Assembly: GCA_010279815.1 (NCBI GenBank)
Contig: QEOQ01000426.1
Span: 292,831-356,830, forward strand
Direction of reading: 5' to 3'
Source: Brachionus plicatilis
Taxonomy: Eukaryota > Rotifera > Eurotatoria > Ploima > Brachionidae
Length of the DNA stretch: 64,000 nt
Of the stretch, positions 1 through 64,000 are shown piece by piece (the first letter of the stretch is position 1; each line of letters begins with the position of its first letter). The translations under genes were made by a program, and so were the position numbers. The notes below the pieces were generated by a model. That model made no database searches. It saw only the letters and a list, made by a program, of their open reading frames with translations, and was not told the origin of the DNA.

Positions 1-323
1 AATATTTTAAATTGATGAGTCATAATAATTTCAAAAAAAAAAAAAAAAATAAAAAAAAATTTTTTTTTATTTTCCAATTTATCTGTAATTGATTCTTATA
101 AAATTTTTATTTGAAAACTTAAGTGACAAATTTACATTGATTTATCTATATAATTCTTCAAACAAAATTTTCAATTAATTTTTAATTTTAATTAAAAAAT
201 ATAACAGCGTAGGCAAATTGAAGTTAATGATCAAATGTAAATATCAAATCAAAATATTAAAACTTAGAATTAAAATAAAGGTCTTTTAATCAATTTTTTA
301 ACAATAAATGACTAAACTTTATT

Positions 324-591
324 CAGACTTGTTTTTAAGTCACTAGTCTTATGTCAAGTCAAGTCAATGACTTAAAAATTTTTATTTAGGATTTTGGTTA
401 GAAAGATTTTTTTGTAATAAAACTCAATTTAATTGTTTAACATTTTATGATTTTTGTGTTTGTTAATTATAAAAAAAAATTTAATTCAAGTAAAAACTTG
501 GACATAAAAAAAAAACATTTCAACTCAAGTCATAACTTTGACTTGAATTTTTGTGACTTAGACTTAAAACTGTGACTTATAAACAAGTCTG
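324..591. mobile_element. hAT-type MITE nested in the 212-1207 element
   Basis: The ends are CAGACTTGTTTTTAAGTCAC and the complementary end AAACAAGTCTG. They are flanked by a perfect 8-bp direct repeat ACTTTATT (316-323 and 592-599), the target-duplication length of hAT transposons. The arm of the host element resumes directly after the second ACTTTATT and again pairs with the arm near 1080-1120, so this is a real insertion into an older element. No coding capacity. Confidence 0.8.
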
Positions 592-775
592 ACTTTATTA
601 AACATAATTTATTTAATCTTTGACTAGAATTAAAATTAAATGATTTTTCAATTTGAAGTAGCAATTAAATATTAATCATTATTTTGAAATTTTGCAATTC
701 AAAATTTAACTTTGTTTAATTTAAATTCAAAATTAAACGCAATAAATGATATTTTAATTGAAATTAAAAGCGTTT

Positions 776-1000
776 TTTTGAGCCATAATTTGGAAAACTC
801 AATGCAGATTTTGGAAAAATCGATAAAAGATTAATTATAAAATAAAATGTATATTTTTTTTAATTTAAAATATTAAACATTTATTGTTTAATTAAAAAAA
901 GAAACAAAATTTTATTTCATTATTTTTTTAAATTTCAACTAATTAAGTTTTGACCATCACGATCATGAACTTCAAGTTACCTTTAGCGAAACAAAGTTAA
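776..1000. repeat. Dispersed AT-rich repeat, copy 1
   Basis: It resembles 17990-18275 and, more weakly, 33200-33510. Shared blocks include a TTTAATTAAAAAAAGAAA segment and an end of the form GATCATGAACTTCAAGTT. It forms the loop region of the 212-1207 foldback. Confidence 0.5.
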
Positions 1001-1555
1001 TTTGAATACCAAAATTTCAAAATACTGATTAATAATTAATTATTACTTCAAAGAAAAATTTATTTAATTTTAATTCAAGTCAAAGATTAAATAAATTATG
1101 TTTAATAAAGTTTAGTCATCAAAAAATAATAAAAAGACCTTTTTTTTAAATCTAGATTTTAAATTTTTGATTTGAAATTTACATTTGATCATGAACTTCA
1201 ATTTGCCCAAGATATTCAAGTTAAAAAATTCAAATTTTGTCACAAATTAAAAAAAAAACAAATCAATGTTATTGAATTTTTAAAGATTTTTATGAAGGTT
1301 AGTTAAAGAGTTTTAAAAAAAATATTTGTATAGTTTTTTAGAGATAATAATCTATTTTATTCCTTTTTTTTGTATTTGATGAACGGATATTCATTAAATA
1401 TATTCCTAATAAATATATTAAATATATTCGGATATTCCTAATTTAATCTGGCAACAATTTATTGTCATTGTCTTGCTAATGAGTTAGTTAATATAATTAT
1501 ATTTACTAAATGGCTGGTAAAATATATAATTTTTTTGTAGTTTTAAAACAAACAG

Positions 1556-4500
1556 TTAATACTTGGTGTACCAATACTTATGAATGTCAAGATTTCAACG
1601 GACTTGTGTGTTTGAACATTGGAGGTAAGAAAGCATGTGAGTGTCCAAATAAAAGATATTGGAATGGATTTCATTGTGGTAATTAAAAAAATCAATTTTT
1701 TTTTTCTTTCATTATTCTAATTTCTTAAAATAAGTTAATAAACTAAGCAATGGTGAAAGTTGTAGCTTGGATGCAGAATGTGATCATAAAGTAGGCCTAG
1801 CTTGTTATGGTGAATGCCGGTATGGTTCATTTTTTGTTAATTATGAGTTAGATTTAAATAAATTAAAAAAAAAAGATGTGATGGATCACGATACTGGTCA
1901 GGAACTAGTTGTGGTATCTAATTAACTTGAACTTAATAAATTTTGCATTAAATATTTTGTAGAGCTGAAAAAGAATCATGGCGATGAATGCAGTCAGACT
2001 TTTCAATGTAAAAATAACTTGGGTTTATTTTGTTTATCTGGGGATTGTGAATGTATGCCTTTAATGTATTGGTCTGGAACTATTTGTGGTATATCAAATA
2101 TAAAAAATTTAAAAACTCTGATTTAGAAAAAATATTGTTCTTTTACTTTAATAAGCTTTTAATATTTTAACAAATTTTTAGGCTTTTAGAAAGTCTAAGT
2201 GTTCAAGTTTTGCTGTTAGGCCCGACTTTATAGCCATCAATTTGTGACCAAAAAATAGAAAAAAATATGCTGTGACCAGACTTTAAAATAAAAATGAATG
2301 TGATCAGTAAAATTTTATTAAAAATTTAGTATTAATAATATCTGCAGTATAGATATTTCTATGTACACTAACGCTCAAAAGCGTTTAGCCTTATTAAATG
2401 CAAGGCTTTGGCAAACTTTGCTTCTCACCATTCCAAAGACTTCATTGCCTATGACTGCTTTGAAGCTATTTATTGTTGGCGAATTTATAGCATTCACTGA
2501 AAAACTGTTTCATAATTTTACACAGCGATTTGTTAAGAAATTATATCTCAATGAGCCTCTGCGATTTATTTCTCAGAACAGTCTTTTGTCATGTGGCCCA
2601 TGAGGTTTTTTGCATAGCGAAATTAATACCATTTGTTAACGATATTCTTTCAAAGCCATTTAAAATATTATATATTTGAATTAAGTTGACGATTTTCAAG
2701 ACTCATAAGATTTAAGAATTTTAATCTGTCTTCATAAGACTTAGTTTTAGTAAAATCAATCAGTTTTGTCGCTTTTCTTTGTATTTTTAAAGAATTTTTA
2801 AGTCTATTTTTAAATACAGACTCCGGGTTCTACTGCATAGTCAGATGAGGTCTCACAATGGATGTATAGAGAAGTCTTAATGATTCTCGGCTAAGGTTCT
2901 TAAAAGAAATTCTTATCAGATTAGTTTTTATTTTTATAAAGAAATTATATTGTTCTTCTAAATTGATTTTTATTTTAAATAAGATTTTTTCTAAAAATTA
3001 TTTATACTAATGTATTTTTTAAAAACCAGCGTCAAATTAACAAGCAAATCGAACTACATTTTAAATTTTCTTATTCTAAATTTCTAACTCAAATTTTTCT
3101 AACTTTTTTTTTAAACATTTTTTTTTAAATTGCTTCTTAAAATATAGTTAATCTAAATAAATAAATATTCTAAATTTTTATATTAATTTAAATTAAAAAC
3201 TTTAAGCAAATTTTTAATTTTATTGACAATTATAATCTTATATAAAATTTTAAGTGATCAGGAAAATTAACCTGTGATCAGTTTTTAATTGATCATGTAA
3301 ATTTTGTTTTCTGGTCACCAAATTCCTTGTCACAAAACAGGGAGTACCCTTTCTAAGAGTCTTCTTGAGTACATATGCATTCTCAATTTTTTCGAAGATC
3401 CGCTCAGAATTTGCTTACAGCATTTGTTCTATGATTTACCCTCTTTCGGATACCTTCACCCAAGTCGCATTAAATGAATTTAAATAATAAATTTGAATAT
3501 TTTACAAAAAATTATTTAATTTCTTAACTTTTATTAGACAAATTAGAAAAAATTTATTTGTTTTAAGCTAAAAATTTATTAAAATTAATCAATAAAAAAT
3601 TTGAGTCAGTGATAAAAATTAAAACTATGTATGGATATTTTCGTGAGCGTAGTCAACACTAAATTAGTGTGCGGATCATTTATTTTAAAATAAGGAATTA
3701 AAATAATCCGCAAAATTTAAAAATAAAAATACTAACCCTAACCAAATACCTTATTTAATTAAATTATAATTTAATTTAATTTTAAAATTAAAAAGAATTC
3801 AAGCGAACAGTGAACGAAACTTGTAATGTCTCTAATATTGAATGCCAAAATTATGCTGGATTAAGTTGTGCAGCTGGATTTTGCGGGTAATTTTAAAAAA
3901 TATATAGAAATATGCCTGATCTTTTGAGTTTACTCTGACCTTATTTAATCTTAAATTTAATATACAATTACGTAAAATTACAAAAATGACGTAATTTTAT
4001 GTAAATTTCGGTCAACTTACATAATCTTACAGAAATAAAGGTGGGAAAGGATATGTAATATTTAACGAAAAATTACATTAAATTATCTAAATTTAAGTAA
4101 ATTAGCCCTAAATTGCTTACGGACAAAAAATGGAATTTTGGTAGAAAAAAGATAAAATACAGTTTTAAGAAAATTTTGAATTAATGCTAAATTTTGCTGC
4201 TTTTAAATTTCTACTTTTTTTACCTTCTTGCGTAATTTACCTAAAATTACTATTTGGTAAAATCTGGTAAAATTTTATAATTAAATATAGTTAATTAGTA
4301 GCTTTGAAACAAAATTAAAAATAGAAACTTTAACTTAAAATTTATTTAAATAAACTGTTAAATTCTACATAGGTTCTACATAAAGCCCAGAATTGGTAAA
4401 ATTACGTTAATTACTTAGTCATAGGTAATTGCTGTAATTTTACAAAAATTACATTAAATTGCGTAAATTTTAGTGAATTCGACCCAAAAAGTTTAAGGTC

Positions 4501-5918
4501 AAAAACTTGATAGTTTGCTTAAATAAATTTAATAAGGTTTATTTGTTAATATTTTTTAGTTTCAAAACTACAAAAACTATATATAATCACTAATTTTTAC
4601 AAAAAATTATGAAATTTTACGTAAAATTTAGTAAGAAGAGGTAAAAATTTAAAAAAATTTTTTTAGAAAAGAAAATTTAGTCCAAAATTTTGTAAAAAAT
4701 TTATTTATTTTTGGTCTGAAGCATTTTGGGATGAATTTCCTTTAAAATTAAGTAATTTTACGTAAAATAGCGTAATTTTTCAAATTACGGGCTTTTTTGT
4801 AAAATCTCTGTATCTCACAGTTTAATATTTTAATTTTAAAGTAATAGACCAAATTTCAATGAAGATCAGACATTTATTTTTTTGTTATCTCAATTTTTTA
4901 TTAAATAGGTGCGATTCAGACAAATATTGGGTTGTTAACAAATGCCGTAAGTCACAATTTTTTTATAAAGATGTGTTTTTACAAGAAAAAAATCATCTTT
5001 ACATTTTAAATTAATTGATATTATTTTCAAGCTTAATCAACCGACTTTTTATAAAATTTTTGTTTTTACTTTCGATTTTGGTAGAACTTTCCGAGTCCAA
5101 GCGTTCCCTAAAAAGTTGCTTAACTTAATAAAATATTAAACCAAAATAAAAAGCTAAGAAATGTAAAAAATTATACAGTTTTGACAAAAAATATTATAGA
5201 CTTAACTTTTGGTACAGTAATTTAGCGCTTTAGTCACAACTTGAAGCCAATTGAAGTTAATGATGAAAACTTTTATAATCATTCTCCAAAATTATCTTTT
5301 AAAGCAAGAATAAATATTATTTGTATTTGAGCCATTCAGTTTTAGATTTTTATCAATTTAAAAAAAAAAATATATACATATATATAGGTAAAAAAAGGCA
5401 TCTTGAAGTTGATGATCAATTCAAAATATCATATCATTTCAATTTATCGTTAGAAATTGAAATTTATCTTTAAATTAATTTAAATAATTTTAATGTAACA
5501 TGCTTTACATGTTATGAAGGATTAAAAAATAAAATAAATGTTTTTTTTACAAAAATATTGGGAGGAAATATCGATCTTTTCATTTTATTACTTATTTGGA
5601 ATTTAATTTTTGAAATTCATTTTTAAATTTAATTTTGAATTTTGAATTCTAGATAAAAATATTTTTAAAATAATAAAAATTCAAAATAAACTCCACCAAA
5701 AATTAGTTTATAAATTTAAATTTAAAATCTTTTCTATCAATGGGCTGAGAAATTTTTTTTTAAATTATTTTATTTTTTCAATCTAAGTTACATGTAAAGT
5801 ATGTTACATTAAAATTATTTAAATTAATTTAAAGATTAATTTCAATATCTAAAGATAAACGCTTTGAATTGATATGATATTTTGAATTGATCATCAACTT
5901 CAAGATGCATTTTTTACC

Positions 5919-5949
<31 letters not shown>

Positions 5950-8473
5950 AAATTGATAAAAATCTAAAACTGAATGACTCAAATTCAAATAATATTAACT
6001 TTTTGTCTAATTAAATGTTTAATATTTGAAATAAATTGTTTGGCTTACTTTAATTTTTCGAAATTCAAAAAAATTTTTTAACCGAACTAAAAAGACGGCT
6101 GAAATCAAAGTGTAGATTTTTGACGGCATTTTGAATTTTCGAGAAAAAAACAAAAACAAAAATTTTAAAATGAAATAACTTTTTTACTAAGAATCTAAAA
6201 ATTGTTCTGCAAAATGGATCAGCTGATAAAAACTTTGTACTACTCAAATTTAGTATCTGCAATAACTCTGCAATTTTATTTTAATGATTTTCTATTACAT
6301 TTAGTGCTTTGCAGAGACTTAATTTGGTTTATACAAAATTTTTATCAGCTGATCCATTTTGCAGAACAATTTTTAGACTCTTATTTAAAAAAGTTATTTC
6401 ATTTTAAAATTTTTGTTTTTGTTCTTTGTTCAAAAATTCACAATGCCATTTTTGACGAGGTTAACGATTCTGAGTAGATCTATTTAAAACAAGTATTGGT
6501 AAAGCATAAAAACTTAACTTTGGAGCATAAAAAAGTCAATTTTCACTATCTAAAAACTAGTAATAATGAATTTATTTAAAAATCACCTTTATTATAGCTA
6601 TATGTTTTAGCTTTCTAACGAGGAGTTGGCTATTACAATATATTTTTCCAATCGTAAGTTATGAGTCTTGAAAGATATGCAGAAAACTTTCAGACTCTGG
6701 CACCAATAGGTGATGGAATTCAAAAATCTTAATCAGTTGAAATCTAGTTTATTTTGACACCTAGAATTCGTCTATCATGTCACTTTGTTAAAAAAATGAA
6801 AAAATAAACGGTTTTTAGGCATTAAATGTCTTTAAATAATTAATTTATTTATTTATTATTATATTAGACCTAATAATAATATTTTTGAAATTTTACTTAC
6901 TTAATCACTAAATGATTATTTTTTTTCTAAGAAAATTATGTCGGCATTAATCAATACTGTGACGGAACAACTTATCAGTGCAAGTCCAATCTCATTTGCC
7001 AAGGATCGAATGCTGGAAATTTTATATGTCAGTATGTAATAGTAAAATTGAAAAAAAAAATAAAATTATCTACAGTAAATTTACAATTTTATGCGTAAGA
7101 TTAAACTTTCTTACACACAAAATCTAACGTAGGATTACATTAGCTTATGTAAGACTACGTAAAATTATATCAATTCTTGCAAGAACCATGTAAATAAAAG
7201 CCATGAGCCCATGAATAAAGTTCATGGGTCAAGAAATATTTGATCCGAAGGGTGAGAGAAAGAACGAAGAGCAGTCTTTTTAAAATTATCTAATTTTTCC
7301 CCGTAACTAAAAGTTGTTATAAACTTTTTCTGTGAAGATGGAAGGACTTGGTGTGCAAAATCATTCTTGAAAAATTATTTAAAAATTAAACAAAAAGCAA
7401 TCTATATAAAATTAATTGTTTTAAATTTCCAAATCTTGAACATCTTACCTAATCTTACATTTTCTTACAAATACTTTTAAATTCTTACCAAAAATTATCA
7501 AAATTCACATCAAGTATCGTAAAAAATTACAAGCTTTTGTTCGAAATATTTAAAATATAATTTAAATTAAAAAAAAAAGAATAAAATTCTATTAAAAATA
7601 AAACTGAAAATAAAGGGCAAAAATTGCTAATTTTTTAGCCGGAAAAGAAATTACCTAGACTGACAAAATAATAATTTTAGTTAATTTAACCTACGTTAGA
7701 TTTTGTGTGTAAAAAAGGCAAATTGAAGTGAAGATCAAAACGACCATTTAAAATTTTAAAGCTTAATTAATCTAATGATTTTGATTATTTAAATAAAGAT
7801 TTAAGTTTATATTATTTTATTTTTTAGTATTATTTTTTTGAATTATAATAGAAGAAAATTTGAGAAAAAAAATTAAATTAACAAACAATTAGCATAAAAA
7901 TTTTATTTAGAATTTAGGCTGCCGTTGATGGTTCGGTTTTAGGTCGCTACCATAGGTGCCATGTCTTATTTAAAATACCAACTGTATTTAAAAAAAATCT
8001 ATAAATTAAATGATTCTGGTCAAGTTAATTCAGAAATTTAAATTCATAACTTTTATTTTCATTCATTTAAACTAAAATATTTTTTTTTCCATTTAAAAAA
8101 ATTTAAACTTCAAAAAACATTAATTTTTTTTTAAATCAATTTAAAAATTTAAACCTTTTAAAGTTCATTAAAAAGTGATATATTAAAATAAACTTGACAT
8201 AACCTGATAAGCAAGTGCTTAGGAAAAAAATTATTTGTTCTTTTTTATTAAAAAATATTTAATTTTATATTTTGATCTTTTGATCTTGATCTCAAACTTC
8301 AATTTGCCGTAAAAGTGTGTAATCTTATCTATAATAATAAAAAGATCACGTAAAATTACAGCAATTTTAGCAAGGACCATGTAAAATAAAAGCGCTAATT
8401 ATTTTTTAAAAGTTGCCTAACTGGAACCTACTGGGATGGATCACATGCTAAAGATTTAAATATTTTAAATTAA
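1556..8473 (+). CDS. Cysteine-rich modular (EB/EGF-like) protein, probably secreted; 5' end not identified
   Basis: I do not recognise a named gene. Eight exons join in one frame: 1556-1678, 1735-1819, 1876-1913, 1963-2088, 3811-3886, 4909-4946, 6932-7031, 8413-8473, the last ending in TAA. All borders are GT-AG and the total (647 nt plus one carried base) is a whole number of codons, 215 residues. The protein repeats a module with C-x5-C, G-L-x-C, C-x-C and then Y-W-x-G-x-x-C, for example YWNGFHC, YWSGTSC, YWSGTIC and TYWDGSH; the last module lacks its final Cys. Such modules suit an extracellular disulfide-bonded protein. The signal-peptide exon should lie upstream of 1556 but I could not find it. 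Long introns (2089-3810, 3887-4908, 4947-6931, 7032-8412) are filled with transposon fragments. Exon calls are strong; function is unknown, and two adjacent genes cannot be fully excluded. Confidence 0.7.
2345..2900 (-). pseudogene. LINE reverse transcriptase C-terminal fragment (dead)
   Basis: On the minus strand, around 2890 to 2690, the sequence reads LLYTSIVRPHL followed by KNRLKNSLKIQRKATKLI and YEDRLKFLNLMSLENR, the thumb region after the RT domain of Jockey/CR1-type LINEs. After a frame change it continues toward 2345 with remnants of the usual C-terminal tail. Stops and frameshifts make it non-functional. It lies in an intron of the cysteine-rich gene, antisense to it. The same region is present in the younger LINE at 38.8-39.2 kb. 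Confidence 0.7.
3950..4810. repeat. Intronic repeat rich in TTTTACGTAAAATT motifs
   Basis: This part of the 3887-4908 intron contains many partly palindromic ACGTAAAATTAC/GTAATTTTACGT words, the same vocabulary as the subterminal sequence of the Tc1-type elements near 37.3-37.6, 45.5-46.3 and 49.5-49.8 kb. Clear termini are not visible, so it is probably an eroded member of that family. Confidence 0.45.
5313..5996. mobile_element. Foldback element with ~200-bp arms
   Basis: 5313-5516 and about 5788-5996 are inverted copies, including CATTCAGTTTTAGATTTTTA on the left and its complement on the right, a TA-repeat stretch, GCATCTTGAAGTTGATGATC and a TTACATGTAA-like core near the hinge. No coding sequence. 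It lies in the 4947-6931 intron of the cysteine-rich gene. The inner TAATGTAACAT..TTACATG block recurs near 35.37 kb. Confidence 0.75.
6116..6458. mobile_element. Near-perfect palindromic MITE
   Basis: The left arm (6116-6245) and right arm (6335-6458) are inverted copies sharing TTCTGCAAAATGGATCAGCT and AAAATTTTAAAATGAAATAA. The short centre holds CTCTGCAA/TTGCAGAG words also found in the palindromes at 20619-20972 and 48453-48827. Apparent reading frames on both strands here are mirror images of each other and are not genes. Confidence 0.75.
7111..7712. repeat. Inverted-repeat element, abutting the 7717 MITE
   Basis: TTACACACAAAATCTAACGT at 7111 is matched by its complement ending at 7712. 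Internal text near 7140-7205 (ACGTAAAATTA, then GCAAGAACCATGTAAA) reappears at 8340-8390 beyond the neighbouring MITE, suggesting that MITE inserted into the end of this element or of a related copy. Confidence 0.5.
7717..8308. mobile_element. GGCAAATTGAAG-family MITE (copy 2)
   Basis: The termini are GGCAAATTGAAGTGAAGATC and the complementary CTCAAACTTCAATTTGCC. Flanking 8-mers GTAAAAAA and GTAAAAGT agree at six of eight positions, consistent with a decayed 8-bp duplication. The interior (AACGACCATTTAAAATTTTA and so on) matches 43426-43967 along its length. Confidence 0.75.
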
Positions 8474-9784
8474 ACAATATAAGTGAAAATAAATATTGAA
8501 GAAAAACATAAATAATGTTTCTATTTTTTTGAAAATTGGTTTCGATTTCAAGATTACTACATTTTTTTTATTTTTCTCATGTTGCGGGACGTTTAATTAC
8601 ATTATGTAAGTATTTATTCAATTTAAGTTTTTAGAACGATTATTTTAGGAGCTCAAGTATCTGTTTATTTATTTTAACAGCTAATTTTGATTTGAATCAG
8701 TTTAACAAATAAAAATTTTTATTTTGACTTTATTCAAAATATTTAAATTTCTTTAATTAAACTTTGTTTAAACAGATAAGAAAAAAGACACTTTTTTGAA
8801 AATTTAAAAAAATTAATTAAATAAAAAAATTTAAATAAAAATCGATTATCAAAAAAAAAAATATTATTTATTAGTTATCATTTGAAATAAAATCTTTTCA
8901 AAAAAAATTCCTAAAAAAAATTTAAAAAAACTCTGTCTTCTGCCCACAAAGCTTAGAAAAAAATTTTTTCAAAAAAAGTTGTTCAATTTTTTTACAATAT
9001 GTTCTGTTATTTGTTCTGAACTTCAAAAAAGCTTTAACAAGAGCACTTCTTTTTGATTTCTGAAAATATATTTTTTTAAAAAACATTTTTGATAAAACCT
9101 CAGAATTTTTGAAAAGGTTTTTGACCATTTTTTGTTTTTTTTTTTTCTAAAAAATTAAAAATTTCTTTTTTTATTTTATAGAATAAATGAGTTAGTTAGG
9201 AGTTTTATTACTCAGTTCAATTAGTAAAAATTTAAAATTATAAAAAAAAGGAAAAAAAAAATTTTTACTTTGTTTATTCTCTAAAAAACTTTCACCGATT
9301 TAACATCTTATTTTTCAAACAATTTTAAATAAACTTTTCAAAATTTTAATAAGTTTAATTAACTTCAATTAAATATAAATTTTTAAATAATCCCTCAACT
9401 AAAGCACAATTGGTGTTAAATGAAAAATCTAATGACATTTAAATTTTAAAATCTTAGAAAAAATTCTAAATTTAGGTAAATTAACAAACATTTTATTTAC
9501 AATCTGATTTAAAATTTTTACTTGAAAATATCAGATTAATTCAATTGAAATCATTTTCTCAAGCCCAAGTTAATTTATCTAGAATGCAAATTAATCTAAA
9601 AAAATACTTTAAACATGGAAAGTTTATAAGAAATTTTAATAAATAGGATTAACTTTTATGAATTGAATACTTAGTTCATTCTAATCTTAAAATTTGTGGT
9701 ATTTCTGAAACAAAAAATTTTCAAATGTTTTATAATTGGTTTTTTGTATAAATAGAAATTTATTTTTTTTTAATTTAACCAAAA
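8474..9784. other. Intergenic AT-rich DNA between the cysteine-rich gene and SLC26
   Basis: I see no coding exons. Long A/T runs dominate. The short minus-strand reading frame near 8922-9128 is low-complexity Lys/Phe translation. The SLC26 promoter presumably lies at the right end but no motif is convincing. Confidence 0.5.
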
Positions 9785-12700
9785 ATGATTTCACAACAGC
9801 AAATAGATGAGCCACAGGTCAAAATAAAAAGACCTGTGTACAATTATGCCAAGTTTAAGCAAAGCTATCAAACAAACTCATTCAGAGGGTTCATGATTTT
9901 AGTCACAATCCGCGACATGTTTGTCAAAAGTTGTTCTCCTGGAAAAGATTGTCTGATTCAAAATGTTCTCGATCGATTTCCTTTTTTAGTCTGGCTAAGA
10001 GAATACAACTTTAAGGAGTCATTTTTGGCCGATCTTTTCGCAGGTCTTACTGTTGGAATCATGCAGATACCGCAGGGTATGGGCTATGCCTTTCTTGCCA
10101 CCCTGCCTCCTATCTACGGTTTATACACCTCATTCTTTCCAGCTCTAATTTACTTTTTTCTCGGCACCTCGAAACAAATATCCATAGGCACTTTTGCTAT
10201 TCCTTCACTAATGACTGGCTCCATGATCATCAGACTCGAAGATAAATTCGCTCCACCGGAGGGATTTAACAAATCATTTGATAATTTAACTCATGGAAAA
10301 GACACTTCTAATTTTTTGAGTGAGGACAGAGAAGAGGCTAGGGCTCTTATTGCCATGGCATCTGCTTTTTGGATCGGAATTATTCATTTGGCCATGTTTT
10401 GCTTCAATCTCGGATTCATAACATCGTTTCTAAGCGAGCCGATGATTAATGGATTTCTAACAGGTAATTTGAATAAAAAAGAGACAAATTTTTGAGTTAA
10501 TTTTAAATATAAAGGAAGTGCAATTCATGTGTTAACTTCACAAATAAAATCAGTGTTGGGAATTTCGCTGAAAAAGTATTCTGGAGCATTTCAAATTCCA
10601 GAAGTAAATTTATTTAAATATTTAAAAAAAACATTTAAATTCTTTTGTCTTAAAATAGATTTGGTATGAAACCATTTTGAAAATTCCACAAGCAAACATT
10701 GCTACGATAATTACTTCTGTCATTTGTATAGCTATTATGTTGGTGGTAAAAATTTATATCAATGACAAATTTGCCAAAAAATTCAAAGGTAAAAACAGTG
10801 CTCATAAAATTTGGCTTTTTTTTTTAATTGAATGACAAAAAGAAAATTGAAAAAAAAACATAAAATTTAACTTTTTTTGGGCGCTGGTCAAATTTGTGAT
10901 CAATGAATCCCAATCAACTTATTAGTTAATTACATGAACAAACAAAAAGTTCATACTAAAAAATTAACTTGCTGGGAAAATTAAACTTTTAGTAGGAAAA
11001 AAAATTTTAATTAAGATTTTCTTTATTTTTTTAAAATTTTACCCACATTTTATCATTAAGATAAATAATACACTGGTTAATGTACAACCAGTGGATTAAA
11101 AAAACTAATAGCCCATTTATTGAAACTTTGAATAGATTTTTCTGAACATTGAATGGTAAGACATTTAAATTTTTATATTTTACAAATATTAAACTAATAA
11201 TTTCTAATGATTTAATAAAATTAGTTTTTTATCTGCTTTTTGATTTTTTTGAATTTTCTTCCCCCTTTTTCTTACCTTTTTCACCTACAAAAGAAAGAGG
11301 AATAAGTCAGTTGATTTTTTTTGTGAATTTGATTTTGTTTTTTTAATTTTAAAAAGAAAATTATGTAAACAATTAATCTAATCACTTATTTCCAAAATAA
11401 AAGATTTTTCTTTTAATATTTGCAACACTAATCCTTATTTATTTTTCACTAAAATATTTTTTTCATATTTTTTTAGAATTAAAAAGAAACAGTGTTGAAA
11501 GGTTTTTAATTGAAGAACTTAAGATCTTTGAGCACAGTAAAAGCCTCGATTGAAACAAGTTTTTCTAAAATAAATCGGCAAACTTGGCAGACAAAAAACT
11601 CTTAATAAAAAAAAAAGTTAAAAATTAATATCAGATATAATAGAAATTACAATGATCATAAACGTTAATTAGCTAAAATTTTTTTAGTGCTATTTTTATT
11701 TTTTTAGGAACTACCAAAACCATTTCATTTGACTAAATTATAAGAAAAATAAATTAAGAAGATTTTATCTTTTTTAAAGTTTATTTTTCTTAAGCTTGAA
11801 TAAATTGATTAAGTTTTCATTTTAAATTTTGCTGCTTTTTTCATTTTTTTATTTAGCTATTTCTTTCTTTAGCTTTTTTTTTAATTACATTAAAAAATAC
11901 TAAATATCATTCTAAATCAAAATTTTAATTTAGGTAACCAAAATTTTTAGTTTTTATTTAATTAAAAAAAATTTAAGCCAATTTTTACTTTGTTGAAAAT
12001 TTTAAAATAATTTTTTGTTTCAGTTCCAATACCTATTGAACTTCTGATAGTAAAATTGAATCTTAAAAAAAGTAAAATTATAAAAATTTCTTTAGGTAAT
12101 ATTTGGCACCCTTATTTCATATGTTGCTAATTTCAATGAAAATTTAAATATTCGAGTAATTGGTCCTGTCCAAGCCGGGTAAAATAAAAAAATCTAATTT
12201 CATGAAAGAAAAAAAACTTTACATATTTTTTCTAGCTTTCCTAAGCCGAGGATACCACCATTGTTTTTGTTTAAAGACATGATGGTTGACTGTTTCTTGA
12301 TTGCCATAATTTCTTTTGTGAGCAATTTTTCTCTATGTGATGTTTTTTCTAAAACCCATCGATACAAAATAAATACAAACCAAGAACTGTTAGCCTATGG
12401 AACTAGTAATGTGTTTGGTTCATTCTTTTCTTGTTTTGTCAGTGCTGGTTCTCTGAGTCGATCATTGGTACAGAATAATGTTGGTGGTAAGACCCAGTTG
12501 GCATCCTTGTTCTCTTGTTTGATTGTCGCTCTGGTTTTGTTATTCATCGCCCCTCTGCTTAGAGAATTACCAAGAGCTTGTCTTGCAGCCATTATTTTGG
12601 TTGCCTTAAAAAATATGCTCAAAAAAATTGGAGACTTGGGTTTTTATTGGAAAGTCAGCAAAAACGAGTTTGTATGAAAAATAATTTTTTAAAATTAATT

Positions 12701-15700
12701 TTGGATTAATTTTTTTAATCATCTTTTTTAAGTATCAATTTTTGATTACATTTTTGGCCACAGTTATTCTAAATGTTGACTATGGACTAGCAGTTGGTGT
12801 AGTTTACTACATATCAATGCACATCATCAGATCTATAGAACCATACTCGACAAGACTAGGAAATATACCAGGAACAGAGTTGTATAAAGATATAAAGATA
12901 TACAAACAGGTAATTACGAGACCATCAGGATTTTTTATAATTTTGCATTTTTAATTATTCAAATTTGGTTTTATACTGATTTTTTTTTTTAATTTTGGCA
13001 TTAAAAAATTTTTCATTATTCTATGAGGTGGAAAAACAATAAATTGATCATTAAAGAATATCTAAATATTAAAGAGTAATGTATGTTTTATTTTAAATCA
13101 AGTGAAAAAGAAAGGAAGTAAAGAAAAAGACATTAAATAAAAAAATTTTTTCACGGGTAAAAATATGTGCAAAAATCTTTACTGTTAGTCGTAAATCAAA
13201 AAAAGTTGCCATTTAAGAAAAGTTTACGAATTTTTAATATTTTTTTTTAATTATAAGGTTTTACCTTTAAAGTTAAATAAAATAAATATTAAAATTAAAT
13301 AAATAAATTGAAATTTTGCATGAAATGCATTTAAATATTAGGAATTTTTATTTAATTTTGGAAAATTTTTAATACAAAAACTTGTAAAATTTAACAATTT
13401 AATTTAAAAAATTTATTTTTTTCCGAAAAATCATTAGTTAAAAAATTTTTTTCATTTTTAATTGTTTTGATTTTAAATATCAATTTTATAAGGGAATTAT
13501 TTAGAGCTGTTTTTCAAATATTTAAAAATTTAATTGAAAACTTAAATTACAACAAATTACAAAAAAATTATTTAATAAAAATAAAATATCTTTTTATCTA
13601 AGGCTGAAGAAATTGACCAAATAAAAATTGTTCGAGTTCAATCTGAACTTCATGCTTCGAATTCAAAACGATTCTTAAACTTAATTTATCAATTGACAAA
13701 AACCAACCCTCAAGAATACTTGGCTATTTACAAGAAAAATGAGCAGATTAAAAAGAAAAAAATGAAGACAAACACTTCATTGCTGGATAAAGGAATAAAA
13801 TCGCCGTCTTTTGGACTTACAAAAAGAACTCATACAGTCGATGTTCAGATAGAAATGAATGATAAGGGAATTGCTGAAAATGATGAAACATTGTGTCCAT
13901 TACCAAATTTTAAGTACCTAATAATTGATTGCTCGCCCTTTATATTTATTGACTCAGTAGGCGCAAAAGCAATTAAAAAGGTATCTATTTTTTATTTATT
14001 TTTTTTCATAAATTAAACCAATTTTGCTAATTTTTTTATTTAAATTATTTTTTTAAAAAGTCTGATTGATAACATTTGTCAGTCAAAAAAAATTAAAATT
14101 ATTTTTTATTCAGAATTTAAAAAATTTTAATTGCCAATGTATTCTCCTAAAATTAGAATTTTAATATTAAATTTAGCTTAAATGAGTTAAAAAGTTGACA
14201 ATATTGAGATTCTAAAAATTTATCTGGTAGCTTTTGACAAAGGATTTCACATGAGAAAATATTTTGAAAAAATTCGATCCAGAGTATAAAAATTATCGGG
14301 TTTATTAAATTAAATCAAAAAAATTGTTAAATTTTGATCATAGTTATACATATTGAATGCAATCGACTAATCTCTTTATGCCTTAAAAAAATTAAAGAAT
14401 ATTATTGTTTAAAAGAAAATATTTCATAATATAATTTCTTAGTAGAGGCATATAAAAGAGTTATTCAAGGGGATTAATGGAATTTCACTTTTTTTTTGCC
14501 TAAAACTCACTCATTTACCCCTTCAATCTATATAATAACCACTTTAGGTATCTCTAATACGAAACTATATTATGAAATATTTTTTTCTTAAAAAATATTC
14601 TTTAGTTTTTTTAAAGGCATAAAAAGTTAGTCAATTGTATCTAGCAAAACTGTCTAATTAAATCATAAGCTAATATTTTGAAATCTTTTGGCAATGTAAA
14701 ATTAACCTTATCTTTGAGTAAAATACTAAATGCACCTAGACCTCATATTTTTTTAAAAAGGTAACATAAAAAAGAAGTTTAAGTTTTTTAAATTTTTTTT
14801 TCAAAAATTCCCGCATTTTAAATGTTATTCTCGCAAATTTTTCGCTTAGTAGGGATAAATTAATTAAATTCAATTAATTTAATAATTTAATAAAATTTTT
14901 TTAATGCAATAAGCTTTTTTGTTTCTTTTCGTTAAAATATTGTTGATTTTTTTATTAATCCTTATTGCTAAGATTAAAATGATTTTTTTGTTTTTACAGT
15001 TTATTAATAAGCTATCATTCAAAATTTTAAAATTCTTCTGGTTACAGTAAGAAAATTCCTTATCTTGATTTAGTGTTAAATTAGCATTAATTCATTTTAT
15101 TAGTTTAAAAATTAATCAAACATATTTTTAAGAAGAAACTTATACAACTTGTACAACTTTGAAAAAAGTTCTACAAATCTTTTTTGATGGTTTGGTACAT
15201 TTTTTACTAACAACTTATCGAAAATTCAACTTTATGATATAATTTTTATTTATTTTAAAGCTAGAATCAGCCTGATTTAAATTTGGAAAAAAATTGGGAA
15301 AGACCTTGTTCACTCTTAAAGCAAATTAAACTAAACTTTTTCTTTTTTTTTTACTTGCTAATTGAAAAAAATATCCTCCCTGAGTATCAGTGTGGCTTAA
15401 CCAAAACCAAAAATTGGTGAAATTTTTATTGATATTGAGAAGACCTTCGACAAAGTCGGGTATCTTGGTTCCCTCTATAAAATAGACAAGCTAAATATAC
15501 CAGACTATTTCGTTAAGTGGATAGAAAACTACTTAGTTGGTAAAAGCTTTGAGGTTAAGGTAGCTGACGATAACTCGACCAGCAGACAAATTTACACTGG
15601 AGTCCCTCAGGAAAGTGTTCTAGGTCCAACCTTATTTAACATTAATTTTAACGATACAACTGGCCTATTAGGCAAAGTTGACAAAGCTATTTTTGCTGAT

Positions 15701-16992
15701 GACCAGACCATTTGGCACTGTTCTAGTATTACAACATATATATCCATCAAATTTCAAAGAAGTTTGGACAAAATTTACCTGTAATGGCGACTAAATTTCA
15801 GTGCAATCTAAACTATTAGTATTTTATTTAACATAATTCTGTCTTTACCTGACATTCCATTACCTCTAGTTTTTTTAATCATTCCTAAAATCTCTTCTGA
15901 GGTAACAGGATCAATCTTAGCAGAATTTTGCCTAAAAAATAAGTTTCGTCTATGACAGAAATAAGTTTCGATATCTCTAGGTTGTCTGCAAAAAGTTCAG
16001 AGATTATCTTGGGATCATGATGTTAAATAAGTGAACTAAAGCTTTTCTTTAATTAAACAAAATAAATTTAATTATAAATTAACATTTTTATTTCCAATAA
16101 ATTAAATTTTATAATCAATTCCCTAAACCGGCGATAATAAATGGTCATAGGCTGTTTAATTTTTGATTTAAATTTGTCACTTCCAAAATAATATAATTTT
16201 TTCTTAAAATTTAAAAAAAATATTTCTTTAATTTAGATTAGAAATTTGTGTATAATTTTAAAATATTTAAAAAAAATGATTATAAAAATTTAAACATCAA
16301 AAATTGTCTTTTCATTCCTCTTCTTTTCCAATTCCTTTACCTTTTTATTTACTGTTCCTTGTGGAAAAAGAAAAATTAAAGGAGGAGGAAAGGAAAAATT
16401 TATGTAGGAATTTATAATGTGTACTGTAGTAACGATTGTCGCTTAGTGCCTTTCTGTTCGAATCAAATAATTCCTCACTATTTTTGATTTTTAAAAATTG
16501 GCTAGAAAATAAATTTATAATGAAAGTTTAATTAAAATTAATTAATTTAAATCAGAGTTGTTTAAAAGTCCGATAAAAAGTCCTAGTCACTAAAAAAAAA
16601 TTAAAGAAAAAAAAAATGTCCGGACTTGGACTCGACTTGAGACTTGTAACTTTTAAAAGACTCTGATATAGGAACGATTTATTAATTAAACATTTCTTAT
16701 TTATTTATTCATTTTTTTATTCTAATTTTTTTAGCTGATTTCAGAGTATAAAGAAATTGGAGTAATTGTTCTTCTTGCCGAATGCAATGGTAATCTTTTT
16801 TAAATTAAATAAATTTTTTGTTTATTACAATAAAATGTTTATTTTAAAGATCCTTTAATCGATCGACTAAAGCGAATAGAATCTGCAAGCCTTAATGAAA
16901 ATGGTGAAAAAGCTGGATTTTATGATGAGAAAATAATTTATCTATCAATTAATGATGCAGTTATTAGTGCGCTAAATGCGCTGAATTGTTAG
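9785..16992 (+). CDS. SLC26-family anion transporter (SulP), complete
   Basis: Ten exons: 9785-10463, 10515-10603, 10659-10788, 12024-12049, 12096-12178, 12236-12671, 12733-12909, 13603-13980, 16735-16789, 16850-16992. All introns are GT-AG and phases fit, giving 731 aa, a normal SLC26 length. Residues ~95-145 carry the SulP hallmark PPIYGLYTSFFPALIYFFLG, preceded by GIMQIPQGMGYAFLA. EPMINGFLTGSAIHV spans the first intron, and NQELLAYGTSNVFGSFF marks the second half of the membrane domain. A C-terminal STAS domain follows, with IIDCSPFIFIDSVGAKAIKK at the end of exon 8. SLC26 proteins exchange anions (sulfate, chloride, bicarbonate, oxalate) across the plasma membrane; the substrate cannot be told from sequence. 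The start is the first ATG of the open frame. The 26-nt exon 4 is a microexon. Intron 8 (2.75 kb) hosts several mobile fragments. An AATAAA-like signal lies near 17057. Confidence 0.93.
14354..14641. mobile_element. Palindromic MITE in SLC26 intron 8
   Basis: The whole element folds back: the left arm starts GAATGCAATCGACTAATCTC and the right arm ends ..AGTTAGTCAATTGTATC, with TTTATGCCTT/AAGGCATAAA and AATATTTCATAATATA pairing between arms of about 140 bp. No open frame. Confidence 0.65.
15355..15815 (+). pseudogene. LINE reverse transcriptase fragment (palm), sense to SLC26
   Basis: The translation shows RT motifs in order: IDIEKTFDKV (catalytic-Asp block A), then GVPQESVLGPTLFNI (block B, normally GVPQGSVLGP) and IFADDQTIW (the F-A-D-D catalytic pair). 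A frame change near 15415 joins a short upstream piece (EYQCGL). It lacks endonuclease and thumb and sits in SLC26 intron 8. It is a dead Jockey/CR1-like fragment. Confidence 0.8.
15830..16030 (-). pseudogene. LINE RT upstream fragment, opposite orientation
   Basis: The minus strand reads ISELFADNLEISKLISVI and, after a frame change, KIDPVTSEEILGMIKKTRGN then GMSGKDRIM. This is the region just upstream of the RT fingers in Jockey-type LINEs (usually ..EE(V/I)..xIKxxKxxKAPGxDxI). It abuts the sense fragment at 15355-15815 but points the other way, so the element was broken and inverted, or two insertions lie side by side. Confidence 0.6.
16553..16665. mobile_element. CAGAGTTG-family MITE, short copy
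   Basis: Ends CAGAGTTGTTTAAAAGTC and ..ACTTTTAAAAGACTCTG, with GTCCGGACTTGGACT in the middle, match the better-preserved copies at 32642-32979 and 44128-44209. No target duplication remains. It lies in SLC26 intron 8 about 70 bp before exon 9. Confidence 0.65.
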
Positions 16993-17223
16993 ATTCAGAC
17001 TTAAAAAAATTGAGCTGAATATTTTTGTATCACTTCAAATTAAGTTTTGATAAAAAATTAAATAAAAAATATTTTATTAAAAAATCAGTTTTTTTCTTGA
17101 AACAAATTATTAATTTAGTTAAGACAAAAAGCGATCTAGGTAACAATAATAATAAAATAATAGTGATGAAATCGAATTTTTTTTTTGTAAGAAAATTGAA
17201 ACTTGAATAAAAAATTATTCTGA

Positions 17224-17405
17224 ATAACTTGTTCGAATGAATTTTCATTCAAATTACTTATTCGGATGAATTTTCATTCAAATAACTTATTCGGATGAAT
17301 TTTCATTCAAATAACTTATTCGGATGAGTTTTCATTCAAATAACTTATTCGGATGAATTTTCATTCAAATAACTTATTCGGATGAGTTTTCATTCAAATA
17401 ACTTT
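17224..17405 (-). repeat. 29-bp minisatellite array, left arm (~6 units)
   Basis: Tandem units read AAATAACTTATTCGGATGAA then TTTTCATTC on the + strand. The unit contains an imperfect palindrome (GAATGAATTTTCATTC). Variation is mainly G/A in the GATGA(A/G)TTTT core. It is the reverse complement of the array at 17612-17900. Confidence 0.9.
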
Positions 17406-17611
17406 TTTTAAAATTTCTTTAAAAAAATCAGAGTTTTTTAAAAGTCCCAAAAAAAATTCTAAGTCATTATAGTTGTTTAAAAGTCGCAAGTCTCTAAAAA
17501 AAATAATTAGTTAAGAGTAAAATTTTAATAGCAAAGAAAAAAAGGAAGAGATTTTAAAGGAGAAAATTAATGCTTATAATTAATGCTTATATATGTACGA
17601 AGCGAATATTC

Positions 17612-17900
17612 GAATGAAAATTCATTCGAACAAGTTATTTGAATGAAAACTCATTCGAACAAGTTATTTGAATGAAAATTCATTCGAATAAGTTATTTGA
17701 ATGAAAACTCATTCGAACAAGTTATTTGAATGAAAATTCATCCGAATAAGTTATTTGAATGAAAACTCATTCGAATAAGTTATTTGAATGAAAATTCATT
17801 CGAATAAGTTATTTGAATAAAAACTCATTCGAACAAGTTATTTGAATGAAAATTCATCCGAATAAGTTATTTGAATGAAAACTCATCCGAAACTTCCTTT
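17612..17900 (+). repeat. 29-bp minisatellite array, right arm (~10 units)
   Basis: Units start every 29 bp from 17612: GAATGAAAATTCATTCGAAT then AAGTTATTT, alternating between AAAAT and AAAAC and between CATTCGAA and CATCCGAA. The near-regular alternation of ..AATTC.. and ..AACTC.. units suggests a 58-bp higher-order repeat. Units are directly adjacent with no unique spacers. Confidence 0.9.
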
Positions 17901-17989
17901 ATTTGAATATTGCGTCGAATAACCATATTCGATTTCATCACTATAAAATAATATAATCGAAGCCAGTTAGGCTTCAAAATTTAACATTG

Positions 17990-18275
17990 TTTCGCTGTAA
18001 TATATCTTAATTCAAATTAAAATTTTCATTAGCAAATTTCGATAACTTAATGTGGATTTTAACTTTGCCTTTAAAGTTTTTAGATTAAGATTTTGGAAGA
18101 ATCAATAAATAATCAATTAGAAAAATATTTTTTTTTTAAATTAAACATATCAAACATTTAATGTTTAATTAAAAAAAGAAATAAAATAAGTTTATTTCAA
18201 TTTTTTATTTAGATTTTAATTAATTAAGTTTTGATCATGTGATCATAATCATGAATTTCAAGTTGCCGAAAAAAA
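17990..18275. repeat. Dispersed AT-rich repeat, copy 2
   Basis: Homologous to 776-1000 (TTTAATTAAAAAAAGAAA, then TTAATTAAGTTTTGATCATG, then ATGAATTTCAAGTTGCC). It ends in a GATCAT..TTCAAGTTGCC terminus like the GGCAA-family elements. From about 18440 to 18610 follows another degenerate stretch with AAGTCAAGTGA words and ending ACAACTCTG. Confidence 0.5.
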
Positions 18276-18740
18276 GTTCCGATATTATTGAAAGTAGAAA
18301 AAATATTTAGTAAATATATAAAAATATTAAAGGAAATTTATGTGAAAAATTTGAAACATATATTCTCTTGACAAACAAAATCCCAATAATCAAAAATTTC
18401 AAAAAATTGATTGTTAAAAATATTAAAATAAGGAGACGTCTGGGTCATTTATCATCATCAGTTGTCAAAGACAAGTCAAGTGATTAGAATTGACTTTAAA
18501 TTAGAAAAAAAGTCATTTCAAAGATTTAAAAATTAAAAAAATTTAAACTCAGCTTCCTGACTTTACTTTGAATAAATTTAAATGACTTTTTTACTTTTGT
18601 ACAACTCTGGATCATGAACTTCAATTTTTCCCAAGGAGTAAGCTTTATTGTTTTTTCATTAATTTTTTATTTACTATGAATAAATTAATTGTCGAAAAAA
18701 AGTTTTTTTTTTTCAATTTCTTTCTACTTTTTCACAAAAA

Positions 18741-19210
18741 TGCCAATGCAGAGAAGATTTAGGTTTATCATGTCAATTGTATAATGCTCACCAAAGACAA
18801 GTAGTTATTGGAATTCGCAATGCCAATGCACTAATACAAGTGATTATTAGTCTTCGAGTGTAAATAGATGGGATGACTAAAAAAAAATTTTAATTTTTTT
18901 TAAATAAAAAATTTCTTAAATCCTAAAATTGGATATGGATCTTCTTGTCTTGCCAACTGTGATTGCAGAGAAAATTTGGGTTTAACATGTAGACCACATT
19001 CTTCAAATTCTTGTTTGGAATTTTATTCCAAGAATGAATGTGATTGTAGCAATGTCCAATACTGGAATGAATCGCAGTGCGGTAATATTCAAAGATTAAA
19101 AAATTAAAAAAAAAGTTTAATTTTTTTAAGTGTCAAATAAATCAATGGGTCAAAACTGCAGCAAACATTGTGAATGCTTCTCCTTGAATTTCCAAATTAC
19201 CTGTGAATAA
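18741..19210 (+). pseudogene. Second cysteine-rich module locus, degenerate
   Basis: Three pieces resemble the 1.5-8.5 kb gene. 18741-18850 reads CQCREDLGLSCQ and, in another frame, NSQCQCTNTSDY, so it is frameshifted. 18930-19081 reads GYGSSCLANCDCRENLGLTC and ends CDCSNVQYWNESQC with a GT donor. 19131-19210 opens after an AG and reads SMGQNCSKHCEC to a TAA at 19208. The last two join in the same phase-1 arrangement as the first gene. The frameshift and lack of a clean acceptor for the middle piece argue for a pseudogene or a poorly resolved gene. It ends 100 bp from the convergent P450. Confidence 0.55.
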
Positions 19211-19309
19211 AAATCCGGAAACTTTTTATTTATTTATTCGTCTTTTTGAAAATTTTAAGAAAATATAAAGTTTTTATTAAAAGTTTATAACTCAATAATA
19301 TTGATAAAT

Positions 19310-22300
19310 TTAAATATTTTTAACTTCAAGAATAGCCATTGTTCCACTTGCCGGATTGATGGTTGCATGCTGAACACCTTCAAAACTTTGGTTTGGGTCA
19401 AGTTTAAAGTCAAAATTTTGAATAAATTTAGCAAGACATATTTTTCCCTCGATCTTAATTAAAATAATTACAATTTTCATTTTCACAATTTTTTCACTTC
19501 TTACTATAGAAAAATTTTGGCCTATACAATTTCTAGGTCCGATACTAAACGGAAAGTAAGTGTAATTCTTTATTTTTCCTTCATTATTGTAAAATCTTTC
19601 CGGTTCAAATTTTTTGCAGTCCGGAAAAAATTCTTCCATTCGTCCACTTACATAAGAAGAAACCTTGAATTAATTTGAACCCTTAAATTTTGTCAAATAA
19701 ATCAGTTTAATTAGATTACTTGGATTTCACTTCCAACAGGTATATCATAGTCATATATTTTAAAAGGAATAGTTGACTGTCTATTAATTAGTGGCGTAAT
19801 TGACCATTTTCGCAGAGTTTCCTTGATCACACTCTCCAAGTATTTAAGTTTATTTAGATCATCACTATTTATGTGTTGTTTGCACCCTATGACTAAGTCA
19901 ACTTCATCTTTTAGCCTTTTTGGATCAGATTATTCAAGAGATAATCATAATTTTTCAAAAAATATACTTTTTAAGAACTTCGGGGTTTTGTCCTAGTTCT
20001 AGGATAGAAAATGCCAGCATGTTCGATGTGGTTTCTTGTCCTTAAATAGAAAATTCAGGATACATATTTTAAAAATAAATTGAATTTACCCGCAACAAAA
20101 AATGTCAAGAAATCGTCCACCAAGTCTTCTATATCAATGTTATCTGTTTCTTTTAGATAAAAATTATTCAAATTGTTAAATAAAATTTTTTCTTTAAATT
20201 ATTTTAAATTATTTCTAACAAGAATATTCATTTAAATGAAAATCTCAAAAAAAAATTCATTTTAGGGACATGAACCACCCCAAAATTAAATTTTTTTTGA
20301 CAATCATAGAACTGAAATAGTAATTAAACTTTAAGTATATTTTTAATTTTGAAAAATTGTCTGAATAATTTTGAAGCTTGACTAAAATTATTCTTGTCTA
20401 CAATTTTCACATTTTTCCATGATTTTTTTTAAGGACTAAATTAATATAATCTTGAACACTTAAATTTTATTCTACTGCAAACAAGAATAAAATTTACCAA
20501 AAAAAAATTCAAACTTGACATTTAAATTTTTTTGCATTGTTTTCCCATTATTTTTTTTAAATAAATTGAATATTACTAAAATTTACGTAAATTTTTGCAA
20601 ATATTTTTGGAAAATTTTGGCAATGTGAAATTTTTGTACAAAAATTACAGTACAAAAAAATAAAAGCTTTATAATTTTTTTTCTGATTGTGCAAAAATGG
20701 TTCTGCAAAAAGTACAATATTGTACAAATTTTGTACAAAAGAATTCCAAGCTCTGCAAAAACTCTGCAATTTATTGCATAGTTTAATCAAGGATTTTTTG
20801 ATGGTGTGCATTTTACAGAAAATTGCAGAGTTTTTGCAGAGCTTGGAATTCTTTTGTACAAATTTGTACAATATTGTACTTTTTGCAGAACCATTTTTGC
20901 ACAATCAGAAAAAAAATTATAAAGCTTTTATTTTTTTGTACTGTAATTTTTTTACAAAAATTTCACATTGCCGAAAATTTTTAGTGTTTTTATTCGAATG
21001 AAGGTTTTATTTCAATTTTCAAATTTTTGAAACGAAAATTTTTCCAAAAATATTTACAAAAATTAATTCTTGTTAGCAGTAGAATAAAATTAAAGTGTTT
21101 AAGATTATATTAGTTCAACATTTTTGTTTATACAATAATTTACGCAAAATAAGGTAAATTGATGATTTTTCACTTTTGTAAACTTGCCAAAATTTACTTT
21201 ATTTTACTTAAATTGTTTTAACAAAAAGTTGAACTTTAAATTATAATACTCATAATTTTTTTTGTTTAACAAAATTTTATTCTATTCAAATTTCTTTTGA
21301 TTTGAATATTTAATCTGAATAAATATTACATTATAAAGAAATTATTATCAAATATAACAACGTTATGTGATGATAACATTTTTTTATCTTATTTTAGTAG
21401 AAAACCAGGAAGGGTAAAATTAATTTATTTGAATCTTGGATTTTAGGGAATATTTGGAAAGTATGATGCACTTAGTTTTCTGATGGCAAATTGCTCACTG
21501 GTACAAATGTATTAGAAGGAGCTTTTAAATTAGAAGGAGTAATCAAACCAAATAAAAATTTAAATTATTAAAATTTTTAAATTCTTTTTAAAAGTTGATA
21601 TTGACTTGGAAAAAATTTTAAAAAATTTAAATCACATTTTTTTGATAACAAAGTCCACATGAACCTAAAATGGCATAACCCGGTGACCTTATGTTCGCGC
21701 AGATTAAAATTACAGCAATATTGACTTGAATTTGACGTTTTCGACCAGAAATTCATATTCTGCATAACCATAGAAAGCTAATTCTTTTAACCCGGCTAAA
21801 GAATGGCTACCGCTTCTCAAAGATTAGCACCAAAATAATTAGTTGTGTCCTTTTAGTTCTAAAAATATAATGATTAAGTAAACATATTTAATTATTATTG
21901 TACAGATTTTTAAAGCTCTTTTTCTAAGCTACAAAATGATGCATTCATTTGTTTTAAAAAAAAATAAGTTTTGACCATTAAAATTGACCGGAGCAAAAAT
22001 TTTTTGTGATTTTCACTATTTTTGTATCTAGTCTCTGGTTTACCCCTTAATTCAGATTTTTTCTGCAGAATCAGAATCTGGACAAAATTTTTGAGCTCAC
22101 ATTTTTTAATTTTTGACTTTTAAGTCCATAAATTTTGATCAAAAAGTGTAAATTTAAAAAAAAAAATTGAAATTTTTAATTTAATTAAATTTTCATATAT
22201 GTAGAATAAGAATTTCTGGTCGAAAACGTCAAATTCAGAAAGTGCTGTAGTTTTGACCTGTTCTAAACTAAAGTTACTAGTTTTTTTTCTTCGCTAAATG

Positions 22301-23935
22301 AGTTCATAATTCTTTTTAAATAATTTTGTTTCGAAGATGCAAATTAAAATTTAAAAAAAATACTTAGAAACTAAGTCCAAGCAAAGACTTTAAATTTTTT
22401 TAAAATTTTCTTTCAAAAGTCCAAGTCCAGGCTTTAAAATTTTGAATACTGAAGAAGAATTATGAAGACATTTATGTTAAAATTGCAAGAAAATCCTGAT
22501 ATGTGGCAAATATTTTGCATTAGATAACCCAAGAGTATATAATTTTCTTGATTTGAAGCCTGATCTAGCAAATTTAAAAAAAAGTCCGGACTTGGATTTT
22601 TTTTTTAAGACTTGGAATTTTTTTGGGACTTTTAAACAACTCTGTATAATTGATGTATTTTTTCATTTTCAAATTTTAATAACGCAATTATTTAATAAAA
22701 TAACATTAGATTCAAAGGACTATCTAAAGGTTTCCCTCAAATTATTGAATTTAAAAAAATAAACTTCAACCTCCCTAGGTTACCCTGTAAAATTTTGGAA
22801 AAAAAAATACTGCTATTTTTAACCATCAATGTAATTAAGTCATCTTTGACATAATTTTCATCTTGCAGTGCTTTGATCCGGCTATGAATTTGCGTTCGGC
22901 CTAACTCTCTTAAATCGTTCAACAGCAGTTTGTATCTTTTTATGTAGCCCCATTCAAACGGATTATACTAAAATAAAAAAATTAATTTTTAATAGTCTAA
23001 ATAAAAATGTATTGCCTTTATGGTTGGATTGAATAAAAGACGATTTAGGCCTCTAAGACTTTCAAAAACAAACTTTTTCAAATTGTTCTCTTTGGTAATG
23101 CTGTCATTTTGCATTCCAAAGCAAGCCTTAAAAAAAACTTTAAAAAAAAAAAGCTTTAAAAAAACTAAAAAAAAAAATACAGCTGCAATCACATCAAGTG
23201 TTAAATTATTCAACTCGTCAAGCATTCTAATTGATGTTCTACAATCAGCCAAATTTCTCAATTTACCCATTAGAACATCACTTTTTGTATTAAACTCGTC
23301 CATGAAGCCATTCAAAGCCCTTTTGAATTAAATTATATAAATTGAAAAAAAAAAATTTAATTTATATTAGATAACTGTCTTGAAAATGCCGGATTCATGA
23401 TGTGTCTGCGATGTCGGTGTTTAGCATTGTCCAAGCTGGTAACCAAACTGGTGCCCATGTATCTAGATCCATAGGGAAACCCAAGTACTGCGTATATGTC
23501 AGGATGCTTGGGAAAATTTTTGTCTATGTACATCTCTTTGATTGCATCGGGACTTATGGTAAATATGCTAATTTTATCCAATATTTGGTACTTGAAGCAA
23601 GGCCCGTATTCTTTCACCCAATCTGTTAGGATGTCAGGCACCATTTTGAGCTTGACTAGTTCTTTAAGCTCAGGTATGTTTCCCAAATAAAAGCCGAGTA
23701 GGCCATTTGTTTTTGGGCCCGGAATGTGACTATATTTTTGTCTCAATAGATACAACTTTATGGTTTTGTAGACAAAAAGGATTAGGGATGCACAAATGGA
23801 CAATTTTAAAATTTCTGAGTAAGGAAGTTTTCTTTTAGTGGCAGATGTGCCAATTGAAGCAGTTAGTTTGAAGCCAATATATGCTATACCTGCAAAAATT
23901 AACAGTGATGCAGTTGTTATTTTTGATTCAAGCAT
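19310..23935 (-). CDS. Cytochrome P450 monooxygenase, complete
   Basis: Nine minus-strand exons: 23935-23376, 23319-23181, 23126-23016, 22967-22811, 20149-20090, 20040-19968, 19915-19720, 19663-19505, 19453-19310. Phases agree throughout and give 532 aa. The N-terminus has hydrophobic segments (ASLLIFAGIAYIGFKL and ILKLSICASLILFVY), suiting an ER-anchored microsomal enzyme, then the HIPGP hinge. Diagnostic motifs are all present: I-helix FFVAGQETTS, K-helix ExxR as ETLR, FEPERF, and the heme loop FPFSIGPRNCIGQ with the Cys thiolate. The overall look (long WVKEYGP region, DFLTFFVAGQETT) resembles CYP4/CYP46-clan enzymes that hydroxylate sterols or fatty acids; the substrate is unknown. Intron 3 is GC-AG; intron 8 (51 nt) is in frame. 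Intron 4 (2.66 kb) carries nested palindromic elements. Confidence 0.9.
19454..19504 (-). other. 51-nt in-frame intron of the P450 (possible exitron)
   Basis: The segment starts GTAAGAAGTG and ends TTAATTAAG on the minus strand, is a multiple of three and has no stop. Removing it joins GQNFSI to IEGKICLAKF, the normal spacing between heme loop and L-helix in P450s. Retaining it would insert 17 mostly hydrophobic and basic residues straight after the heme loop. Confidence 0.7.
20440..21125. repeat. Outer inverted repeat surrounding a palindromic MITE
   Basis: AATATAATCTTGAACACTTA with ATTTTATTCTACTGC on the left (20450-20495) is mirrored on the right (about 21075-21115, GCAGTAGAATAAAAT then TAAGATTATATTAG). 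Closer in, GCAAATATTTTTGGAAAATT near 20600 is mirrored near 21045. The MITE at 20619-20972 sits off-centre inside, so this is an older foldback with a younger palindrome in it, within P450 intron 4. Confidence 0.6.
20619..20972. mobile_element. GGCAATGTG palindromic MITE, copy A
   Basis: Ends GGCAATGTGAAATTTTTGTA and its complement. The arms include GTACAATATTGTACAAATTT and AATTCCAAGCTCTGCAAAAA, pairing over nearly the whole 354 bp. The flank GAAAATTTT occurs on both sides. It is closely similar to the element at 48453-48827. Reading frames on both strands here mirror each other and are not genes. Confidence 0.85.
21699..22262. mobile_element. TIR element in P450 intron 4
   Basis: The left arm 21699-21770 (TTTGACGTTTTCGACCAGAA) and right arm 22202-22262 (TTCTGGTCGAAAACGTCAAA) are inverted copies, with outer TTAAAATTACAGC/GCTGTAGTTTT also pairing. 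No coding sequence. A related terminus (GCGCGGATTAAAACTACGGC) occurs alone at about 35928-35950. Confidence 0.65.
22372..22644. mobile_element. CAGAGTTG-family MITE, long copy with eroded left end
   Basis: The right end reads GGGACTTTTAAACAACTCTG. Interior blocks match the intact copy at 32642-32979: ACCCAAGAGTATATAA, then GAAGCCTGATCTAGCAAAT, then GTCCGGACTTGGA. The left terminus is not recognisable. Located in P450 intron 4 close to exon 4. Confidence 0.65.
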
Positions 23936-24145
23936 TTTGACTAGAAGTTAAAAATTATTTAAAAGTTTATTTTTTTTTAATTCTTTTATGATTAAATAAT
24001 AAGGCAAAATTTGATAAAAAAGGTGGTGTGAGATTTTTTTTGGAAAAAAATTTAAATTCATATACTAATGATAACGAAAGATAGACTCTTGTTTTACGTT
24101 TGCCTTTTTATCAAACTTTATTTAGATAGCATTAAAATTATTGAG

Positions 24146-24178
24146 ACTCTAAAGGCTTTTGATTGAAGCCTTTAGAGT
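24146..24178. other. Perfect 13-bp stem hairpin upstream of P450
   Basis: ACTCTAAAGGCTT, a 7-nt loop, then AAGCCTTTAGAGT, about 210 bp upstream of the P450 start codon. Function unknown; it may be a regulatory site or a fragment of an inverted-repeat element. Confidence 0.4.
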
Positions 24179-24445
24179 GTAAATGGTAAATGGAAAAAAA
24201 AGATTAATCTATAAGAATTTAAAATAAATTTTACATTCATTTTAAATCCAAGCTCATTTGAGTATGATCTTTATTAGTGTTAGTGTTGGGATCCGTACAA
24301 GCGGACACAAAATCAGACAAAATTTAAAAAAAACCGTGACTGCGTCCGCATTAACCGGCCAACTTTTGGGTGGGTCGTCATTTGACCGATCAAAATTTTA
24401 GACTGCCAAAAAAAACGGTCAACTTTTTTTGCTAATAAGTGCTCC

Positions 24446-25645
24446 CTAGCGGGGCTCCGCCTCAATAGACTTCTTACTCTTTTTTACCATTTACCTTCTT
24501 ATTTCCCATTAAAATAGGTATTTTTTTAAAATTAATTTGTTATCATCAACTGCTTACTCAGTTACCTCAATATTCAGCGTTTTTAACATTCATTACTCAC
24601 ATTCCATCCAACTTTGGCAAAAATACGCTATTTTTCATGATCTTTAGTTTTCAAAAGATTATATACAAACATTTCCAAATTCACTAACTAATATCAAAAA
24701 TAGAATGATACTCCTTAATATAAAGGAAGTAAATACGAATCTAATGTGGACAAATACCCTTTAAAATAAATGTAAATGTTTAACAGCCCTTAAATGTCAG
24801 TAATAATAAAAAAAATGAATTGATTAAAAATGTTTATTAATAAAAATTTAAAACAAAACATTTAGTTAATTCCAAAAGCTCTTGAAATACAATGTTCTTC
24901 GTGTAAACTTCGCCATTAGGAACAAAACCAAGGAGTCGTCGTTGTCTTAACGTACCATGCATATGCATATCAACAAGTACCCGCAATGACCCGGAATTAC
25001 GCACTCTTGATGCTGCCACATACAACTGGCCATGATTAAAAACAGGTCGACGCAGCAATAGACCAATCGAATTAAATGTTTGGCATTGTGACATGTTAAT
25101 GGTCTTTGCAAAAGCCAACTGAAATGGAAATTGTATTCGTCGGATACGAATTCCTGGCTCATCTTATTTGATCGAAACTCACTTCGAAAATAGAGAAATT
25201 CTTTTCTTTGAGTGGGGCCTTCCATTACAACGCACTTGATCGAATTTAAATTGCATTCGACAACAATTAATCTAGTGCCATTGCAAATGTCCTCGGCAAC
25301 CGACCAATTTTTCATCATCATCACAATTGCTCCGACTTTAGCATTGAGCTGATGCGGTGGAAAAACCTGAGGTGTCAAGGCGAACACATTCTCAATAGGA
25401 AAGTCAGAATTGTCATCCACCAGTCCTGTGTCTCGATGTAAAATCTGCGTTTAACCAATATACTCTCTATTGTCCGATGTCAATCGTTCAAGTACCACTT
25501 CGTTGATTTCCATTGAGTCAACATTGGTCGGACAAAGGATGGCGTTGTTGAGACGATTGTTCGCATTGAGATTCAATTCGCCTGCACCAAACACTTCGTC
25601 GACAATATTTCCAACACATATAACATCACTTGGTAGTCGAACCAA
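24446..25645 (-). pseudogene. Helitron helicase C-terminal remnant, with possible 3' terminus
   Basis: Minus-strand pieces in three frames match the PIF1-like helicase of Helitrons. 25645-25451 has VICVGNIVDEVFG and ERLTSDNREYIG. 25420-25160 has VFPPHQLNAKVGAIVMM and ICNGTRLIVVECNLNSIKC. 25118-24837 has AFAKTINMSQCQTF (usually SQGQTF) and FNHGQLYVAASRVRNSGSL. Frameshifts separate them. About 390 bp past the helicase end, the minus strand shows GCGGAGCCCCGCTAG (a GCGG/CCGC stem ending in CTAG at 24446), a plausible Helitron 3' end, unusually GC-rich here. Only the helicase tail is left; Rep is absent. The terminus is speculative, the helicase identity firm. Confidence 0.75.
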
Positions 25646-25715
25646 ATTTTTGCCATCATATATTCAACTTGTCAAAGCCGCTTTTTTTTATTTTCCGGCC
25701 TATTATATTCGTTAA

Positions 25716-26096
25716 AACAATTATTTTGTTAGCAAAAAAAAATTTCAGAACTTTTGCAACATACTGTATTAAGGAAATTAAAAGAGTTTTTTTATAATAA
25801 ATGTTTTTATCAGCTTATAAAAATCTATTAGCCGAAAATTTGTTGATCAAAAATTTGTAAAACATTTTTTTTTTAATTATTTAAAAAGAAATTTGATTCC
25901 GTAGTTCTGTTTTAGAAAATAATTATTTTTGAAAATAAAAAAAAGCTGAAGTACGCCGTTCGGTGGCGCGAAAAATGCTGACGAAGAACGGAATTCTTTG
26001 AGCGTTCTTTTTTTTCTGTGTAGTCAACGAGATAAAATAACCATTCGTTCATACATTTTTTTTTACTGAGCCAAAAACACAAATTTAAAAACGAGA
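25716..26096. other. Intergenic stretch with a local GC-richer patch
   Basis: Mostly A/T, but 25950-26010 holds a GC-richer segment (GCCGTTCGGTGGCGCGAAAA). It could be promoter-proximal for the candidate peptide gene at 26097 or the worn edge of the Helitron. No coding evidence. Confidence 0.3.
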
Positions 26097-26418
26097 ATGA
26101 TTGTGATTCTAAAAAGCTTTTTACTTTTGTTCTGGACGGTGTTTCGTATCAACTCTTCTCCTTCTCCTAGATCTGGAAAAATATTTTCATATCATATGAA
26201 TTAATTCATTCTTTTCATATTCATTTCCTGGAATACATTTAAAAATATAAAAATAAAGGTGCAAATATTTAATTGGCATGATATTTTGTTTTAAGCCTAT
26301 AAAACAACCACCTGCAGGTAAAGAGATGCCATTTAATGAAAAGCCTAGAAGAAGAAGGAAAAAATCTCTTTTAATTGATTTAACTTTTTCCTATAAAACA
26401 ACTTATTATTTATTTTAA
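26097..26418 (+). CDS. Candidate small secreted peptide, two exons (speculative)
   Basis: Not recognised. ATG at 26097 opens MIVILKSFLLLFWT (26097-26138), signal-peptide-like, followed by a GT donor. An AG at 26294-26295 opens a second exon in phase (26296-26418) that reads PIKQPPAGKEMPFNEKP, then a basic run RRRRKK, and ends in TAA, about 54 aa in all. A hydrophobic leader plus a polybasic site would suit a processed peptide. Alternatively the frame reads through exon 1 to a 35-aa product. Support is only splice phase and composition, so chance is quite possible in this AT-rich DNA. Confidence 0.2.
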
Positions 26419-29400
26419 TTATTTCATTTAAATATACTTGTTATTAATTTAAAGTCATTTTCCAATTAATAAGTAATACTTTGAAAAACTGTTAAAACTT
26501 TTTTTAAATCTTGGATTTGATGAGACTTCAAAATAAAATTTCCAAAAAGCACAAGCAGGATCAGGTTCTAAATACCCAACTGAAGAGAACAATTTTACTC
26601 AAAAGTAGAGAAAGAAAGTCTTAATGCTGTAATTTTTCAAATCTAGATTCAATTTTATTAAATGTGGTCTTTTAAATTTCAAAAAATATTTAAGTCAAAT
26701 TTTAAAACTTTGCAGTGATGTAACATGAGATCATAATCGAAAAAAAACAAAACAGATACGATTTATCATTCAATATACAAAAAAAGTTATTTTTTTGAAT
26801 TATTTGATTTTTTTTTCTCTATCTTTTCGGTATTTATTCACAATTTCCAATTTCAGGTTTAATCAACAGGCTAATCGATTAATACTTCATTTATTAGAGT
26901 TCATTACAAAATAAAGATAATATATAAAAATTTTAATACTAAAATATTTAATTTTTTTTAATACTTTTTTTTTAATTAAATAATTATTTGAAAAAATTTA
27001 ACAACAAATTATTTAGGTTAAATAATCTAAAAAAATAAAGTTAATGTTATTGAAAATCGAAAATTTATACCTTGATTTCTTGATGACAAAGCAATTGATA
27101 ATTCTTGAATAAATTCACAGCAAATTAAAGTTATTAATTTTCAAAATTAAAAATTTTAAGAAAATAATACATTATAGGTAGTTAAGGAAATTTTTTAAAA
27201 ATTTTTTTGAAAATTTTTAATACTCCTAATTGATCAATTATATTTTTCTAAAATCAAGGAAGTCTTAAATTCATTTTGAATTATCAGTTTGTAAAATCAG
27301 GAATAATTTCTCATCACTAAATATGATTAAATTATCTTAAAATAATTTTGATTTAATTGATTTTAAAAAATGCATTTGTCTTAAATTCTGTCTATCTGAA
27401 ATGATTGATGTTAATTAAGATTGCAAAAGCTAAAATTAAAATAAGTATAATAATATCTCAATATTAATATGCGATTTTAATTTATAAATCAACCAGTCGC
27501 AGTATACAAATCCTTTAACATAGCGATTCGTAAATTTTTTTTCCCTATCTTTTTAACATGGAAAAAAAAAAGATATTTTATTTATTGTATGTTAATAATA
27601 ATGCTATTTATTTTTATTTAAAATTTTTCTTTTTTAATTATAATGATTTTTTGGAAAAGCTTTAAAATTTTTTTCAAGATGTTTTTTTGATTTTTCTCTT
27701 TAAATTTTTTAAATGTTACAATAAGCCTCTGATTTAGTGTTATTCCTATAATCATAACTATACTGTGAAATTAAAAAAAAGGCAAAAGTTTAAAAATAAA
27801 TGAAAAATAAAATTTAGAAAATTTTTAAACTCAAAAATTGTAATAATGAAAATTTTTTAAAAATTATTAAGCAAGTTTATGATTTTAATTTTTTCTTTTA
27901 AATTTTCTTGAACATTTTTAGAAAAAAGAATAAATTAAAATAATTAAATATTCTATAAAAGATGATACAGCGTCTAAAAGACTCAAAATTTATCAATTTT
28001 AATAAACCCTACATAAATTAGATTTAAATTAATTTTTTTTTAAATTCATTTATTTTAATAATTGGTTTTAATCATCATTTAAAAAATTATCACGCGATTC
28101 AATTTCATTTTAATTAATATAATATTTTTTTTGAAACCCAGTTTGTGATGATAAGATTATAGATCGGGTTAAATTTTTAACCGATTGATATTTTGAAAGT
28201 AAAATTAAATTAATTAAGCTAAAAGGGTATTGATGAAAATTTTTTAAATAAAATTCCAAATAATAAATGGTTATCAATCATTATTCCTTTTTTCCATCTG
28301 ACATTTAAATCAAAGGAAATTGATAAATTAGATACCTGGATAAAATAAAAATTAAAATTAAGATCTCTTTTAGCATTATTTTTTTTAAGAGTAAACAGTT
28401 TTTGCTTTTAAATCTGAGTCATAATTGATTTTTAAAAGAACATCTTTTAATTTCAGAAAATTATTTGAGCCAAAAAGAATAAAGAATTAATAAATTTTTT
28501 TCTTATTCTTACCTATTAAATTAAAATAAAATTAAGAAAGATTTTTTTTTACTAATAACAAAAAATTATTTAAAAATATTTAATTTTAAGAATTACATTA
28601 AATTTTTTTAAGGTACTTGATAATTTCAAGATGCTAGAGCTTCCTTGCTCTCAAGATGAATTTTATTAAAATCTAAAATTTTCGCTTATACAAGCAGACA
28701 AGAGCTTTTAAATATTTTCCTTTATATTTGTATAAATAAAATATGATACTTAAAAATAAATATTAAATAAAACATCCAATATAAAGATCATAAGAAAAAT
28801 TTTTTTTGAATTTTGTCATTTAGCAAAAAAGTTTTAATAATAACCACTTATGTGTTTAAGACTTTCTGCTACTTTTTTTTAAATATTAATTCAATAAAAC
28901 GTTTTTTGGCCCACTAATTATATTATTTGTCTTACTTGATTTCGAAGATAAATTATATGATTAAAAAAACTTTCTTAAACTTTAAGGTTCATTTTTTTTT
29001 TGATCAAGAATAATGCTCCTATAAAATAGAACGGCTTAGGTTGACAAGATGTTAAGCAAAATTTACTGTACACGAAAAAATTTGGGCTATTTAAAATTAA
29101 ATTCATAAATCACTTATAAAGATTAAAATTTCTTGCTTTTTAATAAATTAATTCAAGAATAGAACATTGTTTTATTTTTCGAATAGTGAAATGAAAATAC
29201 AAAAATATAAAAAATTTAAAGAAAATTCTAAAATTTAATTTGATTAAGAATAATTATTTATTTAATGAAGAGCCGATTTTCTGGCCCGTTAATAATTTTT
29301 TATTTGTTCACATAATTAACTAAGGAGTTTTTTTGGACAAAAACATTATCAATAGGACAGAAATTAACCGGTCCCAAATTTTTCTTGTTTCAATTAGATA

Positions 29401-29743
29401 CAAAGAAGTTAATTAAACAATTAAAAATTAAAATGAAAATATTAAATTCTTGAAATTTAATTCTGAGTTATTAAAAGATGTAAAATAGAAATTTTAAATT
29501 TAAGTTTAAAATGAATTTTTTTAATATGAATATATGAATATATAAATAATAATAAGCATTTTCTTTTTTTTTTTAAATATTCTTGTAGGATTCTATGTGC
29601 TGAAAAGAATAAATATTTTGCTGCGATGTTCTTAGATATTTTACTTGATGTAAAATTTTTCATCATTTTTTCAAACAAAAATACTTTAATAATTAAGAAA
29701 AAACTTTTTCTCAGGACAGCTTGGTTAATTAGGTGAAAAATTT
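26419..29743. other. AT-rich stretch, nothing identified
   Basis: I see no exon with convincing coding character, no long inverted repeat and no recognisable transposon protein. Long A/T runs dominate. Confidence 0.5.
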
Positions 29744-29951
29744 TGCAAAATGTTAATAATTTTAGATTTTTATAATTAACATTTTCATATTTTTATATTT
29801 TCTAATATTTTTTGTGCAATATTTTAGAAAATTTTTATTTTGGATCTTAATAAGAAAGATTGTAAAAATTTTTTTATGAAACATTGCACAAAAAATATAA
29901 GAAAATATAAAAACATGAAAAAGTAAAAATGTAAAATTATTAACATTTGCC
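29744..29951. mobile_element. GGCAAAATG palindromic MITE, copy A
   Basis: GCAAAATGTTAATAATTTTA on the left and TAAAATTATTAACATTTGCC on the right, with TATTTTTTGTGCAATATTTT in the arms, fold over ~205 bp. Flanks GAAAAATTT/GAAAATTT may be a target duplication. Similar to 54058-54248. Confidence 0.7.
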
Positions 29952-31338
29952 GAAAATTTATATAAACAAAGCTGATTTTGTATAGATCTTGATGTTTTCT
30001 AACAAAACAAAAAAAACTTTCATTGTTAGATAATTTTATTTAATTTTTTTAACAAGCCAGGAGATTATTCTAAAAATGAAAGATTTAAAAAAAGATCAGT
30101 TTATAATCTTAAAATGGTTCAAAATAAAATCTGATTTTAAAATTGTCATAAATTGAAATAGAATAGAGAATGGAAAAGAAAAATAAATTTGTTTAAGATT
30201 TTTTAAAAAAATCCTTATTAAGATCTTAAATTTATCTTTACCACAATTTTGAGTAAGATCATTAAAGTTGGACAAAAAAATGAGGATAAAAAATTCATGA
30301 TTAACCTAATCAGGTTTTAATCATTTTAGAATTAAAAATTTTTTCACAACATAAATGTTATGGCAAATTGAAATCGAGTTCAAAATATCAAAATATAAAA
30401 TAAAATATTTAATTGATAATAGAGAAAAAAAATGTTTTTCTTTAGCAATTACTTAACATGTTATGTAAAGTTTATTTTCAAAAAAGAGATTTTTTAAATA
30501 TCCCTTTTTATTGAAATTTAATAAGTTTAAATGTTTAATATTTTGATTTTAATTTAGAATTTAAACACAAAAAAAATTTTGATTTAAAATTGATAGTTCG
30601 TTTAAATTTGAAAAACAAAATTTTTTTAGTTTGAATTAATGAGTGCAAAAGTTAGAATCTAAATTTCTGAATTTACTTAACCTGGATTATTAAAATATTG
30701 TTTGACTGTTTTTGTTAAATAAATTAGAGGTAAACCATTTAAATTTAAATTTTATTATGAACCAAAACATATAATTTTACTAGTATTATTAAGTAATTAT
30801 TTTTTAAAAAATATCAAAACCATTAGATTAATTTAGTTTTGAAATTTTAAAGAATCGTTATCCCTTTTGAAAATAAAAAAAAAATAAAAATGTTTAAAAT
30901 ATTGATGAATTTTGACGCTTTTTTTAACAAAACTGAACTAAAATTGTTTTTAAAATTTTTAAAACTAATCACATTTGTTTCATTTTATTTGATTTGCTTC
31001 AAATGAATTAAAAATGGACATGTTTTAATTAAATTTGACACTTTTTATTAAATTTTTAATTATTAATTATAAATAATTTTTCAGTATTTTTGTTTTTAAA
31101 TAATAATTTTTGTTTTTTATAATATGCGTCTAAAAAAAAGTGATAAATGCAAATAATTTATGTATCTAATATATTTTAAGTTTTAGTATTTCGATAAAAA
31201 AAATATATTTATTACCAAAATTTTGTGCTATATAATATCTTTTGCCTCAAATTGATTTGAATATTAATTGTTAAATTAGGTTTTTTTTTTAAATTTTGAG
31301 AGAATATAGCAATTTTATTCTAGTTTTTATTTATGCTT
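29952..31338. other. AT-rich stretch with a lone GGCAAATTGAA terminus
   Basis: A GGCAAATTGAAATCGAGTTC end at 30362 and an ACATGTTATG..AAAGTTTA block near 30456 recall the foldback families, but I could not find a partner end. Otherwise no feature. Confidence 0.4.
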
Positions 31339-32259
31339 TTATCTTTTTTCAATAAGTCCACTTCTTCGAATATTATTGAGTCGTTTGGATGTAGAGGCCA
31401 AAAGGTCGTCTACGAGATTTTGGTCCATATTTCTTGTAAAAAGTCGTATTTTATTCCTTAGTTCATCTAAGTTTTTTGCTCTCCAGCCATTCTCATACAG
31501 TTTCCCTTTTAAAATGACCAAAAATCTTCAATTCTGGCACATTTGCAGGGTTTTCGCATTTCGTTTTCGCAAATTTGTTATTATGGTAAATCAAGTTGTT
31601 GACGACTGTATTGGCATAATGAGAGCTCGCCAAGTCGGGCCAGAACTTAAAGTTGCCGACTGAATGATGCTTTTTAATAAAAGGAATGACTCCACGCTTT
31701 ATAAAGTCAAAATAGACAGTTTGGTTGACTGCAAGTCCACTTTTTCGTATGATTGGCACCGAAATACCCCTCTCAGAAATGACCAACCCGACATGTAATT
31801 TCTGCTCAAATTTCTTAACTGGGGTATAATTTGTACTTGCTGGTGTTGCAGCAATGTTACTTGAGTAAAATATATCATTTCCATTGATTTTCCCATGACT
31901 GAGAGTGAAATTGGATTCATCGTCTAAAATCCAGGAAATATTTGGATTTTTTAAATACAAATTTCTACATTTAACTCGGCTCGGTCAGGGATTTTCATCT
32001 TTTTTCTAAGTGTTATTTAAAATTTCTTCAAAAATTTTGAGACCATTTTCTGGCTTATATCAAACTTTTTGGCTGCTTTACGCTGACTGATGTTGTCTTT
32101 GTGATCAAAAGCCTTTTTTAGCTTGTTGAGTTGTACTTTAGTCATTTTTTTCGGTGTTAGACCAGATCTTTGCTTCCTTTTTGGTTGAAAATATTCACTA
32201 CGTTTTAAAATTCGGTAAACAGTACTCCTTTGAATTTTACACAGTGAATATCTTTCCAA
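31339..32259 (-). pseudogene. Tc1/mariner-type transposase, frameshifted
   Basis: Minus-strand pieces run in order. 32259-32017 carries two helix-turn-helix-like stretches (RSTVYRILKRSEYF and NISQRKAAKKFDISQKMVSK). 31960-31493 has the catalytic core: ILDDESNFTLSHG (first Asp), then FWPDLASSHYANTVV (second Asp). 31521-31339 has YENGWRAKNLDELRNKIR, the usual C-terminus. Between the second and third parts the IEDFW block (third acidic residue) is present only in another frame, after a small deletion following NPANVPE. Two or three frameshifts make it inactive. It cuts and pastes DNA in the intact family (DDE/D nuclease). I could not identify its terminal inverted repeats. Confidence 0.85.
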
Positions 32260-32641
32260 GTGATCTATTTTCGTTAAAAAACGCGTACTCGCGAATTCTT
32301 AGTGCCTCTTCTTAAGATGAATTTATTTTGGTCATTTTTTAATTCAAATTGAATAATTTTTTTTTATCGTATTTAAAATTAAATTTACTACAAGAATATG
32401 CAAAGAGATTAATTAATAGCATTGCAAATCATACTTAAAGTTCGTCTCGATTTTAAGTTGTCACCCGTTACATTTTATTTTTGTCAGGCAAAAAACTTTT
32501 TTAGTCATTTAAATAAATTTTTTGTGACTAGATTTAGTTTATTTAGTCCTTAAAATGAGTTTTATTTGCCGGTCTAAAATTAAAAAATAGTCAGTTCAAC
32601 AATTAAATTGTCAGTCAATTAGTTTTTAAAGAAGAAAAATT

Positions 32642-32979
32642 CAGAGTTGTTTAAAAGTAACAAGTCTCATGTCAAGTCCAAGTCCAGACTTTTTTTTTCT
32701 AAATTTCATTCAAAAGTCCAAGTCCAGTCATTAAAATTTTAAATGCTGAAGAAAAATTTATGCTAAAATTTCAACAAAATTCTGATATATCGCAAATCTA
32801 TTGCATTAGACAACCCAAGAGTATATAAATTTTTTGACATGAAGCCTGATCTAGCAAATTTTAAAAAAAATTCTGGACTTAGATTTTTTTTTTGAAAAAA
32901 CAATTTTTAAGTCCTGACTTGTACTTAGAAATAAAAAAGCGGGAATTGGACTTTTTTTTGGGACTTTTAAGCAACTCTG
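32642..32979. mobile_element. CAGAGTTG-family hAT-type MITE, intact copy
   Basis: CAGAGTTGTTTAAAAGTAAC on the left and GGGACTTTTAAGCAACTCTG on the right are flanked by the perfect 8-bp repeat GAAAAATT (32634-32641, 32980-32987). The interior matches 22372-22644. No coding sequence. CAGAG-type ends with 8-bp duplications are typical of hAT transposons. Confidence 0.85.
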
Positions 32980-32987
32980 GAAAAATT

Positions 32988-34220
32988 AGATTAAATTTTT
33001 CGATTTATAAATAATTCAATTTTATTTAGAATGATTTTTTAAATATTTTTAACAAGCAATTTTGAAGTTAAAATTGAAATTAATTAATATTTTTTTAAAT
33101 TTGGTTCCACTGTAAATTATTTTCTTATTTCCATAATATGGTGTGTCTATTTGTAAACAAAATTATTTGATTTTTTTTAACTTTCAAAACTTGATTGCTA
33201 ATTTTTCATAATGGTCTTTTAGAAATTTTTTAGAAGAATCAATAAACGATAAAAAAAAATATAAAAAATTCATTTTAATTAAAATAATTAACCAAAATCT
33301 ATATGGCAAGTTTTTTTTTATATTTAACTTTTATGAAATTATGAAATTACGTTGTTTAATTTAAACTCAATACTTAAGCATGTTAAAATTTGAAATTTAA
33401 TTACGCAATTATTTCTAAAAATGTAAAATAGAAAAAAAAATTTGCCATATTATAATTTTATTTAATTAAATTCTGATCACATGATCATGATCATTAGCTT
33501 CAATATCTTTTTAAACTTGTTCTTTTGACAAAGAGTTAACAGAATCAAGTTTTTTGACAATAATTGAAATCTTTTCGAATATTTAATTTGTTTTTTTAGG
33601 CAGTTGATCAAGCTTGCTAAAGTAGATAATTGTAATTTGAATTCAAAAATTTTTATTAAAAAAAACACAATTCCAGACACATCGAGCTAAGTAAAAATCT
33701 AGCTCCCTCAGCCACTTAAACAATTTAGATAAATAAATACTGAAAACGTGGTTAAAATGCATGTTTTATTAACAAAGTTTCAAGGTTAATCAATAGACCC
33801 TTTATTTATTAATTAACAAAGATTATAAAGATGCAATAATCTCAATGCGTTTTTTATGATCATGTTGCTACCCGTGGCTCCGCTATATCAGTTTTCTAAG
33901 CTCGTGAAAAAAAAATTCGACTTAAGAATATAGACTCTAAGAGATTTCCGCTTTTTGATTTTAATCAGTTGTTTGTGCACACATTTTTCAAATATTAAAG
34001 TTCTAATTTTATTAAATAATTTTCAAGTTTGATGACAGCTAAAAAATGAATCACAAAATATAGTATAAAATAAACGATAAATGGAAAATTTAGTTTTTGT
34101 GCTCATGGAATTTAATAAATAAGTAATTAATAAGTTAAAAAGCTCAAAGTTCTTATTAATATTTGGAACCATTTAATACTACAAGGAAGTTTAATTTAAA
34201 ATTTTTTTTTTAAATAACTA
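32988..34220. other. AT-rich stretch with a dispersed repeat (33200-33510)
   Basis: 33200-33510 resembles the repeats at 776-1000 and 17990-18275 (AGAAGAATCAATAAACGATA, then ATCACATGATCATGATCATT). The rest shows nothing I can name. Confidence 0.4.
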
Positions 34221-34390
34221 GATAAATATCTGGTATTGTTCTATTGTGTTTGGTAAAAAATTTAAATTGCAAAAATTTCTCCAAATATTTCTAAATTAAA
34301 ATATAACTCAACCATCGCGCATTTTCAAAACATTTTCAAAATTGTATTTAAATTTTTATCAAACACAATAGAACATACCAGATATATTTT
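34221..34390. mobile_element. Small palindromic MITE
   Basis: ATATCTGGTATTGTTCTATT on the left is mirrored by AATAGAACATACCAGATATA on the right, with GTGTTTGGTAAAAAATTTAA also pairing. About 170 bp, no coding capacity. Confidence 0.65.
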
Positions 34391-34640
34391 GATATATTTC
34401 TAGTAAAAAGGTAAATCAGACAAATGAGACAAAATTATTAAAATTAGTTAAAAAAAGTCGTTTTTTATTTTAAAATATATTTCAGAAAATTTTTTATTTG
34501 ATTAAAAAATTTTTAAATAAGTAAAAATTTAAACTCTTTTTTTTTAAAAAGATTATTAAATATTTATTTATTTATTTAATTTTTTAGAAAAGACTTAAAC
34601 TTTGTCTTATTTGTTACATTTTATTTTTTAAATTTTTATT

Positions 34641-34685
34641 AACATCGCCTTTAAGGCGTTCATTGAAATAAATAAATAAATATTC
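34641..34685 (+). repeat. LINE 3'-end signature: hairpin plus TAAA tail
   Basis: AACATCGCCTTTAAGGCGTT then CATTGAAATAAATAAATAAA. CGCCT/AGGCG form a stem (34646-34650, 34654-34658). The same hairpin and tail close the LINE at 45280-45330 and, decayed, occur at 62510-62560. No RT remains next to this copy. Confidence 0.6.
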
Positions 34686-36950
34686 AAAAAAGCTTGCTTT
34701 ACACTAGTTAGATCGTTTTTAGATAAAATCTTAAGAAATTTTAATTAGATATTACCAAAATCTATAAGATGAAACAAATATTATCAAAATTTTTTTTAAT
34801 TTTGGTCTTTCAAGTGTTAAAACAAAGTTTATTTATTTATTAATCGAATGTCAAAGGCTTCAATTTACAAATCTTTCTAAGCATTTTTTCAATTTTCTTA
34901 AATAATAAATAATTAGACACTTTCTTTAATTTTTCTGGAAAAAACTTGTAGGTCTGTTTGAATTGGCAATTAAGGCAGCAGCTAAAATTAAGGTAAAAAA
35001 TGCAATATTTAATTAAAAAATGGAAATTTTTTAAATTTATTAAAAATTGAAAATAAAAATATGAAAATAGAAATTTATTTTACAAAATTTTTTTTACGAG
35101 AAATTTAAGAGTTATTCAATTCTTAATTTAAAAAAAATTCAAACAGAGGTGCAATAAATATGGGACTGAAAACAAATCAAATTCAAAGTCACTTTTTGAG
35201 TTTCGCTTAATAAATCAAGCCATTTTTAAGTTAAAATTAATATTTAAATTTTTACATCGAAATGAAACAAAATAATATTCCACTTTTTTATATTAGCAAC
35301 TTTAGAGAGTAATTAATTAAAGAAAATTTTTTATACATCAATTAATAATTGAATTTATTTAAATAATTTTAATGTAACATCCTTTACATGTAATGTAGAT
35401 TTAAAAAAACTAAAAAAATTAAAAAAAATTTGCAGCAAATTTTATATTTAAATTTATAATTTAAAAGTGGCAAAAAAATCCGCAAAATTCTTAAGTAAAT
35501 AAATTTATTTATTTAAGCTTCATACATTTTGCTTAGATTTTCCACGTGATTACCAATCGCGAGCAATCGATGAAACAATATTTGTTTAATTTGTTTGAAT
35601 TAATATTCAGAACTAATTTTATGCTGAATATCAGTCAAATGATTTTCTGCAATTTTTCTTGTTCTAATGTTCTGAATTTCACAAAAACCCGGGAAGTTCA
35701 CTAAGATTTAATAGCGAGTTTATTTTAGGTAAAAAAGGACTAAAATTTTTAATTCAAAAAAATGTGCCAAAATAACTTCTAGATAATTATAAATTAGTTA
35801 ATTAATATATTGATTTTTTTAATTTTCTTAGGATATTTTAACAATTTAATGGCAACTTTTTTGCTCCCACAGCAATATTGCATCCTCGAGTAAATTTCGG
35901 AGTCTCCTTCCTTCCTGAAATTAAGGCTTGCGCGGATTAAAACTACGGCACTATCTTTTAATTTTTGAATTTAAAATTTTAAAAGGCAAACGGTGATTCA
36001 TTCAAAAAAAATTTATCTAAAATAAAATTTTAATTTTTTTTTTAAATCAATCAAATCTTTTTGATGCTTTATTTCAATGAGGTCTTCTGATTTTTCGATT
36101 TTTTTTTTAAAGTTGTTTTTGTCATTTTTCAACCTCGTTGTAACCAAATTGGTTCGTTCCTAAAACGTGTTCAAATGTGAAAAAAAAACGAATTTCTTAT
36201 CTAATAAAAATAGAATTATAGAATAAAGGAAAAAATTAATTAAATTTTAAAAATGTGATGAAATTATTTACTTTAAACAAGAAATTTTTACCTGTATTAT
36301 TTTTTATTCTGATAGGAAAGACAAAATTTCTGAAATTTCTGAAAGAAGGAACAAATTTACAATTTTTTATTTTATTTTTCTTAAAATGATATTAAAAAAT
36401 ACATCCTTATTTGAAAAAGGACAAGATTAAATAAAAATAAAAAATATTTAAAATAATGATCAAATAAAGGCTGAGGTTAATAAATTTCCATCACGTTTTC
36501 TTTACCTAGTCAATATCAAAGAATGTATTTTTTAATAAATGACATCAAGAAAAAATCTTTGACATTTAAAGAAAAAAAATTTAAAAGAATTAGATAAAGA
36601 ATTAAGTGTTGTAAATAAGAATTGAAAGCTTTTCTATGTGGCACTGATTTCTAGACCTAATTATTTTATTTAATTGTTTCCGAAATAATGAATTTAAATT
36701 TTTTTATGTTTAATGTATTCTTCGCCACCAATTTTGACAAACGAGAAGAAAAAAAAATTCAGCAAAAAAACAACAATTCATAAAGAGCCAAAAAGATTTT
36801 ACAGTCAATACTTGAATTACAAAGATTATTCATTTTAATTTAATTCAATTGATAAAAATAGTTAATCATTGACTGAATGAAAGGAAACTTAATGAAAAGA
36901 TTTTTTATTGATTAAAGAAATTTGTAATTTGTAGTAATTTAAGTTAACAG
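34686..36950. other. AT-rich stretch, mostly unremarkable
   Basis: 35345-35400 contains the TAATGTAACAT..TTACATGTAATG block seen in the 5313-5996 foldback. 35928-35950 carries GCGCGGATTAAAACTACGGC, the terminus of the P450-intron TIR element. No coding exon recognised. Confidence 0.4.
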
Positions 36951-37607
36951 AAAATGATGTCTTTGATGCTATTTTGGAGTTTGAAAAAACATTAACTCCA
37001 GAAAAGTGTCAGAATTATATAAATCACTTAAAAAAAGTAAGAATTTTTATAACTATAAAAACACAGCTTAAAATTAAATTAATAAACAATTTGAACTAGG
37101 GTAATTAAAATCGTTATTGAGAAAGAAGATGGATGGTCGAATCATTAGTTTATATTTTACAAGTTTTTTAAAATTTTATAAATATTAGCGATTAAATATT
37201 TTGTATGAAAAAATCAGTTAAAAATGTATATAAGTTTTTTTAAAAAAATTTTCATTATTTTCCGTATTTTTACTCTTTTTAATTAAAATTTACCAAAATT
37301 TACCATAACTTACGGAAAAAAAAGGTAAAAAAAAGTAAAACTTACAATTTTTTTTTTCTTCTTTAAAAACAAAAAACTAAAAAAAGAACAAAAAATTTTT
37401 AAAAAAAGGTAAAAATTTCGGTATTTTTTGGACATTTTGGTTTTTACTATTTTTTACTATATTTTACGAAAAATATAGTAAATTTATGTAAAATACCGTA
37501 AATTTACGATATTTACTTTGGCAATTTTACGTAAATTTTCGTAAATTTACGATATTCTACGAAAAATATAGTAAAAATAGTAAAATACAGTTATCGTAAC
37601 ACCACTG
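36951..37607 (+). pseudogene. Tc1/mariner relic: transposase C-terminus and right TIR
   Basis: 36951-37036 reads DVFDAILEFEKTLTPEKCQN then YINHLKK and meets GTAAG. After 37100 follows VIKIVIEKEDGWSNH and TAG, the usual (A/I)xxVIEKxGG ending of Tc1-like transposases; one extra base at the junction marks decay. The sequence then turns into TTTTACGTAAATT-type palindromic repeats and ends in CACCACTG followed by TA at 37608. That end is the complement of the CAGTGGTG terminus of the palindromic element at 45460. The N-terminal half is missing. Confidence 0.7.
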
Positions 37608-37609
37608 TA

Positions 37610-38011
37610 TTTGAGAATGGCCATAGATTAAGTAAGTTAAGAATTTTATTTGAAGGAGACAGATAGAAGACTGCCTTTAAAAAAAATGGATAAAAGCCTG
37701 TCGGTAGCGGATCATCAGTGCTAATAGTGTTGCTAATGTGATGAACGTTCTGCACAGGCCGATGAGGGAAATGAAATTAATTTTTTCTAAATTAAATTAT
37801 TTATTTTTAAATAATTAGTATCTTGAAAAGTCTCCTTTATTTTTTTGTTATTAATTTACTTCTACCTAATTTTTTATTAATACAAGTACAAAGTAAAAGA
37901 ATTGAGTTTTTATATATTTAAAAAAAAACAAAACGTACTTATGCGGTAAACGAAAAAAGAAAAGAACTAGAAAATAAAAATTTTAAATATCAAAGATTAA
38001 TAAGGTCATTA
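37610..38011. other. Short AT-rich interval before the long direct repeat
   Basis: Nothing recognised apart from a GC-richer piece at 37695-37765 (AAGCCTGTCGGTAGCGGATC) without an open frame. Confidence 0.3.
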
Positions 38012-38704
38012 TTTTGTTTCAAAAATTTTTCACATGATTACTTTATATTTTACTTTACTAGTTTAATATTACGTAAAAATGGAAAAAGTAATCAAAAGAA
38101 TTCAGTTTTCCAAAAAATCTCATCTTTATAAAAATAAAAATAAATTTAGAAAATCCTTTGTTTTATTTTCTAAATCTATTTAAAATTATAAATAGTTATT
38201 AAGGAATTTTTCTGAGCAAAAAAGTAAACAGCTTTTTTACTATGAGTCACAAAGTTCCCGCAATAGCTCTGCAATTTAATATTAATGATCTTTAGACTTG
38301 CAGAGTTTTTGCAGAGATCTAAGGCAACTTGAAGTTAATGAAAACTTAATAAATTCAGATCACAATAAAATAATGGAATAAGCTTTTTTTATTGTATCCA
38401 AGCTAATTTTTATAACAATCTTAAATTATTTTTTCTAATGACAATTTTGACTATCTATTTGTAAAACAGGTTTGGATTCTATAACAAAAATTAGTCCTTG
38501 CCTTGACTTGGGCATGATGTATGACTTTTGATCAACTCTTTTTTAAAATTTTAATTATTTGCGAAAGGAATTTTCCCCACAAAAGAGTTGAAATTAAATA
38601 AAAAAGTTAACGAATAAAATATTTTTGTTATTTTTTTTATTTAAAAATTATTTATTTATGAAATTAAAGTTTAATTTCAATTCTGAAAAGCTGTAGAAAG
38701 TCGT
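38012..38704. repeat. Long direct repeat flanking the LINE, left copy (693 bp)
   Basis: Starts TTTTGTTTCAAAAATTTTTC and ends GCTGTAGAAAGTCGT. It matches 41652-42345 along its full length; the only difference I see is one extra T (AAAATGG versus AAAATTGG). Both copies stop exactly where the retrotransposon begins and ends. It has no LTR features and contains older repeat scraps (CTCTGCAA/TTGCAGAG, GGCAACTTGAAGTTAATG), so it looks like host DNA duplicated on insertion. Confidence 0.9.
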
Positions 38705-38724
38705 AGTAGTAGTAGTAGTAGTAG
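38704..38724. repeat. (TAG)7 microsatellite, LINE 3' tail
   Basis: Seven TAG triplets on the + strand, i.e. a CTA-repeat tail at the 3' end of the minus-strand LINE. Simple-repeat tails instead of poly-A are common in CR1- and RTE-like elements. Confidence 0.85.
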
Positions 38725-41651
38725 TTTAAAACTGCAGCGTGATGAATCACGCGGAGCGCGTCAGCTATGCGACTGACACCCTGTGGCAGTTTCCAATGTG
38801 TTTGTCTAAGTTGATCTTGAAAGTCTTGATATTAAGCGATTCTATGACTTCGTTTGGGAGTGAATTCCAAGTGTTTGCGATTCTGTTGTTAAAGAATTCG
38901 TGTCTCTGATTGCAGCATCTCACTATTTCGCGTTTAAAGTGCCCTCTATGACCACCTCTAGGTTCTCCGCATTTAGGATTTTCGTGCCAGTTGATTTCTT
39001 CTAGACCTTTATCGAGTTTGTACTTTTGAATTAGATCGCCGCGTATTCTTCTGATGAATAATGATGATAAGCCTAATCTGTTGCATCTTATTTCATACGG
39101 AAGATGTCTTAACTCGTGAGAGACTTTGGTGGCTCTGTGTTGAACTTTTTCGAGTGTGTTTATGTCTTTTTTGGTATAAGGTGACCAGGCCGAGACGGCG
39201 AATTCAATTTGAGGTCTCACGTAAGACGTATAAAGTTTTTTCCAGAGTTAAGCATCTCTGAAAACGAATGTCCTTTTTAGAAGACCTAATAAACTATTTG
39301 CTTTTGAAGCTGCTTTGTTTACTTGAGCGCTAGACTTAAGATCGTTAGAGATTAGTACTCCGAGATCTTTTTCGAGTTCGGTTGTGGCAATATCAACGGT
39401 TAAGTTCGAGTCATAACAGCTCATTGTGTAAGTTGTTTTTGGATTTGATTTGCCAATATGCATTACTTTACATTTCTCTGCATTGAGGAGCATTAACCAA
39501 GTTGTTGTCCAGCTAACTGTTGTGTCTATGTCGAGTTGAAGTTTGACAGAGTTTTCTGACGTGTTTTTTGAGCCTAAATTTGCCATAATTTTAGTGTCGT
39601 CTGCGTACATTTTGGTTGTGCACTTGAGAGATTCAGCAAGATCGTTAATAAAGATGATGAACAGCGTTGGGCCAAGTACTGAGCCTTGGGGAACTCCGCT
39701 GTGCACTTTGAGCCAATCGGACGCACTGTCACCTAAAATTACTCTTTGTCTGCGGTCGGTGAGAAAAGCTCTTATCCAGTTTAATAATTCTTCTTTTATT
39801 CCATATTTACCTAATTTGAATAAGAGACGTTCGTGTGGAACTTTGTCAAAGGCTTTGGCAAAGTCTAGAAAGACGATATCGACCGATTGTTTTGAAGCGA
39901 GCGCTTTTGTTGTAAAATCCATAGTCTCTAAAAGGTTCGTGACGCAAGCTTTTTTGTTGACGAAGCCATGTTGTTTTTTCGATAACAGGTTGTGTTTGTT
40001 GAGGAAGGAAATAGTTTCTTCTTTTACTAACTTTTCCATTATCTTGCACGGAATGGAAGTCAACGAAATTGGTCTATAGTTTGCTGGATCTGAATTGTTT
40101 CCCTTTTTAAACAAGGGGGTCACATTTGCTTCCAACCAAGCTTTAGGAACTTTACCAGTGTTCATCGATCTCTGGAAAATTAGTTTTAGAGGTTGTGACC
40201 AGCTTGAAGCATTTTCTTTTAAAGCATACGGGTGTACGCCATCGTTACCAACAGATTTGTTTCGATCCAATTGTGAGAGAAGAGTGACGATTTTATCATT
40301 CGAGAAAGTGATATGATTTAGGCGTTCGTTAGTTCTAGATTCGAATAATGGCATTTTCTCTTCTGCGTTCTCTTTGACGAATACCGAGTTGAATTGATAA
40401 TTTAAGGCGTTTGATATATCGATTTTATCGGTCAAAATTTCTTTTTTTTCGTTGATGATCGTGTTTATTCTTTGTTTTATTGTTTGTTTTGAGCTTATGT
40501 ACGCGTATAAGCGTTTCGGATTCTTTTTATCAGATGCTAGATCGTTTTCGAAGGACTTGACTGAATCGTGGGATTTCTTTTCGATTTCCCTCTTCACTTT
40601 ATTGTACTTTGCTTGTATAGCTTGATTTTTGCCGCCTGTGGACTGGAGCTGGTGCCATAAGGTTCGTTTGTCTTTGATTAGGCTCAATAGTTCTTGTGTC
40701 ATCCACGGGGCTCTTTTTTTTTTGGTGTGAATCTTTTTTTGCGGAATAAAGGACTTACAAGCCGAGTTGTAAATGGTTAAGAAGATTTCGTAACACTCTT
40801 CTACATCTTTTTCGTCGAATAGCTCCTCCCAGTTGTGATCTCTGATCGTTTTTCCCATATTAATGTAGTCACCTTGTCTGTAATTAAACTTGCTGCTTGA
40901 GGTAATTTTTTTTGAGCTGTTAGCTAGTTCATAGTTCCAAGCAAGAGTAATGTGAGCTTGATTGCTTGCTCCGAGCGGGGCTGTTCCCTTTAAGTTGCTT
41001 ATTCTATTCGGTGTTTCTGTAATGATGTAGTCCAGAGTGTTTGTCATCGAACCATCTGCTTTACGAAAAGTCGGGAAGTGCACAGTTTGACTTAGAGATT
41101 CGTCGTTTAGCAGGTCAATAAAACTGTTACCTGGGCTATCGTCAGGACCAGTGACAGTGACTGATCCGTCTTTGTAGTATTTAATGTATGGAAAATTTAA
41201 GTCACCAGTAACGAGTAAACCCTGGCATTTTTTGGCGTCGAGTGCACGTTTGACGGCTTTTAGAGAGCTATTTATTTCGCGGTCAATCATTGAATTTTTT
41301 GCAAAGTTGGTGCTTGGTGGCGGACGATATATACATCCGAGTATAATTGACTCGTTGTTTGATTTAATTGTGCACCAGATTTGTTCCGAGTGAACGCAGT
41401 AGGTTTCGCTAATTAGTGATGAACATGTCAGATCTGAAGAGGTTAATTCATTGTTTACATAGATGGCGACGCCTCCGGAATGGCTTTCTCTGTCTCTGCG
41501 GAAAATATGAAAGTTTGTCAGACTGGGTACTGATGTGTTTGTAAACCAAGTCTCAGTAATGAAGATGATGTGTGACTTCTCTTTTTCAACTCGTAGTGAC
41601 AGTTCGCGGAGCTTTTGTCCATTTAGAGATGTTGCATTTGTGTATAAACAT
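38705..41651 (-). mobile_element. Non-LTR retrotransposon (Jockey/CR1-like LINE), 5'-truncated
   Basis: A 2.95-kb minus-strand insertion. Its 3' end (low coordinates) has a stem-loop GCGTGA-TTCA-TCACGC (38737-38752), then TTTAAA and a (CTA)7 tail (38704-38724). The body is one long frame coding for endonuclease and RT. The 5' border at 41651 cuts in just before the endonuclease. It is flanked by direct repeats of about 693 bp. G+C content is visibly higher than the surrounding DNA, as expected for a recent arrival. Confidence 0.92.
38765..41651 (-). pseudogene. LINE ORF2: AP-type endonuclease plus reverse transcriptase, one in-frame stop
   Basis: The frame enters at the 5' border without its own ATG and reads KCLYTNATSLNGQKLREL, then IIFITETWF (endonuclease start), LLVTGDLNFPYIKY, DYIITE and SNQAHITLAW (endonuclease catalytic blocks). 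Then come the RT blocks: VGNDGVHPYALKE, ANYRPISLTSIPCKIMEKLV, VDIVFLDFAKAFDKVPHERL, SGVPQGSVLGPTLFIIFIND and KMYADDTKIMA. The thumb and tail follow (LGVLISNDLKSSAQVNKAAS and VRPQIEFAVSAWSPYTKK). A single TAA at 39248-39250 interrupts the frame between FVFRDA and LWKKLYTSYVRP, with no shift; the same frame then runs to its stop at 38765. The protein nicks target DNA and copies its RNA into it in the intact family. All catalytic residues I can place are present, so decay is minimal. No ORF1 is seen. Confidence 0.93.
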
Positions 41652-42345
41652 TTTTGTTTCAAAAATTTTTCACATGATTACTTTATATTTTACTTTACTA
41701 GTTTAATATTACGTAAAAATTGGAAAAAGTAATCAAAAGAATTCAGTTTTCCAAAAAATCTCATCTTTATAAAAATAAAAATAAATTTAGAAAATCCTTT
41801 GTTTTATTTTCTAAATCTATTTAAAATTATAAATAGTTATTAAGGAATTTTTCTGAGCAAAAAAGTAAACAGCTTTTTTACTATGAGTCACAAAGTTCCC
41901 GCAATAGCTCTGCAATTTAATATTAATGATCTTTAGACTTGCAGAGTTTTTGCAGAGATCTAAGGCAACTTGAAGTTAATGAAAACTTAATAAATTCAGA
42001 TCACAATAAAATAATGGAATAAGCTTTTTTTATTGTATCCAAGCTAATTTTTATAACAATCTTAAATTATTTTTTCTAATGACAATTTTGACTATCTATT
42101 TGTAAAACAGGTTTGGATTCTATAACAAAAATTAGTCCTTGCCTTGACTTGGGCATGATGTATGACTTTTGATCAACTCTTTTTTAAAATTTTAATTATT
42201 TGCGAAAGGAATTTTCCCCACAAAAGAGTTGAAATTAAATAAAAAAGTTAACGAATAAAATATTTTTGTTATTTTTTTTATTTAAAAATTATTTATTTAT
42301 GAAATTAAAGTTTAATTTCAATTCTGAAAAGCTGTAGAAAGTCGT
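41652..42345. repeat. Long direct repeat flanking the LINE, right copy (694 bp)
   Basis: Second copy of 38012-38704. After GCTGTAGAAAGTCGT it continues into unrelated sequence (GAAAGGCGTAATAGC), whereas the left copy meets the LINE tail there. Before TTTTGTTTC it meets the LINE 5' border. Confidence 0.9.
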
Positions 42346-43425
42346 GAAAGGCGTAATAGCAATATGCAGAAAAAAAAAAAGTCTGATGAAAACTTAACAA
42401 ATTCAAAATTAAAATAAATGAGTAACCAACAGACAGTAAAAGTGTCTAATTTTTTTTCTTAATGAACCTATTTCACAGCATCAAAATCAGACAAAATGCC
42501 ATATTGAATAAAAAAATTAAAAAATGCTTCGCATTGCTATTAATTTCCATTAAAATCGTTTAAAATTTTTTATCTATTTTTTAAAATCATATTTTTGCTA
42601 ACATTTTATCAAAGTCTTTTTAAGTTTTATTTTTAAGTTTCTTCAATTAATTACTCAGGTACATTAACTTACCTTATAAGTTTTAAATTTTTTTAAAGTT
42701 TTTTTTATTGGTTGATATTAATTTATTGTATATTTTTAAAGTTTGGAATTTTCACGCAAGGGAAATTTATACATGGGAAAAATTGTTCAGTGGGGAAATT
42801 GTAAAGTGGGAAAAGAAAAGTGGGATATTTTCCACTAAATCGAATTTTAGTACTCAAAGTCTATTTTTAAACAAGATCCATTAACAGTATTATCAAGTTG
42901 ATTTTCTTGGCTAAAGAGTTACATGGGATGATGAAGCTTCAGACATAAATTCTTTAAAGTGTATTTTTAGTTTATTTTATTTTTAGTAATTCAATTTAGT
43001 TAATTAAAACGTGAAAGAATTTCTGAAAAAAATTTTTCTTCAAAATTTGTTCATCCACTTTTTTGAATAAAATTTTCTACATAAAAATTTATCTACAAAC
43101 AAAATATTTATCAATGTATTTTGTAATAAGTTATTACCAATTTCAAGTTTTGAGAAAGGATAACAGCAGTTTCCTAATTAAACTATTGGATAGTATGGGA
43201 CAAACTATTATGATTTCAATTTATTTAATTCAATTAATTAATTAATTTTTTAAATAGTTTTAACTTTAATTTGTTGATAAACTTAAGGTCTGAATGGTTT
43301 TTGACGAAAAAAACATTTGTTCGGCTAACAGTGCCAACATTGGCTATAAAATTCCAAATTTATCAAGTCTGTTTAAGTATAAAAAAAGTAGTATGACTGA
43401 TAGAAAAAAGATAGGTCTTTAAATT
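42346..43425. other. AT-rich interval, no feature recognised
   Basis: Short frames (for example near 43063) are low-complexity. No inverted repeat or motif found. Confidence 0.4.
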
Positions 43426-43967
43426 GGCAAATTGAAGTTTCAGATCAAATTTTAAGATCAAAACGATCATTTAAAATTTTAAAACTTGATTAATCTAATG
43501 ATTTTAATAATTTTTAAGAAATAAATACTAAACATTACTAGACATGTTATGTCTGATAATGCTTCATTATCAAATTAACATCAAAATGATTGATCTCTAA
43601 TTCATTTAATAAAAACAATCAGTTATTTAAATAATTCAGGTTAATTCACAAATTCAAATTTATAACTTTTATTTATCAATTCATTCAAACTGAAATTATT
43701 TTATTTTTCTACTAAAAAAAAATTTAAATTTTTAAACAGTAAATTTTTTTGTCTTTAAAAGTAAGTTTCAATTAAAATCAATTAAGATATTTAAAACTAT
43801 CAAAGTTCTATAAAAAGGGACATTTTAAAATTTTGAATATGAAAATAAACTTGACAAGACATGTCAAGTAATTTCTTTTGAAAAAAATTTATTTTTCTCT
43901 ATCATTAAAAAAAATATTACAATTTATATTTAGATCTTTTGATCTTGATCTCAAACTTCAATTTGCC
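43426..43967. mobile_element. GGCAAATTGAAG-family MITE with intact 8-bp TSD (copy 3)
   Basis: GGCAAATTGAAGTTTCAGAT at the left and CTCAAACTTCAATTTGCC at the right, flanked by the perfect 8-bp repeat TTTAAATT (43418-43425, 43968-43975). The interior matches 7717-8308. Non-coding; the 8-bp duplication points to a hAT-type mobiliser. Confidence 0.9.
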
Positions 43968-44127
43968 TTTAAATTGACACTTTGGATCATAATCAAGCAA
44001 ATACTATTTACTTTGATAATTCTTAGCACAATAAAAATGAGCTTCCAACATTAAATATTTTTCCAAAATATTTAATTAATTTTATTATGAAAATTTACAA
44101 AAATTTTCAAAATTCCTTGCCGTTTCT

Positions 44128-44209
44128 CAAATTTGTTTAAAAGTCACAAGTCTCCAGTCAAGTCCAAGTTCGGACTTGGACTTTATTTAGGGACTTTTAA
44201 ATAACTCTG
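44128..44209. mobile_element. Minimal 82-bp CAGAGTTG-family MITE with intact TSD
   Basis: Left end CAAATTTGTTTAAAAGTCAC (mutated CAGAGTTG), right end ACTTTTAAATAACTCTG, centre GTTCGGACTTGGACT. The perfect 8-bp repeat CCGTTTCT flanks it (44120-44127, 44210-44217). It is almost nothing but its two terminal repeats. Confidence 0.8.
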
Positions 44210-44267
44210 CCGTTTCTTACCCAATTTAACGTAAAATTACACAATTTAGTTTGAAATTATTTGACCA

Positions 44268-44538
44268 TCCATCACCGTTTTTTACTACAATATCCACTAC
44301 CTATAATTTTAAAATAAATTTAGATACTCGAATTGAGTAAAATTGCTCTTTTTAACCTTTAATAATTTTTGATCTATATATTTGTGAAATCTCTTTGCGA
44401 AAAAACTAAAAAAAAAAGATTAACTTAATTTAGATGAAAACACTTTTAAATTTTTATCTTTATTTACTACTAATTTCATGTTCTTCATCAATATTTATTT
44501 AAAGGTAATAGATATTGTAGCAAAAACGGTGGTCGTAG
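44268..44538. mobile_element. Inverted-repeat element, ~30-bp ends
   Basis: CACCGTTTTTTACTACAATA on the left is mirrored by GATATTGTAGCAAAAACGGTG on the right, with CCACTACCT/AGGTAATAG next. No coding sequence; no clear target duplication. Confidence 0.55.
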
Positions 44539-44539
44539 G

Positions 44540-45279
44540 TAGATTAATTTAAAACTGATCTTTTCTTAATCATAGAGAATCGATTATAAAAATTCTGGAA
44601 TTGATAAAATTTTTTATTTTGCCACTTCTATCTTTTTTCTGTTGATCATTAGGAGGGTTATTTTCGTTTTTTTTGCAAAACCTGTGCAAATTAGTCGCGT
44701 TTTATTTCTTTTAAATTGGGTGCAATTTTGCAGAATTCCGCAGTAGGTGAAACAAAGTTTGTTTAATTTTACTAACGCAGGTTAATGCTCTGGAACAAAG
44801 TAGGTTCTATGAACCACTATTAAAGCTTTGCTGATAAAAAAAATTATTATGTAGCTTTCAAATCTTATTTTAAGCTTTGGATTAATAACTATTATTAATA
44901 TTATTACTATTTATTAATTCAAGCCTCAAAGAAAAAAGAGTAAAATTTAGAGAAAATAAAAATAAAAAAATTTTTACAAAATAGAGTAGAAAATACGATT
45001 TAGAAACAAATCAAAAGAGGAATTTTAAAAATCTCAATTATCTCAAAAAAAATTTAATTAGGTATTTAAGTCCACTTTTAATAAATTTTAAATTTAAAAA
45101 TTTAAAAATTCTAAATAAGAAGTAATAATTTGATTTGTGCTATATTTCAAACTTTATTTGTGTTAACACATATTTTACTGAGTCTACCAAGTCAAGGTTC
45201 GAAAATTTATACATAAATTCAATCAACTCAATTGAATTCTTAGGAGAATTCTAAACCCTTGCCTACAAAAAGACTATTA
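44540..45279. other. AT-rich interval, no feature recognised
   Basis: No exon or inverted repeat that I can support. Confidence 0.4.
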
Positions 45280-46800
45280 GTTATTATTATTATTATTATT
45301 TATTCAATGAACGCCTTGTAGGCGATGTAAAAAAAATAAAATAAAGTATTTATTAGTATTTTCAAATGTGTGATACATACTTTTAAGGAACATTAACAAA
45401 TCTGAGCACAACTTGCTCAGACTTATTTGTTTTATAAAAAAAAAATTTTTTGTTTCATACAGTGGTGATTTGATAACAGTATTTTACGAAAATTTACGTA
45501 AAATACCGTAAATTAACCAAATTTTACCACATTTTACGTAAATTAACGTAAAATCCGAAAAGTGAAAAAGAAGTATTTTACGAAAAATTACGTAAATTTC
45601 AGGATTTTGAGATAATTTTGGTAAAATTTGGTAAAATTAAAAACGGCCAATTCAAAATTCAAAATTTTTTGAAAAAAATGTCTTTTTTTTCCAAAAATCG
45701 AAAATTTAAGAAAGTTTTTTTTATAACAATTTAGAAATAACTATTTTTTTGACCAATTTATGAGAAAAAAAGGCAAAGTAAAATTTTTGATCAAATTTCA
45801 TTTTTCAAATTTGATCAGAATATTTATAAATGCGTAATTAAATTTCATCGCAGATTTTTATTTTTTTATAACATTTCAAAGCTTTACTTTAAAATTTTTG
45901 AGAAAGGATTGTAATTTGTAAAAAATGCATTGAAATTTAATTACGCATTTAAAATGTTTTGATCAGATTTGAAAAATGAAATTTGATCAAAAATTTTACT
46001 TTGCCAGAAAAAAAACTTTCTTAAATTTTCGATTTTTGGAAAAAAAAGACATTTTTTTCAAAAAATTTTGAATTTTGAATTGGCCGTTTTTAATTTTACC
46101 AAATTTTACCAAAATTATCTCAAAATCCTGAAATTTACGTAATTTTTCGTAAAATACTTCTTTTTCACTTTTCGGATTTTACGTAATTTTTCGTAAAATA
46201 CTTCTTTTTCACTTTTCGGATTTTACGTTAATTTACGTAAAATGTGGTAAAATTTGGTTAATTTACGGTATTTTACGTAATTTTTCGTAAAATACTTTTA
46301 TGAAATCACCTCTGTATAAATTTTTCCTACTGGTTCCAATTTAAGAGTTTCTAAAACAGGTAAAAATCTAGAAAATTTCCTTATTCCAATACACTTTTTA
46401 ATAAAATATTTTGTCTATTATCAAATTCGTTTGATTTTCTTTCCGAAATTAATATTAAATCAAGATGATATCCAAAAATAGACTTGAAAAATTGTTTGTA
46501 CAAAAAGCACACTAAACCTGGACTAGCCATCTTTCGCTTGCATCCCAGTCCACAAAGAATTAAGAAACTATTTCCAACATTTTTCCATTTTTGCTCAACA
46601 AGATTACTAACATTAGCACTATCACCTAAATATTCTATATTTTCTGCATGTGTCACCTTTTTATCACTCAGACTAAAACAAAACTTATCCATGGTTTTCC
46701 CTTTGCCAGAAGTAAGCGTAACAGATTTATTGGCATTTAAGTCAATTTTCCATAATTTAGCAAATTAGCTTTTTTCTCTGAAAGAATTCTGCTAACATTT
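45280..46800 (-). pseudogene. LINE RT C-terminal region, interrupted by a Tc1-type element
   Basis: From about 46760 to 46381 the minus strand reads KIDLNANKSVTLTSGKGKT, ENIEYLGDSANVSNLVEQ, NSFLILCGLGCKRKMASP and NEFDNRQNILLKSVL, then after a one-base shift GIRKFSRFLPVLETLKLEP and VGKIY. This is the post-RT region of a LINE. Coding-like sequence resumes beyond the 45460-46314 element with IKQISLSKLCSDLLMFLKS and ends at HRLQGVH-stop inside the 3' hairpin. The 3' end has the CGCCT/AGGCG stem (45312-45324) and an (ATT)n tail (45280-45303). Confidence 0.75.
45460..46314. mobile_element. Tc1/mariner-type palindromic MITE (855 bp)
   Basis: Starts CAGTGGTGATTTGATAACAG and ends in the complement of CAGAGGTGATTTCATAAAAG, with TA on both sides (45458-45459, 46315-46316), the target duplication of Tc1/mariner. 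The two ~400-bp arms pair almost throughout; the ends are packed with TTTTACGTAAATT words. The right arm has an extra tandem copy of a ~45-bp segment (ACTTCTTTTTCACTTTTCGG). No transposase. It sits inside the LINE at 45280-46800. Confidence 0.85.
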
Positions 46801-46903
46801 TTCAATGAAGTTTATTTAAATAATTGGATTAATTAGTTTATTGCACAATATATTGACTCTGTTTGCTTGCTCTTTCAGTAAAGAATAGATTGATTTTGGT
46901 AAT

Positions 46904-47140
46904 TTACCGAGTGATGGTTGGCTTGGAAACACCCAAAGTATTTGCAAGCCTCAAATTGATTTTTTTGCTAATCATTTTTATTTTTTCTTTTTGGCTGCTG
47001 ATTAAGTATAAAAGTAAATGAGTGAGCTCAATTATTTGTTCAGGATTTGTCCGGTTACTTGGATGCCATTTTATTTCTAAGTCTTTGAAATGACTATTTT
47101 TCAGAAAAAAAAATTTCAGGTCAAGTCCCTTGACTGATGT
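46904..47140 (-). pseudogene. Possible transposase N-terminal helix-turn-helix fragment
   Basis: An open minus-strand segment reads NSHFKDLEIKWHPSNRTNPE, QIIELTHLLLYL and then INLRLANTLGVSKPTITR before a TAA at 46904-46906. The last part has helix-turn-helix character (A-x3-GVSKPTI), as in transposase DNA-binding domains. No catalytic domain follows. The family is not identified. Confidence 0.35.
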
Positions 47141-47645
47141 GCTAATTTTAAACCGATTTTAAGTAATTCCTTACAATACTTACAATATTTTTAAGGACAT
47201 CCAATTCAATAGCATATAGCATATCTCTTTTTTTTCTTTCCATAACTAATCTAAAGTTTTTGGTCTTATTCTATTTTTTAAGCTGAATTTAAAATTTAAT
47301 TATTATGTAATTTATACCAATTTAAAGGAGAGAATTAATTTTATTAAAAATCAATTTTAGTTGAATAAATTTTTACGAAAAAATTTCATTTTATTTACTT
47401 TTTCAAGATAAATATTTGTAAAAAACAAATGCGTCACACATTTTATAATTTTATTCACAATTGAATAGCCAATGTTGACATCTTTCAAAAAAGTTAATTT
47501 ATTTTGAACAATTATATTTTAATAGTTATTTCAAGATTTTACAAAAAAATAAATCGCATCATACACATAAAAATAAAGTCCAAAATAAAAGAATAAAGTG
47601 TTGTTGTTACAAGTTTAATAAATGAGATGTTTTTAGATGAATCTA

Positions 47646-48227
47646 CAGTGTGTTCGCGGTTATATCACCCCTTTTGTCCAAGAAGAATTTGGGGATATAA
47701 ATGTATTGGGATAAAACCAAAAAATATTTTTTTACCAAAATTTATTTACGTTTAATTGATTTTTTAAACAAAACGAATTCACTTAGGGTAATTTAAAACA
47801 AATTATTTTATAAAATATAGAAAAAATTAACAAATTTTCGGAAATTAAATTAAAATTAGTCTTTTGATAATCTTAAAATGTCAAAAATGGTCGGTTGCTT
47901 CAATTTCTGGAGCTCCTCGATTTCAACTTTTTTATAAATATCCTTAATTTTACGCAAATCTTCAATTCCAATTGAACTGAATTGTTCTAAATTGCCTAAA
48001 ACATTAGTAAAGGCAGCATAGCCGATTTCCGTTTTCAGCTTTTTTCCGTATATGTAATAATTTTTTTCAAAAAAACGGGTTATAAGTAAATTTGGGGATA
48101 TCTCGAGGGGATTTAACTTAACATTATTTTTAATGTAAATGTATTAGAAGAAATCCGTTCTTAAATAATTCAGGGATAAATCCAAATTGGGATATAAGTA
48201 TGTAGTGATATAACCGCAGACTGATTG
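47646..48227. mobile_element. pogo/Tigger-like internally deleted transposon
   Basis: The left end CAGTGTGTTCGCGGTTATAT and the right end (complement CAATCAGTCTGCGGTTATAT) share GCGGTTATATCAC and are each preceded by TA (47644-47645, 48228-48229). Sub-terminal GGGATATAA words recur on both sides. It retains a short transposase remnant on the minus strand. TA duplication and CAGT-type ends place it in the Tc1/mariner superfamily; the pogo/Tigger assignment is inference. Confidence 0.6.
47856..48063 (-). pseudogene. Transposase C-terminal remnant inside the pogo-like element
   Basis: The minus-strand frame reads YYIYGKKLKTEIGYAAFTN, VLGNLEQFSSIGIEDLRKIK, DIYKKVEIEELQKLKQ and ends PTIFDILRLSKD-stop at 47856. 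It is about 68 residues, uninterrupted and of clear protein-like composition. Its position between the two terminal repeats fits the tail of a DDE transposase whose catalytic part was deleted. Confidence 0.5.
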
Positions 48228-48452
48228 TATTTTAGAATTCGATTTTTTTGCCTCAAGTTTGAAAATCGACTTATTGACTTATTTTTGAATTAAAATTTAC
48301 ACTTTACAATTATAGAAAAAATTTTTTTTTTCAATTTTTTGTGAAATTGGCAAAAATAAACAAAAAAGGAAAAATGGATTTTTATTATTAAATTTAAATT
48401 AAGATAGCAAAGTTCTTAAAATTTATAAGGAGGCAGCAAATATATTTATTCA

Positions 48453-48827
48453 GGCAAAGTGAAATTTTAGTACAAAAATTACAGTACAAATAGTAAAAAC
48501 TTTATAATTTTTTTTCTAATTGTGCAAAAATGGTTCTGCAAAAAGTACAATATTGTACAAATTTTGTACAAAAGAATTCCAAGCTCTGCAAAAACTCTGC
48601 AAAAACTCTGCAATTTTCTGTAAAATGCATACCATCAAAAAATCCTTGATTAAACTATGCAATTAATTGCAGAGTTTTTGCAGAGTTTTTGCAGAGCTTG
48701 GAATTCTTTTGTACAAAATTTGTACAATATTGTACTTTTTGCAGAACCATTTTTGCACAATTAGAAAAAAAATTATAAAGTTTTTACTATTTGTACTGTA
48801 ATTTTTGTACTAAAATTTCACATTGCC
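48453..48827. mobile_element. GGCAAAGTG palindromic MITE, copy B, intact 8-bp TSD
   Basis: Ends GGCAAAGTGAAATTTTAGTA and the complement of GGCAATGTGAAATTTTAGTA; perfect 8-bp flank TTTATTCA (48445-48452, 48828-48835). Arms contain GTACAATATTGTACAAATTT and AATTCCAAGCTCTGCAAAAA, as in copy A (20619-20972). It differs by tandem duplication of the AACTCTGCAAA block in each arm. Confidence 0.9.
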
Positions 48828-48835
48828 TTTATTCA

Positions 48836-49239
48836 TCACTATCGCCTTGAAAAGCGAAAAAACCCTTGTTGTAAATTAGATGATCGGAGCTTTATTTTAC
48901 ATGAAAAAGATATAAAATAAAAACCAATTTGCATAACATAAATAATCAACAAAGAAAATGTGTCTTTCATGAAAAATGAGTTGTTTCGCATCAGGAGTTG
49001 TTTTTTGACTTCTTTGATGAGTTTTATTTTTAAGGATTTGAAATACTAAACTAAATAAAAGTAAAAAAAACATTTATGGTTTGGTGTTTTTGGGGGGGAT
49101 TTGAAGTCGGGAATCTTAGGTGATATAAAGGTGATCATAAACTACTACTAATTTCTCATCAACGAAAATGTATTCTTTGAAATCACAGTCTCTATAATGA
49201 TAAAACCCAATCGCTCAAGCTTCTGAAAGTTTGCCAGCT
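48836..49239. other. Interval without recognised gene
   Basis: A run of nine G (near 49092, after GTGTTTTT) is unusual in this DNA, but no frame or repeat is evident. Confidence 0.3.
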
Positions 49240-49797
49240 TAGGAATTTTTCTTAGATGTCTCAGTCTAAATCCTTAATTTAAGCAGTAATGATTTGGAGT
49301 GAGCTGAAAAATTCACTTAGAAAAAAATCTGAACAAGAAGCAATTGTGGTGATAATTGATTTTAAAAAAGCTTGGTTTACGAAAAATGCCAATCTTATAT
49401 AGGACATTTAGAAAAAAATTTTATAAAATACAATTCCTCATTAAAATTTAAATATTCAAAAAAAGGTAATCAAAATAGTAATTGAAAAATATGAAGATTG
49501 GTCAAATCAATTTACATTTTCTTACGTTTTTTAATTTTTTTTTAACAATATTTTACGAAAATTTACTCATTGGAATTTTATGTTTTACATGAACTTACGT
49601 AAAATTACATTTTTTTATTTTTAGATAAAAAAAGCTGAAAATTTTAAAATGTTTATTTTTTAAAAAATTGCAAGAAAATTAGAATAACAGCAGCTTTTTT
49701 TGGTCATTTTAGAATTTACAGTAACATGGGTAAATTTACGTCAATTATCGTTAATTTAGGTAAGTTCATGTAAAATCATCATGGCGTAGCAGTACTG
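49240..49797 (+). pseudogene. Second Tc1/mariner transposase relic
   Basis: 49292-49395 reads IWSELKNSLRKKSEQEAIVV IIDF, the region after the LNPIE catalytic block; that block itself is only a worn echo at 49262-49290. At about 49465 AAAAAAAG|GTAATC opens VIKIVIEKYEDWSNQ, the same C-terminal exon as at 37100. Subterminal ACGTAAAATTAC repeats follow, ending CAGTACTG then TA (49798). It is a more decayed member of the 36951-37607 family. Confidence 0.65.
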
Positions 49798-49799
49798 TA

Positions 49800-50584
49800 T
49801 TAAATTTCAAAATTCGAATTTTTTTAAGATACAAAAATGTAAGAGTTACTTGATTAGCTTTTTTTAATTATTTAACCAGAATAAGAAATTAGAAAATAAG
49901 ATAAAACAAAATTCTAACAAATCAAACAAAATAAATATAATTTTTATCAAGTTTTTAATTATTAAATCAGCTAAAACATCATGAAATTATTCCGTATAAA
50001 ATATTCATAAATGAGAAAATTTTAAAACAAAAAATAAATAAAGTTCTCAACCAACTTTTTTTGCTAGCTATTGCCTATTTAAATAAAAATTCGAACTTAA
50101 AAAATATTTCAAAATGTTTAAAATTTAATTTTATTTATTTTGACATTAAAAAAAAAAAAAAATTTAAAAATTTTTTTAAATTGTGTCGCACGTTTCAGTG
50201 AGTGAGAGTTAAGTGCTTATCACTCAAACTCACATTCATACTCAAAAAAAATGTGTGAAATTTTCTGGATATTTGTTTTAAAATGACAAAATAAAAATAT
50301 TCTACGTTTGATATTATCTATTAAATTTTAATGCAATACGAATACAAAAGTAATTATTTTTTAAAAATCACTGATTAAAGGACAAAATTAGTTTAAGCAT
50401 TATTAAATTTTTGACAGGCCTAAAAATTTTTTATTGTTCTTTATGTTAATATTTTTTAATGATATTTGAATTTTAAAATAATTGAATCTTTTTAAAATAA
50501 TAACATCCAATTTTGTAACACCTAAAAATAATGGTCTGCAATAACTCTTTAAACAAAAATTCTCTAATTTACTTTCTTTAATAT
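49800..50584. other. AT-rich interval, no feature recognised
   Basis: 50190-50250 has GTGAGAGTTAAGTGCTTATC followed by the imperfect mirror ..CACTCAAACTCAC, a weak inverted repeat. Nothing else supported. Confidence 0.3.
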
Positions 50585-50886
50585 CAGACTTGTGCGTAAT
50601 TCAGTAAATCAAAGTCAAAGTTAAGTCATTTGAATTGACTTTACTTCAAATGACTTGAATTTTCTTCGGGAAAGTCAATAAAAAATGGATAAAAAGCATC
50701 TAATCTTAATTATGATTCTCTATATTTTAATATTATTCATATTAGAAAATTAATTAGAAGATTTTTTTATCAAATTCCTTCGAAAATAAAAATTAAATTT
50801 TTTGTATAAAATATTTATTTCAATTCATTGACTTTCTTTAAAATGACTTAAAAATGACTTCAATTTTTGACTTACACACAAGTCTG
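50585..50886. mobile_element. CAGACTTG-family hAT-type MITE, intact TSD
   Basis: CAGACTTGTGCGTAATTCAG on the left and GACTTACACACAAGTCTG on the right; perfect 8-bp flank TTTAATAT (50577-50584, 50887-50894). Interior is rich in AAGTCA/TGACTT words. Same family as 324-591. Non-coding. Confidence 0.85.
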
Positions 50887-51137
50887 TTTAATATCAATTT
50901 TTTTTGTTTTGGTTTTATGTCCTTTACAATATTTACTTATTTATTGATTAAAAAAATTGAAATAATGATAGAATCATCGTCAAGTTTTGAATATATAAAT
51001 GCTCAATAGCTAATTCTATATTTTATTATCACTAACTTATCTTAATTTTTTTTCTCTAAAAAAAATTTTCTCTATTATGAACGTTTAGCAAAGAAAAGGC
51101 TGCTGCTTCTACATATTAAAAACTCATTCGTAATTTT

Positions 51138-51825
51138 NNNNNNNNNNNNNNNNNNNNNNNNNNNNNNNNNNNNNNNNNNNNNNNNNNNNNNNNNNNNNNN
51201 NNNNNNNNNNNNNNNNNNNNNNNNNNNNNNNNNNNNNNNNNNNNNNNNNNNNNNNNNNNNNNNNNNNNNNNNNNNNNNNNNNNNNNNNNNNNNNNNNNNN
51301 NNNNNNNNNNNNNNNNNNNNNNNNNNNNNNNNNNNNNNNNNNNNNNNNNNNNNNNNNNNNNNNNNNNNNNNNNNNNNNNNNNNNNNNNNNNNNNNNNNNN
51401 NNNNNNNNNNNNNNNNNNNNNNNNNNNNNNNNNNNNNNNNNNNNNNNNNNNNNNNNNNNNNNNNNNNNNNNNNNNNNNNNNNNNNNNNNNNNNNNNNNNN
51501 NNNNNNNNNNNNNNNNNNNNNNNNNNNNNNNNNNNNNNNNNNNNNNNNNNNNNNNNNNNNNNNNNNNNNNNNNNNNNNNNNNNNNNNNNNNNNNNNNNNN
51601 NNNNNNNNNNNNNNNNNNNNNNNNNNNNNNNNNNNNNNNNNNNNNNNNNNNNNNNNNNNNNNNNNNNNNNNNNNNNNNNNNNNNNNNNNNNNNNNNNNNN
51701 NNNNNNNNNNNNNNNNNNNNNNNNNNNNNNNNNNNNNNNNNNNNNNNNNNNNNNNNNNNNNNNNNNNNNNNNNNNNNNNNNNNNNNNNNNNNNNNNNNNN
51801 NNNNNNNNNNNNNNNNNNNNNNNNN
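51138..51825. other. Assembly gap (688 N)
   Basis: Unknown sequence. The right flank is poly-A then the inner part and end of a CAGAGTTG-family MITE, so the gap probably contains the rest of that element or a repeat that defeated assembly. Reading frames spanning the Ns have no meaning. Confidence 0.95.
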
Positions 51826-51887
51826 TAAAAAAAAAAAAATTCATGACTTGGACTTGACTTGAGACTTGTGACTTTTAAACAACTCTG
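51826..51887. mobile_element. CAGAGTTG-family MITE right end at the gap edge
   Basis: ATGACTTGGACTTGACTTGA followed by GACTTGTGACTTTTAAACAACTCTG, the family's right terminus. The left part lies in the gap. Confidence 0.7.
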
Positions 51888-54057
51888 AATCTGACCATAA
51901 AAAGAAAATAATCGAAAAAGATTTTTGTCTGAAAGCAATGTTTTTTATTTTGTATTTTTTATTTACTTTTTTAGAAATTTTTTTGTTAAATTTATGGTAA
52001 TTTTTATCAAAATATAATTTCAAGCAAAAATTAATGGTAATGTTGAAGCCTCAAATTGTGGCGATCATTGGGAATTATAAAATACTAAGACTAAATATTT
52101 TTATAAATATTTTATTTGGAGTTCGAAGTTATAACAAAAAAGCAGTGGTTTATTTAGCAGTTGGAACATGTGCTCGAGCTGCAGTAAATTCAAGATTGAA
52201 TAATAAGTAAAGACATGTCAAGACTTGGATCTTAACATTAATATGAGTAAATTAGTCGAAAAAAACTGAATGTGTGGTTGTAATCATTTTATTAAAAAAA
52301 ATTCAAATAATGTGACGCATTATGTTACCAAGTGCCATGGCAGAAGGAAATAATTTTCAACCTTGTTAAAAAGCTTTTAAAAATTTCAATTTTAAATAAA
52401 AAAAATATTAAGTTTTTTTTTCAAGTTTTGCCAATTTTTCCGTGAGAAATTTTTTTATGATAAAATTAAATTTGAATTTAATCAAATTACTTTTCAATAA
52501 ATACGATTATACATTAGCTTCATGCTTTTAGATTAAATTATTTAGACAGAAAAAAATATTAATTTTTTTTGGTCGCCTGGAGGCTGTGATACAATCTTAT
52601 CATGTTAATAAAAAAATATTTCAATCAATAAAAATAAGACTGATTTACTCAAGGCTTTATTAGAAATCTATTTAAAGTACTAGCACATTTACTAACACAA
52701 TCTAGGCTGAGTGTTTGATTTTCGTTTTAAGTTTAATTTTTGTTATTTTTTGCTAAATTGGCAACTTTTAAGTAGCTGAGAAAACTTCCTTTCATTTAGC
52801 TGCTTACATCAATTCGATTAGCGAATTAATGTTTGAATGCAACCTTTAACAGATTTGGAATGATTTAATAAAAAAATTTACGTCATGATTTTTCAAGAGC
52901 CTTTAGCACAAAATGCAAGTGTTCAATTCAGGCGTTTCTGAAAAAGATGAGTTAAATAGTTAAATTGTTTCTTCAGAACTAATTGAGAGTTTTAGTGGTG
53001 AGTCATAAAAAAATTATTGTTGATTGACATAAATCCGTTTGAAAAGGCTTTGTCTTTTTATTTAAATTTTCTTTTTAAGCTTATGATTTTTACAAAAAGA
53101 AACGAATTGTTTTGTTCATGATCTGAATACTCTGTTAATTAAAATTTCCTCTTATTAGATACATTACTCAGCACATCCTTGTTTATTTTTGTAAATTTTT
53201 TTTTCCATTTTCTAAAATAATATTCATGAAACTGCTGAATTTCGAAGCAGAGATTAAAAGAAAATTACACAAACAGCAGAGTACATTTTTTTGTCAAAAA
53301 ATTTTCTAATTAAAAAATTCAACCTTTTTTATTTTCTTGAATTTAAATATCAGAAAATTTTATTTAGCCGGACTTGCCGTACTTGAATATAAAATAATGC
53401 TGCAAATTATTAAATCACTAGGAATCACAATTTTTAATTTTCTGTACTTTTCTCATTTAAAAAAAAAATTTAAATTGCCATTATTCTGAAATTTTGGACA
53501 AATTTTAATTAAAAAAATATTAATTTTGTTTAATTTTTTGATTATTATTAAATGGCAAAAAAGCTTATTATAGTTCAAGATTAAAATTTTAAAAGGATTT
53601 TTTTCATTTTTAATTAAAGTTAAATTAGATATTTATTAACATTTTCAAATTTTACAATTAAAAAAAACCTCGCTGTAATTTATTTTAATTAAATATTATA
53701 CTTAAGAGTTTAGGAGATCCAAAATTTATTTTTTTTTATAAATTTTAGAATTTGGTTTTTCTAAGCCTTCACAACTTGGTGTTTTTTTCTTTAATGCTTT
53801 TATAAAAAGATTTTAGAATTAATAAATTAGAAAATAAAAGATTAGGTATTTAATGCTTAAAATAATTTTTTTAATTGTTTTAAGAATTTATTAAACCAAT
53901 TTAATGTTAATGTTATCAATCTATATTAAAAAATGATTTCATATTAATAAAAAAGTCAGTAAAAATGCAAAAAAATCAGCTTTTATTTTTTTCCTTTACA
54001 GAATATTTTTTCACATTTATTACTTATAAACGTGATTAATCGAATCGAACGTTTCTC
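51888..54057. other. AT-rich interval with one weak coding-like patch
   Basis: 52034-52210 (+) stays open and reads KKAVVYLAVGTCARAAVNS near its end, but it lacks splice or family support and I do not call a gene. The rest is A/T-rich without repeats that I can pair. Confidence 0.35.
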
Positions 54058-54248
54058 GGCAAAATGAAAATAATTTTACATTTTTATATTTTCATATTTC
54101 TAGATTTTTTGTGCAATATTTCAGAAAATAAAAAAAACCCTTCCAAATTATTTAGTTACGAAAATTTAAAAAAAAAAATTTATGGAATATTTACTAAAAT
54201 ATCTAAAAATATGAAAATTTAAAAATGTAAAATTTTCTACATTTTGCC
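54058..54248. mobile_element. GGCAAAATG palindromic MITE, copy B
   Basis: GGCAAAATGAAAATAATTTT on the left, complement CATTTTGCC on the right; arms share TTTACATTTTTATATTTTCA with the element at 29744-29951. No target duplication visible. Confidence 0.7.
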
Positions 54249-56504
54249 CATTGCTTTTTCGTATCGGACTCGATGCCTTTTGGAACTCTGTGTGAAACAT
54301 TATTCAGAATGCCATCAGAATTTTCTTATGTATTCTTTAAGACTTAAAAAAATTTAATTTCTGATTAGTAAAACAGAGAAAAGATTTATCAAATTTTCTC
54401 TGACAAAATTTTTTGTTTACGGAATGTGTGGAAATTAGCAGGCAATTTTTTTAATTTTTAGTTCTTAATTTTTTAATTTTCTTTAACTTTTATCTATCGT
54501 AGAAGCATTAATAAAATACTGTCAATGATTAAAAATTGAATTTCTTTGTAAATTAGTCCATTTTTTAGTTAAAAGTGGATTTCGACTAATTTAATTTATT
54601 TTTTTATGCATAATCTTAATAAATGACCAATTTAATTTTAAATTTTTGAAAGAATTTATTATTTTTATTTGCAAATTTTTTATTGATAATTTTTGCATTC
54701 AATTTTTGCTTTCGATTGCAATCACAAATAAGTATGAAATGTTTCTATTAAAAATTAAAAATTCGAGTTTTTTTTGACCAGAAATTATACATGATTGTTT
54801 ACTCGAAAAATTCTGTTTCTCATTAATTTAAAATTTTAACCAAATTTGAATAATTAAACATTAACAGATCAGATTGGTTTCGATCAAACAGTAAACCATA
54901 AGGCAATATTTATAAAAAGATCTTCAAGTACTCTAGTATAAATTTTAGAATTTAGATTGTACAAAATATTTACTAAATTAACGTGAATGTATTATTTTTT
55001 TTTTAATTTAAATTTTTATTTAAAAACGAGTGTTTTTGAGTCAACGGTGTCAAATATTTAATAAAAAAAATCTCTTTGAAACGTTTTTTGTCTGGGGTCA
55101 TCGTAAATTAACACATATACCATATTCCTGATAAATATAATTTATAGAATTAAAAGGAATATATTTTTAATTTTTTTGTTGTCGGAAAGAAATTAGCAAT
55201 TCCTTTGCGTCAATTAATTTAAATGAAATAATGCTTTGCGTTTTATTTTATGTTAAACAGCTGACTGATAAATATTTTTCAAAATTTGTCACTTCACTTT
55301 GGAAAGAATTTGCGCAATGGTAGCATGCTATTAGAACAAAAATTATATCCTAATCACCCAGAAACCTTGTATATTCAAAATTAAAAAAAATTTTTTTAAA
55401 GCAAATTGACAGATCATCAAAAACAAAAGGTTATTTTTAAATATTTTCTTTTTTTTAAAAAAAGGCCCCAAAAATCCTCAATATTTACTACAAAACTAGT
55501 GAAATATTTTTTTCTATTTGATTTCTTCCTCCTTCTTTCATTTCATTGCTTAAAATAAAATTTAATTAAGTTTAAAATTAAAAAATTTCAGACTAAATTT
55601 TTAAATTTCTAAAACTAAAATTAAAATTAAAATAGAATCACAGATTTTATGCGAATTTTCATGTCTAAGAGATATCATATATTCTCTTAAGCTTAAGGAA
55701 AGATAAATATAATAATTTAATCTAAAGATTAATGCTAATAATCATGGGTAAAAGAAAAGTTATGTCTCTCCAACATTTGTTTTGATTTAACTTTTTATTT
55801 TGAATGTAAGAAAATAATGAAAAATAACTTAAGACTTAATTTTATAAAAAAAATTCCTATAAAAATTGATCCTTAATCTTTAAAATACTTGGTAATATCA
55901 CTTTTGAATGATTATCAAACATGTTTCTAATCAAGATTTATCTTTTGATATATCCTAGTTCTCAAAATTTTACATTTGTTTATAAATTTACTAATTAGGG
56001 TCTGAATTTATTAAGCCTAGAACTTGTTTAAGCACAAGACCTTTTGGTAGAATGGTCGATTTGTTTAGATGTGACATATTTTTCTAAATTTAAGAATAAG
56101 AAAATTAAGTTAAGCTTTAAATTTGACTAATGAATATAATTTTTTAATTAAAAAAAAATATTTTTAAATTAGATTTTTTTTAAAATTTTTCCAGGATTAT
56201 TTTGTAATTTTTTTTCTTTATTCGACAGTTTTTAATTATATTATTATTATTAAATTTAATTTTTTAATAAGAAAACACTGATGGCGTATTTTGCCCTGCC
56301 TTTGGCAGGTTTATTTCTAATATGAAAATTTGAAAAATATTCTCTTTGTTGTTTCATTTATTCTCTTGAATCTTTAGGTAAATTTTGAAAATAAAATACA
56401 GAGTTTTTATTACTTAAGTAAGTAAAATTTGCACTTCTATTTTAAATTAAATTATAAACAAATCAATTGAAATGTTTTTTTTTTAATTTAATAAATAATT
56501 TCAG
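54249..56504. other. AT-rich interval, nothing identified
   Basis: No coding exon, inverted repeat or tandem array that I can support. Confidence 0.4.
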
Positions 56505-56579
56505 GGTAGCTTCGGGCAGCACAGAACGGAACTAAGTCTTTCTTTTAAGCCCAAATACTGGAAAAAACGAATAAATTAA
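56505..56579 (+). other. Orphan terminal-exon candidate
   Basis: After TAATTTCAG the sequence GGTAGCTTCGGGCAGCACAG opens a frame reading GSFGQHRTELSLSFKPKYWK then KRIN and TAA. Its codons (GGG, CAG, CAC, ACG) are far less A/T-biased than its surroundings. No partner exon was found within several kb. It may be a gene's last exon or a captured fragment. Confidence 0.25.
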
Positions 56580-57963
56580 AAATAATAAAAAAATATAAAC
56601 TAGTTTAAAAAGAAATGAAGTAATATATGTAAAATTGATACTTATATTATTATTATTATGTTATTTTCGATTTCGTTCAGAATTTATTTTTTCGTTTTAT
56701 AGAGCCAAAAATATGATTATTTTATTTATTAAATTTTGTGATTGAAAATTTATTTTCATTTTAAAAAATTATGATTTTTTAGAAGAAATTGAAAATTTTG
56801 AACCTAAGTTCCATATAAGTCGCAAAGCCAATTAAATTTATTAAGCATGATTTATCAATTAATATTTTTTGATTTTTTAAAAAAAAAAATTTAAAAAAAT
56901 TTAATGTTATTTATTTTAATTAATATTGAAATTTTATTTAAAAGGAAACCCATAGGTTGGTGTGTTTAAAATTATTTGAATTTTTTTTTAAACCTTCCAA
57001 TTTTTTTTACTTCTAAGTCCTTAAGAAATGTATTAAAAAAGTAAAATAAAGCAATAAAAAATTCCGATTATTTATTTAATTTTTATTTATGTAGTTTTTT
57101 ATATTAATTTTTTGAAGAAGAAAGAAGAGTGTAAAATACCCTTTTAATTTTTTTAAAAAAAATTAGAGTGGTAATTTAATAAATTTTTTTTTAGAATGAA
57201 TGTAACTATGTAAAGGTTTTAGTAATTTATTTTTGTTTAATTTAAAGGAGCTGATATTCAAAAAAATAAATCGAACACAAAAAACCTTAATTTTGCTGTG
57301 CCTCTTTTACTAATTGATTATTTCGTGAAAGATAATCGAGGTAAAAATTGATCGAAATGAAAAGAACAATGCCTGGAATCAGTTAATCAGATGTCACAAA
57401 ATTTGATTTTAAATTTATTATCTAGGAATAATAGGCGTTCATTGAAAATAGTTAACTAATCCAAAGACGAAATTAATGTGATTAATAAAGCTAATTTTTT
57501 TAACAATTAAATTACTCGGATGTTAATTTAAATTTTTTTAAAATTATTTAAAATTAATTACATAATATTTTTGATTATGAATAAAATCAAGTTTTTTTCA
57601 GCTGCCAAATCTGACAGATTAAATGCTGTCCGTTAAAGGAAGATATTTTATTATAGTTAATGAAAATTAATTAAAAAAATAAAAATCTATAAAATCAAAT
57701 GAGTGTCGAATCTGATCAAAAGATTTAAATATCATTAAAAATTATTGATTTAATTTGTACAGCTCGGCTACGACAAACATATTAAATAATTAATCTGGCC
57801 AAAATACACATTAGAATATAGACACCTTTAGATTTTAATTTTATTTAAAAAAATCGATAAATCTTATAAAAATTAGATTTTATTTTTATTTTAATATTTT
57901 ATTTTTAGGGCTTGATTTTAGAAAAATAGAAAAAAAAACAAATTAAAAAATGTGCTAAAAAAC
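56580..57963. other. Upstream region of the GPCR gene
   Basis: AT-rich. ..TTTATTTTTAG at 57899-57909 could be the acceptor of a 5'-UTR intron 54 bp before the GPCR start codon. No other feature. Confidence 0.35.
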
Positions 57964-58918
57964 ATGAATTTTAGCGACTCATTTGAAGAAGAATTCAGTT
58001 ATTCCGAGTCCGACTCGGACCACATTGCAGTTGGATACTACACATTTTTTGTCATCATGTACACATTGATCACTCTAGTGTCGTTCATTGGCAATACAAT
58101 AATTTTGATTGTGATACTGCGGCGACGACGCATGAGAGTTGTTACCAATTTTTTTCTGGCCAACATCACCATTGCCAATTTGATCTACACAGTGTGTGCA
58201 CCTCTGCAGTTCATAGATGAAATGTACATCAATTGGACCTACATGGACATCATGTGTCCGCTACTTCCATTTTTTTCCACTTTGTCAATTAATGTAAACA
58301 CATCGACCATGATCGCTGCGTCCATGGAACGCTTGTTTGTGATCGTGTACCCGTTCAAGTGCAAGCTGACCAAGAAGAAGACTTTGCTTATAATAGCTGG
58401 TATTTGGCTGGGCTCTGTTATGTTAAGCTCGCCATGGCTCATTGCCCTGCGAATTGAGAGATTGAACTTTTTTGGAAAAATACTGGAAAACTTTGCCATT
58501 TCGAATCAAACCGAGGAGATTTTTTTCCCACTGGAAGAGAGCAGTTTTGAATTTGTGCAGTGTAAGCCTCTAGACGACTTCGATCTGCGCTACTACTTTA
58601 TTTTGTTGTGTTTTATTCAGTACTTTTTGCCAATGTTTGTTCTCATGATAACCTATTCCATCATCGCCTACTATATCTATTTCATCAATTCCAAAGTCGA
58701 TCTTATCATGGACAACAAGTTTTACAACAATTTTTTGACCAGAAACAAAAAAAAAGTAAATTAAAAAAAAATCAATCATTTTTTTATTTTATTTAATTAA
58801 AAATTTTTAAGCTTATTAAAATGTTGGTTTTTATGATTATATGCTTTAACATTTGTTGGCTCCCATTACAGCTAAATGTTCTCATTAGAGCTATTGATCC
58901 TCAACTGTTAAATTCTAT
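57964..58918 (+). CDS. Rhodopsin-family G-protein-coupled receptor, TM1-TM6 (3' end unresolved)
   Basis: Exon 1 (57964-58755) starts at the ATG of MNFSDSFEEEF; exon 2 (58812-58918) follows in phase through a 56-bp GT-AG intron. The acidic extracellular N-terminus is short. TM1 has SFIGNTIILIVIL (the GN motif), TM2 FFLANITIANLIYTV, and TM3 begins at MCPLLPFF (disulfide Cys) and ends AASMERLFVIVYPF (E-R-L in place of D-R-Y). TM4 holds GIWLGSVMLSSPWLIAL, ECL2 the partner Cys in EFVQCKPL, TM5 YFILLCFIQYFLPMFVLMI, and TM6 (exon 2) MIICFNICWLPLQL with C-W-x-P. This is the layout of peptide-type class A receptors at the plasma membrane; the ligand is unknown. A consensus donor (AT|GTAAGT) ends exon 2, but no downstream exon with an NPxxY TM7 is seen before the window ends. 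Confidence 0.85.
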
Positions 58919-60850
58919 GTAAGTTTAATTTTTTAGACTACCTCCTACACACAACTATCAAATTAAAAAAAATTTAACCAAAATATATTTTCTATCTCAA
59001 AAAATTTATTACATTATTTATTTATTAATTTATTTTTTAAAAATTGACTGAATGCTAAATTTACATAAAGTGTGCATTTTTGGAATTTTTACAGAAAATG
59101 GAAAAAGATGGTTCATTGAATGTATTAGCTGGTACATATTAAAGAATCAATCTTGGTTTGAAAAGAAAAAAAGTTTTATTGAAGATACTTTTATTAAGAA
59201 AATGAAATAAAAAGAAAAAGAAAAAGTTTATTTTTTAAGTTCAATTTTTCAATTCTAAATAAAAAGAGAAACTGAATGCCGAATTAAAATCATATAATGA
59301 AGTTTAATTTTTTTTTAATTTAAATGTTGTAAAATTTTAACTTTTATTATCTTTCAGTACTATCAATCATCAAATTTTTAATATTACCTAAAGGGTATAA
59401 GCTTTGAGTTAGAATTTAATTTATTTCAAAAAAGTTCTCGTAAAAAATTAAAATAGAAGATTAAATTTAAATTCCTTCTTAAAGATTAAATTAAATTAAT
59501 CGTATTAATTCTAAAATTAGTCCTAAAATCTTTTATTAGTTTTTCTCCCCAGGTTTGATTTTAAAAAGCCCAAAATTTATTTGAATTATTTTATAAAAAA
59601 TTAAACAAAAATAAAATATTAATGTCGCGTCCAATTAACTTAAATCGACAGGAAAAAACATTATGAGATTTTAAACGCGAAAAATTCAATAGAATTTATA
59701 TTTGATTTGAAATTTTGAATTTTTTTAAAAGATAAGCAATCAAATGTATTTTAGAATATTTTAAATCAAAGCCAAAAAGAAAAAGGTAAAAAGGAAAAAA
59801 AATTTAAAGCATTTCAAAATATCACTGACTCTTAATTTAGGAAAATTTTATATTGTTTTAAAATTTTTATTTAAAAATATATATTTTTTAATAAATTATC
59901 AATGTGATCTAAAGATTTACAAAATTCTGAAGAAATTCAAAATTTAATAGCTAGTTATTTATTTAATGTGTAAATTTTATTTTAAAAGGTAAAATTTAAA
60001 AAAAAATAAGAACGCAATAGCAAAAATTTTATATATTTAATTTCAGATATAATCACCTTATTTTTAATTATTTTTTTAATCGATTTTTGGCAGAAAATAT
60101 TATTTTTTTTGAATCAATATTAACTTATCAAATACAATATATAAAATGTCAGATTAAAAAATCAAAATGAGTTTCAATGGTTTTAAGTGTTTTTTTTTTA
60201 TAAGAGGCAACAAATTTTTTTAATCAATAGTTTGAATTTTTTCCTGTTTTCAAGGAAGTATTTTGAATAAAATTTGAAATAATGCTTTTAGATCAAAGAC
60301 TAAAATTGATTTTTTAATTTAAATATCAGATTTTTTCTAAAATTACATTTTTATAATTGAATAATATTATCAAGAATACTATGAGATTGAATTATTAACG
60401 TAAAACTAAGCAGCATAATCAAAGCATTTTTTTTATTAAAAAATAGCTAATAAGTCTGAGAAGATAATTCATTTAATTAAATAATGCAGATTATTCAATC
60501 AAAAACGGTAAAAATAAATTAATTTTTTCAAAAAATCAAAAGAATGTGTTTTTGGAAAATTTTTTGAATAAACCAGCCTTTTTTTTAATTATTAAATATT
60601 AATTAAATGAACTAAAGTCTCATCAGTGCAATGCTATTAAAAAACATGTTTTAAAATATTGATGAATTTAAAAAACTCAATTTTGATAATTGCCATTATT
60701 TTAATTATTTGTGGATTTAACTAATAACGATGCTATTTTAAATAAAAATTTAAGGAAAAAGAATTTTTGAATTTGCATAAGAAACTTTTTGAATCAGATT
60801 TTCTTTTGAAATATTACGTAGTTAAAGTTCAAGAAATTCAAAAGTTAAGT
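58919..60850. other. Downstream of GPCR: AT-rich, TM7 exon not found
   Basis: A possible small exon after TACATAAAG at about 59070 would add only VHFWNFYRKWKKMVH-stop, which is not a TM7. Nothing else recognised. Confidence 0.35.
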
Positions 60851-61360
60851 GCTATTTAAATTTCTAATTTTCGACTTGAAATTCGTAAACTACATCATTT
60901 GAAACCCTGGTTTTCATTTTTTTTGGAAGCTTACAAAATAAATTTAGACCCAGGGACTTAAAAATAAATGGCCCTTATAAAGTTGTAGTTCTTTCGGATC
61001 CAGATATTTGATGAAAAAATTGAAATATTTTTTAAATTATATTGATTCTGAAAGAGAATAGAATTATTGTACATTCTGATGTATGTTTTTATTATAAAAA
61101 AAAGGTGTGCCAATTTTAAAACAAAAAAACACTTTTTTTTACTTGAATCGTGTCCCAGGAATCACTTAGAACCCATTTTTTATGAATAAATCTATGATTT
61201 TCCTTGTTTTATCAAAAAAATTTACACCAAAGTAAAAAAAATTGTATCCTCTTTTAGAATTTTATATAGTTTTAAGAAAGTCTCGCAAAAAAATGAAATT
61301 TAGGGTTTCAAAAAAATTAGTTTACGAATTTCAAGTCAAAAATTAGAATTTCAGGTAGCG
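60851..61360. mobile_element. Foldback element with ~85-bp arms
   Basis: AATTTTCGACTTGAAATTCG and GTAAACTA..TTTGAAACCCT on the left are mirrored by AGGGTTTCA..TAGTTTACGA and ATTTCAAGTCAAAAATTAGA on the right. The interior (60973-61116) has an inverted relative at about 63436-63578 (GGTGTGCCAAT, CTGAAAGAG). The left outer edge (TTAAGTGCTATTTAAATTTC) recurs in the same orientation at 62899. Confidence 0.6.
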
Positions 61361-61725
61361 AGTTTTTATTTTCTGTAATAATAACTAAGATGTTTTTGCA
61401 ATAGCAAATCTTTTAAAAAGCGAGTAACGAGCCGCTAATTTTTATAATTTTTTTCTATTTAAAAAAAAATTATTTAAAAACAAAATTTAGCACATTTAAA
61501 TTTTTGAAACTTTAAAATAAACCTTGCAAAAATTTTAATTAAAAAATTAAATAGTGTTTAGAAAAAAAATAATTTCATTCTTTTATTAAAAAAATTTTCA
61601 TAGCTACAAAAATTTAAAAAAAAACAAGCGAACAATGCTCCTAAAGGGAGATCTTGGATTTTTCTTTGAAAATGACATCCACTTGATATTAATTGTCCTC
61701 CACTTAATCTATAAACACATTAGGT

Positions 61726-62159
61726 GGTATAGTGGTTTATGAGATAGCTTGTTCACACAATGGGTGAACAATTCTGTTCTCAGGTTTGGTGATCAAAACG
61801 TTCACCTAAAATTTAGTTAACGTTTGGTAGACCAAGCCTTACCTTAGGTGAACAATTTCAGGATTATGTGAACTATCCTAGACTTGAACAAAAAAAAAAT
61901 ATATTAATGTGAACAAAAATAAAATCAAAAAATTAATTGAGAAGAAATTGAGAATATTTACTAAATTTTCATATTTTCAAGTTAAATTTAAAAATAAAAT
62001 TTTACAAATGTTTTAAGTAAAAAAAAAAAATTATAACTTTTGGTCAACAAGTCAGTTCTATCTGTGAACAAAATTTGGGGTGAACAGATTGTTCACCAGA
62101 CCTCAGAATATGAATTGCTCACTTTTTGTGTGAACTAATGTTCTAATAAACCATTATCC
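61726..62159. mobile_element. TIR element with repeated TTGTTCAC motifs
   Basis: ATAGTGGTTTATGAGATAGC near the left edge is mirrored by CTAATAAACCATTAT at the right. Inside both ends are TTGTTCACACAA/TTTGTGTGAAC, GGTGAACAATTCTGTTCTCA and the mirror ..GTTCACCAGACCTCAG. Many GTGAAC/GTTCAC copies run through it, as in subterminal transposase-binding arrays. No coding sequence. Confidence 0.6.
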
Positions 62160-62504
62160 GGAATATCCACCACAATTTCATAAAAGTCAACAATGTCAAT
62201 AACATTTTGATTAATTTTATAAGCTCTGTATTTTATATAAAAAATAATACAAAAACGTTTACTCAAATAAAATTTTAGTCAGAACAAATACAAATATTAA
62301 TTTTTGTTGGTTGTTCAAACTTAACTCGATAAGATAAATAAAAATTTTAAAAAAATACTTACCTCAAACTTTTAAAAAAATTTTTATTTTTTTTTTAAAA
62401 AGAAAATTTATTTTTATATTTCAATTTCTTAAACATAATTGTAAATTAAAAAAAAGGAAAACAAACAGTATAAATCCTCTTTTGCTTTCTTTTTTATTTT
62501 ATTT

Positions 62505-62570
62505 TTAACATCGCTGAATCTGGCGTAATTTTATGAATAAATAATAATAATAATGATAATAAAAATAAAA
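62505..62570 (+). repeat. Decayed LINE 3' end: hairpin remnant plus (TAA)n tail
   Basis: AACATCGCTGAATCTGGCGT then TTTTATGAATAAATAATAAT. It resembles the 3' ends at 34641-34685 and 45280-45330, with an imperfect stem. Confidence 0.45.
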
Positions 62571-62626
62571 AATTTTTCATTTAAAACTTTTTATTTTTCG
62601 GATTAAACTGATTTTTGACAGTTGCT

Positions 62627-62862
62627 TTATTCAATATCTTCCTGGTTATTCATATAATTTAGTTTCGGTTCTAATCTAATTTCGTCAAATAAAGGATGTG
62701 TATCAAGAGGGACTTGCTCATTTTCTATCATCAGGGTGAGTTTGTATTTTCTTAGATAGTTATTTCTGAGACCAGTTCTGGTAAAAGTAATGTGACATGT
62801 TTTATTCTTATTAATTATGAAGCCCCATTTTTTGCAAAATTCGTTTATTTTGTTAATTTTGT
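62627..62862 (-). pseudogene. LINE reverse transcriptase fragment
   Basis: The minus strand reads NKINEFCKKWGFIINKNKTC, HITFTRTGLRNNYLRKYKLT, MIENEQVPLDTHPLFDEIRL and EPKLNYMNNQEDIE-stop. The W-G-(F)-x-I-N-x-x-K-(T/S) stretch followed by a 'L(G)IRLDPKL'-like segment is the end of the RT palm in LINEs. No neighbouring RT motifs; a dead fragment opposite in orientation to the tail at 62505-62570. Confidence 0.7.
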
Positions 62863-62924
62863 TTAATATCTATTTTATAAGGTTCCAGAAATTCAGAACT
62901 TAAGTGTTATCTGAATTTCTAATT

Positions 62925-63161
62925 TTAGACAAGAGAAATATCTATTATGATCATCTCTTCTTCTTGAAAGAAAACTTCACAATCCGATTTATCTGTTTCA
63001 GACCCTGATAAAAATAAAGATTTTTGAAAATTATTTTTATTATCAGGTTCAACATCAACTTCCATTTTATCATCATTTTCAAAATCAATAATTTTTTTCT
63101 TGCAATAAAATACTCCAAGGTTACTAGTGCGAGAACGGTTAAATTTAGACTTTGGTGGCAT
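62925..63161 (-). CDS. Small hypothetical protein, transposon-associated?
   Basis: The first ATG of the frame, at 63161, gives 78 aa: MPPKSKFNRSRTSNLGVFYC, a basic start, then the acidic DFENDDKMEVDVEPDNK and an acidic Ser/Glu-rich tail. I do not recognise it. The MPPK..R basic N-terminus and acidic remainder look nuclear. It lies between inverted repeats at 60973-61116 and 63436-63578, so it may be the first exon of a transposon gene. No downstream exon was found. Confidence 0.35.
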   Translation of the reverse strand: MPPKSKFNRSRTSNLGVFYCKKKIIDFENDDKMEVDVEPDNKNNFQKSLFLSGSETDKSDCEVFFQEEEMIIIDISLV

Positions 63162-63191
63162 AATAATAATATTTAATGGAATTGGTTTCAA

Positions 63192-64000
63192 TATTTAGTT
63201 TAAAATATTCAAAAAATTGTCAATATAATTAAAATATTCAAAATTTAAATCAAATCACATTATTTTGATACTTAATTTAAATAAAATAAAACATAAATTC
63301 TAAAAAGTTAAACCATAAATTTGTTTAGAATTTTGTTTAGTTTTTTTTAAAAAAAATTGGTCTATTAAGTAATCCCTGGGACTACATACAATTAAACTGG
63401 AAAAAAGTATTCTTTTTGGCTTTTTTTCAATAATAATAATTGGCACACCCTTTTTTTCACACAAAACTATATACCAGGGTGTAGAAAATTTAATGCTCTT
63501 TCAGAATATATGTAATTTTAAAAAAGATTTTAATTTTATCTTTGAGATATTGAGTCTGAAAGACCAACAAATTTGTAAAGGGTTAGTTTTTTCTCGCGTA
63601 TAATATTTTTAAATAACAATAATATGCAATTTAAAAACTAAAATACTGAATTAGGAACAAAATAAAAACATTTTAGTTTTTTTTTGTAATAAATGTCAAT
63701 AACATTTAAATTGATCACTATTTTAATTTATTAATACATAATTGATGAAACTCTTATACAATCAAAAAAACCTAAAATATTCATTAATTAATCCTATAAT
63801 GTTCAAAAAAATTGCCACTTTGAAATTTTTTTTATCTTTCTTGTTTTGTTTATCAAATCAACACTTTTGATTTTACTTTTATATAAACCAATGTAGCCTT
63901 ATCTCTAGTTCGATATAGTTAATCAAATCAAATAAATAAATCTCTAAAATAACTCGGGAATTTAAAAAAAATGCCTGTAATTGAAGAAATTCCTAAAAAA
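63192..64000. other. Right edge of window, AT-rich
   Basis: Contains the inverted-repeat partner at about 63436-63578. From 63600 to the end nothing is recognised; the final bases (..ATGCCTGTAATTGAAGAAATTCCTAAAAAA) might open a frame that continues past the edge. Confidence 0.35.

Follow-up and report, generated by a model that had tools for sequence, protein, structure and literature searches.

Long direct duplications at the borders of LINE insertions in the rotifer Brachionus plicatilis

Long duplications at LINE insertions

Long target-site duplications of LINEs are described for human LINE-1. In nucleotide-excision-repair-deficient human cells, LINE-1 duplications span hundreds to thousands of base pairs (Servant et al., PMC5223499). 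According to the available part of that report, these long duplications occur together with short ones, a 3′ tail is present in most, and their proposed origin is an unrelated nick located more distally; for HeLa cells, duplications above 100 bp are said there never to exceed 10% of events. Kojima (2010, PMC2912911), commenting on Gilbert et al., likewise mentions, in the part available, 5′-truncated LINE-1 insertions in HeLa cells with radical target changes, comprising duplications of less than 10 bp as well as extremely long ones. A sister-chromatid model is given in the accessible text of PMC7058536 for a LINE-1-mediated tandem duplication in cancer.

For rotifers, R9 of the bdelloids bears a 126-bp duplication as cited in PMC6895275 and is rDNA-specific by the title of its own paper. 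Hebe of Adineta vaga, in the section of PMC2861651 at hand, shows ordinary duplications of 7–12 bp in three intact copies. Among the titles and abstracts of the part of the literature covered, none was found to report duplications of this kind for any rotifer LINE except R9.

Here, we describe a LINE insertion between two direct copies of a stretch of almost 0.7 kb in a window of 64,000 nucleotides of B. plicatilis (GCA_010279815.1, contig QEOQ01000426.1), together with 32 related insertions of the same genome. The following comparisons are limited to what the cited parts of these papers describe. As for the LINE-1 of PMC5223499, long duplications stand beside short ones—here in three of 33 insertions. 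However, those LINE-1 elements are engineered, carry poly(A), and were followed in cultured cells, whereas the copies in the rotifer genome are natural, resident, and CTA-tailed. The combination of 5′ truncation with short and long duplications is shared with the HeLa LINE-1 of PMC2912911; element and host are different, and the HeLa events stem from cell culture. R9 is similar in being a rotifer LINE with an unusually long duplication. Yet R9 is rDNA-specific with one cited cleavage distance, whereas the endonuclease of the present LINE is APE-type, its sites are scattered, and its duplications vary in length. In the case of PMC7058536, a LINE also lies at the junction of a direct duplication, but on the megabase scale and in somatic cells. 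Hebe is a rotifer non-LTR element too, but with ordinary short duplications; long duplication as a rotifer-wide property finds no support in it. A sequence-only reading of the window had placed 693 bp far beyond precedent. This was wrong, since LINE-1 duplications of more than 1 kb are described in cultured human cells in the available part of PMC5223499.

The insertion of the window and its flanking duplication

The window corresponds to C37:292831–356830 of the searched assembly, which comprises 102.9 Mb in 173 contigs. Among the named relatives of ordinary length in the 120 of 7991 matches listed, the HSP70 of this genome is most similar to that of the monogonont rotifer Asplanchna brightwellii (90% over 93%); the bdelloids Adineta steineri and Rotaria sordida reach 87% and several other animals 86–88%. 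On this one conserved gene, a rotifer host is probable. A search of the assembly for COX1 found none. The LINE of the window, the domains therein, and the two flanking copies of the duplicated stretch—termed S—are listed in Table 1.

Table 1. Positions of the LINE and of the duplicated stretch S within the window.
Feature	Positions	Strand	Remarks
Left copy of S (target-site duplication)	38012..38704	+	693 bp; adjoins the LINE 3′ end
LINE insertion, 5′-truncated	38705..41651	-	2947 bp; related copies reach further 5′
3′ tail	38705..38725	-	microsatellite of the CTA type with seven ACT units
Remaining C-terminal coding region	38765..39220	-	same frame past the stop; no separate Pfam match
Main open frame of the LINE	39248..41651	-	in-frame stop at 39248-39250; copy not intact
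Reverse transcriptase domain	39446..40099	-	PF00078; coordinates derived from residues
APE-type endonuclease region	40988..41614	-	PF03372/PF14529; coordinates derived from residues
Right copy of S	41652..42345	+	694 bp; adjoins the LINE 5′ border, runs into the older right flank

The element is an APE-type LINE—a non-LTR retrotransposon—and bears both domains that define this type. PF00078 (E 1.1e-33) and PF14529 (E 7.2e-7) score above the Pfam cut-off, PF03372 (E 0.00022) below it. LINE-1 ORF2p is among the solved relatives of its reverse transcriptase, and the closest named protein among the matches listed is from Hydra vulgaris (43% over 99%). A CR1/L2/jockey-like clade is a candidate placement for the element. 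As expected for a LINE, the related copies have a common 3′ end—found at 18 places—and are variably truncated, with 5′ starts ranging from LINE position 1 to 2733. The copy of the window is 5′-truncated, because its relatives extend further 5′ than its border.

Global alignment of the two S copies gives 693 identical positions, one extra T, and no substitution, and hence exactly the limits and the one-T difference that the sequence-only reading had reported. That both repeats end at the LINE borders holds as well: on the left, (AGT)7 starts at position 38705 right after S as the complement of the CTA-type tail, and on the right, the truncated 5′ end of the LINE at position 41651 directly precedes S. 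Full-length S (693 bp) is found at two places only in the whole 102.9-Mb genome, both within the window, where it is the sole direct-repeat family of 300 nt listed.

A relative of S on C5 (L004, 82% over 419 bp) continues unbroken from S into the right flank. Since L004 runs across the border of the two, S and the right flank form the older arrangement, and since the LINE 3′ end sits at the matching border of the other S, L004 represents the uncut form of the first-nick site. For the border between the left S and the sequence before it, no crossing relative was found among the matches listed (40 of 161 candidates scored). A reading of S as an LTR-like terminal repeat is rejected, as L004 runs past the end of S and the genome search found S in full length nowhere else.

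Other parts of the window bear a run of 688 N at 51138-51825, which is an assembly gap or withheld sequence, and a tandem array with a period of 29 bp at 17201-17949. By eye, several coding stretches can be made out, which may encode an SLC26-like transporter (9785-10495), a cytochrome P450-like protein (23357-23935), a piece of a Pif1/Helitron-like helicase (24947-25420), a piece of a Tc1-like transposase (31493-31960), and a rhodopsin-type receptor-like protein (57952-58764). For the last of these, a protein search finds PF00001 relatives, the nearest with 90% identity.

Related insertions and their flanks

The survey comprised 33 insertions: 18 places of subfamily A, 14 of a sister-subfamily pattern, and C16. 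Subfamily A was defined by a 25-mer from the 3′ end, for which three mismatches at most were allowed, and includes the window copy. The ten places of subfamily B are nine with zero or one mismatch plus C16, and subfamily C comprises five places with three mismatches. Several relatives lie outside the survey (C28, C73:261603, C27, C24:50342, C20:1024810, C1:5619992, C125 with L043 and L071, and C8 with L041); C43 (L023, L069), L026, L028, and L032 were looked at but stand outside the count, as they are not in the pattern sets.

Long direct repeats that meet the LINE borders are present in three of the 33 insertions from these three related subfamilies, on three different contigs. Their lengths are 693/694 bp for the window, 138/141 bp for C1, and 732/729 bp for C20. 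No long duplication of up to ~2 kb was found in the other 30, which rules out that every copy carries one. In subfamily A, the 16 copies other than those of the window and C1 bear no long repeat beside the tail. These are a set of 14—for which 0.67–1.5 kb on the 5′ side and 1.4–1.5 kb on the 3′ side were compared, so that a duplication of up to ~2 kb was detectable—plus C11 (L022) and C170. Nor was a long repeat found in the nine subfamily B copies other than C20 or in any of the five subfamily C copies. C170, C30, and C74 are counted as none found with their 5′ border not placed; their post-tail sequence does not recur upstream within 8, 10, and 7 kb, respectively. On the small contig C170 (L018, L040, L044, L045), a long LINE copy lies between what appear by eye to be two Ty3/gypsy-like coding stretches.

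In the C1 case (L021, ~3828.7–3829.5 kb), a 473-bp copy of subfamily A is flanked by a 138-bp repeat at its 5′ end and a 141-bp repeat at its 3′ end. Both repeats abut the LINE borders and are distinguished by one substitution and by three T within a run (blastn core 132/136). The first-nick border is clearly crossed by six weak matches (70–75%) among the 65 listed; most others start about at this border, because a dispersed repeat ends there. Abundant dispersed repeats, often as inverted pairs some hundred bases apart, flank several of the LINE insertions (L060, query 128-269, and L082-L086) and are perhaps non-autonomous terminal-inverted-repeat elements.

C20 (~786.7–792.1 kb) is the strongest single case, as relatives cross both outer borders. 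Here, L065 1466-2197 (732 bp) and L033 2050-2778 (729 bp) enclose a longer copy of subfamily B and meet its borders. The repeat becomes visible only with a longer stretch, since the short loci did not reach its 5′ flank. Of its positions, 721/732 are identical, with eight substitutions and one gap of three bases. The border between the outer flank and S on the one side is crossed by relatives that include C16 (90%), C17 (91%), and C60 (94%; 40 of 320 candidates scored). On the other side, the main match crosses the border between S and the outer flank in 36 of the 39 other places scored, in one of them by just eight bases (40 of 216 candidates scored), and a reading frame passes through. With relatives spanning both outer borders, the site before insertion was most simply flank–S–flank with a single S. 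The LINE of C20 is 99.0% identical to that of C2 and 98.6% to that of C30. Hence, the S copies diverge about as much as one LINE copy from another, which is consistent with S having been duplicated at the time of LINE insertion.

Copies without a long duplication

For 15 subfamily A copies—the set of 14 and C11—the longest word shared by the two junctions has a mean of 4.0, compared with 1.41 for mispaired flanks, a value not reached in any of 5000 permutations; an earlier run with L021 among the controls gave 4.0 versus 1.55 (0/2000). Words of 3–7 bp are found in 12 of these copies and no short match in the remaining three; words of 6–7 bp occur at C25, C21, C22, C55, and C13. Subfamilies B and C taken by themselves (eight copies) show no significant excess (2.0 versus 1.14, 599/5000 permutations), and pooling of all 23 copies gives 3.30 versus 1.30 (0/5000). 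Any single short match is uncertain, because words may overlap the tail or the LINE edge by a few bases, and chance matches of up to 10 bp occur between mispaired flanks.

Empty sites offer a more direct view for two copies. C78 is a blunt insertion in all five empty-site relatives fetched from those listed. C97 is contiguous to about one base in five of five relatives, for which only ~20 bases of the 5′ flank align, and these with mismatches, so that its reading as an empty site is uncertain. No large target deletion is seen in these two copies, the ones comparable with empty-site relatives. For this check, the flanks were joined for five subfamily A and two subfamily B copies, and the search covered those of C24 and C97 and the greater part of those of C78.

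Among the 33 insertions, none falls between 8 and 137 bp. This gap is only suggestive, because the sample is 33 and words of ~10–20 bp are near the chance limit in this AT-rich genome.

A mechanism and its alternatives

We regard it as probable that these insertions were made by target-primed reverse transcription that is usually closed near the first nick and, in three of 33 cases, at a break 0.1–0.7 kb off. At the right-hand end of S, the LINE endonuclease would nick one strand; the tail lies at this first-nick end, and both tail and border look as expected for target-primed reverse transcription. Reverse transcription primed from there would stop early and leave a 5′-truncated cDNA. Usually, the second-strand break would fall within a few base pairs of the first nick; in the window, C1, and C20, the cDNA might instead be joined to an independent break of the other strand that lies ~693, 138, and 730 bp away, respectively, downstream with respect to LINE transcription. 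Fill-in between the two breaks would then duplicate the enclosed stretch. Duplications of more than 100 bp that end at the LINE borders and stand beside mostly short ones are what a distal-nick mode calls for, and such a mixture is found here. We infer in which order the nicks were made, that the distant break arose independently, and that it was located on the same duplex. Repair across ~700 bp between two breaks is a proposed step; a break in the sister chromatid would leave an identical sequence.

The latter leads to the alternative that survives best. The cDNA started on one chromatid might be joined to a break in the sister hundreds of bases downstream, placing the LINE at the junction of a tandem duplication. 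Such joining would give the same final structure without long unwinding, and PMC7058536, in the part available, proposes it as the origin of a LINE-1-mediated tandem duplication of 22.6 Mb in cancer. All three lengths, however, are below 1 kb—a weak point, as duplications above ~2 kb are hardly detectable here—and C78 and C97 bear no large deletion, where two copies are too few. Overall, we consider sister joining unlikely.

An assembly artefact, in which a haplotype with the LINE and one without it were joined in series, had been raised by the sequence-only reading and is improbable. It draws on the fact that the genome is represented by one assembly and that S is found on no other contig. 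But there are three loci on three contigs, and a false join without overlap would have had to hit the LINE borders each time: C1 and C20 are bounded like the window, and the relatives of C20 span its outer borders on either side. That the S copies of C20 differ about as much as LINE copies do also argues against a join, albeit weakly, as haplotypes could differ likewise.

Even less probable is a dedicated wide stagger, for which the endonuclease of the element would cut the second strand hundreds of bases off, similar to the 126 bp of R9. In its favor, long cases occur in two subfamilies, three in all. The lengths vary, however (138, 693, and ~730 bp), and 30 of 33 insertions are without a long duplication, so that the mixed outcomes already largely refute this explanation. 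The R9 endonuclease is restriction-like, and that of the window LINE is APE-type. One long duplication length, as for R9, is not what the three lengths in three of 33 copies show, and an rDNA target is not seen either: the 3′ flanks differ from copy to copy. No Rfam family was found in the window. Of the wide stagger suggested by the sequence-only reading, the long duplication itself stands and is joined by C1 and C20; a fixed R9-like stagger as a family trait is not supported, with 30 of 33 copies lacking a long duplication and one being blunt. That reading had named the flanking duplications of other copies as the check, and these are mostly short or absent, which largely refutes a fixed stagger.

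Finally, an older tandem S–S with the LINE later inserted exactly between its copies would give the identical final sequence, but it is barely credible, as it needs an exact-junction insertion three times, and in the dispersed relatives of C20, S is continuous with the outer flank on either side and no tandem S is seen.

Going beyond distal closing as favored above, there might be two closing modes: a coupled one of 0–7 bp and an uncoupled one of 100–800 bp, with nothing between. The uncoupled mode could regularly create direct duplications of less than 1 kb in the germline and may reflect rotifer DNA repair, with the 126 bp of R9 as a further outcome of this host property. We put this forward as a speculation that is rather doubtful.

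Conclusion and outlook

The cutting and closing of the second strand by LINEs is a long-standing gap. Known very long duplications stem, in the parts of the literature available, from engineered human LINE-1 in culture or from tumours; new here are natural, genome-resident cases—three insertions—from a different, non-mammalian LINE. Their frequency of three in 33, a small sample, is compatible with the statement for HeLa cells that such events never exceeded 10% (PMC5223499, in the part available). Searches for short duplications only would probably miss events of this type or class them as segmental duplications. Since a single genome holds blunt, short, and long outcomes, this LINE family provides a natural test of the distal-nick model.
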